Assembly (NCBI GenBank): GCA_014860225.1
Contig: JACZKE010000023.1
Coordinates: 48,787-112,786 of the forward strand
DNA: 64,000 nucleotides
Direction of reading: 5' to 3'
Source of the DNA: Desulfuromonadales bacterium
GTDB lineage: Bacteria > Desulfobacterota > Desulfuromonadia > Desulfuromonadales > BM103
A program made the translations under genes and the position numbers. The notes beneath the pieces are model-generated. The model searched no databases and was not told where the DNA came from. It saw only the letters and a list, made by a program, of their open reading frames with translations. Below are positions 1-64,000 of the stretch, in pieces (the first letter of the stretch is position 1; every line of letters begins with the position of its first letter).

Positions 1-2
1 TC

Positions 3-767
3 AAAGGCTCTTTTACCGGGGCAACCCAGACCAAACGCGGACTCTTCGAGGTTGCCGAAGGCGGCACGCTGCTACTTGATGAGGTCGGCAATATAAGTCT
101 GGCGACTCAGGCTAAACTACTGCGTGTTCTACAGGAGCGTGTTGTGACTCCAATCGGCGGCACCAAGCCTATTCCTATCGACATCCGTTTGGTTGCCGCC
201 ACCAATGCCAATCTGCGAGAAATGGTCAAGAAGGGGACCTTTCGCGATGATCTTTTTTTTCGCCTCAACATCATTCCAATTGAACTACCACCCTTAAGAG
301 AGCGCAAAGGTGATCTGATGCTGTTGGCCAGCCAGTTTCTCAAACGGTTTGCAGAGGAGAACGGCAAGGAGATTCGAGGTTTCAGCCCAGAAGTGATTGA
401 ACAGCTCGAACATTACAGCTTCCCCGGCAATGTTCGTGAATTGGAAAATATAATCGAACGGGCTGTAGTCCTCTCGCATTCAGATCTCCTTCATCGACAG
501 GACCTGGAAATGCCGGGAGACGATCATTCCTCTGCCTTATCTTCCGACCAGTCTGTTCCTTGCGATGCCAACGAATTGAAAGAGCGCAAACGCTTGCTGC
601 GTGAAGAAGCTGTCGTGCCGCTGGAGCGGGCCTTTTTGTTGAACGCTATGGATCGCAATGACTGGAATATCACCAGGGCCGCAGAAGAAGTTGGCATGCA
701 GCGTCCGAACTTCCAGGCGATGCTTAAAAAACTGGGTATCAGCAGTCGCACACGAATAATGGAGTAG
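3..767 (+). CDS. sigma-54-dependent response regulator/activator, 5'-truncated by window edge (AAA+ and Fis-type HTH C-terminus)
   Basis: Frame 3 is open from the window start: KGSFTGATQTKRGLFEVAEGGTLLLDEVGNISLATQAKLLRVLQE (GAFTGA-like motif), then R-finger region and C-terminal HTH (NITRAAEEVGMQRPNFQAMLKKLGI). Confidence 0.93.
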   Translation, partial: KGSFTGATQTKRGLFEVAEGGTLLLDEVGNISLATQAKLLRVLQERVVTPIGGTKPIPIDIRLVAATNANLREMVKKGTFRDDLFFRLNIIPIELPPLRERKGDLMLLASQFLKRFAEENGKEIRGFSPEVIEQLEHYSFPGNVRELENIIERAVVLSHSDLLHRQDLEMPGDDHSSALSSDQSVPCDANELKERKRLLREEAVVPLERAFLLNAMDRNDWNITRAAEEVGMQRPNFQAMLKKLGISSRTRIME

Positions 768-853
768 TCGAGAGAAATGACTTTCCATGATTATCCTTTC
801 TCATAGAGCCTTTCCAGCCGGTTTCCGGCAAAAAATATAAAAAATAACCGTAC

Positions 854-872
854 TGTATATTTAGGTTATACA
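854..872. promoter_or_regulatory. candidate enhancer site UAS1, inverted repeat TGTATA-N7-TATACA
   Basis: Read directly: TGTATATTTAGGTTATACA between the sigma-54 regulator gene and the redox operon; matches UAS2. Confidence 0.5.
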
Positions 873-954
873 TCCCCTTTCCGGTTAAAAAAGCCAGTCT
901 TTCAAGGACTTGGCAGCCAATCCGGACGGAATCCACTCTCAACTCAGCTTGTTG

Positions 955-973
955 CGTATATTAGTTTTATACG
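955..973. promoter_or_regulatory. candidate enhancer site UAS2, inverted repeat CGTATA-N7-TATACG
   Basis: Read directly: CGTATATTAGTTTTATACG; same arm length and spacer as UAS1. Confidence 0.5.
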
Positions 974-1068
974 TATTCCTTCCTTTCTGAAGTTACACCT
1001 TATCTATAACCATGAAAAAATCTCACAAAAACAAGGGGTTAAGCGCATAATTAGGAAAATTTAAAAAT

Positions 1069-1085
1069 TGGTATGGCTGATGCAG
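1069..1085 (+). promoter_or_regulatory. candidate sigma-54 (-24/-12) promoter of the redox operon
   Basis: TGGTATGGCTGATGCA: GG-N10-GC spacing, about 57 nt upstream of ATG 1142 and downstream of both inverted repeats. Confidence 0.5.
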
Positions 1086-1141
1086 TATCCCTATAACAAG
1101 AGCGAATTCTACGAATCAAGGTTAACAGGAAGGAGGCCGTT

Positions 1142-1366
1142 ATGAAGACAATGAGAATGTTGATATCGATGGTGGCTGGCAGTGCTTCTGTTGCTTATGC
1201 GGCAACAGGGACACAGGGCGAGGGTGCAGGAATTCTGGCCTATTTCTTTGTAGGATTTTTTGCCTTGATCATTGTGACCCAATTGGTGCCGGCGATGATC
1301 CTCTTTTTCGGACTGGTGAAGGGATTGCTGTCCCGCCCGGAAAAAACTGCGGTGAAAGCAGACTAA
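1142..1366 (+). CDS. small membrane protein A (signal peptide-like N-terminus plus one TM helix)
   Basis: 74 aa, RBS aggaggcc; ILAYFFVGFFALIIVTQLVPAMILFFGLVKGL, paralogous to the 80-aa ORF at 1870. Confidence 0.8.
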   Translation: MKTMRMLISMVAGSASVAYAATGTQGEGAGILAYFFVGFFALIIVTQLVPAMILFFGLVKGLLSRPEKTAVKAD

Positions 1367-1375
1367 ATGGGACCA

Positions 1376-1398
1376 GCCCCTGGATTTGAACCAGGGGC
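1376..1398. other. intercistronic hairpin gcccctgg/ccaggggc
   Basis: 8-bp perfect stem, 7-nt loop, directly after the first small protein; no U-tract. Confidence 0.6.
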
Positions 1399-1424
1399 GG
1401 TCGGGTCTTGGGTAGGAGAGAAAA

Positions 1425-1838
1425 ATGACAATGCATATGCCAGGACTACTCATCGCAGATGAAGACGTGTTGACCAGGAAACGCATGGCAGACTTGTTCA
1501 TCAATGCCGGCTACCAGGTGACAGTGACCAATTCGGCAGCCGGAGTTCTCTATGGGATCCTCAAAAAAACAGCTCAGGTGGTTTTGTTGAGTACCAGGTT
1601 TGATGAACTGCTGGCAACGGAACTGATTCCGATTCTGAAAAAATGCAATCGCAATCTGACCATCATTCTGGTTGCCAGTGAACTGCCCCTGACACTGATC
1701 CGCAAAGCGCGCAGCGAGGGCATTTTTTACCATGCACTTAAGCCGAACCGTCCCGGCGATGAAGAAGAGTTGCGACAGGCTGTTAAATGCGCATTCGAAA
1801 AGTTGACTCACAATCCTGCAGGCGAGTGGCTGCAATGA
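1425..1838 (+). CDS. stand-alone receiver-like protein, degenerate phosphoacceptor
   Basis: 137 aa with receiver features (LLIADED...; HALKP) but the expected Asp after VVLL is Ser (QVVLLSTRFDEL). Confidence 0.75.
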   Translation: MTMHMPGLLIADEDVLTRKRMADLFINAGYQVTVTNSAAGVLYGILKKTAQVVLLSTRFDELLATELIPILKKCNRNLTIILVASELPLTLIRKARSEGIFYHALKPNRPGDEEELRQAVKCAFEKLTHNPAGEWLQ

Positions 1839-1869
1839 CCTGTGGGATCACAAACTGACGGAGGAAATC

Positions 1870-2112
1870 ATGAAAAAGTACAGAAGTTTATTAATGGCGA
1901 CGTCGATGCTAATGCTCATGGCAGGCCCTGCTTTTGCCGTGGATACGAGCAAAACTTACTCAAGTGGAATTCTGGTCGGGTGCTTTCTGGCCTTTTGCGG
2001 TCTGATCGTTGTTGTGCAACTGATGCCGACGATCCTGCTCCTGGTCGGTTTTGTCAGAGGTCTGTTTAAGGGTACCGCCAAACAAGCAAGTCGCTATGGC
2101 AGCAAAGGCTAA
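1870..2112 (+). CDS. small membrane protein B, paralog of 1142..1366
   Basis: 80 aa; ILVGCFLAFCGLIVVVQLMPTILLLVGFVRGLF aligns with FFALIIVTQLVPAMILFFGLVKGL. Confidence 0.8.
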   Translation: MKKYRSLLMATSMLMLMAGPAFAVDTSKTYSSGILVGCFLAFCGLIVVVQLMPTILLLVGFVRGLFKGTAKQASRYGSKG

Positions 2113-2156
2113 GCATTGTCAGGTTAACGCCCTGTCTTGCACAAAAGGAGAAGAAA

Positions 2157-2327
2157 ATGGTCACCCAAATACTCGAAAAAATTGGTGAGGTGCACAGTGT
2201 TTATACCCTGGTGGATTTTTACCAGTACATCAAGGGCGTCGAATATCTCATCTGTGTCGCGTTCTTCATCGCTTTCCCGATGTTCTACAAGTATGTGAAC
2301 GAGAAGCCCGGTGAGGTCAATAAATGA
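2157..2327 (+). CDS. 56-aa single-TM protein (below the ORF-track cutoff)
   Basis: ATG with RBS aaaaggagaag: MVTQILEKIGEVHSVYTLVDFYQYIKGVEYLICVAFFIAFPMFYKYVNEKPGEVNK*; in the operon just before the cytochrome. Confidence 0.75.
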   Translation: MVTQILEKIGEVHSVYTLVDFYQYIKGVEYLICVAFFIAFPMFYKYVNEKPGEVNK

Positions 2328-2369
2328 GAATGCCGTCTGGCACTCATTCATAGTAAAGGAGAGAGAACC

Positions 2370-2885
2370 ATGAGCGCGAAGCAAGTCTTGACCACCTTGA
2401 TGATGGCACTGGTACTCGTTGCGACGGGCAGCCTGACCCAGGCCGCGGATATGCCTGAGCAAGCGTCGCTCGACACCTTGGCCAAGCTGTTCGATGGTGT
2501 CGAGTTTGACCATGCCATGCATACCGACCTGGGCGAGGATTGTTCCGCCTGTCATCATCACACTACCGGGACAGGTACGACCGACGAGCGTTGCATTAGT
2601 TGCCATGCTGACAGCGACGAAGTTGCATCCGTTGCTTGCAACGCCTGTCACGTCGCTGATCCGTTTTCTGCTGAGTACATTAACCGGAAGTCTTTGAACC
2701 TCTACCAGTATCATGTTGATATGCCGGGATTGAAGGCTGCCTATCACTGGAACTGTGTCGGTTGTCATGAGGCGATGGACGGCCCGACCGGCTGCCAGGA
2801 CTGCCATGCCAGGACGGCAGAGGGAGACGATTTTTATCGCGCAGATGCGTCTGATACCTCGACATCCGGCAAGGGCGGGCACTGA
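2370..2885 (+). CDS. class III-like multiheme cytochrome c, 5 CXXCH motifs
   Basis: Signal peptide; CSACH, CISCH, CNACH, CVGCH, CQDCH. Confidence 0.93.
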   Translation: MSAKQVLTTLMMALVLVATGSLTQAADMPEQASLDTLAKLFDGVEFDHAMHTDLGEDCSACHHHTTGTGTTDERCISCHADSDEVASVACNACHVADPFSAEYINRKSLNLYQYHVDMPGLKAAYHWNCVGCHEAMDGPTGCQDCHARTAEGDDFYRADASDTSTSGKGGH

Positions 2886-2943
2886 GGACTGTTGGTTTTG
2901 AGTTAATAATTGCGGATCAGAATTCAGTATAAGGAGAGTCGTT

Positions 2944-3900
2944 ATGAGTGGAATCAGTCGACGGAGATTTCTTGCTGCCAGTGTAGCAGGATGTGCCGCC
3001 ACAACCCTGGCCGGACCGAAAAAGGCCCTGGCGGCCGGATCATTTACCGGCTACTCGGATGGTATGGGTGTGTTGGTGGATTTGACCCGTTGCATCGGCT
3101 GCCGCAGCTGCGAGGCCGCTTGCAACAAGGAACAGAACCTGCCTGCCCCGGATCGGCCATTTGATGACCAGACGGTCTTTGATGAAACCTTCCACGGCGG
3201 CAAGCAGAAGCGGCGTCCGGATGAAAACGCCTATACGGTGGTTAATCGCTATAACCCGGAGAGCAGTGATCATCCCCTCTTTCGTAAGGTGCAATGCAAT
3301 CATTGTAATGAGCCGGCCTGCCTTAGCTCCTGTTTTGTCAACGCTTACACCAAGACCAAGGAAGGCGCCGTGGTCTATAATCCCAAGGTGTGCGTCGGTT
3401 GCCGGAACTGCATGATTGCCTGCCCATTCAATATTCCTGGCTACAGTTACTCAAGTGCCTTCGATCCGGTCGTCAAGAAGTGCATTTTCTGCCACGAAAC
3501 CAGGCTGAAGAACGGCCTGCCGCCGGCCTGCGTCGATATCTGCCCGCAGGAAGCCTTGACCTTCGGCAAGCGCAGAGATCTCCTCAAAATTGGCAACCAG
3601 CGTATCCAGACCCATCCGGGCCGCTACGTCGATCATATCTATGGTGAAAAGGAATTGGGAGGAACCAGTTGGATGTACCTGTCGTCAGTGCCTTTTGAAG
3701 AAGTCGGTTTTGACCCGAATCCGGGGAACGAACCAATCATCAACAACGTCAAGGATTTCCTCGGAACCGTGCCGATGGTATTGGCAATCTGGCCGGCAAT
3801 GTTTACCGGCTTCCATCTCCTGGCAAAAAAAAGGGACGGTCACGATGACCACGATCAAGACGCCGACCAGCATAACGGCGAGGAGGGAGGCGAACAATGA
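2944..3900 (+). CDS. Tat-exported 4x[4Fe-4S] ferredoxin subunit with C-terminal TM (HybA/HmcB/CbcT-like)
   Basis: SRRRFLAASVAG Tat signal; CIGCRSCEAAC, CNHCNEPACLSSC, CVGCRNCMIAC, CIFCHETRLKNGLPPACVDIC. Confidence 0.93.
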   Translation: MSGISRRRFLAASVAGCAATTLAGPKKALAAGSFTGYSDGMGVLVDLTRCIGCRSCEAACNKEQNLPAPDRPFDDQTVFDETFHGGKQKRRPDENAYTVVNRYNPESSDHPLFRKVQCNHCNEPACLSSCFVNAYTKTKEGAVVYNPKVCVGCRNCMIACPFNIPGYSYSSAFDPVVKKCIFCHETRLKNGLPPACVDICPQEALTFGKRRDLLKIGNQRIQTHPGRYVDHIYGEKELGGTSWMYLSSVPFEEVGFDPNPGNEPIINNVKDFLGTVPMVLAIWPAMFTGFHLLAKKRDGHDDHDQDADQHNGEEGGEQ

Positions 3901-5237
3901 AAATGCTACTTGAATGTGGGGCAAAACCGGTTGATTCCCACGTTGACGAAAAGACCGAGAAGTCCTGGTCGTTTATGCGGAAAATGCTGTTTGGGCTGAC
4001 CCCCGGTCAATACCTCGGGCAGGCTCTGCGTAATCCATTCAACTGGATCCTGGGCATCATCTTTGCTATTGGTCTGCCGCTGATCGCCTATCGCTTCCTG
4101 TTCGGTCTCAGCGTGGTGACCCACGGTTCCAACGACTACCCCTGGGGCTTGTTCCTTGGCTTCGGCCTGTTTGCCATGGTGCCCCTTTCTGCTTCCGGGT
4201 TCATGCTCGGAACGGCGGTCGAAATCTTCGGCCGGCATGATTTTAAGCCGATTGAACGGCTGGCTTTACTTAACGGCCTGCTCGGATACCTTTTTGCCGT
4301 TATTTATCTGATGGTCGACCTCGGCCAGCCGTGGCGCCTGCCTTACCCGATGGTGGTCTCGTTTGGCCCGGCGGCCGTACTGTTTCTGGTTGCCTGGCAT
4401 GTGGCGACCTACCTGTCGGTGCAGGTTGCCGAAGTTTCGGTGTCATTTTTCGAGTGGATCGGCTGGCTGGGGGGCAAGCGCTACATCAAAAAGATCACTA
4501 TCGGCCTGACCGTGGCCGGCATTATCCTTTCAACCCTGCACCAGGGTGCTCTGGGGGCGCTCTTCAGCTACGCGCCAGGCAAGGTGCACCCGCTCTGGTA
4601 CTCGGCGTCCTTTCAGTGGATTCTCTTCTTCTGTTCGGCAATTCCGGCTGGCCTTTGCATGGTGATTGTTGTCAGCACCGTGGTCAAGAAGACCATGGCC
4701 TGGCGTTGCGACGCCAACTTTCTCGATAATCTCGATCGCTGCACTCTCGGTTTGGCCAAAGGCGCCAGCATGGGGCTGATCACTTACCTGGCCATCAAGC
4801 TGATCAGTGTTGCCCATGACAACGAGTGGGGTTACCTGACAACAGGTTGGGGAACCTGGTTCCTGCTGGAGATGGCCGTTGGTGTGGTGTTGCCGATCAT
4901 GCTCTTTGCTTATGCAATACGCCACAACTTCGTCGGTCTGGCCAGGTTCGGTGCCGGTATCACCGTCTTCGGGATTATCCTGAATCGTTTGAATACGGCA
5001 CTCATCACTTTCAACTGGCAGCTTTACCAGGAAATTCCACATATCTTTGAAGTAATCATTTCCGTGACCATCTTTGCGGTTTACGTGGTGGTCTATCGTT
5101 TCATTCTCTACCGCCTGCCGATTCTCTTCGTATGGAAAGAACAACCGCAGGAAGCTCTTGCCACGGAAGCAGTCAAGGCGGCACCGATACGGACAACACC
5201 GTCTCCGGCCGGTGCCATGTATCGCAAGATGGATTAA
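3897..5237 (+). CDS. NrfD/PsrC-family integral membrane quinone-interacting subunit
   Basis: 446 aa, multiple TM helices, overlaps the ferredoxin stop (ATGA), NrfD-like order. Confidence 0.9.
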   Translation: MKMLLECGAKPVDSHVDEKTEKSWSFMRKMLFGLTPGQYLGQALRNPFNWILGIIFAIGLPLIAYRFLFGLSVVTHGSNDYPWGLFLGFGLFAMVPLSASGFMLGTAVEIFGRHDFKPIERLALLNGLLGYLFAVIYLMVDLGQPWRLPYPMVVSFGPAAVLFLVAWHVATYLSVQVAEVSVSFFEWIGWLGGKRYIKKITIGLTVAGIILSTLHQGALGALFSYAPGKVHPLWYSASFQWILFFCSAIPAGLCMVIVVSTVVKKTMAWRCDANFLDNLDRCTLGLAKGASMGLITYLAIKLISVAHDNEWGYLTTGWGTWFLLEMAVGVVLPIMLFAYAIRHNFVGLARFGAGITVFGIILNRLNTALITFNWQLYQEIPHIFEVIISVTIFAVYVVVYRFILYRLPILFVWKEQPQEALATEAVKAAPIRTTPSPAGAMYRKMD

Positions 5238-5299
5238 AAAATGACCGCGGGGCTGGAGATCGGTCCCGCGGTCATAAGATAAAGACAAGGAGGTTCGCC

Positions 5300-6145
5300 A
5301 TGCTCAGCAGCATTAACAGTCGTGCAATAGTCCCGGTTGCCTGCGCTGTTACCGGATTTGTCATCGCCTGCTGTGTGCTTCTGTATACCTTTGTTAAAGA
5401 TGACCTCATCAAGGGTGAGATACAACATGCGGCCGACCTTTCGGACACCATAATCAAGTCAACCCGTTATGCGATGCTCCATGATGATCGGGAAAGCTTA
5501 AGCAATATTATCAACAGCATCGGAGAACAGAATCTGGTAGAGCATGTAAGAATTTTCAATAAAAAGGGACTGATCATGTTTTCCCCTGACAGCCAGGAGG
5601 TCAGCCAGTTTATCGATAAATCAGCGGCAGGCTGTACTGAATGCCACGCCGGGCCCGAGCCGAAGCGCAGCCTTGGCACCATGGCCAAGGCCCGTCAGTT
5701 TACGAACAACGCCGGAAGCGATGTCCTGGCGATCACGGCGCCGTTCTATAATGAACCGGAATGTTTCAATGCCGCCTGCCACTTTCATGATCCCGAACAA
5801 AGCCTGCTCGGGACTCTTGATATAGGCGTCTCCCAGGATCCTCTCAAGAGGACTCTTGGCCAAATACAGAACCGCATGATCATGTTTAGTGCAATGGTGC
5901 TTGTCCTTACCGTTGGCGCTGTCTGTTCCCTCCTCTATCGCCAGGTGTTTTTACCGATCAAACAACTTGCTGACTTTACCGAAGATTCATCTGGTGATAC
6001 TCTGAGTGATGAATTCCCCGAAGTCAGCGGTGAAGTCGCCCGGTTGGCAAATGCCTTTCAGAAGATGACCAGGCGCGTGCGGGAGCTTGAAGGCCAGCTC
6101 CAGAAAAAAGAACGCGAAGCCATCCCGCCGGACTCGTTGCCCTGA
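5300..6145 (+). CDS. periplasmic c-type-heme sensor with HAMP, no kinase domain
   Basis: TM-periplasmic-TM-HAMP; CTECH plus CFNAACH. Start at MLSSINSRAIV (RBS aaggagg); the longer track ORF is an upstream extension. Confidence 0.8.
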   Translation: MLSSINSRAIVPVACAVTGFVIACCVLLYTFVKDDLIKGEIQHAADLSDTIIKSTRYAMLHDDRESLSNIINSIGEQNLVEHVRIFNKKGLIMFSPDSQEVSQFIDKSAAGCTECHAGPEPKRSLGTMAKARQFTNNAGSDVLAITAPFYNEPECFNAACHFHDPEQSLLGTLDIGVSQDPLKRTLGQIQNRMIMFSAMVLVLTVGAVCSLLYRQVFLPIKQLADFTEDSSGDTLSDEFPEVSGEVARLANAFQKMTRRVRELEGQLQKKEREAIPPDSLP

Positions 6146-6204
6146 TTTTATCAGACGTTTTACTGACTCCGCTTTACCATTCTTCTGCGGGTAGGCAGAA
6201 GGAG

Positions 6205-6735
6205 ATGACAATGAGCCAGGTGGAGCCACAATTTGATGTGCAGCAACTGCCGGGACGCGAAGTTCTCAGGCAAAAGATCGAGGCTCGCATCCGGCACCTT
6301 GAAAGGGCTTCCGGAAACGGTCTCTGGTCCATGGTCCTGTTCCTCCTGGTCAGCTATTTTGCTTTTGATGGTTTCGCAATCCTCCCCGACCTCAGCGATG
6401 ATGCCCGCAGAATGCTTGGTGCGCCACCGCCGGGAGAAATGATCAGTCTTGCACTGGTGGTTTACGCATTCTCCAGCATTGTTCGCACCCTTGCCCGTAT
6501 GAGCCGTAATATCAAGCCCTATACGGGTTTGATGCACGCCGCGTTTTTTACTGCCTTCTATACGTTCTACCAACTGTCCGGAGTACTGCAGGATAATTTC
6601 TGGGCGGTTTTTTTTGCCGGGATCAGTGTCATGGGGCTGGATAATTACTACCTCTGGTCACACAGCAATGAAGCCGTTCGCAAAGAGCGTGCTTTGCTTG
6701 AGAGTATGCGGAGGGGTGGAGAGAATATTCAGTGA
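6205..6735 (+). CDS. hypothetical membrane protein
   Basis: 176 aa with about 4 hydrophobic segments; start 6205 or 6211 behind RBS aaggag. Confidence 0.75.
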   Translation: MTMSQVEPQFDVQQLPGREVLRQKIEARIRHLERASGNGLWSMVLFLLVSYFAFDGFAILPDLSDDARRMLGAPPPGEMISLALVVYAFSSIVRTLARMSRNIKPYTGLMHAAFFTAFYTFYQLSGVLQDNFWAVFFAGISVMGLDNYYLWSHSNEAVRKERALLESMRRGGENIQ

Positions 6736-6963
6736 AAGAGGCGGAAACCCAGGTAGGGGCAGATGACTGCAGGTTCTGACTTCCGTTAACCGCAACCTGA
6801 CCTGACACACGCGACTGGTTAAACTTGCAGGTTGCAAAGATTATCAACCCGGATTCAGGGTTATCAGACATACTTTAAAGTGAGAGAACAAGCTCTGCTG
6901 TACCGTTACCATCAATCATGATATTTTGTCCTTGAGCTTTATCGGCATCTTCTCGTCGACCGC

Positions 6964-7800
6964 TTGTCACAGCTAATTAATACAACCGGAACGCCTTTCG
7001 TGACAATTCCACAAACTCCGCTGCTGTATGGTGCCTTCGGCGCCTACTTGCTTGCAGTGTGCCTCTATCTGCTCCATCTGCTCGTGCGCCGCCCCTGGGT
7101 GTGGCGCAGTGCTTTCGTTCTGGTGCTGGCCGGCTTTGTCCTGCAAAGTTTTTGTCTGGCGCTGCGCTGGGCAAGTGCCGGCTATCTGCCGGTGACCAAT
7201 CTGTTTGCAACCCAATTCTTTTTCAGTTGGGCGCTGGCAGCGACTTACCTCTACTTTGAATTGCGCTACCGGATCCATGCTGCCGGCCTGTTTGTCATGT
7301 TCTGCAACCTGCTGCTGCTCGGTAGTGCGCTACCGCGCAGTGCCGACATCCCACCGCTGATTCCGGCACTCGATACCCCGCTGTTCACCTTGCACGTTTC
7401 CCTCTCCTTTGCGGGTTATGCGTTTTTCGCCATGGCCTTCTCGATGGGAGTGCTATATCTGCTGCAGAAGCGCCTGCAGACGGGGCTGCTGCCCGATCTG
7501 TTGCTGCTGCGCAAGCTCAACGAAGAGGCGGTTTTTCTCGGCTTCAGCCTGTTCACCCTGTGCATGATTTTTGGCAGCATCTGGGCATACGTAGCCTGGG
7601 GGTATTATTTTTCCTGGAACATCAAAGGAGTCTGGTCGGCGCTGGTCTGGCTGTTTTATGCCGGTATGTGCCATGCTAAATTTGTCCGCCGCTGGCAGGG
7701 TACAGGCTATGCCGTGTTGTCGATTGTCGGCTTCAGCGTAGTTTTGTTCACCTATCTCGGAATCGGTCTGCTGATGAGCAGCAATCATCCCCTCGACTGA
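6964..7800 (+). CDS. cytochrome c biogenesis protein CcsA/ResC family
   Basis: WGYYFSWNIKGVWSALVWLFYAG heme-handling WWD-like segment; multi-TM; start codon uncertain (TTG in track). Confidence 0.85.
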   Translation: MSQLINTTGTPFVTIPQTPLLYGAFGAYLLAVCLYLLHLLVRRPWVWRSAFVLVLAGFVLQSFCLALRWASAGYLPVTNLFATQFFFSWALAATYLYFELRYRIHAAGLFVMFCNLLLLGSALPRSADIPPLIPALDTPLFTLHVSLSFAGYAFFAMAFSMGVLYLLQKRLQTGLLPDLLLLRKLNEEAVFLGFSLFTLCMIFGSIWAYVAWGYYFSWNIKGVWSALVWLFYAGMCHAKFVRRWQGTGYAVLSIVGFSVVLFTYLGIGLLMSSNHPLD

Positions 7801-7818
7801 CCAGGAGAGGTAAGGAAG

Positions 7819-8601
7819 ATGAAAATCTCCATATTCGTCAATAAACTGTGGAAACTGTTCTGCTCATTAAAACTCTCGATTGTGCTGGCATCACTCACCA
7901 CCCTGCTGGCGATTGGCGGGTCCATAATGATGCCATTCAATCCGCGGGTGTTTGGCGGTCTGGACAGCATGCCTCTCGGCATCTGGCTGAACGAGGTTGC
8001 TGCACAGGCACCGGCCATGACCTGGTGGATTCCGGCAGGCGGTATCCTGGTAGCTCTGCTCGCTTTCAATGCCCTGTGCTGCTTTATCGACTGGCTTTGC
8101 CACTTTCGTGCTCGCTGGCGTAAGTGCGGGGAGTACCTGATCCATCTCGGCTTCGTTCTGATCGTGGCCGCTTTTCTGTGGGGTAGTCAAGCGGGATTCC
8201 GCAGTGAGAATAACGGGTTGCTGATTGGGCAAAGCAAACCTCTCCCCCAGTTGGACCTGGTTCTGAAGTTGGAAGCCTTCGAACCTGTGTTCAACCGGAA
8301 CGGCCGGCCGGTCGATATGCTCAACACTCTGGCCCTGTATGATGGGGGGCGGTTGCTCAAGCGGGCCCAGGCTCGCACCAACCATCCACTGACCTGGGAG
8401 GGGTTGGTCATCATTCCGGCCTCCTATGGCCAGACCATGAGAGGCGGCCGGAATCAGCCCTACAGTATTCTGACAATCAACTATGACCCTGGTGTTAACG
8501 TGGCGATCACAGGCAGTGTTGCTATGGGATGCGGAGTATTGCTGACCTTGTGCTCGTTTTATCGCAAACGGGCGCGCGGTGATCGCCCGGATATCATCTG
8601 A
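7819..8601 (+). CDS. ResB-like cytochrome c biogenesis protein
   Basis: KLWKLFCSLKLSIVLASLTTLLAIGG N-terminus typical of ResB; adjacent to CcsA. Confidence 0.8.
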   Translation: MKISIFVNKLWKLFCSLKLSIVLASLTTLLAIGGSIMMPFNPRVFGGLDSMPLGIWLNEVAAQAPAMTWWIPAGGILVALLAFNALCCFIDWLCHFRARWRKCGEYLIHLGFVLIVAAFLWGSQAGFRSENNGLLIGQSKPLPQLDLVLKLEAFEPVFNRNGRPVDMLNTLALYDGGRLLKRAQARTNHPLTWEGLVIIPASYGQTMRGGRNQPYSILTINYDPGVNVAITGSVAMGCGVLLTLCSFYRKRARGDRPDII

Positions 8602-8743
8602 ACCCGATGCCTCTGGCACAAGCAAGAGGTTCAAAGATACATTCGATAGTTTGATGATTACTCTGAGTCAACCTGGAATTCTGCCATTGCCGAGTCCGGG
8701 GCCGTCAGTGATGTTAATATTCACCTTGACCTCTTCTCATCTG

Positions 8744-9061
8744 TCAGCGACAGTCTTCGTCCGGTTCGCTGTCAATTTCGTGAACCCTGCCGCTGCGGAT
8801 CTCGACCTTGGCGCAGCCGCCAACCATCAATGGGCCATCGACCTGATCGAACTCAGTGTGATGGCTGGTCGTCACCTGGCGGCCACCGATCACCCATGTG
8901 CCCTGCAGGTCATCGGGCATGGATTCCACCCATCCGTAAAAACGGACGCGATTCTCATCATCTTTGGCCTCCGCTAATTCAGGCGTTAATGCTCCCATGA
9001 TCACTATCTGGATGAACAGCAGGGCTGAAAATAAGCTGCATTTGAAAATGTTTTTTCGCAT
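8744..9061 (-). CDS. secreted hypothetical protein, DUF5666-like
   Basis: Signal peptide then RFYGWVESMPDDLQGTWVIGGRQVTTSHHTEFDQVDGPLMVGGCAKVE. Confidence 0.65.
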   Translation of the reverse strand: MRKNIFKCSLFSALLFIQIVIMGALTPELAEAKDDENRVRFYGWVESMPDDLQGTWVIGGRQVTTSHHTEFDQVDGPLMVGGCAKVEIRSGRVHEIDSEPDEDCR

Positions 9062-9126
9062 ACCAGTCTCCTTCCGCCGCTGAAAAAATGTCTTTTTCCA
9101 AATAAATTAGACACTGTTCTCAGCCA

Positions 9127-9942
9127 TCAACCTAACGCGACATCAAGAATCATCATCACCGAAAAACCAACCATGGTTGCCATGGTCACCATGTCAATAT
9201 TTGCATGAATCCGCTGTGATTCCGGTATCAGTTCTTCCACCACAACAAAAATCATTGCTCCGGCAGCGAAGCATAGCGCGTAGGGAAGAATCGGCTGCAT
9301 CAGCAAAACAAATAAGGCACCGATCACCCCGGCAACCGGTTCCACCATGCCAGAGGCCTGACCCAAAAGAAAACTTTTGCCCTGCCCCATTCCCTCTCTT
9401 CTCAATGGCATGGAAACCGCTGCGCCTTCCGGAAAATTCTGGATGCCGATACCAATGGCAAGCGCGATTGCTCCTCCAATGGTGGCCGAAGGCAGGCCAG
9501 CTGCAACGGCCCCGAAGGCAACCCCCACGGCCAGGCCTTCCGGAATGTTGTGCAAGGTGATAGCCAGCACCAGCAGCGTGCTGCGCTGCCATGAAGTTTT
9601 AACCCCCTCGCTTTGATTCATTTTCAGCCCTGGATGAAGGTGAGGGAGAAATTTGTCAGTCAAGCGCATACAAATACCACCGCACATAAAGCCGATCACG
9701 GCTGTCAGCCAGGGGATTTGCCCCATCTGCTCCGCCATCTCTATGCCTGGTGCAAGGAGTGACCAGAAGCTGGCAGCGATCATCACGCCGGCTGCGAAGC
9801 CCAGCATTGAATCCAGGTGTTTGGGGTTAATCGTCCGGTTTAAAAACACCAGTGCCGCACCCGCCGCGGTTAGGCCCCAGGTGAAAAGAGTGGCAACAAA
9901 AGCCTGCGTGACAGGATGAAATTGTTGAATAAAGTCTATCAT
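9127..9942 (-). CDS. ZIP-family metal transporter
   Basis: HNIPEGLAVGVAFG and FPEGAAVSMPLRREG motifs; start at MIDFIQQF. Confidence 0.92.
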   Translation of the reverse strand: MIDFIQQFHPVTQAFVATLFTWGLTAAGAALVFLNRTINPKHLDSMLGFAAGVMIAASFWSLLAPGIEMAEQMGQIPWLTAVIGFMCGGICMRLTDKFLPHLHPGLKMNQSEGVKTSWQRSTLLVLAITLHNIPEGLAVGVAFGAVAAGLPSATIGGAIALAIGIGIQNFPEGAAVSMPLRREGMGQGKSFLLGQASGMVEPVAGVIGALFVLLMQPILPYALCFAAGAMIFVVVEELIPESQRIHANIDMVTMATMVGFSVMMILDVALG

Positions 9943-10035
9943 TTGCTCTACTCCAGGGCGGTAGTTTATACCTGCTGACCGTCTGGTTACGGACACAACT
10001 AAATATCAGATTGTAAATTATAACAGGCAGTTGGA

Positions 10036-10509
10036 CTATTCCACCAGGATTGCTGAACTAAAGTCGAAACGGTAAATTTCAAATGTTTCACCTTTATCAA
10101 GCAGCTTGAGACTGATAACGGCGTCCCCGTTTTCATATTTGGCATTGATATTGTAGACGACTATGGTCAGATTGCCTATGTCGGTCTGCAGGTTTTGATG
10201 GATCTGAGCAAACTTCGGATCCTCCATGCTTTGCAGAGCTCCCAGCCTGGAAAAACAGGCCATTGCCTGAACAAAGGTTTTCTCCGGAATGGTTGCTGAA
10301 ACCTCGGGTGCCATGAGTGCCCTTGTCTTTGTGGGATCCCATTCCGAAATCTCTGGAATGATTTCCCGGATATAAGGTCCTGCAAAAGCATCATATTCTG
10401 ATGATTGGTATTGATCGTAAAGTACTGAGCCGGCAAACACGGCCATGACCGCCACTAGCCAAATTGCCACTAAGAGGAAGAGCTTTTTCAGGGGCTGTTT
10501 TTTTATCAC
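10036..10509 (-). CDS. hypothetical membrane-anchored protein
   Basis: 157 aa with N-terminal TM. Confidence 0.65.
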   Translation of the reverse strand: MIKKQPLKKLFLLVAIWLVAVMAVFAGSVLYDQYQSSEYDAFAGPYIREIIPEISEWDPTKTRALMAPEVSATIPEKTFVQAMACFSRLGALQSMEDPKFAQIHQNLQTDIGNLTIVVYNINAKYENGDAVISLKLLDKGETFEIYRFDFSSAILVE

Positions 10510-10906
10510 TTGGAGCCTTTCTTGTCATGATCATGAGGTGTGCTCTGTGAAATGAATGAGAGTGATGCGGCTATTGATCTGCCGGCGCCGGACGTACACC
10601 AAAACCAATGAAACAATTTTGGCCATCCAACGCCTGATTGTTTGCACCTTTTCAGAGTTCTTCAGCAAGAGGAAGATACCGCTTGAAAAAGTATAAGGGG
10701 GCTATGGACAATTCCGACGCTAACTGACTGCGATAAAAAACCTGGCACAGTAAAGGATAACAGTCATCCTATGCAATAACGGGTTGCTTGTCAGCAGAAT
10801 TTTATCCTTTGATCCTTGTGTCTGCTGTATGTTTTCAGGAATCAATTTTTGTTCAGCCCAACAAAAGGTAGAATAAAGGTAAGCAAAACATTTGAGAGGA
10901 ATCATC

Positions 10907-11488
10907 ATGCCAGTATCAACGTCTAAACCGATCAAAATTGAAAAGCTCACACCAAGACAACCATATGGATTGACTGTAGTGATCACCGGCAATGGCAAAG
11001 GCAAAACGACCAGCGCCATGGGCATGGCATTACGGGCCAGCGGGCACGGTTTGAAAACCTGCATTATTCAGTTTATGAAGGGCGACCTCTACACGGGCGA
11101 ATGGGACGGGGTGAAGATGCTCGGCGAGCTGGTGGAGTTGCATGCTACCGGTATGGGTTTCTGTGGCATCCAGGGCAACCCCTACACCCATGCAGAGCAT
11201 CGCGCCAGTGCCCAGGCGGCGGTGGCGCTGGCACGGAAAAAAATCGCCAGTGGCGACTTCCAGATCGTTATCCTTGATGAAATAAACAATGCATTGAAAC
11301 TTAAGCTGGTCGATCTGGAGCAGGTGCTCGATCTGGTTAAGGGAAAACCGAGTTTTATGCACCTGGTAATGACCGGACGCGATGCTCACCCTGACGTCGT
11401 CGAATTGGCGGACACGGTCAGCGAGGTACGCGAGATCAAACATGCCTACCAGAAGGATATCGAACCGCAGCCGGGCATTGATTATTGA
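10907..11488 (+). CDS. cobO: cob(I)yrinic acid a,c-diamide adenosyltransferase (CobA/CobO/BtuR)
   Basis: P-loop GNGKGKTTSAMGMALRASGHGLKTCIIQFMKG; VILDEINNAL; LVMTGRDAHPDVVELADTVSE. Confidence 0.95.
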   Translation: MPVSTSKPIKIEKLTPRQPYGLTVVITGNGKGKTTSAMGMALRASGHGLKTCIIQFMKGDLYTGEWDGVKMLGELVELHATGMGFCGIQGNPYTHAEHRASAQAAVALARKKIASGDFQIVILDEINNALKLKLVDLEQVLDLVKGKPSFMHLVMTGRDAHPDVVELADTVSEVREIKHAYQKDIEPQPGIDY

Positions 11489-11509
11489 GAAGCCTGGTTG
11501 TTTGCTGCT

Positions 11510-11671
11510 AGTACCATGTAACCTATAGGATTTCGCAAGATTGCGCAGGGATTTGGCGTGTCAGCAAGGCGCGTCTTCAGCTGCCCAGCAGTAGCTACTC
11601 AGCTGAAGGCGCAACGCCGCTGAGGCGGCAAAGAACCAGCAAGATGCGATAGTTTATGGGTTACAGGGTAC
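11510..11671. repeat. ~162-bp imperfect palindromic intergenic element
   Basis: Ends AGTACCATGTAACCTATA / TTTATGGGTTACAGGGTACT and centre TTCAGCTG...CAGCTGAA are inverted copies; overlaps the 3' end of the M16 peptidase. Confidence 0.65.
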
Positions 11672-12955
11672 TAACTGCCATTCACTGATGATTTTTTCGA
11701 CAGAATTGCGATCGCGGGTGCGGTAGGGACCGACAATGGCGCCGCGCAGGTTGGTGGGGGTGAGCAGCTCTCTGGCCGTCTGGCGCAGGCCGGCTGCGGA
11801 GACCGTGTCGATACCGGCGAGATCGTCGGCGATGGTGCGACTGCTTCCTGTGAGCTCCCCCCAGGTATAGCGCAGCGCCATCTCGTCGACCTGATCGCGA
11901 GAATAGTCAAGATCGCAACGGTAGCAGTTGAGGATATGACTGAGTTCATCATCGTCGACTTCGGTACTGTGAAGCTCGGTAATGATCTCGAGGATCGCCG
12001 TGGTGGCCTTGCCCAGGTTATCGGCGGACACCGCCAGATCGATAGCCAGGGTTCCGGCGTCGGCATAGAGAGCGAGAGCTGCGTCGACGGCATAAGTCAA
12101 TCCCAGTTCCTCACGCAGGCGCAACATCAGGCGACTCATTCCACCCCAGCCGAGCAGGCGGCGTAGCACGCGCAGGTTGAAGACATGCTCGCTGTCACGC
12201 CCGGGCAGCAGAAAAGCCAGCTGCAGGCTCACTTGTGAGCCGGCATCGCGCACCCAGCGCAACGGCCGGTCTACTCCGGAAAAATCAGTCCAGGCCTTCG
12301 GCGCCGGCGCGCTGCCTCCCTGCCATTGTCCGAAGTGCTGTCTGGCTGCAGCCACTACCTTGTCATGGTTAACCGGCCCGGCCACGGTCAGCACCGCATT
12401 CTGCGGCGTGTAGTAGATGGCGTGGTGCTGCTGCAACTGGCGCAGGGTGAGACGTTCGATTGCGGGGCGGTTACCAACGGTTGGCTGCCCCAGCGGATGA
12501 TTGAGGTAAAGCAGCGAGGCGATGATATTGTCCGAATTGATCTGACGCCCTGATTCATTGAGATCGCCCATAGCTTCTTCGAGAATCACCCGGCGCTCCA
12601 TCTCCATATCCTTGAAGAGCGGTCGCTGCATCATCGATCCGAACAGGGATATCCCTGCGGCGATATGGTCAGGATGGACGCGGGAATGAAAACAGGTGGT
12701 TTCGCTGTCGGTGGCGGCATTGGCCGAACCACCGACCGCCTCGAAGGCGCGCTCCAGCGCCAGGCCGGTAGGAAAGTCTGCTGTTCCTTTGAACAGCATA
12801 TGCTCGAGAAAATGCGACACTCCAGCTTTGTGTGCGGTTTCGTGGCGGCTGCCGACCCCGATATAGATCATCACTTCAGCGCTGTGATGGTAGGGCATCG
12901 GCACGCTGATGACGCGCAGGCCGTTCTCGAGAGTATCGCTGAGGTATTCAGTCAT
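11654..12955 (-). CDS. M16-family zinc metallopeptidase
   Basis: HFLEHMLFKGT (HXXEH), downstream Glu ETTCFHSRVH.. Confidence 0.95.
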   Translation of the reverse strand: MTEYLSDTLENGLRVISVPMPYHHSAEVMIYIGVGSRHETAHKAGVSHFLEHMLFKGTADFPTGLALERAFEAVGGSANAATDSETTCFHSRVHPDHIAAGISLFGSMMQRPLFKDMEMERRVILEEAMGDLNESGRQINSDNIIASLLYLNHPLGQPTVGNRPAIERLTLRQLQQHHAIYYTPQNAVLTVAGPVNHDKVVAAARQHFGQWQGGSAPAPKAWTDFSGVDRPLRWVRDAGSQVSLQLAFLLPGRDSEHVFNLRVLRRLLGWGGMSRLMLRLREELGLTYAVDAALALYADAGTLAIDLAVSADNLGKATTAILEIITELHSTEVDDDELSHILNCYRCDLDYSRDQVDEMALRYTWGELTGSSRTIADDLAGIDTVSAAGLRQTARELLTPTNLRGAIVGPYRTRDRNSVEKIISEWQLVPCNP

Positions 12956-13057
12956 AAGTCAGAGACTCGTTAATGGTGAAATGTTAAAAGAAAAAAGTGA
13001 AAAGCCAGCGGTTCTGGAGACTTTTCACCTTTCGCGTTTTAGTTTTAAGGAACAGTC

Positions 13058-14029
13058 CTAACGAAGCAGCTTTGCAGCTTCCTTGGCGTGATAAGTGATG
13101 ATCAGGTCAGCGCCTGCCCGCTTCATGCCGACCAGGGTTTCCATCATCACCCGGTCACCGTCGATCCAGCCTTTTGCGGCGGCGGCCTTGATCATTGAGT
13201 ACTCCCCCGAAACATTATAGGCGACCAGAGGCAGGTTGTAGCGCTCCTTGAGGTCGCGCAGGATGTCGAGGTAGGCCAGCGCCGGTTTGACCATGAGGAA
13301 GTCGGCGCACTCCTGGATGTCGAGCTCCGCCTCGCGGAACGCCTCAATGCGGTTGGCCGGATCCATCTGATAGCTGCGGCGATCGCCGAACTGCGGGGTC
13401 GACTCGGCTGCCTCACGGAACGGGCCATAATAGGCGCTGGCATATTTGACAGCGTAGCTCATGACCGGAATGTGAGAGAAGTCGTTGGCGTCAAGGATCT
13501 CGCGGATCGCGGCGACGCGGCCGTCCATCATGTCAGAGGGGGCGACAATGTCGGCGCCGGCACGGGCATGGGAGAGGGCTTCGGCGGCGAGCAGCTTGAG
13601 CGTTTCATCGTTGTCGACGTCGCCGTCCTTGATTACGCCGCAGTGGCCGTGATCCGTATACTCGCACATGCAGACATCGGTGATCACCAGAAGCTTTGGC
13701 ACCGCCGCCTTGATGGCGCGAATCGTCTCCTGGATGATGCCGTTTTCGGAATAAGCATCCTGACCGAAGGCGTCCTTCTCCTCGGGGATGCCGAACAGGA
13801 GGACAGCCGGGATGCCGAGCGCGTAGACCTCTTTGGCTTCGGCCACGATATGTTCGATCGACTGCTGGTAAATGCCCGGCATGGAGACGATCTCTTTTTT
13901 GATGTCTTTGCCGAAGGCCGAAAACATCGGGTAGATCAGGTCATCGGTACGCAGAAAGGTCTCACGGACCATGCGGCGGATGGTGTCGTTGCGGCGCAGA
14001 CGGCGGGCTCGGTATTCGGGGAAAAACAT
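13058..14029 (-). CDS. hemB: delta-aminolevulinic acid dehydratase (porphobilinogen synthase)
   Basis: [40 protein letters not shown]; start at [10 protein letters not shown]. Confidence 0.97.
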
Positions 14030-14097
14030 TTTGAAAGCTCCTTGAAAACGCGGCGCGAGGACCGCAGGACGCGGGATGAGAAATCGTATAAAGTTGA

Positions 14098-15618
14098 TCA
14101 CATCCCTTGTTTGAAATAGTTTCCGATAGCTTCAACCAGGTCATCAAGTGTCGAGTCAATTGGCTCGATTACGACTTTGAAACCTAGATCTCTGGCAGTT
14201 TTGCTGGTCAAAGGGCCGATTGAGGCGACCGGGATTTTTTGAGCCAGGGACAACTGTTCAGCATCGAGCAGGTCAACGAAATTCTGTACTGTTGACGATG
14301 CGGTAAAGGTCAGCAGGTCGAGCCGGTCGGCAAGGGCATGCCGCAGGTTCTCTGCGGCACTAACCGGTGGTGCGCTGGCGTAGGCGACCGGAGCAATGAC
14401 TTCGGCACCGGCTGCCGTCAGCTCAGCCGTGATCAGGTTGCGGGCCAGGGCGGCTTTTGGATAGAGCAGACGTTTGCCAAAAACCCGGTCTTTAAGCAGG
14501 GCGACTATGCCTTCGGCGCGATAATCCTCTGGCATCAGGTCGGCGTTGACACCGTGAGAGGCGAGGGCTTCGGCGCTCTTCGGTCCGACCGCAACCGTCT
14601 GCAGGCCGGCCAGAGCACGGGCATCGTATCCTTGTACTGTCAGGCGGTCAAAAAAAGCGGAGACGGCATTGACTGAAGTCAGTACCAGGTAATCGATGTA
14701 GCCGAGCTCGTTAATCGCCTGATCGAGCTCAGCAAAAGACGCTGGGGGGATGATCTCTATCGTCGGTACCACTATCGCTTCTGCACCCAGCTCTTCCAGA
14801 GCTGTCGTCAACTCAGTTGCCTGTTCTGCTGCCCGGGTGACCAGCACCCGACGTCCCGATAGCGGGCGGTTGTCGAACCATCGCAACTCATCGCGAAGAC
14901 TGTTGACTTCGCCAACAAAGATCACTGCCGGCGGCTTGAAATTTAGCAAACTGACTTTGCCTGCAATGGTGGTTAGATCCCCTGTCAACGTTTCCTGGCG
15001 GGGCAGGGTCGCCCAGCGTACCACGGCCACCGGTGTTTGTGGTGAACGGCCATGAGTGATCAACTTTTTGCAGATGTTCTCTAGATTGGCCATTCCCATA
15101 TAGAAGACCAAGGTACCGACAGACGCGGCAAGTTTGTCCCAGTCAAGCGAGGAGAGCCTCTTGTCCGGACCTTCGTGGCCAGTTATAAAGCCAAGAGTGG
15201 TGGTGTAGTCGCGATGAGTCAACGGAATGCCGGCGTATGCTGCTGCGGCAACCGCTGCGGTGACCCCTGGCACCACCTCAAAAGGGATCCTGGCTGCGGC
15301 CAGTGCCTGGGCCTCTTCGCCGCCACGCCCGAAGATAAAGGGGTCGCCGCCCTTAAGGCGGATGACGCGCTTGCCCTCACAGGCTTTCTCAAGCAGCAGG
15401 CGGGTAATCTCTTCCTGTGGGAAGTGGTGACAGCCGGAATGTTTACCGACGTAAATCCGTTCAGCCTCTTTTGGTGCCAGATCAAGCAGAACGGGATTGG
15501 CCAGGTAGTCGTAGATGATCACTTCAGCGCGACGCAGGATTGCCTGACCTTTGACCGTGATCAGCCCCGGGTCACCGGGACCGGCGCCGATAAGATATAC
15601 TTTGCCTGGTTTGTTCAT
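14098..15618 (-). CDS. uroporphyrinogen-III C-methyltransferase / uroporphyrinogen-III synthase fusion
   Basis: [18 protein letters not shown] and [16 protein letters not shown] (SUMT) then HemD domain ([11 protein letters not shown]...). Confidence 0.95.
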
Positions 15619-15694
15619 GCAGGTCCGCTAAACGTTGCATGTGAAGTGTGGAAAAATAATTTAGCTTTGTGTGTTCCCTTTTCACCGTTCACGA

Positions 15695-16660
15695 TTAGAC
15701 GTCTTCTTTGCCGACGTTGAAAGTTTCGTGCTGGTAGACCTCGTTTAGAATCCTGCCAGCGCCCAGAATGAGCAGGTCATCGCCGAGCGAGAAACCCATC
15801 GCTTCCGCCTGGTTGACAGGGCCGGTCACTGTCTTCTTCAGGCACTTGACACCTTCACAGTCGGAGACAAAGCCGGTCAGGGTCAGGGTCTCGCCTTTGA
15901 CGGTGCCATGACAGGCAATCGGTACCTGGCAGCCACCTTCGAGTCGCTTGAGGAAAGCTCGTTCGGCACGTACCGCCCAATCGGTTTCCGGATGATTGAA
16001 GAAGTCGATCAGTGCATTGGTCTCTTCATCGTCGGTGCGGCTTTCGATGCCGAGTGCGCCTTGACCGATGGCGGGAATGGAGATATCAACTGGCAGGTAT
16101 TCGCCAATCTGGCTGGTGAAGCCGAGACGGTGCATGCCGGCGGCAGCGAGGATTACGGCGTCGAGGTTGTCTTCAGTAAGCTTGCGGATACGGGTCTCGA
16201 CGTTGCCGCGGATATCGATCATCTTCAGGTCGGGGCGCAGATGCAGCAGCTGTGCTTTGCGTCGCAGGGCGCTGGTGCCGATGCGGGCGCCCTGGGGGAG
16301 ATCCCGCCAAGTGGTCACACCTGGACGCAGGATAACGATATCACGGCAGTCTTCCCGCTCGGTGATGCAACGCAATGACAGGCTCTCAGGGAAGATGGTC
16401 GGTACATCTTTCATCGAATGCACAGCGATGTCGATCTCACCGCGCAGCATCGCTTCTTCTATCTCTTTGACGAACAGGCCCTTGCCGCCAACCATTGCCA
16501 GAGGAACATCGAGGATCTTATCGCCCTGGGTCTTGATCTTGGTCAGGGTGACTTCCATGCCGGGGTAACGTGTTTCAAGCTCTGCTTTGACCCAGTTGGC
16601 CTGCCAGAGGGCCAGCTGGCTGGCGCGGGTGCCGATACGCAGTTTTTGTCTGGACATCAA
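15695..16660 (-). CDS. hemC: porphobilinogen deaminase
   Basis: LRIGTRASQLALWQANWVK; AERAFLKRLEGGCQVPIACHG dipyrromethane Cys region. Confidence 0.97.
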   Translation of the reverse strand: MMSRQKLRIGTRASQLALWQANWVKAELETRYPGMEVTLTKIKTQGDKILDVPLAMVGGKGLFVKEIEEAMLRGEIDIAVHSMKDVPTIFPESLSLRCITEREDCRDIVILRPGVTTWRDLPQGARIGTSALRRKAQLLHLRPDLKMIDIRGNVETRIRKLTEDNLDAVILAAAGMHRLGFTSQIGEYLPVDISIPAIGQGALGIESRTDDEETNALIDFFNHPETDWAVRAERAFLKRLEGGCQVPIACHGTVKGETLTLTGFVSDCEGVKCLKKTVTGPVNQAEAMGFSLGDDLLILGAGRILNEVYQHETFNVGKEDV

Positions 16661-16741
16661 AATACTCCTTTAAGCGTATTAAATAATTTTTATTTTATCT
16701 GTATGTTTGTGACTGAGTGGGTACCGTTGCCTTTTGCTTTT

Positions 16742-18061
16742 TTACCCGGCCTCTTCCATGTCGTCCAGCGGCTTGATTTCTTTGTCATTGTCGGCCGGAG
16801 CGGGTAGATCGAAGAGGGCGCGCACGGCATCGACATAGTCCTCTCCGCTGCTATCGTTCTGGGTGCGCTTGAGGATGGACGTAGGCTGGTGCAGAATTTT
16901 GTTGATAATCGCACTGGACATGGCTTCGATACTTTTGCGTTGGCCGGCAGTGAGATCCTTGAGGTTGCTGAAGGTCTTGTCGAGCTCCTGCTGGCGAATC
17001 TCTTCGAGCTTGCGACGCAGCGCGATGATGGTCGGCTTGACCTCAAGATTTCCCAGCCACTGGTGGAACTGGCCAATCTCCTGCTCGACGATCGCTTCTG
17101 CCTTGCTGGCCTCTTTCTGGCGCTCCTTGAGGTTGGCCTGAACCACACCCTGGAGATCGTCGACATCGTAGAGGTAGGCGTTGTCCAATTTATTGACTTT
17201 AGGGTCGATATCCCGAGGCACGGCAATGTCGATTAAAAACATCGGCCGGTTTTTGCGGCGTTTGAGCACTTCTTCCATCTGGCGCTGACCGAGAATAAAG
17301 TTTGGAGCTCCCGTGGAAGTCATGACGATATCGACATCGGCAAGGTGGTCGACAAAGTCTTCGAAGGGGATCGCTTTTCCCTGGAATTCGGCCGCCAGCT
17401 TTTCGGCACGCTCAAAGGTCCGGTTGGTGACCAGAACCTTGGAGACGCCGTTAGCGACAAAGTGGCGTGCGGCCAGTTCGCACATCTCGCCGGCGCCGAT
17501 GATCATGACACCCTTGTTGTCGAGCCGGTCAAAGATCTTGCGTGCCAGTTCCACCGCCGCAAAGGAGACCGAGACGGCATTGCTGGCGATGGCGGTTTCG
17601 GTACGCACCCGCTTGGCAACCGAGAAGGCCTTGTGAAGAAAACGGTTAAGGATCAACCCGCAGGTCCTGAACTCTGCGGCATAACTGTATGCCGTTTTAA
17701 TCTGACCGAGAATCTGCGGTTCGCCGAGGACCATTGAATCGAGGCTCGAGGAGACACGGAAAAGGTGGCGGATGGCCTCTTCGCCCTGGTAGTTGTATAG
17801 ACTGCCGTTGATCTCTTCCGGTGGAACCTCGTGATACTCGGCCAGAAACCGTCGCAGGGCAGCTATGGCGGCCTCGGGCTCCTTGGTGGCTGCGCAAAGT
17901 TCGACCCGGTTGCAGGTCGACACGATCAACCCTTCGGCTATTGTTGGCAACTCAAGCATTTGCCGTAGCGGTCGCTCCATGGCGGTCGGGGCAAAGGCGA
18001 GTTTTTCACGAATTTCCACCGGTGCTGTTCTGTGGCTCAGCCCGACTATAACAATATGCAT
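16742..18061 (-). CDS. hemA: glutamyl-tRNA reductase
   Basis: [38 protein letters not shown]. Confidence 0.97.
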
Positions 18062-18084
18062 GGCGTGTCCCTCTCGTTCTCCGG

Positions 18085-18921
18085 TTATTGCCCCGTGAAG
18101 TTACGGAAGCTATGTTCCCCGGAGAGGAACGTGTTGACGCCAAAGAAGGTGAAGAGCAGAAAACCGAAGCCGACGATGGCAAAAATCGCCGCGCGGCGGC
18201 CACGCCAGCCGATGGTGAGTCGACCATGCAACAGGGCGGCATAGAGAAACCAGGTGATCAATGCCCAGGTCTCCTTTGGATCCCAACGCCAGTAGCCACC
18301 CCAGGCTGAGTTGGCCCAGATGGCGCCGGAGATGATGCCCATGGTCATCAGCGGGAAGCCAAAGGTCAGACACTTGTAGTTCATGCTGTCGAGGGTATCG
18401 AGCGACGGCAGGCGATAGAAAAGGCTGGAAAACTTCTTGCTCTTAAGCATTCGCTCTTGCAACAGGTACATGATGCCGGCCGCAGCTGCAATGGCGAAGA
18501 CTGCATGGCCCAGGAAGGCCAGGGTGACATGCACTGGGAACCACCAGCTGTCGAGCATCGGGTTGAGTGCTGGAGCCTGTTTAGGTGCAGCGGAACCGAT
18601 AATCATCAAAACCAGCGCCAGCGGCGTGATGAAAGCGCCGAGCATGACGGTGCGATAGCGCAGGTAGAAGAGCAAGTAGATGCCAACCAGCGCCCAGGCG
18701 AAAAAAGACAGGGATTCATGAAGGCTGGCGACTGGAATGGCACCGGTGGCGACCCAACGGGTGGCCAGGGTGACGCAGTGCAGGACAAAGCCGCCAATTA
18801 ACAGCCGGATGGCATTCTGGCGGAAGCGGTCTTTGAGTGAAATCACGCCGATCAGGTAGCAGATGGTGGTGACGAAATAGATCAGCAGGGTGATTTTAAA
18901 CAGCAGGACATCGGTAGTCAT
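18085..18921 (-). CDS. cytochrome c assembly protein (CcsB/HemX type)
   Basis: [31 protein letters not shown] motif. Confidence 0.93.
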
Positions 18922-19586
18922 GATGAAATGTCTCGAAGAACCAGCCCTAAATCCTCCAGTGAGATCGTCTCGCCGAGAATCCGGGTTAGCAAAGTGTTGA
19001 CTTCAGTCGTATGGCCGGCAGCAACATGTTCTGCAAGGCCCTCTTTCAATAGCTTATTTAAAACCTGATGAGAATACGTTTTTTCATACTTGTCTGTCAA
19101 TTTCCTTGTCCGCATTCGTCCCAGAATTTCAACGATATCTGCCCATTCCGGACCAAATTCCTCCGCCAACCGGTCGCGCAGGGCTATCGCCAAAGCCGGA
19201 GAGCGGCCACAGGTGGCAACCATCACCAATAGGTCTCCACGGCGCAATGTTGCCGGCAATTGGAAATTGCCGTCGTCAGGTCTGGATGCGGAATTTGAAA
19301 GGATGCCACGTTCTTTTGCGGCGAGACAGACTTCCTTGTCGACATGATCAGCACCGGTAGCGGCAAACGCCAGAACGGCATTATCGAGATCAGCTGGCTC
19401 AAATGCCTTGATAAGCAGATCAACCTGATTTTGCAGGCTGATGTCGGAGGGGGCAATAGTGCTGACCAGCCGAACCCGGGCGCCAGCGGCGAGCAGACCA
19501 CGCACTTTCCGGCAGCCGACCTTGCCGGCGCCAACCACAACGCAGAGGCGGTCGACCAGATCCAGGATAACAGGGTAGCCGTTCAC
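18918..19586 (-). CDS. precorrin-2 dehydrogenase/sirohydrochlorin ferrochelatase-like
   Basis: GYPVILDLVDRLCVVVGAGKVGCRKVRGLLAAGARVRLV; GTG start at 19586 (the track ORF runs on in a wrong extension through the neighbouring gene). Confidence 0.92.
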   Translation of the reverse strand: MNGYPVILDLVDRLCVVVGAGKVGCRKVRGLLAAGARVRLVSTIAPSDISLQNQVDLLIKAFEPADLDNAVLAFAATGADHVDKEVCLAAKERGILSNSASRPDDGNFQLPATLRRGDLLVMVATCGRSPALAIALRDRLAEEFGPEWADIVEILGRMRTRKLTDKYEKTYSHQVLNKLLKEGLAEHVAAGHTTEVNTLLTRILGETISLEDLGLVLRDISS

Positions 19587-19593
19587 AATGGAA

Positions 19594-20169
19594 TCATATG
19601 CCGAAAAGTTCGCCCTCGACCAGGGCGCAGAGGAGGTTGCCGATAAATAGAGTATTCTCCAGCAGGCGTGGCATTGAGTCGCTGGGCAGGGATAAGCTGA
19701 TGTCTGTTCGGATGTCGGCCAGTTCCGCCTGCTCACTGGTGATGAGGATGGTGCGACAACCCAGTTGCCGGGCGGCGCCGAGAGCTTCACGGTCTGCCGG
19801 GCTGAGATTGGTGCCGGCAAGTACCAGTACGGTATCCTGGCTGGAGGCCAGGGCACGCAACTGGCGGCTAAAGAGTTGGCTGCCCAGATCATCACTCGCC
19901 AGGAAAGTCGCCAGGCCGGCATCGTTGGTCAGTGCAATTGCAGGCAGAGCAGGACGTTCCAGAGTCTGTCGGTGGAGAAATGTTTGACCGATGAGGCCGG
20001 CTATCGCACCGAAAGGACCGCTGCCGATCAGAAAAAGCCGACCCCCCTGGTGAAAGGTTGCCACCAGATGCTCTGCCAGGCTGTTTAACAGCGGTTTCTG
20101 GTTAATCAGAAAAGGGTCGAGTATGGTGACCTGCTGCGTAATCGCTGCACTGATTTTATCCTGGGTCAT
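19594..20169 (-). CDS. SIS-domain (GmhA-like) phosphosugar-binding protein
   Basis: GGRLFLIGSGPFGAIAGLIGQTFLHR; VLVLAGTNLSPADREALGAARQLGCRTILITS. Confidence 0.8.
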   Translation of the reverse strand: MTQDKISAAITQQVTILDPFLINQKPLLNSLAEHLVATFHQGGRLFLIGSGPFGAIAGLIGQTFLHRQTLERPALPAIALTNDAGLATFLASDDLGSQLFSRQLRALASSQDTVLVLAGTNLSPADREALGAARQLGCRTILITSEQAELADIRTDISLSLPSDSMPRLLENTLFIGNLLCALVEGELFGI

Positions 20170-20352
20170 GCTTGCCTCGTTAGATGATTTGGCTCATCTT
20201 AGGTGGCAGAGTGACAACTGTCAAGATTTGCTGCTTTTCAGTGTTGGTGGATTTAAGGAGGATTGTATGGATAATCCCTTGATTTTTTATGCGGGTGGAT
20301 TATTATGAAACTCGAATGTTTGCGCGAGATCCAATTCAAAGGAGAGTATCTT

Positions 20353-20682
20353 ATGGCCAGTGATAAAGTCGTCCAGGTAACGGATGATTCTTTTGAGAGT
20401 GAAGTTAACCAGTCCTCAGTACCCGTGCTAGTTGATTTTTGGGCATCGTGGTGTGCACCGTGCAAGGCGATCAGCCCGCTCGTCGATCAGTTGGCAGATG
20501 AGTTTGACGGTCAGGTCAAGATCTGCAAGTTGAATGTCGATGAGAACCCTGCTACTCCCGGACAGTTTGGCGTACGAGGCATCCCGACCCTGATCCTCTT
20601 CAAGGATGGCAAAGTGTTCGACCAGGTGGTCGGCGCAGTGCCAAAGAGCCAGTTGGAAGGATTGTTGAAGAAGGCGTTATAA
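20353..20682 (+). CDS. trxA: thioredoxin
   Basis: VDFWASWCAPCKAISPLVDQLA; start MASDKVVQVTD. Confidence 0.97.
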   Translation: MASDKVVQVTDDSFESEVNQSSVPVLVDFWASWCAPCKAISPLVDQLADEFDGQVKICKLNVDENPATPGQFGVRGIPTLILFKDGKVFDQVVGAVPKSQLEGLLKKAL

Positions 20683-20701
20683 TTAAGTTTTGTATTGTTG
20701 T

Positions 20702-20744
20702 GATAACAGAAAGGCCCGGCAATTTGCCGGGCCTTTCTGTTATC
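20702..20744. terminator. bidirectional intrinsic terminator
   Basis: Perfect inverted repeat gataacagaaaggcccggc / gccgggcctttctgttatc between convergent genes. Confidence 0.85.
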
Positions 20745-20830
20745 CGCTGGTTTTGCCTTGCAGGTTCTACCGAAGAGACCCGGGGTCAAGCACCTCAGTG
20801 TCCTGGGGCTTCAGGCTTTTGCGCCCACGG

Positions 20831-21349
20831 TTACGCACCGGTTGTCTCTTCCGCCTTGCGCAGGTGACGAAAAATCTCCCGGGCGGCCCTCTTATCGTTA
20901 TGATCGTGAACCGAACCGGCCAGTCGGGTGAGTTTCCCGCAGTCCACGTGCGGGTAGGTAGCGCGAACTTCTGTCAACGCCGCTTCGAATGTTGCCGTAG
21001 CGCAGAGTCGATCGCGCAGCTCTTCGAGATGATGGAAGGCCAGAGTTTCCTGGCGCTGGCTGACAGCATGCCCATCGAGAGCGATTTCGATAGCTTCCCG
21101 CTGATCGTCATTGCCGCGCAGTAAACCGGCCAGATGCTTGATCTGCCGCTTGCGCGAGCCGTGACCACGGGTACTGCGGGCCAATTCAATCTCTTTGGTC
21201 AACTCAGGACTCTTGGGTAACCTGGCGAGTTCCGCATCCGAAAGTTCTGCCAGGCGTTGGGCCAATTGCTCTACTGCCTTGGCACCACGCTTTTGGGCAC
21301 TGCGGCTGGGACCCTCGGTGGGGATTCCGGTTTCGTCTTTTCTCTGCAT
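20831..21349 (-). CDS. darP: ribosome biogenesis factor YjgA/DarP (DUF615)
   Basis: RSAQKRGAKAVEQLAQRLAELSDAELARLPKSPELTKEIELARSTRGHGSRKRQIKHLAGLLR. Confidence 0.85.
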   Translation of the reverse strand: MQRKDETGIPTEGPSRSAQKRGAKAVEQLAQRLAELSDAELARLPKSPELTKEIELARSTRGHGSRKRQIKHLAGLLRGNDDQREAIEIALDGHAVSQRQETLAFHHLEELRDRLCATATFEAALTEVRATYPHVDCGKLTRLAGSVHDHNDKRAAREIFRHLRKAEETTGA

Positions 21350-21798
21350 CAGAATTGCTTTCGGCTGTCGAGCATTATGGTTACAGGGCCATCATTGACC
21401 AGAGCCACCTGCATGTCGGCTCTGAAAACCCCGGTGGCGATGGTAAGCCCTCTACTGCGCAATGTATTAACATAGTCCTGGTAAAGGGCATCTGCAAGTT
21501 CAGGAGGGGCGGCATCGGTAAAGCCAGGTCGCCTTCCTTTGCGGCAGTCGCCGAGCAGAGTAAACTGGGAAACGACCAGGATGCTGCCGTGCATATCTTC
21601 GACGGAACAGTTCATCTTGCCGTTATCGTCTGCAAAAATTCGCAGTCCGGCAGTTTTGTCAGCGAGGTAGGCGGCATCCTGCGAGGTGTCTCCCTGCGCC
21701 ACGCCGAGCAGGACCATCAACCCCTGTCCAATGGCTGCGACGGTCTGTTCGGCAACGACCACAGAGGCCTGGCGGACGCGTTGAATGATGGCTCTCAC
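21349..21798 (-). CDS. dtd: D-aminoacyl-tRNA deacylase
   Basis: [61 protein letters not shown]. Confidence 0.97.
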
Positions 21799-22652
21799 GA
21801 GGTTGTCTCCTCCGCCAATTCCCGCAGCAGCGTCAAGTTGATCACGTCCATTTCGTCTCGGTCGCCTTTGGGGGTTTCAAGGATCATGGGAATTTCTACG
21901 AAGCGCTGGTCCTGCATCAGGCAGGCAAAGCCGGTACGGCCAATGGTCCCCTCGCCGATGTGGGCATGACGGTCGACCTTGCTGCCGCACGGCTTCAAGC
22001 TATCGTTAAGATGAAAAACTTTGATCTGTTCCAGGCCAACCAGACGGTCGAATTCAGCCATAGTCTGTGCATACCCTTCCGCAGTGGAAAGGTCGTACCC
22101 GGCCGCATGGGCATGACACGTGTCGAGGCAGACCGCGCAGCGCTGCTTGTCAAAACCCTCCAGCAAAGCGGCCAGGTGGGAAAAGTCGCCGCCGAGATAG
22201 CTGCCCTGGCCGGCGGTGTTTTCCAGCAGCAGACGCACCTGCTGAGGAGACTCCTGGAAAACTTCGCGCAGGGCTGTGCGGATTCGTTCCAGACCAATTG
22301 CTATACCGGTTCCCAGGTGTGCTCCGGGATGCATGACCAGATCTGTGACGCCAAGCTGTGCACAGCGGCAGAGCTCGTCGCGCAGGGCGTTTTTCGACTT
22401 TTCCCAGACGTCGCTTTTCGGTGATGCCAGGTTGATCAGGTAGGCGTCGTGAGCCACAACCGGGCCGATCCCACTCTCATGCCAAGCCTGACGAAAAGCC
22501 GTGGCCTCTCTATCGGAAATCGGCTTGACGTGCCAGCGATTGGCATTTTTTGTAAAGATTTGCAGTGCCGTGCAGCCGCTCTCAATAGCCCTTGCAAAGG
22601 CTTTTTCCAGACCTCCGGCAACAGAGACATGTGCACCCAGAAGGTGTTTCAT
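21795..22652 (-). CDS. nfo: endonuclease IV
   Basis: [37 protein letters not shown]. Confidence 0.95.
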
Positions 22653-23287
22653 GAAACCTTTTCCCAAAAGCGCAAGCCGGCATGCATCTGCCGGGCATTA
22701 TCGAGGTGCACATCGACAAAATCGGGCGTGTGACCGTCTCCGATCAGGATCGTGCCCATGCCGAGCTTTTTGGCAGTGTGCAGGTTGTCGCGCGAATCCT
22801 CGATCATTACGCAGCGTTCAGGCGATGTGCCCAACTCGGCAAGCACCGCATGATACGGTTCCGGATAAGGCTTCGGCTGGTAGGCGGCGATGCGGATGTC
22901 GTAGACTCTCTCGAACATGTCCTCGATGCCAAGGGCCGCAAGGACTCGGTCGGCATGACAGAGTGAGCCGTTGGTAAAGACGGCCTTACGCTGCGGCAGA
23001 CCGGCCAAGACCTCGCGTAGAGCCAGGTCGGGAGCGAGCAGGGAGGCGACGTCGACGTCGTGGACGTACAGCAGATAGTCCTCCGGGTCGATGCCGTGAT
23101 GGCGGATCAGCCCTTGCAGGGTAACGCCGTACAGCCGCCAGTATTCGCGTCGTAATGCATCGACCTCAGGTAGCGGGATGCCGACAATCTCGGTCATGTA
23201 GCGATTGATGCGGACATCGATAAGGCTGAAAAGTTGCTTTTCTGCTGGATAAAGGGTGTTGTCGAGATCAAATATCAGAACATCCAT
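22649..23287 (-). CDS. HAD hydrolase (pyrimidine 5'-nucleotidase type)
   Basis: LIFDLDNTLYPAEKQLFSLID; KAVFTNGS; MIEDSRDNLHTAKKLGMGTILIG. Confidence 0.9.
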   Translation of the reverse strand: MDVLIFDLDNTLYPAEKQLFSLIDVRINRYMTEIVGIPLPEVDALRREYWRLYGVTLQGLIRHHGIDPEDYLLYVHDVDVASLLAPDLALREVLAGLPQRKAVFTNGSLCHADRVLAALGIEDMFERVYDIRIAAYQPKPYPEPYHAVLAELGTSPERCVMIEDSRDNLHTAKKLGMGTILIGDGHTPDFVDVHLDNARQMHAGLRFWEKVS

Positions 23288-23475
23288 AATTTTGTTAACT
23301 ACAGAGATCACGGAGAACGCAGAGAAAGGCAGGTATCGGGAAAGAAACAATCATGAATTCGGCAACTACGTTTGCCTGGATACCATAAGTTCCTGTTGCT
23401 TTAACAATGTCCTTGTCTCCACATTTATCTGAGACCTTTTCTCTGCTTATCCGTGTCCTGCGGTAAAAGCCTTTC

Positions 23476-24315
<840 letters not shown>

Positions 24316-24427
24316 AGTTGCCCTCACCTTGGTTGTGCAATTCTGATATTATAGGCGTAAAGGTTTTCCACCACAACCACCCATTGCTGATCTGCTATGC
24401 TATGCTTTATTATTAAACCCGGATCAG

Positions 24428-24513
24428 GGGGGCGTCGGATGCTCCACGGGTTGGTTGCAAATCCGGCTGTTTGTCCCATGTTTCAGTTGCCCTTCGGCCC
24501 GTAAGTCCGAAGC
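24428..24513. repeat. degraded/internally deleted copy of the MITE-like element at 57911
   Basis: GTCGGATGCTCCACGGGTTGGTTGCAAATCCGGCTGTTTGTCCCATGTTTCAG aligns without gaps to 57919 onward; right part CTTCGGCCCGTAAGTCCGA matches the other end. Confidence 0.7.
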
Positions 24514-24530
24514 CCTTCAAGGAGGAATCA

Positions 24531-24926
24531 ATGCCTCATCTTCAGTTTGAACTTAACTTTACTCCGGAGCACGATGAGAAAGTCGCTTTTGCCGATGCAA
24601 TTCGTGATCATTTTGCAACGATCATGAGCACCGGTACAGATCATATAGGCATCACCTACCGCTGCTACCAGCATGGTGACCTGGTTTTTGGCCGCGCCGG
24701 TAACGATGGACAGATCGCATTTCTAAATGCCGATATCCGTTTGGGACGTACCGCTGACCAGAAGCGCCGCCTGGCGTTGGCAATCATGAATGAGATCAGT
24801 GTACGATGGGGACTGCCAAAGGAACACATCTATATTGTCTATACCGAGCATGACGGACCGGACTTCCAGTTAAGTGACCGGGTGTTGCCGTCGTGGCAGA
24901 CCGGGGAAGATCCACTGAATGACTAG
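24531..24926 (+). CDS. tautomerase-superfamily-like protein
   Basis: MPHLQFELNFTPEHDEKVAFADAIRDHF...; RLALAIMNEISVRWGLPKEHIYIVYTEHDG; RBS aaggagg. Confidence 0.6.
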   Translation: MPHLQFELNFTPEHDEKVAFADAIRDHFATIMSTGTDHIGITYRCYQHGDLVFGRAGNDGQIAFLNADIRLGRTADQKRRLALAIMNEISVRWGLPKEHIYIVYTEHDGPDFQLSDRVLPSWQTGEDPLND

Positions 24927-25125
24927 CTGTTTGTGGTTTTAGCAACTTGGCGAGCTTCGCAATCTTGATGGTAAGATCCGGACGAATAGTGACAAGACAA
25001 TCTGTGTCGTCCAGGCAGACGCTTAAACCCTGGCAAGGCTTGCCACGAAAAGGTCGCGGAGCGATAATGAAGAAGATTCCCTTCTGCGGGAAGTACCCGT
25101 ACTTGATGAGTCAAGGAGATACTGT

Positions 25126-25350
25126 ATGGCGTTCAATCTGAAAACCCGTATCTGGCAGACCGGTGCTCTTGACTGGTGGGCCATGCTTGATAATGAGGAT
25201 GTCTATCTCGGTAGTCGAGAATTCCCCCTGCCTCCGGAAGAGGGGGACGAGTGGCATGTCAAGAAAACCGGTGATCTGTTCAAGATCTTTGATGGCGAAA
25301 TCCACAAGGTCGGCAATAAGCCTTTTCCGGTTGAGCCGTGGCTGTCATGA
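25126..25350 (+). CDS. hypothetical protein
   Basis: 74 aa, overlaps next start by ATGA. Confidence 0.7.
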   Translation: MAFNLKTRIWQTGALDWWAMLDNEDVYLGSREFPLPPEEGDEWHVKKTGDLFKIFDGEIHKVGNKPFPVEPWLS

Positions 25351-25961
25351 TTCCGGAAATCGTCCAGATTCCGGTCGCCGGTGCCGATAATTTTTCCTAT
25401 CTGGTGATCTGTCCGCAGACCGGCAAGGCTCTCGGTATCGATCCCGGCATGTCTCCGGAGAGCATGTTGAGTGTCATTCGCAGTCGCGACTTGACACTGG
25501 TGATCCTGGCCAACACGCATGGCCATCGTGACCATATCGCCGGCAATGACGAAATTCTCAAGGCGACCGGAGCGAAGCTGGCGGCGAATACGCTTGATGT
25601 GCCGAGGGTGGATATCGCGCTGAACGAAGGGAGCCAGCTGCAGATAGGGGAAATCATGGTCAATGTCCTGCATACACCGGGACATACGCCAGGCTCTCTG
25701 GTGTTTAATCCGCCGGGAGCGTTGATCTCCGGCGACACTCTTTTTGTAACTCGCTGCGGGCGGGCTGACTTTCCCGGCAGTGATCCGGCCGCTCTTTACC
25801 ACAGCCTGTTGCGTCTGGCTGCCTTCCCACCTGAGACGAAAGTCTTCCCGGGCCATGACTATGGACCCAAGCCTCAGTCCACAATTGCTTTTGAACGGGA
25901 GCACAACGAGTATATGAAGTGCCCGGATCTTGAAAGTTTTCTCAAGCTCCGCATGGGCTGA
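25347..25961 (+). CDS. MBL-fold metallohydrolase (glyoxalase II-like)
   Basis: THGHRDHIAGN, HTPGHTPGS, SGDTLF, FPGHDYGP. Confidence 0.95.
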   Translation: MIPEIVQIPVAGADNFSYLVICPQTGKALGIDPGMSPESMLSVIRSRDLTLVILANTHGHRDHIAGNDEILKATGAKLAANTLDVPRVDIALNEGSQLQIGEIMVNVLHTPGHTPGSLVFNPPGALISGDTLFVTRCGRADFPGSDPAALYHSLLRLAAFPPETKVFPGHDYGPKPQSTIAFEREHNEYMKCPDLESFLKLRMG

Positions 25962-26041
25962 GAGCGCGGAGGAGCGATTAGTAACTAATCATTTTCCATC
26001 CTGAAACTCCGGATGGCACGATCGCAGTTTCCGGACGAAAA

Positions 26042-27508
26042 CTAATTGCTCTTGACTTGAGCGGGCTCCCATCCACCTCCAAACGCTTTGTAAAGTCGTA
26101 TCAGGTTGGCTGTCATTGCACCGTTACTCTGGGCCAGATCATCCCGCAAGAGGAGGAGCGCTCTTTGGGCGTCAAGCACGTTGTTGAAATTTACCAGACC
26201 TGCCTGGTATTGATCATTCGCCAGTAGTTCTGCACGTTCGGCCGCAATTGAGGCCCTGGCAACCGATTCGCGCCTGAGCTGTTCTTTTGCGTAGGCGACC
26301 AGGGCATTTTCAACCTCTTCCTGAGCGCGGAGCAGGGTGGATTCGTAGTGGATCAACGCTTGTTCCTGGCGAGCATTTTGTACCTGGATGTTCTCGCGGA
26401 TGGCTCCGCCGTCAAAGACCCTCCACTGAGCACTCGGACCAAAGCCCCAGATCCGACTGGATGATTGGAACAGCTCTCCTGCGGAGATCGATTCAAGACC
26501 GAGAGTGCCGAACAGGTGGAACCTGGGATAAAGGTCAGCTGTCGCCATGCCGATGCGTGCTGTCTGAGCTGCAAGGTTCCGTTCAGCATAGCGAACGTCT
26601 GGCCGATGACGTAAAGTTTCAGCCGGGATACCAACCATGACAGCTGCTGGAAGCCCAGGAATCTGCGCACTTTCGGCAAGCTCCTCGTGCAGGCTGCCGG
26701 GAAATTCTCCCAGCAACACCGCCAGACGATTCTTTGCGGCTTCCAGCCCGGTTTCAAGGGAAGGGACTCTGGACCTGGCGGTTTCCAGGAGGCGTAAAGA
26801 CTCTTGTGCTGACAGCTCTGAAACAAGTCCGGCGTTGTAACGTGAAAAATTTATTTCATATGTCTCCTGCAGTGTGTCGATGTTCGCTTCAGCCGCCTCC
26901 AGGCGGGCCTGGTAGGTACGCACCTCCACATAGTTCAGAGCCACTTCGGCAAGCAGGCTGACCAGAACGCCATGCAGGTTCTCCTGCGTTGCTTCAAGGT
27001 TCGCCTCGGCGGCTTCCACCGAGCGCCGCACCCCGCCGAAAATATCCACTTCCCAGGCAGCATCAAAACCAGCCGCATACCGGTCTGTTTCATCTCCGGT
27101 TCCGCCGGTTTCACCGCTGCCCGACCTGCTGACAACGGCAATTGCATCCAGGGTCGGAAAAAATCCGGCATGACTGATTCCCCGCATGGCCCTGGCTTCG
27201 CTAATCCTTGCCCGGGCATCTTTCAGCCCCAGGTTTCCCTTAATGGCACGCTCTTCAAGATTGGAGAGTTGCGGGTCTTGCAGCACCTTCCACCAGTGAG
27301 CCAGTGTTTCCGGATTCGACGGGCCTTTCGTGAGACCTCCCTGTAACTCACTGTGCCATGCCTCAGGTGCAGCAAGTTCCACAGGTTGGTAATCGGGGCC
27401 TACCGTCATACAGCCGGTTAACGCCAGACCGACGGCAAGCAGTAGAAATACCGAACGAAGGCTGCTGTCACGTCGCAGCATGAGGTCACGGTTGATGGCT
27501 TTAGTCAT
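26042..27508 (-). CDS. RND efflux outer membrane factor (NodT/OprM family lipoprotein)
   Basis: ALTGCMTVGPDYQPVELAAPEAW lipobox and OMF repeats. Confidence 0.95.
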   Translation of the reverse strand: MTKAINRDLMLRRDSSLRSVFLLLAVGLALTGCMTVGPDYQPVELAAPEAWHSELQGGLTKGPSNPETLAHWWKVLQDPQLSNLEERAIKGNLGLKDARARISEARAMRGISHAGFFPTLDAIAVVSRSGSGETGGTGDETDRYAAGFDAAWEVDIFGGVRRSVEAAEANLEATQENLHGVLVSLLAEVALNYVEVRTYQARLEAAEANIDTLQETYEINFSRYNAGLVSELSAQESLRLLETARSRVPSLETGLEAAKNRLAVLLGEFPGSLHEELAESAQIPGLPAAVMVGIPAETLRHRPDVRYAERNLAAQTARIGMATADLYPRFHLFGTLGLESISAGELFQSSSRIWGFGPSAQWRVFDGGAIRENIQVQNARQEQALIHYESTLLRAQEEVENALVAYAKEQLRRESVARASIAAERAELLANDQYQAGLVNFNNVLDAQRALLLLRDDLAQSNGAMTANLIRLYKAFGGGWEPAQVKSN

Positions 27509-27529
27509 TATCGCGCCTTGCAGATTTCT

Positions 27530-30500
27530 TCAGTCAATAGCAGCATAGTTTTTCCTTCTCTGTCTCCGGGCGCGCCAGGCGCTGCCTTTTTCGCGAATCG
27601 ATTGAAAGGTATGATAGAGCACCGGGATCAGGAATATCCCGAACACGGTCGTGCTCAACATGCCGCTGAAAACGGTCATGCCGATTGCCTGACGACTTCC
27701 TGCTCCGGCGCCGGTAGCGAACACCATGGGTACCAGCCCGAAAATAAAGGTGAATGAGGTCATCAGGACCGGCCGGAAACGAATCCGTCCTCCGTCGACG
27801 GCTGCTTCGGCAATGGAAAGTCCATCTTGTCTGCGCGACTGGGCAAATTCCACGATAAGAATGGCATTTTTGCTCGCCAGGCCGACCAGCAGCACCAGAC
27901 CGATCTGGGCATAAATGCTGAGACTGAAGTCCATCAGCCAGAGACCGGCCAGTGCTCCCAGAGTGGCGACCGGAACCGAGATGATGATGGACAAAGGGAT
28001 GTTCCAGCTTTCGTATTGTCCGACGAGGAAGAGATAGGCGAACAGCAAAGCGAGCGCAAACAGGATGGTTACCTGGCCGCTACTTTTCCTTTCCTGATAA
28101 GACATGCCGGACCAGTCATAAGTGTAGCCTTCGGGAAGCGTTTTGTCGGCAACCTCCTGCAGTGCAGACATGGCTTCTCCGGAGCTGTAGCCTGAAGCGG
28201 CACCGCCGTTAATGGTGATACTGGTCAACTGATTATAGCGATCAACAGTCTGGGGCCCGAGCAGCGTGGAGAGGCTTGCCAGGCTGCTCATTGGCACCAT
28301 GCCTCCTTCACTGTTGCGAACGTATAGGCGATCTATATCGCTAATCGAGTCACGGTAAACTGCATCTGCCTGCACCTTGACCTGATAGCCCCGGTCATTC
28401 AGGTTGAAGTCGTTGACATAACGTCCGCCAAGCTGGGTTTGCAGGGTAGAGAATATCGTGCTGATCGGCACTTTAAGCGTCTCGATCCGGTTCCGGTCGA
28501 TATCCAGAGAAAGTTGAGGTGTATTGGCAGTATATGTGGTGAAAACCCGGCTCAAGGCTGGATCCTGGTTTGCGGCAACCACCAGCGCTCGAGCTGCGGC
28601 TGCAAACTCCCGGGGAGATTTGTCCCCCGTGGCCTGTAAGCGGAAATCGAATCCGCCGGTTCGTCCCAATCCTCTTATAGGTGGAGGTGCAAAGGCGAGG
28701 ATGTTGGCTGAAGAGATCGCCGCCAGTTTCTCCTGGGTATCTCTTAAGATGGCCTCCACATGCAGCTCGGCGCTGTTCCGTTCATCCCATGGTGCCAGGA
28801 TCACCAGGCCGAAGGCGACATTGTCGGCCCGACCGCTGAGCAGGCTGAATCCACTGACACCGAGGACACTGTTGACACCCTTGATGCTTCTGAGTTCTTT
28901 GGTGACCCGCTGCAGGACTTCATCTGTGCGAACTCGCGCCGCGGCCTCAGGCAATTGAATATTCAGGTAGATCAAGCCCTGATCTTCCTGCGGCAGGAAA
29001 CTGGTCGGACGGTTATGAAACATATAATAACTTGCGCCGAAAACCAGCAGAACCGCCAGCAGGGCTACAAACTTCCAACGAATTAACCAGGCGGACCCGA
29101 CCACATAGCCTTTGCGTGAAAAGGACAGTGCTTTATTGAACCAGGCCAGCGGGCCAGAATGGATGATCGTGGGTTTTTTCAGCAAAACGGCACAGAGGGC
29201 CGGGCTGAGCGTCAATGCGCTGATAGCCGAGATCACTACCGCTGTGCAGATTGTGACGGCAAATTGCTTATAGAGTTGCCCGGTAATCCCGGGGAGAAAG
29301 GCGACCGGGATAAAAACCGCCAGCAGAACCAGAGTGGTGGCGATAATCGGGCCGGTGACCTGACTCATGGCCTTGATTGCCGCCTCTCTCGGATTGAGTT
29401 TCTCTTCATTCATAACCCGGTAGACATTTTCCACCACCACAATAGCATCGTCAACCACCAGGCCGATTGACATGATCAGGGCAAACAGAGAGATGGTGTT
29501 GGCGTTATAGCCGAGCGCCAGCAGCACGGCAAAGGTGCCGATCAATGAAACGGGGATCGTCACTGTAGGCACCAGGGTTGACCGCCAATCCTGAAGAAAG
29601 ACGAAAGTTACTCCGACTACCAGCAGAAAGGTCAAAAACAGCGTAAATACCATCTCATGGATGGCTGCTGCAATATACCTGGTCGAGTCATAGATGACCT
29701 GGTATTCCACACCGGCCGGTTGCCGTTTTGCCAGTAGCTCCAGTTCCGCCAAGAGATTCTGCATCGTCTCGAGGGCGTTGGCATCAGAAGAGCCGTAAAC
29801 AGCAAGGGTCACTGCCGGCCCGCCGTCGAGGATCGAAGTGGTGCTATAGGACTCCGCCCCAAGTTCCACCCTGGCAATATCACGCACACGAACCAGACCA
29901 CCCTGAGTATTGGAGCGGACGATGATGTCTTTGAACTCCTCGACATCTTTGAGGCGGCCTTTCGCGCGCAGAGTGTATTGAAGCTGTTGGCCTGTGTTGA
30001 CCGGTTCGGAACCGATAGTGCCGACAGCAGCCTGAATATTCTGTTGATGAATTGCGGTGATCAGGTCGTCCTCTGTAAGTCCCAGAGCGGTCATGCGCTG
30101 CGGGTCCATCCAGATGCGCATGCTGTAGACTAGCTCACCGAAAATAAAGACATCGCTGACGCCATCAAGGCGCACCACCGCATCCTTGATGGTGCTGCTG
30201 ACATAGTTGCTTAAAAAAAGTTTATCCCGCGTTTCCTGGGGAGAATAGAAACTGATCGCCCCGAGCATGTCGGAAGAGCCTTTACGGACGGTGACGCCTT
30301 GTGCGACGACTTCTCTCGGTAGCTTGGCAAGTGCAGCCTGGACCCGGTTCTGCAGGTTAACCTGTGCGATATCAGAGTCAGTGCCGACCTCAAAAGTGAC
30401 ATCCAGGCTGTAATTGCCGCTATTGGACGACGACGAGGACATGTAGAGCATGTTCTCGACGCCATTGACTTCCGCTTCAATCGTCGTCGCCACGCTGTTT

Positions 30501-30676
30501 GCAAGCACCTGCGCATTCGCTCCGGGGTAGGATGCGTTGACCCGAAGGGTCGGAGGAGTGATCTTCGGATACTGAGCGACAGGGATATTCAGCATGGCGA
30601 TCAGCCCGGCCAGAGTGATAAAGATTGCCAGAACCACTGCCAGGCGAGGGCGATCAATGAAAATTCGTGAGATCAT
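27530..30676 (-). CDS. RND efflux inner-membrane pump (AcrB/HAE1 family)
   Basis: MISRIFIDRPRLAVVLAIFITLAGL; VGLVVDDAIVVVENV; 1048 aa. Confidence 0.97.
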   Translation of the reverse strand: MISRIFIDRPRLAVVLAIFITLAGLIAMLNIPVAQYPKITPPTLRVNASYPGANAQVLANSVATTIEAEVNGVENMLYMSSSSSNSGNYSLDVTFEVGTDSDIAQVNLQNRVQAALAKLPREVVAQGVTVRKGSSDMLGAISFYSPQETRDKLFLSNYVSSTIKDAVVRLDGVSDVFIFGELVYSMRIWMDPQRMTALGLTEDDLITAIHQQNIQAAVGTIGSEPVNTGQQLQYTLRAKGRLKDVEEFKDIIVRSNTQGGLVRVRDIARVELGAESYSTTSILDGGPAVTLAVYGSSDANALETMQNLLAELELLAKRQPAGVEYQVIYDSTRYIAAAIHEMVFTLFLTFLLVVGVTFVFLQDWRSTLVPTVTIPVSLIGTFAVLLALGYNANTISLFALIMSIGLVVDDAIVVVENVYRVMNEEKLNPREAAIKAMSQVTGPIIATTLVLLAVFIPVAFLPGITGQLYKQFAVTICTAVVISAISALTLSPALCAVLLKKPTIIHSGPLAWFNKALSFSRKGYVVGSAWLIRWKFVALLAVLLVFGASYYMFHNRPTSFLPQEDQGLIYLNIQLPEAAARVRTDEVLQRVTKELRSIKGVNSVLGVSGFSLLSGRADNVAFGLVILAPWDERNSAELHVEAILRDTQEKLAAISSANILAFAPPPIRGLGRTGGFDFRLQATGDKSPREFAAAARALVVAANQDPALSRVFTTYTANTPQLSLDIDRNRIETLKVPISTIFSTLQTQLGGRYVNDFNLNDRGYQVKVQADAVYRDSISDIDRLYVRNSEGGMVPMSSLASLSTLLGPQTVDRYNQLTSITINGGAASGYSSGEAMSALQEVADKTLPEGYTYDWSGMSYQERKSSGQVTILFALALLFAYLFLVGQYESWNIPLSIIISVPVATLGALAGLWLMDFSLSIYAQIGLVLLVGLASKNAILIVEFAQSRRQDGLSIAEAAVDGGRIRFRPVLMTSFTFIFGLVPMVFATGAGAGSRQAIGMTVFSGMLSTTVFGIFLIPVLYHTFQSIREKGSAWRARRQRRKNYAAID

Positions 30677-31887
30677 TAATCAGTTCCTTTGCGATCGCCC
30701 TCGATCATGGTTTTGACCGTTTGTCCGGGACTGACTTTTTGCAAACCTTGCACAATAACCATTTCCCCCGATGCCAAGCCTGACTCAATCGCCCAAAGGG
30801 CGCCGCTTGTAGCCCCGGTGCTGATGCGACGCTGTTCCACCTGGTTCTGTGCGTTCACCACAAGCACGTAACGGCCGTCACGGTCTTCGAGGACCGCTGA
30901 TTGCGGTATCACTGGCGTCAGCTTGTCCTGTCCCCGGCTGACCAGTACAGTAACGTACTGCCCCGGCAGCAGCAGACCCTCGGGGTTGTCAAAGACGAGT
31001 CGTATGTTGATAGTGCCAGTACTTGAATCCACCAGATTATCAACAAAGTCTACACGTCCGGAAAGATTGAGAGTTTCTCCTCCGGGAAGTCTTATTTGTA
31101 CGCGCAGCAGGTTCTTCTCCTTACCGGAAGCGGAATCTGCAAGCGCCATCTTGACCGCTACGAGATCATTTTCGCTGACAGCGTACCGGACTCGAATTGG
31201 ATCAAGTTGAACAATTCTGGCCAAAGGGCCCGAAGTGGGCCCACAAAGATTCCCCCGGGTGAGTGCGGTTGCCCCGATGCGGCCATTGATCGGCGCCGAA
31301 ATTCGGGTGTAACCAAGATCGAGTTCAACAAGTTCAAGTGCCGCCCGAGCCTCCTCAAGTTCTGCCCTGGATTCTAATTCGCTGGCTTCGGCAGACTCTA
31401 TATCGGTGGCTGACACACCGCCGGTACGGACGTTCTGGAGACGTTCCTGATAATTGCGGGCCTGGTTGAGCGTTGCCTGTGCTTTGGCCACACGCGCCTT
31501 GGCAGCGGCGACCCTTGCCTGGTAAGGCGCTTTTTCTATAACGTAGAGGATATCCCCGGCGCGGACCTTGCCCCCTTCCTTGAAATTGACCTGTTCCAGA
31601 AAACCTGTGACCCGTGCTTGCAGTTCAACCGTCTGGATTGCTTCCACATGGCCTACATATTCCTTGGGCGGATTTACATCCTGCTCGGCAACGATGACAA
31701 CTGTGACCAACGGTGCAGGGGCTTCTTCTTTTGCCGGAGCCGCGGTGGCCTCCATGGTCAGGGTTAACAAGAACATCAGAGTGAACAGCAAAACGAAACC
31801 ACTCTTGATTGCGTCTGCTTTAGCCTGTCTGGCATTGTTTGCGAACGCTTCTGTTCGGGACGCTATTGTCCTGGTTCCTCGTTTCAT
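30676..31887 (-). CDS. RND periplasmic adaptor (AcrA family)
   Basis: VELQARVTGFLEQVNFKEGGKVRAGDILYVIE, coiled-coil hairpin, adjacent to pump. Confidence 0.95.
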   Translation of the reverse strand: MKRGTRTIASRTEAFANNARQAKADAIKSGFVLLFTLMFLLTLTMEATAAPAKEEAPAPLVTVVIVAEQDVNPPKEYVGHVEAIQTVELQARVTGFLEQVNFKEGGKVRAGDILYVIEKAPYQARVAAAKARVAKAQATLNQARNYQERLQNVRTGGVSATDIESAEASELESRAELEEARAALELVELDLGYTRISAPINGRIGATALTRGNLCGPTSGPLARIVQLDPIRVRYAVSENDLVAVKMALADSASGKEKNLLRVQIRLPGGETLNLSGRVDFVDNLVDSSTGTINIRLVFDNPEGLLLPGQYVTVLVSRGQDKLTPVIPQSAVLEDRDGRYVLVVNAQNQVEQRRISTGATSGALWAIESGLASGEMVIVQGLQKVSPGQTVKTMIEGDRKGTD

Positions 31888-32251
31888 TGCTTCAAAACTC
31901 CAAATAGTTGAAAGGTCGTTTTTAGCGGTCTTGTTTACAGACTCTAAGGGCGGGCTGGTGAGCTACCTCTTGGTTACATTCCGGCAGCATTCTGCCAGGG
32001 CCTTTATCGTCGATTCGTCCGGTTCATGAGGCCTGCTGTTGCCTCTCTGAGTAGAAAAATCACGGGGCCAATTGCCAGGGCATGAATGAATAGAAGTGAC
32101 AGGGGGTTGATGTCATCGTTTGTGGGCCGGGAAAAAATCCACAAAGGTAGTTTAGCTGCCGGAGGCCCCTGGCAGAAGAAGTTTTTCACATTTTTTGTCT
32201 GCGTCAGGCCGAATCTCACGTTCAGTAAAGCGAGGATTGCATCGGTTTTAT

Positions 32252-32644
32252 CTAAAAGGCAAACTCCGGGCCCTTTCCGGGCTTGTCATCAGAATCCTTG
32301 TCACGCACGACTTCCGGGATGGTTTCGCCGTCAATACTGAAAGTCTGATCTATGTTGACGGTCTGATTGTCGTCGTCAAGAGAGCTTCCATCTGTTGGCT
32401 TCTCAACGGGGTCCCCTTCTTCATCGAGAAAGTCGAAGCCGAAGTTAACGCTACCGTCACTGACTGGCTGCTCTTTTGCATTGCTTTCGCCCAGAGCTGA
32501 GTCCGGTGACGTTGTCGCTTTTTGCCCAGGAAAAAAGAAGCCGCGCAAATTGAATCTCTCTTTGTGCTCAATCAGGCCCTGACCGCATTTTTTGCAGCTG
32601 TCCAGATGGTCAAAACTGTGATATCCGCATTTGGGGCACTTCAT
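32252..32644 (-). CDS. zinc-ribbon N-terminal hypothetical protein with acidic C-terminus
   Basis: MKCPKCGYHSFDHLDSCKKCGQGL; overlaps rsmE stop. Confidence 0.75.
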   Translation of the reverse strand: MKCPKCGYHSFDHLDSCKKCGQGLIEHKERFNLRGFFFPGQKATTSPDSALGESNAKEQPVSDGSVNFGFDFLDEEGDPVEKPTDGSSLDDDNQTVNIDQTFSIDGETIPEVVRDKDSDDKPGKGPEFAF

Positions 32645-33423
32645 AGGTTCTCCTCATGCTGATCTGAATTGCTGCTGACAGGGGGATACTGCCAGTCGCC
32701 ATAAAGGTACTGCAAGACGGGTGTCACTGCCAAGCCCGCTGTTTCGGTGCGAAGAATTCGCGGACCAAGATGTACGGCCTGGAATCCTGCTGCAGTAATG
32801 GCCGAGATTTCCGTCACGGAAAAGCCACCCTCTGGACCGATCAGCAGTCTGACGCCAGCCGGAGCGTGTTCAGGCAGGGTTGCCTCAAGCGGCACTGAGC
32901 CGGCTTCCCAAAGGACCAGTTTGAGATCATCGGAAGGTTCATCGAGTACCGTTGCCAGCTTTTGTATGGGCTTCACTTCCGGCAGAAAGCTGCGGCGACT
33001 CTGGCGGGCGGCTTCACTGACGATACGCTGCCAGCGCTGTTCTCGTTTGTGTCGTCGCGCCGCGGTCAGGTTTGGAATGGCATGGGCAGTCTCCAGAGGT
33101 TGAAAGCAACTCACTCCCAGTTCCGTACCTTTTTGCAGAACCAGCTCAAACTTGTCCCCTTTCGGCATTGCCTGCAACAGGGTGATCGGCAGAGTCAGGT
33201 TGGTTTCCTGCCAGCGGCGGATCACCCGGGTGGTCGCATGTTCCGGTTGCAGTTGCTCAAGCTGGACCTCGCAGCACTGGCCGAAACCGTCGAGCAGCAG
33301 GATAGTGGCACCTGTCTTGATGCGCAGAACGTTGCGCAGGTGATGATAAGTCTCGCCGCTAATAACGATCTGTTCGCTTTTCAGACTCTCAGCAGGAACA
33401 AAAAAACGCAAAGGGTCACTCAT
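32641..33423 (-). CDS. rsmE: 16S rRNA (uracil-1498-N3)-methyltransferase
   Basis: HHLRNVLRIKTG, LIGPEGGFSVTEI, GPRILRTETAGLAV. Confidence 0.95.
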   Translation of the reverse strand: MSDPLRFFVPAESLKSEQIVISGETYHHLRNVLRIKTGATILLLDGFGQCCEVQLEQLQPEHATTRVIRRWQETNLTLPITLLQAMPKGDKFELVLQKGTELGVSCFQPLETAHAIPNLTAARRHKREQRWQRIVSEAARQSRRSFLPEVKPIQKLATVLDEPSDDLKLVLWEAGSVPLEATLPEHAPAGVRLLIGPEGGFSVTEISAITAAGFQAVHLGPRILRTETAGLAVTPVLQYLYGDWQYPPVSSNSDQHEENL

Positions 33424-34336
33424 GATGCACGTAGACGATGCAGGTCCACTCGTCACGGTGGCTTATGGACAAAAGCGTCAGCGGAAAATCAGCAAAACCG
33501 GCAATGACTTGCTGTTCCTGTTCGATTAATATCCCAGAGAGGACCAGACGTCCCTGGGGTGCGAGGCGTTCCACGAGGGAGGCTGCAAGACGAATATTCT
33601 CACCGGCCAGAATGTTGGCCAGCACCAGATCATATTGCCCGGGAATCTGATCGAGTGGATTGTCCGTGATCGATATCTGACGACTGAGCCGGTTCTTTTG
33701 AACGTTTTCGGTTGCAACCCGGCAGGCGTCACTGTCGATATCGCAAGCAACCACTTCTTCAGCACCGAGCACTGCGCCGGCCATAGCCAGAATCCCGGAA
33801 CCGGTGCCGACATCCAGGATTCGCTGCGGTGGGCAGGTGCTCTCGAAGTGAGCTGACAACGCCTCCAGGCAGAGTCCGGTGGTGGCATGGGTGCCGGTGC
33901 CAAAGGCTTGTCCAGGGTCAAGGGTGAGGACCGCTTCGTCGCCTGTCACCGGCCAGTCGACCCACGAAGGATGAATGACGAGGCGATTACCGACCCTGAA
34001 TGGAGGAAAGTGCTGCTGCCAGCCGCTTGCCCAGTCGTGGTCAGCCAGTTCCCGATAATCCAGGCAGGTTTCAGCCAATTCAGGGAAAAAAACAGCCAGG
34101 TCGGACAGTGCCTGCTGCACGTTCTGACAGAGCACCTCGAGGTTTTCCGGATAGATGAAATAGGCACGCAGAACCGGGTCGTTGCTGAGTGACTCGGGTG
34201 CCGGCACGACAAAAGTGTCCAGAACCTTTTCCGCTGCAGTGACTCCGGTGCAGCCAAGATCCATCAGCGCCTGGGAAACCAGGTCGACTGCCTGGTCCGG
34301 TACATTAATGCGCATCTCCAGCCATTTATTCGTCAT
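33416..34336 (-). CDS. prmA: ribosomal protein L11 methyltransferase
   Basis: DPGQAFGTGTHATTGLCLEAL; DVGTGSGILAMAGAVLGAEEVVACDID. Confidence 0.95.
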   Translation of the reverse strand: MTNKWLEMRINVPDQAVDLVSQALMDLGCTGVTAAEKVLDTFVVPAPESLSNDPVLRAYFIYPENLEVLCQNVQQALSDLAVFFPELAETCLDYRELADHDWASGWQQHFPPFRVGNRLVIHPSWVDWPVTGDEAVLTLDPGQAFGTGTHATTGLCLEALSAHFESTCPPQRILDVGTGSGILAMAGAVLGAEEVVACDIDSDACRVATENVQKNRLSRQISITDNPLDQIPGQYDLVLANILAGENIRLAASLVERLAPQGRLVLSGILIEQEQQVIAGFADFPLTLLSISHRDEWTCIVYVHHE

Positions 34337-34585
34337 GGAGGTTGTTTAGCGAAGTTTCTGTGGTATTGCAATAGAAAATCTTGACCTGCGGAGGTAGGCT
34401 CTGAAATAATGACTTGATCTAATGAGAGTGAAAACATATATCTAAAAAAATACCCTGTCTGGGCCGTACAACATTCCTGAAGCCTGCTGATTTATCTTGG
34501 TAAAGTCCGTGAGTTGAGGTTGTTTGGTGTTTACGTTTTCATTAGATTCTGTTAGACTTTTTGGGTGTTTTCATGAGGATAGGTA

Positions 34586-35392
34586 ATGTCAGCTTCCCAG
34601 GTAATTTATCTGCTTTCCGATGCAACCGGTGAGACTGCCGAAAAAATGGTCTTGGCAGCATTGACCCAGTTCCGTGACAAGCCGGTTCGTTTGACACGCA
34701 TTAACAACGTCCGGACCAAGAACCAGGTTTACGAAGCTCTCGATCAAGCTCTGGGACACAGTGCCCTGGTCGTGTACACCATTGTCAATCGAGAGCTTGC
34801 TCAATTAGTGCACGATGAGTGCGATGGCCTGGGCCTGGTCAGTATGGATTTGCTGACGCCTCTGTTATTGAAGGTTGCTCACATTCTTGGCCGTTCGCCG
34901 AAAGAAACGCCCGGGCTGCTGCATGGAGTTGACGAGGCTTATTTTCGTCGTATCGAAGCGATCGAGTTTACCGTTAAACATGACGATGGTCAGGAGCCGC
35001 GCAATCTGTACCTGGCCGATATCGTTCTGGTGGGGATTTCGCGAACCAGCAAAACGCCACTTTCCATCTACCTGGCGCACAGAGGGTGGAAGGTTGCCAA
35101 TGTCCCCCTGATCAAAGGAATTGATCTGCCGTCGCAGCTTTTTGAAGTTGATCCTAAGAAAATTGCAGCACTTGTCATTGATCCGCAGCGATTGGTCGAA
35201 GTGCGCGCAGCGCGTTTGCGCAACCTGGGGCAAGATCCCAGGGCCGCATATGCCGATTATGAGGAGATTGAAGAGGAGTTGAAGCATGCCAAAAAACTCT
35301 TCAGGCACCATCCCTGGGTGGTTATCGATGTTTCGAGCAAGGCCGTCGAGGAAACAGCCAATGAAGTTCTGGTTCGTCTGGGTTTGCAATAA
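34586..35392 (+). CDS. ppsR: pyruvate, water dikinase/PPDK regulatory protein (DUF299)
   Basis: [49 protein letters not shown]. Confidence 0.95.
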
Positions 35393-35464
35393 ATTGCTGT
35401 CAATTTGTCGATGGTCAGCTTTGTCAATCAGCAGATAAAACAAAAGATTTAAGGAGAAATCATC

Positions 35465-36136
35465 ATGCGAATTCTTGTGGTAGAAGACGAGAAGAAAGTT
35501 GCAAGCTTCATCCAGCGTGGACTGGAAGGTGAGGGCTTCACTGTCGATGTCGCCTACGATGGCGAGTCAGGTGTCGAACTCGGGACACAGAACAGTTACG
35601 ATCTGGTTCTTATGGATGTTATGCTGCCGAAGATGGATGGTCTTGCGGCAATTAAAGCCCTGCGGGAAAAGGGCATAGCCACCCCTGTCCTCTGCCTGAC
35701 TGCTAAGGATACGGTCGAAGATATAGTGGCCGGGCTCGAATCAGGCAGTGATGACTACCTGACCAAACCGTTTGCTTTCGCCGAGTTGCTGGCCCGCGTG
35801 CGGGCCCTTGGTCGTCGCGGCACCCATGAGCGCGGGGCGGAAATCACCTATGCGGATTTGCGCCTTGACCCGGTCGCGCATAAGGTATGGCGAGGCGAAG
35901 AGGAAATCGATCTGACGGCCAAGGAATATGCCTTGCTGGAATTCTTCATGCGCAACCCGGAGACGACTCTGACGCGGACCATGATTGCGGAACATGTCTG
36001 GGATTACACCTTTGACTCGTTCACTAATATCATCGATGTTTACGTCAACTATCTGCGTAAAAAGGTTGACCGCGACTTTCCCAAGAAATTGATTCATACC
36101 GTTCGCGGCATCGGTTATGTTCTCAAGGAGGAGTAG
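35465..36136 (+). CDS. OmpR-family response regulator
   Basis: Receiver (LVLMDVMLPKMDGL) and winged helix C-terminus. Confidence 0.95.
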   Translation: MRILVVEDEKKVASFIQRGLEGEGFTVDVAYDGESGVELGTQNSYDLVLMDVMLPKMDGLAAIKALREKGIATPVLCLTAKDTVEDIVAGLESGSDDYLTKPFAFAELLARVRALGRRGTHERGAEITYADLRLDPVAHKVWRGEEEIDLTAKEYALLEFFMRNPETTLTRTMIAEHVWDYTFDSFTNIIDVYVNYLRKKVDRDFPKKLIHTVRGIGYVLKEE

Positions 36137-36138
36137 CC

Positions 36139-37599
36139 TTGTCCGTTTCACCACTACGGTCGATCAAGGTTCGCCTGACCTTTTGGTACGCAATGACGCT
36201 GGCTGTCATCCTGGCAGTCAGTGCTCTGTTTTCGTATCACTATTTTTCCCACAACCTGGGCAAGCAGGTGGATCGCCAGGTCAGGGAAATCGCGCGCACT
36301 CTGGAACAACACCGCATCGAAGAACACCGGGGCTCCAATATCCTCGAGAGTTGCGAACATCTTCAGGATATGGCGCACAACTATAACTGGACCGCCTTTC
36401 TGGTGTTGCGTGATGCCAGCTTGCAGGTTGTCTGCGCCACGGACAACCTGGGTGGGCGTGAGCTGCCTTTCGGGCCAATCGCCCGCCAGCAGGTGCGCTG
36501 GCTGAATGAGCACATGGAAACCCTTGAGCTGGAGGCTGGAGGGAGACTGCGGCTGCTCTCTTTCCCCTTGGTTTCCAGTGAACGGCTGGCGGGAGTAATC
36601 CAGGTAGCACAGGAACTCGGCCCTCTGCAGGAGACCATTGAGGAACTGCGTCTGATCTACCTGGTGGTCGGGCCCTTTGCCATTTTCTGGCTGTGCCTGG
36701 GCTGCTGGCTGCTGGCTGAACGTACTATTGCTCCGATCATCGAAGTCACAGATGCTGCCCAGGGGATCACCGCGGACAACCTCTCACGTCGTCTGCCATC
36801 AGGCAACTATCAGGATGAGCTTGCGCAGATGGTGGCCTGTCTGAACCAGATGCTCGATCGTCTGGAAAAGTCATTCCGCCGCATCCGGCAATTTTCCGGA
36901 GATGCCTCCCACGAGCTGCGCACACCCCTCACCATTTTGCGCGGCGAAACCGAAGTCACGTTGCGCTGGGCTAAAACACCCGACGAATTCCGTGACATGC
37001 TGCGATCCAACATGGAAGAAATCGATCGCATGGAACGGATCATCGAAAGCTTGCTGACTCTGGCCAAAAGCGAGGTTGGTGAGCTGACGCTGGAGATGAA
37101 GGAACTCAGCCTTAGTGACCTTGTACAGGAACTTTACCTGCAGAGCAGTCTCTTGTGTGAAACGAAGAATATCAAGGTTCAACTGCTTCTCGAAGTCGAC
37201 CAGGAAATTCGTATCCGCGGTGACGAATTACGTCTGCGGCAGATGTTCCTCAACCTGATTTCCAACGGCATCAAGTATACGCCGGAAAATGGCCATCTGG
37301 AGATTACTCTGGCGATGGGCAATGGTTATGCTTGTGTTGATATCACTGACTCAGGCATTGGCATTCCTGCCGAACATCTGCCCCACATCTTTGATCGTTT
37401 TTACCGGGTCGATAAAGCGCGCAATCGTATGGACGGTGGAACCGGCCTCGGTCTGGCAATCGTCAAGTGGATCGCCGAGGCACATGGTGGCAGTATCAAA
37501 GTAGCATCCGAAATTAATAAAGGAAGTACCTTCTCAGTGTGTCTGCCAATCGATGGCCCGGAAGAAGGCAAGCATCCCAAAACGACTATTCTGGAGTAG
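36139..37599 (+). CDS. sensor histidine kinase (HAMP-HisKA-HATPase)
   Basis: FSGDASHELRTPLTILRGETEV; NLISNGIKYTP; DRFYRVDKARNRMDGGTGLGLAIVKWI. Confidence 0.95.
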   Translation: MSVSPLRSIKVRLTFWYAMTLAVILAVSALFSYHYFSHNLGKQVDRQVREIARTLEQHRIEEHRGSNILESCEHLQDMAHNYNWTAFLVLRDASLQVVCATDNLGGRELPFGPIARQQVRWLNEHMETLELEAGGRLRLLSFPLVSSERLAGVIQVAQELGPLQETIEELRLIYLVVGPFAIFWLCLGCWLLAERTIAPIIEVTDAAQGITADNLSRRLPSGNYQDELAQMVACLNQMLDRLEKSFRRIRQFSGDASHELRTPLTILRGETEVTLRWAKTPDEFRDMLRSNMEEIDRMERIIESLLTLAKSEVGELTLEMKELSLSDLVQELYLQSSLLCETKNIKVQLLLEVDQEIRIRGDELRLRQMFLNLISNGIKYTPENGHLEITLAMGNGYACVDITDSGIGIPAEHLPHIFDRFYRVDKARNRMDGGTGLGLAIVKWIAEAHGGSIKVASEINKGSTFSVCLPIDGPEEGKHPKTTILE

Positions 37600-37741
37600 C
37601 AGCCTGACGGGTCATGTGCGCCGGCGGCCTCCCGGCTCCCTGCCAACTGCTCAAATCAACAGTCAATTACTGTGGCACCGACAATTGACAGTTCGTCCAG
37701 CGGTTATTATATTTGAATAAATAATCCCAATGGAGGAAACT

Positions 37742-39136
37742 ATGATCAAGCAGTCTCGCCTTTATGTCCCCTTTCTGATCGTGTTGCTCGCCTGTTGCTG
37801 GGTCGCTCCTGCCAGTGCGCAGCCCCCTGATTTCGTGGTCCTGGCTGAGCAACTCAAGCCTTCAGTTGTTAATATCCGTACTGCAAAAACGGTCAAATCG
37901 CTGACTCCTTCATTCCGTGGCCCCAGAACTCCTGGCGGGGGCGATCCGTTCGAAGAATTCTTCGAACGTTTTTTCCGCGACGCACCGCAGTCTTCCCGCA
38001 AGGAACGCTCACTCGGGTCAGGTTTCATCATCTCCGCGGACGGGTACATCCTGACCAATGATCACGTGGTTGATGGAGCCGATGAAATCAAGGTAAAACT
38101 CTCCGACGGCCGGGAATTTAATGCTGAGATTCGCGGTCTGGATCCCAAACTTGACCTGGCTCTGATCAAGATCGAGGCTGGCGAGAACCTGCCGATTGCC
38201 AAGCTGGGCGAGAGTGACAGTATCAAGATCGGCGAATGGGTCATGGCCATAGGCAACCCTTTTGGCCTGGAGCAGACGGTTACCGTTGGGATCATCTCCG
38301 CCAAGGGCCGGGTGATCGGTGCCGGACCCTATGATGATTTCATCCAGACTGATGCGTCCATCAACCCTGGCAACTCCGGCGGGCCTCTCTTCAACGTCAA
38401 GGGAGAGGTTGTCGGCATAAATACCGCCATTGTTGCTGGTGGTCAGGGCATCGGTTTTGCTATCCCGGTCAACATGGCCAAACAGATTATTCCGCAGCTG
38501 CGCGATGAAGGGCATGTCACCCGTGGCTGGCTGGGAGTAACCGTGCAGGCCCTGAATAAAGAATTGGCTGAGTCTTTCGGACTTGAGACCCCCCAGGGCG
38601 CCTTGGTCAACGAGGTTATCAAAGGTTCCCCTGCTGACAAGGCGGGTCTGCAGCGCGGTGATATCCTTCTCGATTACGATGGCCAGAAGATAACGGAGCT
38701 CAACGACCTGCCGCGGCTGGTGGCGGCGACTCCCGTCGATAAAGCCGTAGAACTCAAGATATTCCGGGATGGCAGGGAGCGCGTGGTTAAGGTCACAATC
38801 GGCAAAATGGCCACAGGTGAGCAGGAGATCGCTGCGAGCGACAAAGTGAGCGGTGGAGCCCTTGGTATGACCGCTGCAAACGTGACGCCTGAATTGGCAG
38901 AACGTTTTGCCCTGGGTGGGATCGAGGGCATCCTTATTACCAGGGTTGCTCCCGAAGGTCCGGCCGCCGAAGCTAACCTGCGCGTCGGCGACCTGATCCT
39001 TGAAGCTGACGGTAAAGAGGTCAAATCAGTCAAGGAATTCGAAGAAATTGTCAGCAAGAAGTCGTCCGGTAAGGTTTTGCGCCTGTTGATTCAGCGTAAA
39101 TCGACCCTGCTCTATACGACGGTGACGCTTAAGTAG
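37742..39136 (+). CDS. Do-family periplasmic serine protease, two PDZ domains
   Basis: LTNDHVV, LDLALIKI, GNSGGPLFN catalytic triad. Confidence 0.95.
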   Translation: MIKQSRLYVPFLIVLLACCWVAPASAQPPDFVVLAEQLKPSVVNIRTAKTVKSLTPSFRGPRTPGGGDPFEEFFERFFRDAPQSSRKERSLGSGFIISADGYILTNDHVVDGADEIKVKLSDGREFNAEIRGLDPKLDLALIKIEAGENLPIAKLGESDSIKIGEWVMAIGNPFGLEQTVTVGIISAKGRVIGAGPYDDFIQTDASINPGNSGGPLFNVKGEVVGINTAIVAGGQGIGFAIPVNMAKQIIPQLRDEGHVTRGWLGVTVQALNKELAESFGLETPQGALVNEVIKGSPADKAGLQRGDILLDYDGQKITELNDLPRLVAATPVDKAVELKIFRDGRERVVKVTIGKMATGEQEIAASDKVSGGALGMTAANVTPELAERFALGGIEGILITRVAPEGPAAEANLRVGDLILEADGKEVKSVKEFEEIVSKKSSGKVLRLLIQRKSTLLYTTVTLK

Positions 39137-39140
39137 TTTA

Positions 39141-39270
39141 TGTCCGGAAACGGCCCTTTTCCGCAATCTCTGCGTCAATCGGCGGATTTGATTGTGCGGC
39201 GTAAAGGACTACGCCTCCGCTCAAATCCTTGATTTCCTTGACCTTGCGAAAAATTGCTCGTTTCCGGATC
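39141..39270. repeat. ~130-bp imperfect inverted repeat element
   Basis: TGTCCGGAAACG...CGTTTCCGGATC ends; apex GGCGTA-AAGGAC-TACGCC. Confidence 0.55.
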
Positions 39271-39406
39271 GAAAGCTGTGCTTGTGTTGTCAGGAAACGG
39301 CGCTCGTGCCAATCCAAGTGTTACCAATGAAAACTAATGAAGTTTAGTATGTGGTACTGTGCGTTTGCACAGTGCCACAATATTTTTTATGTGATAATTT
39401 CTTCAG

Positions 39407-40780
39407 ATGCGACTTGCTCTTAAATATCAGATAATTATGGCGCCTGCTGCTGTCCTTTGTCTGATGACTTTGCTGCTGTGTTTTTTGCAGTTCACCTACT
39501 GGGACATGTCGGTCAAGCGGCAGGAGGTCAAGAATCTTAAAACGGCATTTATCGCCTTGGCGGAAGCCGATATGGCGGCTCAGCGCATGCACGGGGTTGT
39601 CCGCTTTCTGGCTGAAACTTCTGAGTTTGATCACAGGACTCTGGTGCAGATGTCGAACCTGCATAACCATCTTGCGATGGCCATTGATCAATTACAGAGA
39701 ACCGGGTTGTCGGATGCGTCATCCATGAATCTTCTGCTGAAAAGTGTTGCCGATCTGGATCCTGAGCAGGGGATACAGTTGGAACGCTTTGATCAAACCC
39801 TGAATTGGCTGCATCCCCATATAACCGAGCAGCTTGATGAGTTGAACCAGCGCCGCGAGAACCTGAGTGACGTGCATCGTGAAGATATCGATGCCCTGAT
39901 TGCCGAGACGACCTTTGTTACCATTATCGTACTTGGTTTCGCCATCCTGGTGGGGATACTGCTGTCCCTTGCCCTGGCTCGCCATATTCTGCATCGCATC
40001 CAGGTGCTCTCTGACGGCGCCGCACGCATCACCTCTGGTGATTTTACCCCGCCTCCAGCCCCGGAGAAGATCCGCGACGAACTCGACGGTTTGGCGGTTT
40101 CCATCAATCGCATGACAGGCCAGCTGATTCGGGTGGTAGCTGCCGAGAAACTCCTGGAAGGTGCCGAAGAGGAGCGTCGACGCATCGCCATGGATATCCA
40201 TGATCAGACCCTTGCTGATTTGTCAGCCGTCCGAAGAGGCTTGGAGACTCTGACTCAGGCAACACCCTGCGGTGAGGCAGTGGCGTCGATTGAAGCTGAT
40301 CTCCAGCGGGCGATGACCAACCTGAGGGCGGTGATGGATAACCTGCATCCGCAGACTTTGGATATCCTTGGCTTGCCTGCAGCGCTTGAATCCTATCTGG
40401 AGAAATCCTGCGAGTCACCAGGTTCCCCCGCTTATCATTTTCTGGCGAACCCAGATGCTGCGGCGCCCGATTTGCCGCGACTGACCCAGGTGACTGTCTA
40501 CCGGATGGTTGTTGAAGCCGTCAATAATGCCTTGCGACACGCCCATGCCAGTCTGTTGGAAGTCAGCATGACGCTGCGTGGCGGATTCCTGGTTGTTGCC
40601 GTGGAAGATAATGGCCGGGGCTTTGATCATACCCCCCGTTTGCCGACAGCCTCAGGCGGAAGGGGACTGCACAATATCCGGGAACGGGCCCGGGCGATTG
40701 GCGCCCAGGTATGCTGGCGGGATTCACGTTTTTCTTCTGGAACGAGGTTCGAACTGACGTTGCCACTTATTAAAAGTTAA
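39407..40780 (+). CDS. sensor histidine kinase, NarX/DegS-type (HisKA_3)
   Basis: RRRIAMDIHDQTLADLSAVRRGLETL; NNALRHAHAS; GGRGLHNIRERARAIGA. Confidence 0.92.
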   Translation: MRLALKYQIIMAPAAVLCLMTLLLCFLQFTYWDMSVKRQEVKNLKTAFIALAEADMAAQRMHGVVRFLAETSEFDHRTLVQMSNLHNHLAMAIDQLQRTGLSDASSMNLLLKSVADLDPEQGIQLERFDQTLNWLHPHITEQLDELNQRRENLSDVHREDIDALIAETTFVTIIVLGFAILVGILLSLALARHILHRIQVLSDGAARITSGDFTPPPAPEKIRDELDGLAVSINRMTGQLIRVVAAEKLLEGAEEERRRIAMDIHDQTLADLSAVRRGLETLTQATPCGEAVASIEADLQRAMTNLRAVMDNLHPQTLDILGLPAALESYLEKSCESPGSPAYHFLANPDAAAPDLPRLTQVTVYRMVVEAVNNALRHAHASLLEVSMTLRGGFLVVAVEDNGRGFDHTPRLPTASGGRGLHNIRERARAIGAQVCWRDSRFSSGTRFELTLPLIKS

Positions 40781-40792
40781 GGAGAGGATTGC

Positions 40793-41539
40793 ATGGCACC
40801 TTATTGCCTGATTATAGCCGAAGACAATCCCAAAGATTTCGAATTTCTCAAGCAGATGATCGATGATTGGGAGTACGACTGTGTGGTTGAGCATGCACCG
40901 GATGGATTGGTCGCCTTCGAGCTTGCGCTGGCCCACGACAGGCCGTTGATCATCAGTGACATCCAGATGCCGCAGATGAATGGCGTGGACTTTGCCAGGG
41001 CTCTCTGGGAGCGTAAACCTCAGGCGAGGATCGTCTTCTGGAGCCAGTTCAAAGACGAGATGTACGTGCGCACGCTGGCCAAGATCGTTCCTCCGGAAAC
41101 GGTCTACGGTTATGTCCTTAAATCAAGCCCCCGCGATAAGATCTCGGCGGCCGTGGCCACGGTACTTTTTGATGACCAATGCTGGATCGACCCTGAAGTC
41201 CGCAAAGTTCAGGGACGTGCCGGACACAGTCAGACAGCACTTTCAGACATTGAGTACGAAGCCCTGATTGATATTTCTCTCGGCCTGACCGACAACCTCA
41301 TCGCTCAACGCCGCTATCTTTCACGGCGCGGTGTGCAAAGCCGCCTTAACTCTCTCTATGGTAAGTTGAGTCTCGACCGCGAGCAGTTTCAGAGCGACAA
41401 GGTTGGTGATGCCTTCAACCTGCGTAATCGTGCTGTGTCTGTCGCCCTGCGTCGTGGTCTGATCAATGCATTTGAACTGGGGCATGAAGAAGAATATCTG
41501 CAGGATTGGCTGAAGCGTTATAAGGGCGGCATGGGATAG
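40793..41539 (+). CDS. response regulator with divergent LuxR-like C-terminus
   Basis: LIISDIQMPQMNGVDFARAL receiver; SDIEYEALIDISLGLTDNLIAQRRYLSRRGVQSRLNSLYGKL. Confidence 0.85.
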   Translation: MAPYCLIIAEDNPKDFEFLKQMIDDWEYDCVVEHAPDGLVAFELALAHDRPLIISDIQMPQMNGVDFARALWERKPQARIVFWSQFKDEMYVRTLAKIVPPETVYGYVLKSSPRDKISAAVATVLFDDQCWIDPEVRKVQGRAGHSQTALSDIEYEALIDISLGLTDNLIAQRRYLSRRGVQSRLNSLYGKLSLDREQFQSDKVGDAFNLRNRAVSVALRRGLINAFELGHEEEYLQDWLKRYKGGMG

Positions 41540-41627
41540 GAGCGAGAAGTGAGGAGCGAGGAGTCAAAAACAACGACAGGCGCCCGGAGCCTTTGCCGTT
41601 GTAAAAGCTTTGGCATTATGTTAAAAA

Positions 41628-41640
41628 TTGGTCATACCAA
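41628..41640. promoter_or_regulatory. candidate FadR/LldR-type operator O1 (autoregulation)
   Basis: TTGGTCATACCAA 21 nt upstream of the regulator start. Confidence 0.7.
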
Positions 41641-41660
41641 ATTACGAGTGGGGTAAAGGC

Positions 41661-42389
41661 ATGACCATTGTTCTTGAGCCAATCCGGCCGAAAAAAATAT
41701 CCGAAGAAATTGTCATACAGATCAAACAACTGATCTCCAAAGGCGAACTCAAACCGGGGGATCGCATCCCCTCGGAACGCGAATTGGCGACCATGCTCAG
41801 CGTCAGTCGACCCTCTGTTCGTGAAGCGATCATGGTCCTCGAGGCGATGGGCTTTCTGGATTCACGACAGGGCGGTGGCACGTTTGTCAAAGCCCTGACT
41901 GAAGGCAGCATTATGGATCCGTTGGCCAAACTGGTGGAACAGCGGGATCCTGAACTGTTGCGGGCACTTGCAGAAGTGCGTATGGGACTGGAGAGCTGGT
42001 CGGCCTACCTTGCGGCAAAAAGGGCCAATGCTGAAGACATTGCGGATATGCGTCGGCTTTATGTGATCATGGAAAAACAGGCGGCCAAAGGCGGCTGGAA
42101 TTCTGAGATCGATGCAGAGTTTCATTATGCGATTACCGCGGCAAGTCACAACAGCCTGCAGATGCATGTGCTCGACTCTATTCACACCCTGTTTAACGCC
42201 ACAATCCAGGTGGCTTTGATGGAGTTTTACCAACAGCAAGGGCATATTCAACTGTTGCTGACCCATCATCGCGAGATCATGGAAGCGATTGCCGCCCATC
42301 AGCCTGAACTGGCTCGTGAGAAGATGATGGAACATCTTACGATGGTCGAGGAGAAGATGGCACAGCTTCTTGAAGAAAAAGGCAAATGA
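41661..42389 (+). CDS. FadR-subfamily GntR transcriptional regulator (LldR/GlcC-like)
   Basis: IVIQIKQLISKGELKPGDRIPSERELATMLSVSRPSVREAIMVLEAMGFL; FCD-type C-terminus. Confidence 0.93.
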   Translation: MTIVLEPIRPKKISEEIVIQIKQLISKGELKPGDRIPSERELATMLSVSRPSVREAIMVLEAMGFLDSRQGGGTFVKALTEGSIMDPLAKLVEQRDPELLRALAEVRMGLESWSAYLAAKRANAEDIADMRRLYVIMEKQAAKGGWNSEIDAEFHYAITAASHNSLQMHVLDSIHTLFNATIQVALMEFYQQQGHIQLLLTHHREIMEAIAAHQPELAREKMMEHLTMVEEKMAQLLEEKGK

Positions 42390-42434
42390 GCAGGGGCGCT
42401 GCTAACAGGACGGGGAAAACATCAGAACAATGTG

Positions 42435-42467
42435 CGGGGACAGGATTGATATCCTGTCCCCGTTTTT
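42435..42467 (+). terminator. intrinsic terminator
   Basis: cggggacaggat-tgat-atcctgtccccg followed by ttttt. Confidence 0.85.
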
Positions 42468-42535
42468 AACTTTGGCGTTGACGTTTCGCGGTTCCGTGAA
42501 AAGGAGTAGGTCCCCGGCGGAGCCAACCCTGGCTA

Positions 42536-43834
42536 TCAGTCGATCGCCATGCCCAGAAGTTCGGTGATATGCACGACTTTCTGTGACAGGCCGGCCCGCT
42601 TCAGGCCCCAGGCCAGTTGCAGATGACAGCCGGGATTGGCAGTGACCAGCAGTTCGGCACCGGTTGATTGTACATTCTGTAGTTTGCGGTCGAGAATCTG
42701 CTGACTCTCGTCAGTATATTTGAGGCTGAAGGTTGCGGCACTGCCGCAGCACCAGCTGGCCTCGTTGAGTTCGCGGTAGTCAATCCCGGGAATCGCCTTG
42801 ATCAGATCACGCGGTTGTTTGCTGACTCCCTGCGCATGGCAGAGGTGGCAGGGCTCGTGGTAGGTGACGATCTTGTTGACCGGTTTCAAGCCCTCCGTCC
42901 TTAATCCCTGTTCTGCCAGAAATTCACTGACGTCCTTGACCTTGCCGCGGAAGGCTGCCAGTTTGTCATGCGAACCCGTCTCTTCAAGTAATTCTTCATA
43001 CTCTTTCAGGGCTGCTCCACAGCCGGCACAGTCGGTAACAATTGCATCGACATCCAGGGCCATGAAAAGGTCGAGGTTGTGTTGAGCTATGCGGCGGGCA
43101 GTGTCTCGATCGCCCTCGGTCAGATGAGGAGCGCCGCAACACTTTTGTGCCTTCGGCGTCAATACTTCAAAACCCTGCTGGGTCAGTACACGCACAGTCT
43201 GGCGTGAAACTTCCGCATACATCAGGGTCATGATGCAGCCGAGGAAAAAGCCGACGCGGCCACGTTGTTCGCCAACCGCAGGAATGCTGTCCGCTAACTG
43301 GGGTCGCAACGGCGGATGCAGTTCAGGCATCATGCCTTCTGCCTTGTCCACCCATTCCGGGCCCAGCTTGAGCAGGTGCGAATGACGAAGCAGCCACTGG
43401 ATGCCGAGTTTCTGATAGAGTCTGGCAGGCAGCATCGAATGTTCCAGCAGGTCAGGACTGGGCAACATCTTCTGCAGGACGAACTCACGGAACGATTTAC
43501 CCACATGCTTGAGTGGGAAAAACTGGTGGGCCTGGCTGCGGCAGATTTCCATGACTTCACCGGCACGTACACCGGAGGGACAGGCGGTGGTGCAGGCTCG
43601 ACAGTCGAGGCAGAAGAATGCTTCTTCCTTGACTGCTTCGGTGAACTCGAGCTTTTGCTCGGCCACAGCCCGGGCCAGGGCCACGCGACCGCGGGGACTG
43701 GAGCGCTCGCGGCCTGTCAGGGCGAAGGTCGGACAAGTCGGCAGACAGAAGCCGCAGCGCATGCACTGCAGGACATCACAGTAATCGGGCGCGTCATGTG
43801 CCGTGAAGTTACCGAGTTTTTCAGTGGGAGACAC
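42536..43834 (-). CDS. (Fe-S)-binding subunit of FAD-linked 2-hydroxyacid oxidase (GlcF-like)
   Basis: CMRCGFCLPTCPTF, CLDCRACTTACPSG, CCGAPHL, CCGSAATF; GTG start with RBS gaggag. Confidence 0.92.
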   Translation of the reverse strand: MSPTEKLGNFTAHDAPDYCDVLQCMRCGFCLPTCPTFALTGRERSSPRGRVALARAVAEQKLEFTEAVKEEAFFCLDCRACTTACPSGVRAGEVMEICRSQAHQFFPLKHVGKSFREFVLQKMLPSPDLLEHSMLPARLYQKLGIQWLLRHSHLLKLGPEWVDKAEGMMPELHPPLRPQLADSIPAVGEQRGRVGFFLGCIMTLMYAEVSRQTVRVLTQQGFEVLTPKAQKCCGAPHLTEGDRDTARRIAQHNLDLFMALDVDAIVTDCAGCGAALKEYEELLEETGSHDKLAAFRGKVKDVSEFLAEQGLRTEGLKPVNKIVTYHEPCHLCHAQGVSKQPRDLIKAIPGIDYRELNEASWCCGSAATFSLKYTDESQQILDRKLQNVQSTGAELLVTANPGCHLQLAWGLKRAGLSQKVVHITELLGMAID

Positions 43835-45254
43835 GGAAGCCCTCCTCGACGTGCGCCTGGGTACAGGGATCATCATCAGCGAAGATTTTACCGGGATTGA
43901 GGAGTCCTTTGGGATCGAAGGCGTCCTTGATACGCTTCATCACTTTGACGCCGCCAGGACCTATCTGCCGGGCCAGGTACTCTTTCTTGGCCAGACCGAT
44001 GCCATGTTCTCCTGAGACGGTGCCACCCCAGGCCAGCACCTGATCGTAGAGGTCGTCATAAAAAGCATGGGCCCGGTGCATCTCGTCGCTGTCACGCTCA
44101 TCACAGAGCACGGTCGGGTGCAGATTGCCATCGCCGGCATGGCCGAAGGTGCCGACCTTGAGGCCGTATTTAGCGGTAAGCCGCTCGATTTCCGCGAACG
44201 TCTCAGCGAGCCGTGAACGGGGTACGGTGGCATCCTCCAGTAGTGTGGTCGGCGACACGCGCGCCAGTGCGGAGAGTGCGGTGCGCCGCGCTGCAGCCAG
44301 GCTGTTGGCCTCTTCGACACTTTTGGCGACATGCACTTCTGCTGCCTTGACCTGTTCGAGGATTTTTTTCACCCCCTGTGACTCTTCTTCGACCATGGCC
44401 GGATGGCCGTCTACCTCGATCAGCAGCAGGGCTGCCATCTGACGCGGCAGGCCGATCTTGACGTAATCCTCGACGCAGTTGATGGTCGCCTTGTCCATAA
44501 TCTCCATGGTCGAGGGGATGATCTTGGCGGCAATAATCTTCGAGACCGCCTCACCGGCGGTGCGGATGTCGTTGAAGTATGCGAGGAAAGTCCGTTTGTC
44601 CTGGGGCGGCGGGATCAGTTTGACCGTAACCTCGGTGATGATGCCGAGCGTACCCTCCGAACCGACCAGCAGGTCCTTGAACGCGTAGCCGGCGACATCC
44701 TTGACGCTTTTGCCCCCGGTGGTCAGGATGCTGCCGTCGGGCAACACGCACTTGAGCGCCATCACGTAATCACGGGTGACGCCATACTTCAGGCCGCGCA
44801 GACCGCCGGCATCTTCCATGACGTTGCCGCCGAGAGTCGAGATCTTCTGTGAACCGGGGTCCGGCGGATAAAACAATCCCTTGGCAGCGGTGGCATTGAA
44901 CAGATCGAGGGTGACCACGCCGGCTTCTGCTGTAGCGGTGAGGTTCTCTTCATCGATCTCCAGGATCCGGTTCATGCGGTTGAGACAGAGGACCATGCCT
45001 CCTTTGACCGGCACACTGCCACCGGACAGCCCGGTTCCCGAGCCGCGCGGCACTATCGGCAGGCCCTCGTGCTGGGCGATCTCCATGGCGTCGAGCACCC
45101 CTGCAGTCGTGGTCGGATAGACCGCAACTTCAGGGAGGTGATGAACCCCCGGGGTGGAATCGTAGCCCAGGACCAGCAGATCTTCCTTTTCGCTGGCGAC
45201 ATTTGCTGCACTCAGTTTGTCAACCAGATGGCCAATGGCCGTTTTTGAAATCAT
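43821..45254 (-). CDS. FAD-linked 2-hydroxyacid (glycolate/D-lactate) oxidase (GlcD-like)
   Basis: PIVPRGSGTGLSGGSVPVKGG; GHAGDGNLHPTVL; GTVSGEHGIGLAKK. Confidence 0.93.
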   Translation of the reverse strand: MISKTAIGHLVDKLSAANVASEKEDLLVLGYDSTPGVHHLPEVAVYPTTTAGVLDAMEIAQHEGLPIVPRGSGTGLSGGSVPVKGGMVLCLNRMNRILEIDEENLTATAEAGVVTLDLFNATAAKGLFYPPDPGSQKISTLGGNVMEDAGGLRGLKYGVTRDYVMALKCVLPDGSILTTGGKSVKDVAGYAFKDLLVGSEGTLGIITEVTVKLIPPPQDKRTFLAYFNDIRTAGEAVSKIIAAKIIPSTMEIMDKATINCVEDYVKIGLPRQMAALLLIEVDGHPAMVEEESQGVKKILEQVKAAEVHVAKSVEEANSLAAARRTALSALARVSPTTLLEDATVPRSRLAETFAEIERLTAKYGLKVGTFGHAGDGNLHPTVLCDERDSDEMHRAHAFYDDLYDQVLAWGGTVSGEHGIGLAKKEYLARQIGPGGVKVMKRIKDAFDPKGLLNPGKIFADDDPCTQAHVEEGFRVSH

Positions 45255-45274
45255 GATGGTGTCCTTAAATGCAT

Positions 45275-45307
45275 CGGGGCACGCGGGCAAAAGTACCGCG
45301 TGCCCCG
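45275..45307. other. intercistronic hairpin between usp and glcD-like gene
   Basis: cggggcacgcgg-N9-ccgcgtgccccg, 12-bp perfect stem. Confidence 0.7.
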
Positions 45308-45340
45308 AAAATAATGGCCGGCAGCGTTTGCGCCGGCAAC

Positions 45341-45850
45341 TCAGAACCCTTGTTCGTGAAAGCCTGCCGGAATCCGCACCACCAACACCGGTTGGGCGGC
45401 GCTGTGCAGAACCTTGTGGGTGGTGCTGCCGAGCATTGCATCGCCAATCACGGTGTGGCGGTGCGCGCCCATAATGATCAGGTCGACAGCGTATTCCCTG
45501 GCAGCCGCCAGGATGATCTGAGCCGGCTGACCCTCTTCAATCAGGATCTCGTTGACCCGCTGCGTACACTGCTGGTCCGTGCCACATTCCTTTTCACATA
45601 GCCGGGTGATGCGTTCTCGCAGTTTTTCCTTGGCCTGAATCTGCGCCTTGCTGTGGATCTCTGCCGATTGCTCATGGGAAATGTGTAACTCCACCAGACT
45701 CTGGGCAAAGGTAGACAAAGGCTCCAGCGCCGAGACGGCAATGATCTGCGCGTCGTGCTGTCTGGCCAAAGCGAGAGCATAGCGGAACACGTAGGGAGCT
45801 CCTGCGCCCATACCTGTGGCGTAAAGAATCTTATTGATTTTGGGAAGCAT
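45341..45850 (-). CDS. universal stress protein
   Basis: ILYATGMGAGAPYVFRYALALARQHDAQIIAV; DLIIMGAHRHTVIGDAMLGSTTHKVL. Confidence 0.92.
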   Translation of the reverse strand: MLPKINKILYATGMGAGAPYVFRYALALARQHDAQIIAVSALEPLSTFAQSLVELHISHEQSAEIHSKAQIQAKEKLRERITRLCEKECGTDQQCTQRVNEILIEEGQPAQIILAAAREYAVDLIIMGAHRHTVIGDAMLGSTTHKVLHSAAQPVLVVRIPAGFHEQGF

Positions 45851-45891
45851 GGCTTAACCTCTCCAGCTTTTGGGTTCAGAAGGCATTGTGG

Positions 45892-47232
45892 CTAACCACC
45901 GAAAAAGACGCTCGGCAGCCAAGTGATGATTTCCGGAAAACCGATCATGATCGCAAGGCCGATGATCTGGATAATGACAAAAGGGACGATCCCTTTGTAA
46001 ATGTCACTCATGGTGTACTCAGGTGGTGCGACACCTTTGAAATAAAACAGGGCGTAGCCGAAAGGTGGCGTCAAAAATGAGGTCTGCAGATTAATGCAGA
46101 TCAGCATGGCAAACCACAGCGGATTGAAGTCGAGGTCCATGGCGATCGGGGTGAAGATTGGCACGACCACCAGCAGAATCGCGGCCCAGTCGATGAACAT
46201 GCCGAGGAAGAAGACGACTGCCATCATGATTGCCAGTACCACGTAGGGACTGACGTCCATACCGAGTAGGGAATCGGCCACGACGTCGCCGCCGCCCATG
46301 CTCAGAAAAACCACACTGAACAATTTACCGCCGATGAACAGGGCCATGATCATCGCCGTAGTCTTGGCCGTCGAGATCGAAGCCTGAGTGATGACGTCCC
46401 AGTTGCATGTTCGCTTGAAGACGGCCAGCACCATGGCACCAACACAGCCGAGGGCCGCCGCTTCGGTCGGGGTGGCGACCCCGGCGAGGATGGTTCCCAT
46501 GACTGTCAGGATCAGCGCGAAGGGCGGGACGAAGCTCTTCATGGTCATGGTGAACTTCTGCATTAAAGTGTGAGTCCGCTCTTCCAGGGGAATCGGCGGA
46601 CCGAGTTTGGGATTGAACGCACAGCGGATGCCGACATAGGCCATGTAGAGGCCGGAGAGCAGCAGGCCCGGCAGGATCGCCCCGGCGAACAGGTTGCCGA
46701 CCGAAGTCTCCTTGAGACCAGTCAGACCGCCATAGACGACCAGCATGATCGACGGCGGGATGAGAATGCCGAGGGTTCCCGAAGAGCAGATGATCCCGGC
46801 CGAAAGCCCCCGATCGTAGCCGCGTCGCAGCAGTGCCGGACCGGCCATCAATCCCATGGCAACGACCGACGCGCCGATGATGCCGGTGGTTGCGGCGAAG
46901 ACCGTGGAGACAACGATGACCGCAAGTCCCAGGCCGCCACGCAGCCCTCCAAGTACAATGTAGAGGGCGTCAAACAACCCCTCAGAGACCTTCGAACGGT
47001 CGAGAATCTGGGCCATGAAGATAAACAGCGGGATGGCAACCAGCGTGTAATTAAGAAAAATCCCCCAGGTGTTGTTGACGAACAGGTCGAGCAGTGCGGG
47101 GACATTGAAGCCGTTGTCAATGAGGCCGTACAGAGTGGCGACGCTGGCCAGGGTGATCGCCAAAGGATGACCCAGGGTGATCGACACCACCAGCGTGCCG
47201 AACATCAGGATAGTGAGAACTTCTGCGCTCAT
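45892..47232 (-). CDS. TRAP transporter large permease (DctM)
   Basis: 446 aa, multi-TM, GIICSSGTLGILIPPSIMLVVYG. Confidence 0.95.
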   Translation of the reverse strand: MSAEVLTILMFGTLVVSITLGHPLAITLASVATLYGLIDNGFNVPALLDLFVNNTWGIFLNYTLVAIPLFIFMAQILDRSKVSEGLFDALYIVLGGLRGGLGLAVIVVSTVFAATTGIIGASVVAMGLMAGPALLRRGYDRGLSAGIICSSGTLGILIPPSIMLVVYGGLTGLKETSVGNLFAGAILPGLLLSGLYMAYVGIRCAFNPKLGPPIPLEERTHTLMQKFTMTMKSFVPPFALILTVMGTILAGVATPTEAAALGCVGAMVLAVFKRTCNWDVITQASISTAKTTAMIMALFIGGKLFSVVFLSMGGGDVVADSLLGMDVSPYVVLAIMMAVVFFLGMFIDWAAILLVVVPIFTPIAMDLDFNPLWFAMLICINLQTSFLTPPFGYALFYFKGVAPPEYTMSDIYKGIVPFVIIQIIGLAIMIGFPEIITWLPSVFFGG

Positions 47233-47260
47233 AATGAATATATTCTCCGAGGGGGTACGA

Positions 47261-47758
47261 TTAATCGTCGCTGCGCAGAGCGCGGAAGTCTTGTATCAAC
47301 TTCGCCAGCCCCTGCAGAAATAACAGGATAAAGCCAATGGCCATGATCGTCTTGTAAGGATAGATCGCCGGTGCCCAGGAGCTTGAAGCATTTTCCCAAC
47401 CCTGCCAGGATGTCGCGGCATAAATCACCGACCAGATCGCCAGCATGCCGACCGTCGGGATGAACAGAATCAGGTTGGAAAGGATGCGTAAAATGGTCCG
47501 GGGCTTTTTCGCCAGCCGGGCTTCAAAAACGTCAATGGCCACATGCCCGTCGTGCTTGTGGGCAAAGGCGAGGGCCAACATGAAATGAATCCCGTAGATA
47601 AAGGTGGTCATTTCAAAGGCCCAGGAGGTTGGTGCGTTGAAGGCATAACGCATCAGTACTTCGTAGGAAACCACGCCGATCAGAGGAAGGACCAGGTAGG
47701 CGGTGTAAAAGCCAACCTTTTCGTTGAGGGCGTCGATCGCCCGGTCGAAGAATGCCAT
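47261..47758 (-). CDS. TRAP transporter small permease (DctQ)
   Basis: 4-TM 165 aa between DctM and DctP. Confidence 0.93.
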   Translation of the reverse strand: MAFFDRAIDALNEKVGFYTAYLVLPLIGVVSYEVLMRYAFNAPTSWAFEMTTFIYGIHFMLALAFAHKHDGHVAIDVFEARLAKKPRTILRILSNLILFIPTVGMLAIWSVIYAATSWQGWENASSSWAPAIYPYKTIMAIGFILLFLQGLAKLIQDFRALRSDD

Positions 47759-47809
47759 GGGGAAACCTCGTTAAAAACTGTTGCTCTGTTGATTGCCTGA
47801 ACAAAATAA

Positions 47810-47834
47810 GGCGGGGGCCGTAGCGACCCCCGCC
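47810..47834. other. intercistronic hairpin between dctP and dctQ
   Basis: ggcggggg-N9-cccccgcc. Confidence 0.7.
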
Positions 47835-47847
47835 CGGTTTTAAATTG

Positions 47848-49005
47848 TTACTGGAGCCGCTTGCCCGCGATGAAATCATCGATCGGCCAAGGGGTCAGGC
47901 CACTACGGATTTCACGCCATTTGGCGAAATCCTTCTTGAACTGTTCCTGGGAGTCGAGGGTCTTCTTGACTTCAGGATACTTGGCTTTAACTTCTTCCAG
48001 GTATTCCTTGGTGCGTTTGGCGAAAGCGGTGATCGCCTCATCGTCCATCTTGACGAACTCGACTTTCTCTTCGAATTTCTCGATCGCCTCGATGTTCAGC
48101 TGCTCCTGCCAGGCAGTCGACCAGAGCTGGGTCTCCTTGGCGGCGATGTCGACGATCCATTTCAGGTCGGCCGGCAGCTTGTTGTAGGCATCCTTGTTAA
48201 AGAAGAGGGCGCATTGAACCGAAGGCTGATGTACGCCCGGCTCGATGACGTATTTAGTGATTTCATCGAAACCCATCGGGTAGTTGATGGCCGGGGAGGA
48301 GAATTCGGCGGCGTCAATAACACCACGCTCGAGAGCGAGATAAACTTCACCGCCGGGCAGCGGGGTAACCGAGGCACCGAGAGAATTCATAATGTCCATG
48401 TACCAGCCCGGGGTGCGGACGCGCATACCTTTGAAGTCGGCCATCTTCTCGGCTTTTTTGTTGGAAAAGAAGCCCATTTCCTGGCCGCCGTTGCCGCCCG
48501 GAAGAGCGAACAAGTTGAACTGGCCGTAAAGTTCCTGCATCTGCTCGAGACCACCACGCTCATAAAGCCAGATGTTGTAACCCTCCGTGTCGAGGCCGAA
48601 GGGGACCGAGGCGAAAGAAACGAAGTTCTCGTTCTTGCCTTTCCAGTAGCCGGGCCAGTCATGTCCGACTTCAGCCGAGCCTTTGCTGACGGCATCGAAG
48701 CTCTCCATGGCGCCGACCAGTTCGCCGGCCGAGAACAGCTTGATTTCGAGGCGGCCACCAGAGGCCAAGGCCACTGAATCAGCGAAATGTTGCGCCATAT
48801 CGTAGAAAAGCAGGCCTTTGGACCAGGGCATGACCATCTTCCATCTGAAGGTTTCTGTCGAGGGCTTGATGGTACGCAGCTCTTTCTTGACTTCATCGTG
48901 GCGCTTATCGGCACCGAACTTCTCGCGCTTGGCGGCGAAAGCCGCCGGGGCACATGCCAGGCTGAGAACGACCAGCAGGCCAACTAATTGTTTCATTTTC
49001 TTCAT
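47848..49005 (-). CDS. TRAP transporter substrate-binding protein (DctP)
   Basis: Signal peptide; MRVRTPGWYMDIMNSLGASVTPLPGGEVYLALERGVIDAAEF. Confidence 0.95.
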   Translation of the reverse strand: MKKMKQLVGLLVVLSLACAPAAFAAKREKFGADKRHDEVKKELRTIKPSTETFRWKMVMPWSKGLLFYDMAQHFADSVALASGGRLEIKLFSAGELVGAMESFDAVSKGSAEVGHDWPGYWKGKNENFVSFASVPFGLDTEGYNIWLYERGGLEQMQELYGQFNLFALPGGNGGQEMGFFSNKKAEKMADFKGMRVRTPGWYMDIMNSLGASVTPLPGGEVYLALERGVIDAAEFSSPAINYPMGFDEITKYVIEPGVHQPSVQCALFFNKDAYNKLPADLKWIVDIAAKETQLWSTAWQEQLNIEAIEKFEEKVEFVKMDDEAITAFAKRTKEYLEEVKAKYPEVKKTLDSQEQFKKDFAKWREIRSGLTPWPIDDFIAGKRLQ

Positions 49006-49040
49006 GATGGAGCCTCCTTTGCTTGGGTTGCGGTTTTATC

Positions 49041-49056
49041 ATGGTCACGTGACCAT
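49041..49056. promoter_or_regulatory. 16-bp perfect palindrome upstream of dctP
   Basis: ATGGTCACGTGACCAT read directly, 36-51 nt upstream of ATG. Confidence 0.45.
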
Positions 49057-49085
49057 TGTGAGCACTTTCTACATTAGACCAATAA

Positions 49086-49098
49086 TTGGTATGACCAG
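49086..49098. promoter_or_regulatory. candidate FadR/LldR-type operator O2
   Basis: TTGGTATGACCAG upstream of the dctPQM-usp-glcDF operon. Confidence 0.6.
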
Positions 49099-49276
49099 TT
49101 GTGAAACGTTAGCCAATCTTCTCCAACAGGTCAAGAAAAAAAACAAACAACGTTGTATCGAATTGAAAATGCCAGAAATTGAGCGAATTACACGTCTGGT
49201 TCAGTTATGTCTTCCTGAATGTCTGCAAATCAACAATTCAGGCTCGCGACCGAGTCTGGCTCTGTAGTTCTCCAGC

Positions 49277-50035
49277 TCAGCAGGCGGTCCAGCCACAATC
49301 GATGGTAAAGTCTGTGCCGGTCATGCAACCGGCCGCATCCGAGCAGAGGTAAAGCACGGCCGCACCTATCTCGCCCGGTTCGATCATCCTTTTAATGGAC
49401 GCTTTCTTGAGCATGATGCTGTTGATGACTTCTTCCCTGGGAATGTTGTGAGTTGCAGCTTGAGCGTCGATCTGGTTATCCACCAGTGGTGTCCGCACAT
49501 AAGCCGGACAGATGGCATTGACCGTGATTCCGTGTGGTCCGCCTTCCAGGGCGGTGGTCTTGGTCAGGCCCATGAGGCCGTGTTTGGCGCTGATGTAGGC
49601 GGATTTGAATTCGCTGGCGCGCAGACCGTGCACCGAGCTGATGTTGATCACCCGGCCCCAGCCTGCCGCCTTCATGTACGGCCAGGCATATTTGGTGAGC
49701 AGGAAGGGGGCGGTCAGCATCAGACGGATCATGAAATCCCATTTGTCTTCGGGAAAATCTTCCACCGGGCTGACATGCTGCATGCCGGCATTGTTGATCA
49801 GGACATCGACTGAACCGTATTTGGCAACAGCCGAGTCGATCAGGGCCTTGCAGGCTGCGCGATCGCTGAGGTCGGCGTGAAGGAAATAAGCGTTAAGACG
49901 GTCGGCTTCGCGTTTGCCGGACTCGGCATTGACATCAGCCATGACCAATCGGTAGCCAGTCGCTGCCAGGGCATCTGCGACGGCCAGACCAATGCCGCTG
50001 GCAGCACCGGTGATAACTGCAACTTTTTGTGACAT
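49277..50035 (-). CDS. 3-hydroxybutyrate dehydrogenase (SDR)
   Basis: VAVITGAASGIGLAVADALA; INNAGMQHVSPVEDFPEDKWD; YISAKHGLMGLTK. Confidence 0.92.
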   Translation of the reverse strand: MSQKVAVITGAASGIGLAVADALAATGYRLVMADVNAESGKREADRLNAYFLHADLSDRAACKALIDSAVAKYGSVDVLINNAGMQHVSPVEDFPEDKWDFMIRLMLTAPFLLTKYAWPYMKAAGWGRVINISSVHGLRASEFKSAYISAKHGLMGLTKTTALEGGPHGITVNAICPAYVRTPLVDNQIDAQAATHNIPREEVINSIMLKKASIKRMIEPGEIGAAVLYLCSDAAGCMTGTDFTIDCGWTAC

Positions 50036-50116
50036 GCAACGTCTCCTTTGTATGATTATTGATTTCTGCCCACGGTTTAGCGGGGTGGTCTCCACCTCAT
50101 TCCTTACGGCTAACCC

Positions 50117-51484
50117 TCACGGAGACAGAAGATTGTCGGCGACCCGGAAGTCGCAGCCGGTGGTTGCCCGAACATCCTCAAGATTAGAGAAGGGTGAAAT
50201 CTCGGTCAGGATCAGTCCCGCTTCGGCATCGACCGTGAAGACAGCCTTGTCCGTCACCAGCAGGTCGACCACCTGCCGACCGGTGACTGGCAGGTCGCAC
50301 TCTTCGAGAATCTTGGGTGCGCCGTCCTTGGAGCAGTGCTCCATCATAATCACAACTTTCTTGACTCCGGAAACCAGGTCCATAGCGCCGCCCGGGCCTT
50401 TAACCATTTTGCCGGGGATCATCCAGTTGGCAAGATCGCCGGTTCTGCTGACCTGCATGCCGCCGAGCACCGACAGATCGATGTGCCCGCCGCGGATCAT
50501 GGCGAAGGATTCCGAAGAGTCAAAGTAACTGGCTCCCGGCAGAGCAGTGATGGTCTGTTTGCCGGCATTGATCAGGTCGGGATCGAGTCGGTCTTCCGTG
50601 GGGAAAGGTCCAATGCCGAGCAGGCCGTTCTCTGACTGCAGGGTGACCTGGATGCCCTCGGGGATGAAATTCGCCACCAGGGTCGGCATGCCGATCCCCA
50701 GGTTGATATAAGCACCATCAACCAGCTCCTGGGCGACGCGTCTGGCCATCCATTCGCGTTGCGGATTGAAGCCTTTGGCCGAAATGCCGGCACCGGAGAC
50801 AGTGCGTTGCTCAATCGGTTTTTCGTAGTTGCTGCCGAGGACCAGGCGGTCGACATAGACGCCGGGGACATGGATCTGGTGCGGATCGAGCTCGCCGATC
50901 TCGACGATTTCCTCGACTTCGGCCACCGTGAAGCGGCCAGCCTTGGCACAGGCGACGTTGAAATTGTTGGCGGTCTTGTTCATCACCAGGTTGCCCGCTT
51001 TGTCAGCTTTCCAGGCCTTGACAATCGCCAGGTCGGCCTGAATGCTCTCTTCCAGAACGTAGGAGAGTCCGTTAAACTCCTTGATCTCTTTACCTTCGCT
51101 TAACAGTGTGCCGTAACCGGTACGGGTGAAGAAGGCCGGAATGCCGGCGCCGCCGGCACGCAATTTCTCAGCGAGGGTCCCCTGTGGAGTCAGCTCGAGT
51201 TCCAGTTCACCATCGAGGAATTGTTTTTCGAACAAGGCGTTTTCGCCCACATATGAGGAGATCATCTTGTGGATCTGACGGGTTTGCAGCAACAGGCCGA
51301 GACCAAAATCATCCACTCCGGCATTGTTGCTGACCACGGTCAATTGTTTTGCTCCGGACTCGCGCAGGGCCAGAATCAGTTTTTCGGGGATACCGCAGAG
51401 ACCGAAGCCGCCGGCGGCCACAGTCATATTGTCTGCGACCACTCCTTCTAAAGCTTTGAGGGCATCAGTGAATACCGGTTTCAT
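50117..51484 (-). CDS. 3-oxoacid/acetate CoA-transferase, fused alpha and beta subunits
   Basis: [16 protein letters not shown] (alpha) and [27 protein letters not shown]...[11 protein letters not shown] (beta, Glu). Confidence 0.94.
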
Positions 51485-51508
51485 GTGTTCTCCTTTAAGG
51501 GTTTGTGT

Positions 51509-52684
51509 TTAACAGCATTCAAAGACAGCAGCTACGGCTTCTCCGCCGCCGATGCAAAGGCTGGCAACGCCGTAGCGTAGCTGACGAGCCCGCAGCTCAC
51601 GGATCAAGGTCACGGCAAGACGTGCACCGCTGGCGCCGACCGGATGGCCGATAGCAACCGCGCCGCCATTGACGTTGACTTTGTCCGCATCGATACCCAG
51701 TTCGCGTATGGCAACCAGCGGTACCGCCGCAAAAGCTTCATTGATTTCGAAGAGGTCGATGTCGGCCAGAGTCAGGCCGGCCCGCGCAACGGCACGCTGA
51801 ATGGCACCGATCGGTGCTTCGGCAAAATCATCCGGGGCCAGGCTGTTGGTCGCCGCTGCGACCAGACGGGCGATCGGTTTCAGGCTGTGGCGCTCCATGG
51901 CTTGTTTGGAACAGACCAGGACAAATGCGGCACCGTCGTTGATAGTCGAGGCGTTACCGGCCGTGATCGTACCGTCTTTTTTAAAGGCGGGACGCAGACC
52001 GGGTAGCTTGTCGATGCTGCCGCGTCCCGGCTCCTCATCCTGGTCGATAGTGATGTCACCTTTGCGGCTGCTCTTGGTCACCGGAGTCAACTCATCGGCG
52101 AAGACGCCTGCGGCAACGGCTGCCTGGGCCAGACGGTAGGAGCGGGCGGCGTATTGATCCTGGTCTTCACGGGTGAGACCATGACGCTCAACCCAGGTTT
52201 CAGTGATCTCGCCCATGTGACGTCCACTGTAAGGATCTTGCAGGGCATCGTAAATCATCAGGTCGAGGGCCTGGGCGTGCCCCATGCGCTGCCCGGTGCG
52301 CAGTGCAGGGAGGGCGTAGGGGGCAAGCGACATGCTTTCCATGCCACCGGCAATCACACTGTTGGCGTCGCCCAGACGAATGGTGTCGGCCGCCAGCATG
52401 ATTGCTTTGAGGCCACTGCCGCAGACCTTGTTGATCGTCATGGCGTGGACACCATCCGGCAGGCCGGCACGGCGCATGGCCTGACGCGCCGGGGCCTGGC
52501 CGCAGCCACCCTGGAGAACCTGTCCGACGATCACTTCGTCAATCGCTTCAGCAGGGATCTGTGAGCGGCGAAGCAGGTCGGCCATGACCTGACTGGCCAT
52601 CTCCGGAGCTGATATATCGCTTAAGACACCACCAAAAGAGCCAAAAGGTGTACGCCTCGCTTCAACAATAAAAACATCGTTCAT
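51509..52684 (-). CDS. acetyl-CoA acetyltransferase (thiolase)
   Basis: [34 protein letters not shown]; start [15 protein letters not shown]. Confidence 0.96.
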
Positions 52685-52747
52685 TGTACTTCTCCTGATA
52701 TAGTTTTTTTGTGGTTCAGCTTGAGACATAAAGGACATCGCCTCTTT

Positions 52748-52762
52748 GCAAAAAATGGACCT
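52748..52762 (-). promoter_or_regulatory. candidate sigma-54 promoter of the thiolase/CoA-transferase/BDH operon
   Basis: Minus strand AGGTCCATTTTTTGCA: GG-N10-GC, about 65 nt upstream of the thiolase start. Confidence 0.45.
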
Positions 52763-52993
52763 GCAGCCCATAATAATGCCAGACAGTCTCCTGAACGATG
52801 ATGCCGCAAAGGTTACAAGAGAAAACCGTTTAAGGTCTTGACTCCGGGCGGACTTTGCCATTTTGTTGTGATGTTTACGTCGTCAAAAGAACGTTGACGG
52901 GCAGCTTAAACGTAACGCGAAAGAAGGTAATGTCAATCACTCGAATGGCGAGTTTGATTTATTGCCAAACCGCTATTCCTTAGCGCCCGCCTG

Positions 52994-53018
52994 ACCGTTT
53001 GAGGATATATCAAACGGT
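52994..53018. promoter_or_regulatory. candidate enhancer, inverted repeat ACCGTTTGA-N7-TCAAACGGT
   Basis: 9-bp perfect arms located between the divergent thiolase operon and sigma-54 activator gene. Confidence 0.5.
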
Positions 53019-53158
53019 GTTATGAGTTTAACTGGTTGAGCAAATTTCGGGCCAGACGTGTAAATGGTTCCGGTTTTTAGTGTATGCCTATAAAAATATG
53101 CATTATGATCAAGTACTTAAGGATGGTTTTGACAAAAGCTTAAGTCCATCGCAATGGA

Positions 53159-53174
53159 TGGCAAGAGGTTTGCT
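53159..53174 (+). promoter_or_regulatory. candidate sigma-54 promoter toward the activator gene
   Basis: TGGCAAGAGGTTTGCT: close match to TGGCAC-N5-TTGCT. Confidence 0.5.
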
Positions 53175-53409
53175 GAATGAGAACGTGTATTCACTTGACT
53201 ACACATTGGCGGCGCGCTACGTTTGATGTGAACCAGAATAGTGTTACAGGAATAATAGTAAAACGTACAAGACGTCAGATAAAAGCACCTTGAAACAGCA
53301 GGTTGGCAAAATAATTTAGGCTGGACTGAGCCGTTGCCGGGGTAGGGTAAGTCTAGCTGACCATATTCAGCTACATGTAGCTAAACAAAGACAGTATGAA
53401 AGGTCATAC

Positions 53410-54852
53410 ATGAAGGTACACGAGGAGCCGGGATCTCAGCATACGAGTCAAGGAGTGGCTGTACAGTCACAAGTGCGCTTGGAAGAGACAAACCGCAAAC
53501 TGAAACTTGCCAATCTGATCTTTGACCACATTGAGAATGGTGCCGTGGTCACTGATAAGGAAGGCAATATCCTTTATTTCAATCGTCCTTATGCCCGTTT
53601 TCTTGGCCTCGAGGCCGAACACGTGATCGGTAAACATGTCACTGAGGTTCTCGAAGGCAGCCGCATGCATATCGTTGCCAGAACCGGCAAGGCCGAACTC
53701 AACCAGATCTTTACCTCCCGTGGGCGCGACATGGTCGTTCAGCGTATCCCCATTTTCGAAGATGGCAAGGTCGTTGCCGCCTTCGGCCAGATCATGTTCA
53801 AGCAGGTGAGCGATGTGGGTCGGTTGGCCAACAACCTCAGTCTGCTGGAGTCAAAGTTGAAACTGTATGAAAAGGAGCTGACCTCGCTGCGATCCAGTCG
53901 CTACAATTTCGATAGTATCCGTGGTGACAGCCTTCCGATCGTTAACCTGAAGGAAGCCGCGCGAAAAGCGGCGCTTACCGACCTGCCGATTCTTCTCACC
54001 GGGGAATCGGGAACCGGTAAAGAGTTGTTCGCCCAGGCGATTCACCAGAGCAGTTCGCGACATAAGCAAACTTCTGTTCACATCAACTGTGCGGCGATCC
54101 CCAAAGAATTGTTCGAAGCGGAACTGTTCGGTTATACAGAAGGGGCTTTCACCGGGGCCAAGCCCGGGGGAAAACCGGGCAAGCTGGAGTTGGCCGATGG
54201 TGGCACCCTGTTTCTGGATGAGATCGGTGAGATGCCTCTTGAGTCGCAGCCCAAGCTGCTACGCGTTCTGGAAGACAAACTTTTCGAGCGGGTGGGGGGG
54301 AACCGGATGCTCAAAAGCGATTTTCGGATTATTGCCGCGACCAACCGTGATCTGGAAGAGATGGTCAAGCAAAAACTGTTCAGAGAGGACCTCTTCTATC
54401 GCTTGAACGTTGTTTCCCTCGAAGTCCCGCCACTGAGGGAACGCCAGGGAGATATCATCCCATTGGCCAGACACCTACTGGGCAAGATTGCCGAAAATTA
54501 TCCGGGGTCACGCTATCAATTGACTCCAGCAGCAGAGAAAGTTCTGGAGGGTTATCATTGGCCGGGCAACATCCGTGAACTGATCAACGTCCTCGAGCGT
54601 ACCGCTTTCACCATTGACGGCAATTGTATAGATGCATGTGATCTGCCTTTCTACTTGAGCCGGCAGAGCCCTACCTCCTTGAAAAGTGGCCAATGGGACC
54701 TCGGCGCAGTGGTTGCCGAGGCCGAACGCGAGGCTTTGCGCAAGGCCTTGGAATTAACTGGCAACAATAAGGCTAAGGCCGCCAAGTTGCTCGGCATCCA
54801 TCGTACCGTGCTCTATAAAAAAATGACCAAATACCTGATTCCGTTGGGCTGA
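53410..54852 (+). CDS. PAS-domain sigma-54-dependent activator with Fis-type HTH
   Basis: LLTGESGTGKELFAQAIHQSS, GYTEGAFTGAKPGGKPG, NNKAKAAKLLGIHRTVLYKKMTKY. Confidence 0.95.
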   Translation: MKVHEEPGSQHTSQGVAVQSQVRLEETNRKLKLANLIFDHIENGAVVTDKEGNILYFNRPYARFLGLEAEHVIGKHVTEVLEGSRMHIVARTGKAELNQIFTSRGRDMVVQRIPIFEDGKVVAAFGQIMFKQVSDVGRLANNLSLLESKLKLYEKELTSLRSSRYNFDSIRGDSLPIVNLKEAARKAALTDLPILLTGESGTGKELFAQAIHQSSSRHKQTSVHINCAAIPKELFEAELFGYTEGAFTGAKPGGKPGKLELADGGTLFLDEIGEMPLESQPKLLRVLEDKLFERVGGNRMLKSDFRIIAATNRDLEEMVKQKLFREDLFYRLNVVSLEVPPLRERQGDIIPLARHLLGKIAENYPGSRYQLTPAAEKVLEGYHWPGNIRELINVLERTAFTIDGNCIDACDLPFYLSRQSPTSLKSGQWDLGAVVAEAEREALRKALELTGNNKAKAAKLLGIHRTVLYKKMTKYLIPLG

Positions 54853-54926
54853 AAGCTGCAGTGACGGTAATTGCAAGCCCTTCAGAAAGTGCTGCAGAGC
54901 AGATTCCTCTGTGATTAATCTCCCCC

Positions 54927-54956
54927 TTGACACAGGCCAGAGCTTGAGGTTATAAA
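54927..54956 (+). promoter_or_regulatory. candidate sigma-70 promoter of lldG operon
   Basis: TTGACA-N18-TATAAA immediately upstream of operator O3. Confidence 0.6.
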
Positions 54957-54969
54957 TTGGTAAGACCAA
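54957..54969. promoter_or_regulatory. candidate FadR/LldR-type operator O3
   Basis: TTGGTAAGACCAA within AAATTGGTAAGACCAATTTT, directly after the -10. Confidence 0.7.
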
Positions 54970-54993
54970 TTTTAGGTAATACAAGGTGGTGCT

Positions 54994-55542
54994 ATGTTGA
55001 ATCAGTTTGCAGAGGCCTTGAAAAAGGTGGGTGGCCAGGTTACCGAGGTTGCGACCGCGCGTGAGGCTGCGGTCTATATCGCCGGGCGGATAAACGGAAC
55101 GGTGCTGTTGCCGCCACAGTCGAGCCTGGAACGGGCCGGTCTTGCCGCGGCCCTGGAAGCGGAAGGGGTGACGGTGATCAAAGATTCCTGGCGCGAGCAT
55201 GCTCCTGCCGCCGGCGCAGGTGTGACCGGTGTCAATTTCGCCCTGGCAGATACGGGCACCCTGGTGCTCGACAGTACCGCCGAGTCGCTACGCTTGACGA
55301 CGACTTTGCCGGAGCGTCACTTCGCTCTGCTCGATCCGTGCAAAATCCTGGCTGACAGTCTGGATGCCGTCCCATACCTGCGTGGATTTCATGAGCGCGC
55401 CCCGCGAAACTACCTTGCCTATATCACTGGGCCGAGCCGTACCGCCGATATCGAACGGGTGCTGACCATCGGTGTCCACGGCCCACGCGAGCTGCATGTC
55501 CTGCTGATGCCGGGGCTGAGCGCCGATTTTTATGAACTTTAA
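54994..55542 (+). CDS. lldG: LUD-domain protein, LldG/LutC family
   Basis: VTGVNFALADTGTLVLDSTAESLRLTTTLPERHFALLDPCKILADS; adjacent to LldF/E. Confidence 0.88.
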   Translation: MLNQFAEALKKVGGQVTEVATAREAAVYIAGRINGTVLLPPQSSLERAGLAAALEAEGVTVIKDSWREHAPAAGAGVTGVNFALADTGTLVLDSTAESLRLTTTLPERHFALLDPCKILADSLDAVPYLRGFHERAPRNYLAYITGPSRTADIERVLTIGVHGPRELHVLLMPGLSADFYEL

Positions 55543-55702
55543 AGCTGAGTCTTAAAGGATGGCAGTCAAAAACCGTAAAAGAGTAACGCAAAGCTGAAAG
55601 CAAGGTACGAAGGAATGTTGAGTGAGCATAGCGAACGGGCGCTAAGCATTCATACCCCTGTAGTATAAAACCTTTATTGCGGGCAGCCAAACGATACAAA
55701 AG

Positions 55703-57859
55703 GTGACATTGATGAGTCGAGAACGCAATCGCAACTACCGCCAGCGGGTCGACGAGGCCCTTGCTACACCGCGTCTCCAAGAGGCGCTGCACACTTTCGG
55801 CGACGCCTATGTGATCGCGCGTCAGAACGCCTTTGCCGGTCTGGACTTCGAGGCGATGCGTACTGAAATTGCCGAGATGAAAGATCACGTGCGTGAGCAT
55901 CGCCAGGACCTGGTCGCTGAGTTCACCCGCAACGCCGAGGCAGCCGGGGCCAAGGTCTATCTGGCACGCACCGCCGAAGATGCCAATCGCTATATTGCCG
56001 AGCTGGCGATGCAGCATGGTGTGAAAAAGGTGGTCAAGAGCAAAAGCATGGCCAGCGAAGAAACGCATCTCAACCGGGCCCTCAAGGCTGCCGGGGTGGA
56101 AGCGCTGGAGACGGACCTCGGCGAATGGATTATCCAGTTGGCCGGTCAGCGTCCAAGTCATATGGTCATGCCGGCGATTCACATGTTCCGCGATGAAGTG
56201 GCCGCCCTGTTCGGCAAGGTGACCGGTCAGGTCGAGTCAGACGATATCCCGCACCTGGTCCAGGTCGCCCGTGAGCAGTTGCGTCAGGGCTACTTTGATG
56301 CCGACATGGGGATCAGCGGCGCCAACATGGCCATCGCCGAGACCGGCGGCATCGCGCTGATTACCAACGAAGGTAACGCCCGCCTGGCGACCACCCTGCC
56401 GAAGATTCATGTCGCCCTGGTCGGTCTGGAGAAGCTGGTGCCGACCCTGGAGGACGCGACCAAAGTTATGCGCGTTCTGCCGCGCAATGCCACAGGGCAG
56501 CTGTTGACCTCCTACGTCACCTGGATCCGTGGCGCCGTACCCTGCGGTGACGGCGACAAAGAACTGCATATCGTGCTGCTCGACAACGGTCGCAGCGCCC
56601 TGGCCGAATCGCCGCAGTGTCGTGACGCGCTGCGCTGTATCAAGTGTGGCGCCTGCGCCAACGTCTGCCCGGTCTATCAGACCGTCGGCGGCCATGTTTT
56701 CGGGCATATCTACATCAGCGCCATCGGTGTCATTCTCACAGCGTTCTATCACGGCCTGGAGAATGCCGCCGATCTGGTGAAAGCCTGCATCGGCTGCCGC
56801 GCCTGCGTTGCGGTCTGCCCGAGCGCCATCGACCTGGAAGGGATCATCCTGCATCTGCGGGAAGTGCTCGGCGATGAGGAGGGGATCGGTACCGGCAAGG
56901 CGCTGGTGTTCAAGCACATCATGCGCAACCGTAAGCTGTTCCACTCCATGATCCGTGCCGCCAGCCTGCTGCAGAAACCGGTGACTCGCGGCGAGCGCAG
57001 CATTCGTCACCTGCCGCTGTTCTTCTCGTCGCTCACCGAGTGGCGGACCCTGCCGGCAATTGCCGAGAAGCCGTTGCGGGACACGTGGCAAGCAATGCCG
57101 CAGCGGCTGGATAAGCCCCGATACCGGGTAGCGTTTTTTGCCGGCTGTCTCAATGATTTCGTTTACCCGGAAATGGGAGGCGATCTGGTCAAGGTGCTCA
57201 ACCATCTCAACGTTGAAGTCTTCTTTCCCAAAGAGCAGAACTGCTGCGGCGTGCCGGCTCTCTATTCGGGCGATCGCGAAACGGCGGTGGCTCTGGCCGA
57301 GCAGAATATAGAGGCGATGCTGGCCGATCAGCCTGATTTCGTGGTCACCACCTGTCCGACCTGCACCATGTCGCTGCAACGCGATTTTCTTGAACTGCTC
57401 CAGGATAACCCGGTGTGGGCGGAAAAGGCCCGACAGCTGGCTGATATCACCATCGACGTTTCGCGCTTTATCGTCGACAAGCTCGACGGCAAAGCGGTCT
57501 TTACCGATGCTTCCGGGCAGGAGAAGGTCACCTACCACGATTCCTGTCATCTCAAGCGCGGCGCCGGTGTCTGGGAGCAACCACGGCAACTGCTCGCCGG
57601 ATCCGGTCGCGAGGTGGTCGAAATGGCCCACAGCGATCGCTGCTGCGGCTTCGGCGGTTCCTACTCATTCACCAGTCATCCGGATATCGCCAAACATATC
57701 CTCAACGACAAGGTCAAGGATATCGAAGCGACCGGCGCGACCTGCGTCGCCATGGATTGCCCCGGCTGCATCATGCAGATTCGCGGCGGGCTGGAGAAGC
57801 AGGAAAAGTCGGTCAGAGCCAAGCATACCATCGAACTGCTGGCGGAAACCTTGCCATAA
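55703..57859 (+). CDS. L-lactate dehydrogenase iron-sulfur protein, LldF (LutB) fused to LldE (LutA)
   Basis: LUD domain (GISGANMAIAETGGIALITNEGNARLATTLPKIHVALVGLEKL), CIKCGACANVCP, CIGCRACVAVCP, then CCG domains (FFAGCLNDFVYPEMGGDL; NCCGVPALYSGD; CCGFGGSYSF). Confidence 0.92.
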   Translation: MTLMSRERNRNYRQRVDEALATPRLQEALHTFGDAYVIARQNAFAGLDFEAMRTEIAEMKDHVREHRQDLVAEFTRNAEAAGAKVYLARTAEDANRYIAELAMQHGVKKVVKSKSMASEETHLNRALKAAGVEALETDLGEWIIQLAGQRPSHMVMPAIHMFRDEVAALFGKVTGQVESDDIPHLVQVAREQLRQGYFDADMGISGANMAIAETGGIALITNEGNARLATTLPKIHVALVGLEKLVPTLEDATKVMRVLPRNATGQLLTSYVTWIRGAVPCGDGDKELHIVLLDNGRSALAESPQCRDALRCIKCGACANVCPVYQTVGGHVFGHIYISAIGVILTAFYHGLENAADLVKACIGCRACVAVCPSAIDLEGIILHLREVLGDEEGIGTGKALVFKHIMRNRKLFHSMIRAASLLQKPVTRGERSIRHLPLFFSSLTEWRTLPAIAEKPLRDTWQAMPQRLDKPRYRVAFFAGCLNDFVYPEMGGDLVKVLNHLNVEVFFPKEQNCCGVPALYSGDRETAVALAEQNIEAMLADQPDFVVTTCPTCTMSLQRDFLELLQDNPVWAEKARQLADITIDVSRFIVDKLDGKAVFTDASGQEKVTYHDSCHLKRGAGVWEQPRQLLAGSGREVVEMAHSDRCCGFGGSYSFTSHPDIAKHILNDKVKDIEATGATCVAMDCPGCIMQIRGGLEKQEKSVRAKHTIELLAETLP

Positions 57860-57865
57860 CCTCAA

Positions 57866-57907
57866 CAGGGGCACTTCTCCATACAATCCAAACGGGAAGT
57901 GCCCCTG
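57866..57907. terminator. hairpin downstream of lldFE
   Basis: caggggcacttc ... gaagtgcccctg, 12-bp perfect stem. Confidence 0.6.
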
Positions 57908-57910
57908 CCT

Positions 57911-58075
57911 AGCAGCCTGTCGGACTATCCATGAGCCGGCTGCAAATCCGGCTGTTTGGCCCATATTTCAGCTCCTTTTTGGTCCATAGCTACGGCTATG
58001 AACCTGCAAACGAGCTAAAATCTGTTCTCAAACACCCAAATTTTCGCTTCGGCCCGTATAGTCCGACAGGCTGCT
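57911..58075. mobile_element. MITE-like non-coding element, 18-bp perfect TIRs, TA flanks
   Basis: AGCAGCCTGTCGGACTAT ... ATAGTCCGACAGGCTGCT; outer TA on each side. Confidence 0.75.
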
Positions 58076-58149
58076 ATTTCTCCTCTTTGTCTCAAGTTCA
58101 GACTGTGGCACAATCAGTTTAGCGTTTGTCTTCTGATACAGGATGTGCC

Positions 58150-59265
58150 ATGTCATCCCTGCACGAAAACCTCAGCCTTGCCGTTGTCGAACTTCCTGCC
58201 GCCGCCTTGCGGCGCATGCTCGAACTGCTGCGCCTGCTCGACCGGATGAGCCGCTGCCCCGCATATCGCGCAGAAGTTTATCCGCAAGTGCCCGAGGTTG
58301 CCCGTTTTGACCCGGGGCACGATGCGGTCATGATGTGCTACGATTTTCATCTCGCCGGGGACATGCCGCGTCTGATCGAAGTCAACACCAACGCCGGCGG
58401 CGGTCTGCTCGCCTACCTTGCACACGATCCCTCTTTGCCAATAGAGCCGGTATCACTCAAGGTCACTCTCAAAGAGCGTCTGTTGCAGACGTTTGCCGAC
58501 GAAATTCGCCAATTCTCCGGTGGCAGCAAAACCAGGCCGGAGCGCATCGTGATCGTCGATGATGAGCCGACTGAGCAGTTCCTCTACCCGGAGATGCGTG
58601 CTTTTGCAGATCTGTTTAACGCCTGGGGGGTTGCCGCTGACATTGTCGATCCGCGGCAACTGCAGGTCTCTGCTGACGGCGTGAGATTTGACGGTCAGCC
58701 GGTAGATCTCGTGTACAATCGTCACTGTGATTTTTATCTGGAAAGCGAAGTGATGGCGGGTTTACGCGCGGCATACCTGGGGCGCAAGGTCTGTCTGTCA
58801 CCTAACCCGCATGCTTATGGCTTGCTCGCCGATAAACGTCGCCTGGTACTCTGGTCTGACCCGGTAAAAAGAGCAGACTTCTCACTCTCTGCTGCCGAAC
58901 AGGCCCTCCTCGATAAAACGCTTCCAGCGTCTTCTCTCCTCTCCGATCTCGACCTGCAGCAGGTCTGGACTGTGAGGAAACAAAAGGTATTCAAACCGGT
59001 TGACAGCTTCGGCAGTCGTGGTGTCCTGCTTGGTGAAAAGATCAGCCGCAAGCGTTTCAACGAGCTGCCCGCTGCGACAACCCTTGTCCAGGACCTGGTC
59101 CCGCCTTCGTTGACTGATGTCCCCGGCAACGAGCCGATGAAGACAGATCTGCGCCTCTATGCCTACCGCGATCGGGCGCTTGGTGTAACCGCCCGCCTTT
59201 ATCGTGGCCAGGTCACCAATATGCGTACGCCGGGCGGTGGCTTTGCCCGCGTCAAGGTTGTTTGA
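58150..59265 (+). CDS. ATP-grasp-like hypothetical protein, possibly circularly permuted
   Basis: Early RLIEVNTNAGGG motif; later KVFKPVDSFGSRGV, LVQDLVPP, DLRLYAYRDRALGVTARLYRGQVTNMRTPGGG. Confidence 0.6.
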   Translation: MSSLHENLSLAVVELPAAALRRMLELLRLLDRMSRCPAYRAEVYPQVPEVARFDPGHDAVMMCYDFHLAGDMPRLIEVNTNAGGGLLAYLAHDPSLPIEPVSLKVTLKERLLQTFADEIRQFSGGSKTRPERIVIVDDEPTEQFLYPEMRAFADLFNAWGVAADIVDPRQLQVSADGVRFDGQPVDLVYNRHCDFYLESEVMAGLRAAYLGRKVCLSPNPHAYGLLADKRRLVLWSDPVKRADFSLSAAEQALLDKTLPASSLLSDLDLQQVWTVRKQKVFKPVDSFGSRGVLLGEKISRKRFNELPAATTLVQDLVPPSLTDVPGNEPMKTDLRLYAYRDRALGVTARLYRGQVTNMRTPGGGFARVKVV

Positions 59266-59469
59266 CACACAGCTTCCAACCTCTACGACTGTTAATCCAG
59301 CATCCAGATCAGGTAGACCGCTTCCTGCTTAACCCCCTGAAAAAATGACTTTTCTTTGCGTCTCACAGGAAACAGAGTGGTGTCTGCCTTTCACCCTGCC
59401 CCATGATTGCATCTCTGCCATTTTGTGCTCTAATTTAATGTATGAGCTTTATAAACGGGAGAATCATTT

Positions 59470-59871
59470 ATGACAGTCCAGGTCGACATCCTCACCCTAG
59501 GCTTCTTGATAGTGACTATTATCCTCGCTGCCTTTCTTCTTCCGATGATATGGCAAATGAAAAAAACCGCGCAGGAGGCCGATTGTTTGCTGGGTGAGTT
59601 GCGACGGGGGCTCCCAGCCGCGTTACGAGACTTGCAGGAGACCATGGAACGTGTCAACCGGATCACGGCGAAGTTCGAAAAAGGGGTGGACAAATCGGAG
59701 GACCTGGTCGAAACGCTGGATGAGATTGCCGGGTCGATTCGCCACATCAACATTTTTTTACGTCAAGATATGTATCGTTACGCTGAAATCGCCGGATACC
59801 TCATGGTAGGCATCAAGGCGGCGAGTAAGGTGTTTTCACAAGGGGCCAAAGAAAAGGAGACCAAATCATGA
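59470..59871 (+). CDS. DUF948-like membrane protein
   Basis: N-terminal TM and heptad-rich region; ATGA overlap with next CDS. Confidence 0.65.
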   Translation: MTVQVDILTLGFLIVTIILAAFLLPMIWQMKKTAQEADCLLGELRRGLPAALRDLQETMERVNRITAKFEKGVDKSEDLVETLDEIAGSIRHINIFLRQDMYRYAEIAGYLMVGIKAASKVFSQGAKEKETKS

Positions 59872-60182
59872 CAGAGCACAGCAACAATGGACTTGGAACG
59901 ACCTTCCTGGCTTTCACTCTTGGCGCAGTCATTGGCGGAGGGCTGGCAATATTGACGGCCCCCCGGTCTGGCACCGAAACACGGGAAAAGCTGCATGGCA
60001 TGGTCGACGATACCCGTAGCAAATTGAACGAAATCACAAAGGACGCGGAAGCGCGCGTTAAGCAGGCAGTCAAAGAAGGCATGGACATGATGGAGGAAAA
60101 GGCTGACCAGATCAAATCGGCTGCGAAAGCCGCCAAGGAAGCAATGGAGGAAGAAAAGGCCAAGCACTCTAAAGAAGCTTGA
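59868..60182 (+). CDS. YtxH-domain protein
   Basis: TTFLAFTLGAVIGGGLAILTAPRSGTETREKL, helical Lys/Glu-rich tail. Confidence 0.85.
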   Translation: MTEHSNNGLGTTFLAFTLGAVIGGGLAILTAPRSGTETREKLHGMVDDTRSKLNEITKDAEARVKQAVKEGMDMMEEKADQIKSAAKAAKEAMEEEKAKHSKEA

Positions 60183-60336
60183 CAGAGCGGTCCATGTGCA
60201 TAGGCCGGATGATCCAGGGTTTCGACCTTGGTCCGGTTTCCGAAGCGTCGTCGGCGGTGAGCCGGACTGTGACGCTTTGCCTTCGGATCCATTCTTCCCG
60301 GCCGCCAACCGGTGACTTTTGGCAAAGACGGTTCCC

Positions 60337-61416
60337 ATGGAAGACGACGCTGCAGAGGACAGATCCTCACGTACGAGCGACCCGCACATATGGGAGATCC
60401 GCGCGGTGCGGGATTTGTTGTGGCTGATCGGCGCAGTTGTGGTGGTCTGGCTGCTTTATCTGTTGAGCTTTATTGTCGTGCCGATTTTCTCAGGGCTACT
60501 TTTGGCATATCTGGCCAACCCCCTGATCACCTTGACCAAGGAGAAATTTCGTATCCCGCCGGCCGTCACCATCGCTCTGATTTTCATCCTCGTCCTCCTG
60601 TTTTTTACCGCGGCAGGGCTCTGGCTGGGGCCTGTGGTCAAGGAGCAAACATCCGCCCTGGTGGAAAGCGTCCCTGAGTACCTTGACAGGCTGAGTGATC
60701 GTTATGGCATTCAGGTTGACGATCTGACCAAACAGTTCAAGTCCCCGGATGAATCCGACGGTACACCGCCGGTGATCGGCATGGTGCAAAACATCCTCGG
60801 GAAAACCACCAAAATCCTCTTTTGGATCATCACAGTGCCGATCTACTTCGCCTTTTTTGCCTGGCATTTTCAAGAGATGATGAGTAGAAGCAGTCGCTAT
60901 CTTCTGCTGAATCAACATCCGCATGTGAAGAAAACGCTGCAACGCATGGACGAGGCTGTCGGCACCTTCCTGCGAGCCCGGTTGGTCATCTCTTCTCTGG
61001 TGGGTGTGGTGTTCTGTGTCGGCTGGTGGCTCGCCGATGTTCCCTTCTGGTTCCTGCTGGGAGTGATAACCGGTCTTTTTTCCGTCATCCCCTATCTGTC
61101 CATTGCCGGATGGTGCCTGGCGTTGATCTTCAAATATCTGGAAGTGACCGGACAGGGAGGAAGCTTCGATTTCCTGGCTGTTATCTTCTGGCCCAGCCTG
61201 GTCTTCGGTATTGGTAATTTTCTGGAGATGTGGGTTCTTACGCCATGGATTCATGGTCGCACTACCCAGTTGAATCCGGTCATGATCCTGACCGTGGTTT
61301 TGATCGGTGGTGCGCTGGCCGGGTTTTGGGGTCTGCTCCTTGCCATTCCGGTCGCTATCTGCCTGAACATCATGTTCGTGGAGTTTGGACTTCCGCGAAT
61401 GCATGATAACCCGTAG
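60337..61416 (+). CDS. AI-2E (PerM/UPF0118) family transporter
   Basis: VPIFSGLLLAYLANPL; LGVITGLFSVIPYLSI; multi-TM. Confidence 0.93.
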   Translation: MEDDAAEDRSSRTSDPHIWEIRAVRDLLWLIGAVVVVWLLYLLSFIVVPIFSGLLLAYLANPLITLTKEKFRIPPAVTIALIFILVLLFFTAAGLWLGPVVKEQTSALVESVPEYLDRLSDRYGIQVDDLTKQFKSPDESDGTPPVIGMVQNILGKTTKILFWIITVPIYFAFFAWHFQEMMSRSSRYLLLNQHPHVKKTLQRMDEAVGTFLRARLVISSLVGVVFCVGWWLADVPFWFLLGVITGLFSVIPYLSIAGWCLALIFKYLEVTGQGGSFDFLAVIFWPSLVFGIGNFLEMWVLTPWIHGRTTQLNPVMILTVVLIGGALAGFWGLLLAIPVAICLNIMFVEFGLPRMHDNP

Positions 61417-61464
61417 CCAGATTGTCGGATCGATATCGACGGCTACTCTCAGGCTTATTCGTTT

Positions 61465-62469
61465 TCAGCGGCCAAGCTGGTAGCGCCGCACCGCGCGAGT
61501 GTGATCATTCAGATTCGTACTGAACACATGGGTGCCGTCGCCTCTCGACACAAAATACAGATCCTTGCTTACTGCCGGATTCGCCGCCGCTTGCAGCGCA
61601 AAGCGTCCCGGGCTGGCAATCGGACCGGGCGGCAGCCCCCTTGTCCTATAGGTGTTGTAAGGGGTCGGCGTCTCCAGATGCTTGCGGGTGAGATTCCCGT
61701 CGAAATCAGCAATTCCGTAAATCACGGTCGGGTCCGCCTGCAAAGGGATGCCGCGTTTCAGGCGATTGTGGAATACGGCTGAAATCAAGGGCATTTCCAT
61801 GACATTGCCCGCTTCTTTCTGAATGATCGACGCGAGGGTGAGAAACTGATGACGGTTGAGGTTCAGGGCTGCAGCTCTTTCCAGTAATTCCGGGGTTAAT
61901 TGCATGCGCAGTTGAGCCACCATCGCAGTCAGAATTTGGCTTGGTGTCGTTGCTGATGAGTATGTATAGGTTTCCGGAAACAGGTAGCCTTCCAGTGAAG
62001 CTGCGTCGATGTCCAGCTCATTCAAAAAGCGGGCATCGCTGCACAGTGTCAGGAATTCCTCGGCAGAGCCGATACCGGTTTTCTCCAGGCGTGCCGCGAT
62101 CTCCTGCAGATTAAAACCCTCGGGGATGGTTACCTGAAACTTGCGGATATCGCCGGCAATCAGACGCGCGAGAATGTCGTCCGGCTTAGCTGATGTCTCG
62201 AAGAGGTATTCACCGGCGTGGATCTGTCCCGTGGCCTTGTGCCAGCGGGCCAGGAGTGTGAAGAGCCTGGCATCTTTGATGATGCCAAATTGTTCGAGCT
62301 GGCTGGCAACGCGCGAGAAAGAGCTGCCGGATTTAATCTCAACTATCTGTGGTGCTGCCGGTGTGACCGCCGTTGAGATGAAGCTTTGCAGCCAGAGGGC
62401 AATGCACAACAGGAGGATGCCGGTCACGGCAAGGAGCATCAGGGACAGTTTCCTGGCATGCACAGTCAT
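61465..62469 (-). CDS. mltG: endolytic murein transglycosylase
   Basis: LASIIQKEAGN; LKRGIPLQADPTVIYGI; NTYRTRGLPPGPIASPG. Confidence 0.96.
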   Translation of the reverse strand: MTVHARKLSLMLLAVTGILLLCIALWLQSFISTAVTPAAPQIVEIKSGSSFSRVASQLEQFGIIKDARLFTLLARWHKATGQIHAGEYLFETSAKPDDILARLIAGDIRKFQVTIPEGFNLQEIAARLEKTGIGSAEEFLTLCSDARFLNELDIDAASLEGYLFPETYTYSSATTPSQILTAMVAQLRMQLTPELLERAAALNLNRHQFLTLASIIQKEAGNVMEMPLISAVFHNRLKRGIPLQADPTVIYGIADFDGNLTRKHLETPTPYNTYRTRGLPPGPIASPGRFALQAAANPAVSKDLYFVSRGDGTHVFSTNLNDHTRAVRRYQLGR

Positions 62470-62549
62470 TAAAAAACTCCAAACTAATAATCTCTGAAAT
62501 ATCTGACTATTGTTGGGTGCTCTCAGCAAAAGTCAAGATTGGGCCCCTG

Positions 62550-63146
62550 TCAGACCTTGAAGCGATTTTCACTGCCGTCCAGAAGGCGTCGAATGTTGGT
62601 CCGATGACGCCAGATTACCAGCATGGCTATAAAGAGGGTCGCCAAAAAAATTGGCTGCGGGTGGTTCAGCATCAAAATCAACAATGGCGCTGACATGGCC
62701 GCAAGCACCGAACCGAGGGAAATATAACGGCTTGCAGCAACGGTGATTACGAAGACCACCAGGACAACGAGGACTGCTTGCGGCGAGAGGACCAGGAAGA
62801 TGCCAAGGGCAGTGGCGACGCCTTTGCCGCCCCTGAATTTCAGGTAGACCGGATAGCAATGACCAATGATGGCGATGGCGCAGGCAACGCCGAGCTGGGT
62901 CGGCGTTGGTGCCAGCCAGCTCTTGTAAGCCAATAAGGGCAGAAAGCCCTTCATGGTGTCACCGATCAGCGTCAGGATGCCAGCCAGTTTGCCGACCACC
63001 CGGTAGACATTGGTCGCGCCGATATTGCCGCTGCCTTTCTGACGGACATCCTCGCTGCCCATCAGACGCGAAAGGATGACACCGCTGGGGATGGCAGCGA
63101 TCAGGTAAATGATAATCAGAACAAAGATAAAGAGCAGGTCGTCCAT
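62550..63146 (-). CDS. plsY: glycerol-3-phosphate acyltransferase PlsY
   Basis: AIPSGVILSRLMGSEDVRQKGSGNIGATNVYRVVG; KFRGGKGVATALG. Confidence 0.96.
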   Translation of the reverse strand: MDDLLFIFVLIIIYLIAAIPSGVILSRLMGSEDVRQKGSGNIGATNVYRVVGKLAGILTLIGDTMKGFLPLLAYKSWLAPTPTQLGVACAIAIIGHCYPVYLKFRGGKGVATALGIFLVLSPQAVLVVLVVFVITVAASRYISLGSVLAAMSAPLLILMLNHPQPIFLATLFIAMLVIWRHRTNIRRLLDGSENRFKV

Positions 63147-63239
63147 AACGATCTCAAAAAACAAAAGCGTCTACTTTTGACCGCTTTATGTATGGCAGAA
63201 AAATTGGTCGGGAAAACCTGATATAAGCCCGCCAAACTC

Positions 63240-63272
63240 GCGGCTGGCTCATGGATAGTCCGACAGACTCCT
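63240..63272 (-). repeat. solo terminal fragment of the MITE-like element
   Basis: Minus strand AGGAGTCTGTCGGACTATCCATGAGCCAGCCGC vs AGCAGCCTGTCGGACTATCCATGAGCCGGCTGC at 57911. Confidence 0.75.
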
Positions 63273-63367
63273 ATCACAACGCAGCGTAAATCACAAGTGC
63301 ATTCCCCTTCCAATGGGGGAGTTAGAAGTGCGCTGCCGGCTGATCCGGGCTTAATGACCAGCCCCTT

Positions 63368-63910
63368 TCATGGGGACATTTTCTCCCAATAATTGTAGAA
63401 GGCGATTTCAGCTAGTGCTTTACGAGGTCTGGCTTGTGGTTCCTGGTCCGGATAGCCCAGAGGCGTGACCCCGACAACCCTTATCCGGTCAGGGATGCCA
63501 AGCGCTTTTTTAAGGCGGGATTCATCGAACCAGCCCATCCAGCAGGTGCCGAGACCGAGGGCATGGGCAGCCAGGCAGAGATGCTCGAAGGCGATGGCAG
63601 CGTCGGCGACATAGTACTCGATGCCGTTTGCTACGTCAGAGTCCGCCGGGTCGGCACAAACCACGATTGCGACTGGTGCCGCAGCGATTGCCTTCCTGCC
63701 GGGGTTGTCTTCGGGGAAGGCTGCGAGGATGGCCGCCTTGCGGCTCTGATCGTCGAGCACCAGGAAGCGCCAGCACTGTAAATTTTTCCACGAAGGTGCC
63801 AGTCGGGCAGCATCCAGAACCTGCATGATCTTGTCAGCTTCGACCGGCCTGTCCTTATACCTGCGGATACTGCGGCGATCCTTGAAAACCTGGAAAATAT
63901 CCAAAGGCAT
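63368..63910 (-). CDS. nitroreductase-family protein
   Basis: FKDRRSIRRYKDRPVEADKIMQVLDAARLAPSWKNLQCWRFLVL. Confidence 0.93.
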   Translation of the reverse strand: MPLDIFQVFKDRRSIRRYKDRPVEADKIMQVLDAARLAPSWKNLQCWRFLVLDDQSRKAAILAAFPEDNPGRKAIAAAPVAIVVCADPADSDVANGIEYYVADAAIAFEHLCLAAHALGLGTCWMGWFDESRLKKALGIPDRIRVVGVTPLGYPDQEPQARPRKALAEIAFYNYWEKMSP

Positions 63911-63933
63911 CTCCTCACAAGCGGGACAGTTGG

Positions 63934-64000
63934 TTACATGTTGCGACGGTACTGGCCACCGACTTCGTAGAGCGCAGCGCTGATCTGACCCAGTGAAGCG
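63934..64000 (-). CDS. C-terminal end of a CDS running off the window
   Basis: Minus strand frame ...ASLGQISAALYEVGGQYRRNM*; identity unknown. Confidence 0.35.
   Translation of the reverse strand, partial: ASLGQISAALYEVGGQYRRNM

Follow-up and report, generated by a model that had tools for sequence, protein, structure and literature searches.

Desulfuromonadales is an order with many metal-reducing and electrode-respiring bacteria, and one locus from this order raises the question of whether a single regulator controls both the uptake and the oxidation of lactate. In this study, we analysed a DNA stretch of 64,000 nucleotides, which we call the window. The initial annotation placed TTGGT-N3-ACCA(A/G) sites at 41628-41640, 49086-49098 and 54957-54969, and the coordinates and letters of all three were confirmed. 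Operator 1, TTGGTCATACCAA (41628..41640, + strand), lies in the promoter of the regulator gene itself, and its core is kept in orthologs. Operator 2 (49086..49098, - strand) reads TTGGTATGACCAG on the + strand and CTGGTCATACCAA in the orientation of dctP, and is located 87 bp before that gene. Operator 3, TTGGTAAGACCAA (54957..54969, + strand), is located 31 bp before lldG. Operators 1 and 3 are perfect palindromes of 13 bp with a 3-bp centre, and operator 2 deviates at one end base (G for A). Operators of the FadR subfamily are TKGT/ACMA palindromes in which 2-3 nt separate GT from AC, and sites with a 3-nt spacing are well documented for this subfamily (PMC4494728). The TTGGT-N3-ACCAA sequences at the three promoters and in the orthologs have this form, and we regard them as putative operators. 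A further palindrome, TGGTCACGTGACCA (49042-49055), was weighed as a fourth operator; its TGGT and ACCA halves are 6 apart, not 3, and it is present only in close relatives.

The regulator gene (41661..42389, + strand) encodes a protein of 242 aa, which Pfam, NCBIfam and PDB matches assign to the PdhR/LldR group of the FadR subfamily (GntR-FCD). Its proposed FadR-type identity was borne out by Pfam scores of 71.8 bits for GntR and 84.7 bits for FCD, both above cut-off. The protein has the N-terminal GntR winged helix and the C-terminal all-helical FCD domain that define this subfamily. It scored below the equivalog cut-offs of the NCBIfam models for PdhR (NF007001, 180.6 bits, cut-off 330), LldR (NF007741, 174.4 bits, cut-off 311) and GlcC (NF007442, 121.9 bits, cut-off 301), and its best matches in the PDB were PdhR chains. 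Since the PdhR and LldR scores differ little and neither reaches its cut-off, pyruvate, glycolate or another acid could be the effector. This is the sole PdhR/LldR-like protein of the genome; its two closest other FCD relatives are 28-29% identical to it. The recognition-helix residues E39, R40 and V48-E55 were invariant in 17 aligned orthologs and relatives. D151, H155, H203 and H225 of the FCD domain, the Asp and three His that characterise the metal-binding group of these domains, were also invariant in the 17. They align with the same residues of 2di3, which we take to be metal ligands there. Named relatives with 60-90% identity to the regulator were nearly all Desulfuromonadales or 'Deltaproteobacteria' records.

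The gene identities first given for dctPQM-usp-glcDF and lldG/LldFE held in Pfam and NCBIfam searches. The first target operon is on the - strand in the order dctP-dctQ-dctM-usp-glcD-glcF. Its TRAP solute-binding protein DctP (47848..49005) is nearest to 2-oxo/2-hydroxy-acid binders, and its best PDB matches include the ketoacid-binding 7ug8 and the lactate-binding TTHA0766 entries. The operon also encodes the TRAP small permease DctQ (47261..47758, domain match), the large permease DctM (45892..47232, domain and NCBIfam matches) and a universal stress protein domain protein (45341..45850, domain match). The GlcD-like FAD subunit (43821..45290; TIGR00387, 494.6 bits, cut-off 567.9) belongs to a 2-hydroxyacid dehydrogenase, probably for D-lactate, and is accompanied by a GlcF-like iron-sulfur subunit (42536..43876; cysteine-rich CCG and Fer4 domains, domain and NCBIfam matches). 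The second target operon, on the + strand, consists of lldG (54994..55542, LUD domain match) and then an LldF-LldE fusion (55703..57859). The fusion is the L-lactate dehydrogenase iron-sulfur subunit, and 1013.1 bits against NF045670 (cut-off 800) place it in the LldH/LdhH family. Genes for a thiolase, a CoA-transferase, a short-chain dehydrogenase and a PAS/sigma-54 activator lie between the two operons. The initial annotation had called this interrupting ketone-body operon unrelated, and here it has to be corrected: several genera have thl-CoAT-bdh between dctP and lldG, and in some relatives it is back to back with lldG. Judged by this gene order, the position of the ketone-body genes (for thiolase, CoA-transferase and SDR) is not a matter of chance.

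The specificity of the motif was examined in the 3.94-Mb genome. The extended motif ATTGGTNNNACCARWT occurred with zero mismatches at these three places only, a uniqueness that is partly built in, as the pattern was written from the three sites, and for which the comparative data are the independent test. With one mismatch allowed, the 64-kb window contained 7 matches against 6.6 expected, and six of the 7 were the three operators read on both strands. The one-mismatch matches in the genome were partly inspected, and the four viewed were all within open reading frames. The two other core matches of the genome with a similar spacer, at C8:61255 and C9:4169, were rejected; they are inside open reading frames and do not match the extended motif. 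The bare core TTGGTNNNACCA was not enriched genome-wide, with 45 occurrences (21+24) against 51 (27+24) for the mirror control. Since the bare core is no commoner than the control, the flanks, the promoter position and the conservation carry the case. Occurrence of the motif at random frequency had been named beforehand as a ground for rejecting the proposal. For the bare core this test is misleading, and the flanked motif and its position were specific.

Forty-five of 58 related genomes matched the regulator at E <= 1e-40. About 60 orthologous loci (57-91% identity) were compared, and nearly all had a core GGTCWTACC 22-29 bp before the regulator start codon, mostly adjoining a TGnTAAAAA-type -10 with a TTGAC/TTGTT -35. 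The start codon or the site was offset in a few of these loci, and one ortholog (seen as L098 and L138) had no recognisable site before the start codon. Of 29 dctP loci, about 24 had a site about 70-180 bp upstream of the gene, and most lldG loci had one about 23-100 bp upstream. The chance of such a site per upstream region was about 0.6% in composition shuffles when 9 or more of 10 letters had to match, and about 1.3% in random sequence when 8 or more of 10 letters and an intact GGT/ACC core were required. Sites before dctP and lldG were present in most regulator-bearing relatives, among them genomes in which the regulator was unlinked. Among genomes at least 90% complete and with lldG, an intact lldG site was found in 26 of the 29 that have the regulator and in 0 of the 4 that lack it (Fisher p = 0.0009, related genomes being treated as independent). 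The regulator-positive exceptions were G014, in which one core base is changed, G039 and G053. In G011 (86% complete) the regulator was not detected, yet both targets had sites; its regulator may lie in the missing part of the genome.

We also examined fifteen genomes from other families of the order, in which WTTGGTMWKACCAAW occurred 0-2 times per genome and the control 0 times. Three of its eight places were before lldG and one was before dctP. It was also found before rnfA in two sister genomes, and one sister genome had it upstream of recR and a gene that, judged by eye from its translation, encodes a pyruvate:ferredoxin oxidoreductase. The two rnfA sites and the recR-por site may be due to chance. 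In many of the fifteen genomes the regulator had no lactate genes detected within about 10 kb, and in three genomes examined it was beside dinB. The genes next to unlinked regulators (dinB, histidine degradation, a GGDEF protein) proved to be unrelated.

A consensus promoter scan listed none of the three window promoters, and comparative alignment was used instead. The predicted regulator promoter (41599..41627, + strand) consists of TTGTAA, 17 bp and TAAAAA, with TGn before the -10, and orthologs have the same layout. The predicted dctP promoter (49106..49134, - strand) consists of TTGACC, 17 bp and TAACGT and was aligned with relatives. For lldG (54927..54955, + strand), TTGACA, 17 bp and TTATAA were found, and TTGAC is kept in relatives too. 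The operator starts 0 bp (regulator), 7 bp (dctP) and 1 bp (lldG) past the -10, and thus covers the expected transcription start. An operator just downstream of the -10, at the predicted transcription start, has the geometry of direct repression, as far as the sequence allows this to be read.

These results suggest that the protein encoded at 41661-42389 is an autoregulated LldR/PdhR-type repressor of lactate (2-hydroxyacid) uptake and oxidation, a reading to which we assign a probability of about 0.84. The earlier proposal of one self-regulated regulator for all three units was strongly supported by the three specific sites, the one candidate, the conservation, the co-occurrence and the unlinked targets. 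Its physical binding, its action as a repressor rather than an activator and lactate as the effector are what we infer. A regulator dimer would bind AATTGGT-N3-ACCAATT-like sites at its own promoter and at the promoters of dctPQM-usp-glcDF, for TRAP uptake and a GlcDF-type, probably D-lactate, dehydrogenase, and of lldGH, for L-lactate dehydrogenase. With the operator at the predicted transcription start, the bound repressor would block RNA polymerase. Lactate, or another small 2-hydroxy/2-oxo acid, would be bound in the FCD domain and release the repressor. Uptake and both enzymes would then be induced jointly, and the repressor would be subject to negative feedback. The most probable effector is lactate, by analogy with P. 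aeruginosa LldR, which acts on lldPDE with its L-LDH (LldD) and D-LDH (LldE) and is relieved by both isomers (PMC11389411). The putative operators at lactate transport and dehydrogenase genes are those expected of a functional LldR. This finding favours an annotation as lactate/2-hydroxyacid importer for the TRAP system and an assignment to lactate use for the GlcDF-type enzyme.

The regulator might instead be a functional PdhR that senses the product pyruvate, with the lactate genes as part of a wider pyruvate-node regulon. The NCBIfam score for PdhR is slightly above that for LldR, the operator is identical to the PdhR box, and E. coli PdhR also represses lldPRD (PMC7660256). The sister-genome sites at recR and pyruvate:ferredoxin oxidoreductase (one) and at rnfA (two) would also suit a regulon of this kind. 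However, full-motif sites in the window genome are confined to the regulator and to genes for lactate-type transport and oxidation, and TRAP, GlcDF and LldGH together are a lactate set. We therefore consider pyruvate sensing unlikely and retain the lactate repressor as the preferred reading.

A second conserved element was found upstream of the -35. It is of the AAACRNYGTT type followed by a T-tract, lies directly upstream of the dctP -35 in the alignment (49135..49154, - strand), and has counterparts at the same position before lldG in many relatives; the window's own lldG is without it. When the element was searched genome-wide together with a -35, 1-3 places per genome were found in five of six genomes. 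In G001 these were exactly the dctP and lldG promoters, and in G005 the same two promoters and one other place. Genome-wide counts were overall not above the control, and the evidence for the element is therefore positional. A further factor might act there, one speculative candidate being the two-component regulator encoded at 39407-41539, just upstream of the repressor.

This element, conserved at dctP and at many lldG promoters, bears on whether the regulator, bound to its sites, might mainly activate or have a dual role, while a different factor acts at the upstream AAACRNYGTT. E. coli LldR does activate some of its targets (PMC10272880). Such a role is quite improbable here, as the operator at the predicted +1 is in the classical position for repression and the upstream element is unlike the operator. 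A broader scheme retains the repressor and adds a second transcription factor at AAACRNYGTT, giving a Desulfuromonadales-wide lactate regulon that some lineages extend in trans to the genes of energy-conserving Rnf and of pyruvate:ferredoxin oxidoreductase. We offer this scheme tentatively, as possible but doubtful. If true, the spread in trans to Rnf and pyruvate:ferredoxin oxidoreductase would couple lactate oxidation to electron disposal.

The naming of GlcD and GlcF could point to glycolate as the effector of a GlcC-like regulator, with GlcDF as glycolate oxidase, and GlcC belongs to this subfamily too and shares the 3-nt spacing (PMC4494728). This is very unlikely, as the match to the GlcC model is clearly weaker (121.9 bits, against about 180), lldG is conserved more widely as a target and the cluster is without a GlcE gene. 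The idea that the operators are chance palindromes of a common core, to which the equal frequency of core and control might lead, is already refuted by the comparative sequence data, namely the position-specific conservation over many genera and the co-occurrence with the regulator, and the extended motif is confined to these promoters.

The lactate repressor proposed here can be compared with several known systems. E. coli PdhR is likewise a GntR-FCD protein of the FadR subfamily, with the box AATTGGTnnnACCAATT as its operator and a site at its own promoter, and its sites also occur at lldP and glcD (PMC7660256). Its main target is the pyruvate dehydrogenase operon, whereas the regulator described here has full-motif sites only at lactate-type transport and oxidation genes and at its own gene. 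The E. coli LldR box, AAnTGGTCnGACCAnTT (PMC10272880), resembles the operators found here. LldR of E. coli and Pseudomonas is also of the FadR type, responds to lactate there, and has a permease and lactate dehydrogenase as targets. In contrast, the target genes here, for a TRAP transporter, GlcDF and LldG-LldH, are divided between two operons, and the regulator scores below the NCBIfam LldR cut-off. Shewanella LldR* is also a single regulator for lactate utilisation genes (PMC3223726), but in S. oneidensis it belongs to the LysR family (PMC8827060) and not to GntR as here. Desulfovibrio vulgaris is another anaerobe with a large lactate-metabolism operon, DVU3025-3033, which is under the control of sigma-54-dependent response regulators, DVU3023 among them (PMC4641369), whereas the window promoters look sigma-70-like and have a GntR operator. 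A regulon survey of Proteobacteria reported LldR in 55 genomes, and listed Deltaproteobacteria with orthologs of only five studied factors (PMC5343134). In the open-licence literature, we found no description of a GntR-type lactate regulator in Desulfuromonadales or of one with this target set. With the operator, the promoter geometry and the targets defined, lactate control becomes directly testable in this order and the regulon can be predicted in relatives. The match of operator and logic to the known PdhR/LldR boxes provides good support for an ordinary new case of a known lactate switch; what is new is the lineage, the target set of TRAP, GlcDF and LldGH, and the second conserved element upstream of the -35.

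A further half-site, ACCAATTA or TATTGGT, directly adjoins the predicted operator of the GntR/FadR-type repressor in the lldG promoters of two related loci (L278 and L279) and in several dctP promoters. This arrangement suggests that more than one repressor dimer may be bound at such promoters. A conserved AAACRNYGTT element followed by a T-tract was located just upstream of the dctP -35 (49135-49154, minus strand). In related genomes, the element with its T-tract also adjoins the -35 on its upstream side in dctP promoters and in many lldG promoters, and it is a candidate site for a second transcription factor. The dctP leader contains a perfect palindrome, TGGTCACGTGACCA, at 49042-49055, downstream of operator 2 and ahead of the dctP start; only close relatives carry a similar sequence.

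Perfect operator-like sites were also found before rnfA in two sister genomes (L202 and L205) and before recR and pyruvate:ferredoxin oxidoreductase (recR-por) in one (L201). Both are possible extensions of the regulon.

A HisKA_3 histidine kinase and a response regulator (39407-41539) lie directly upstream of the repressor gene. Many orthologous loci retain this pair next to it, including loci with no lactate genes seen in the vicinity. The space separating dctP from lldG holds the thiolase, CoA-transferase and SDR operon (49277-52861), a neighbour that is conserved in several genera. In L097, L199, L203 and L204, one gene of this operon and lldG point away from each other, and the operator lies between the two. 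Between this ketone-body operon and lldG lies a PAS/sigma-54 activator gene (53410-54852), for which the closest NCBIfam model, matched below its cut-off, was PrdR.
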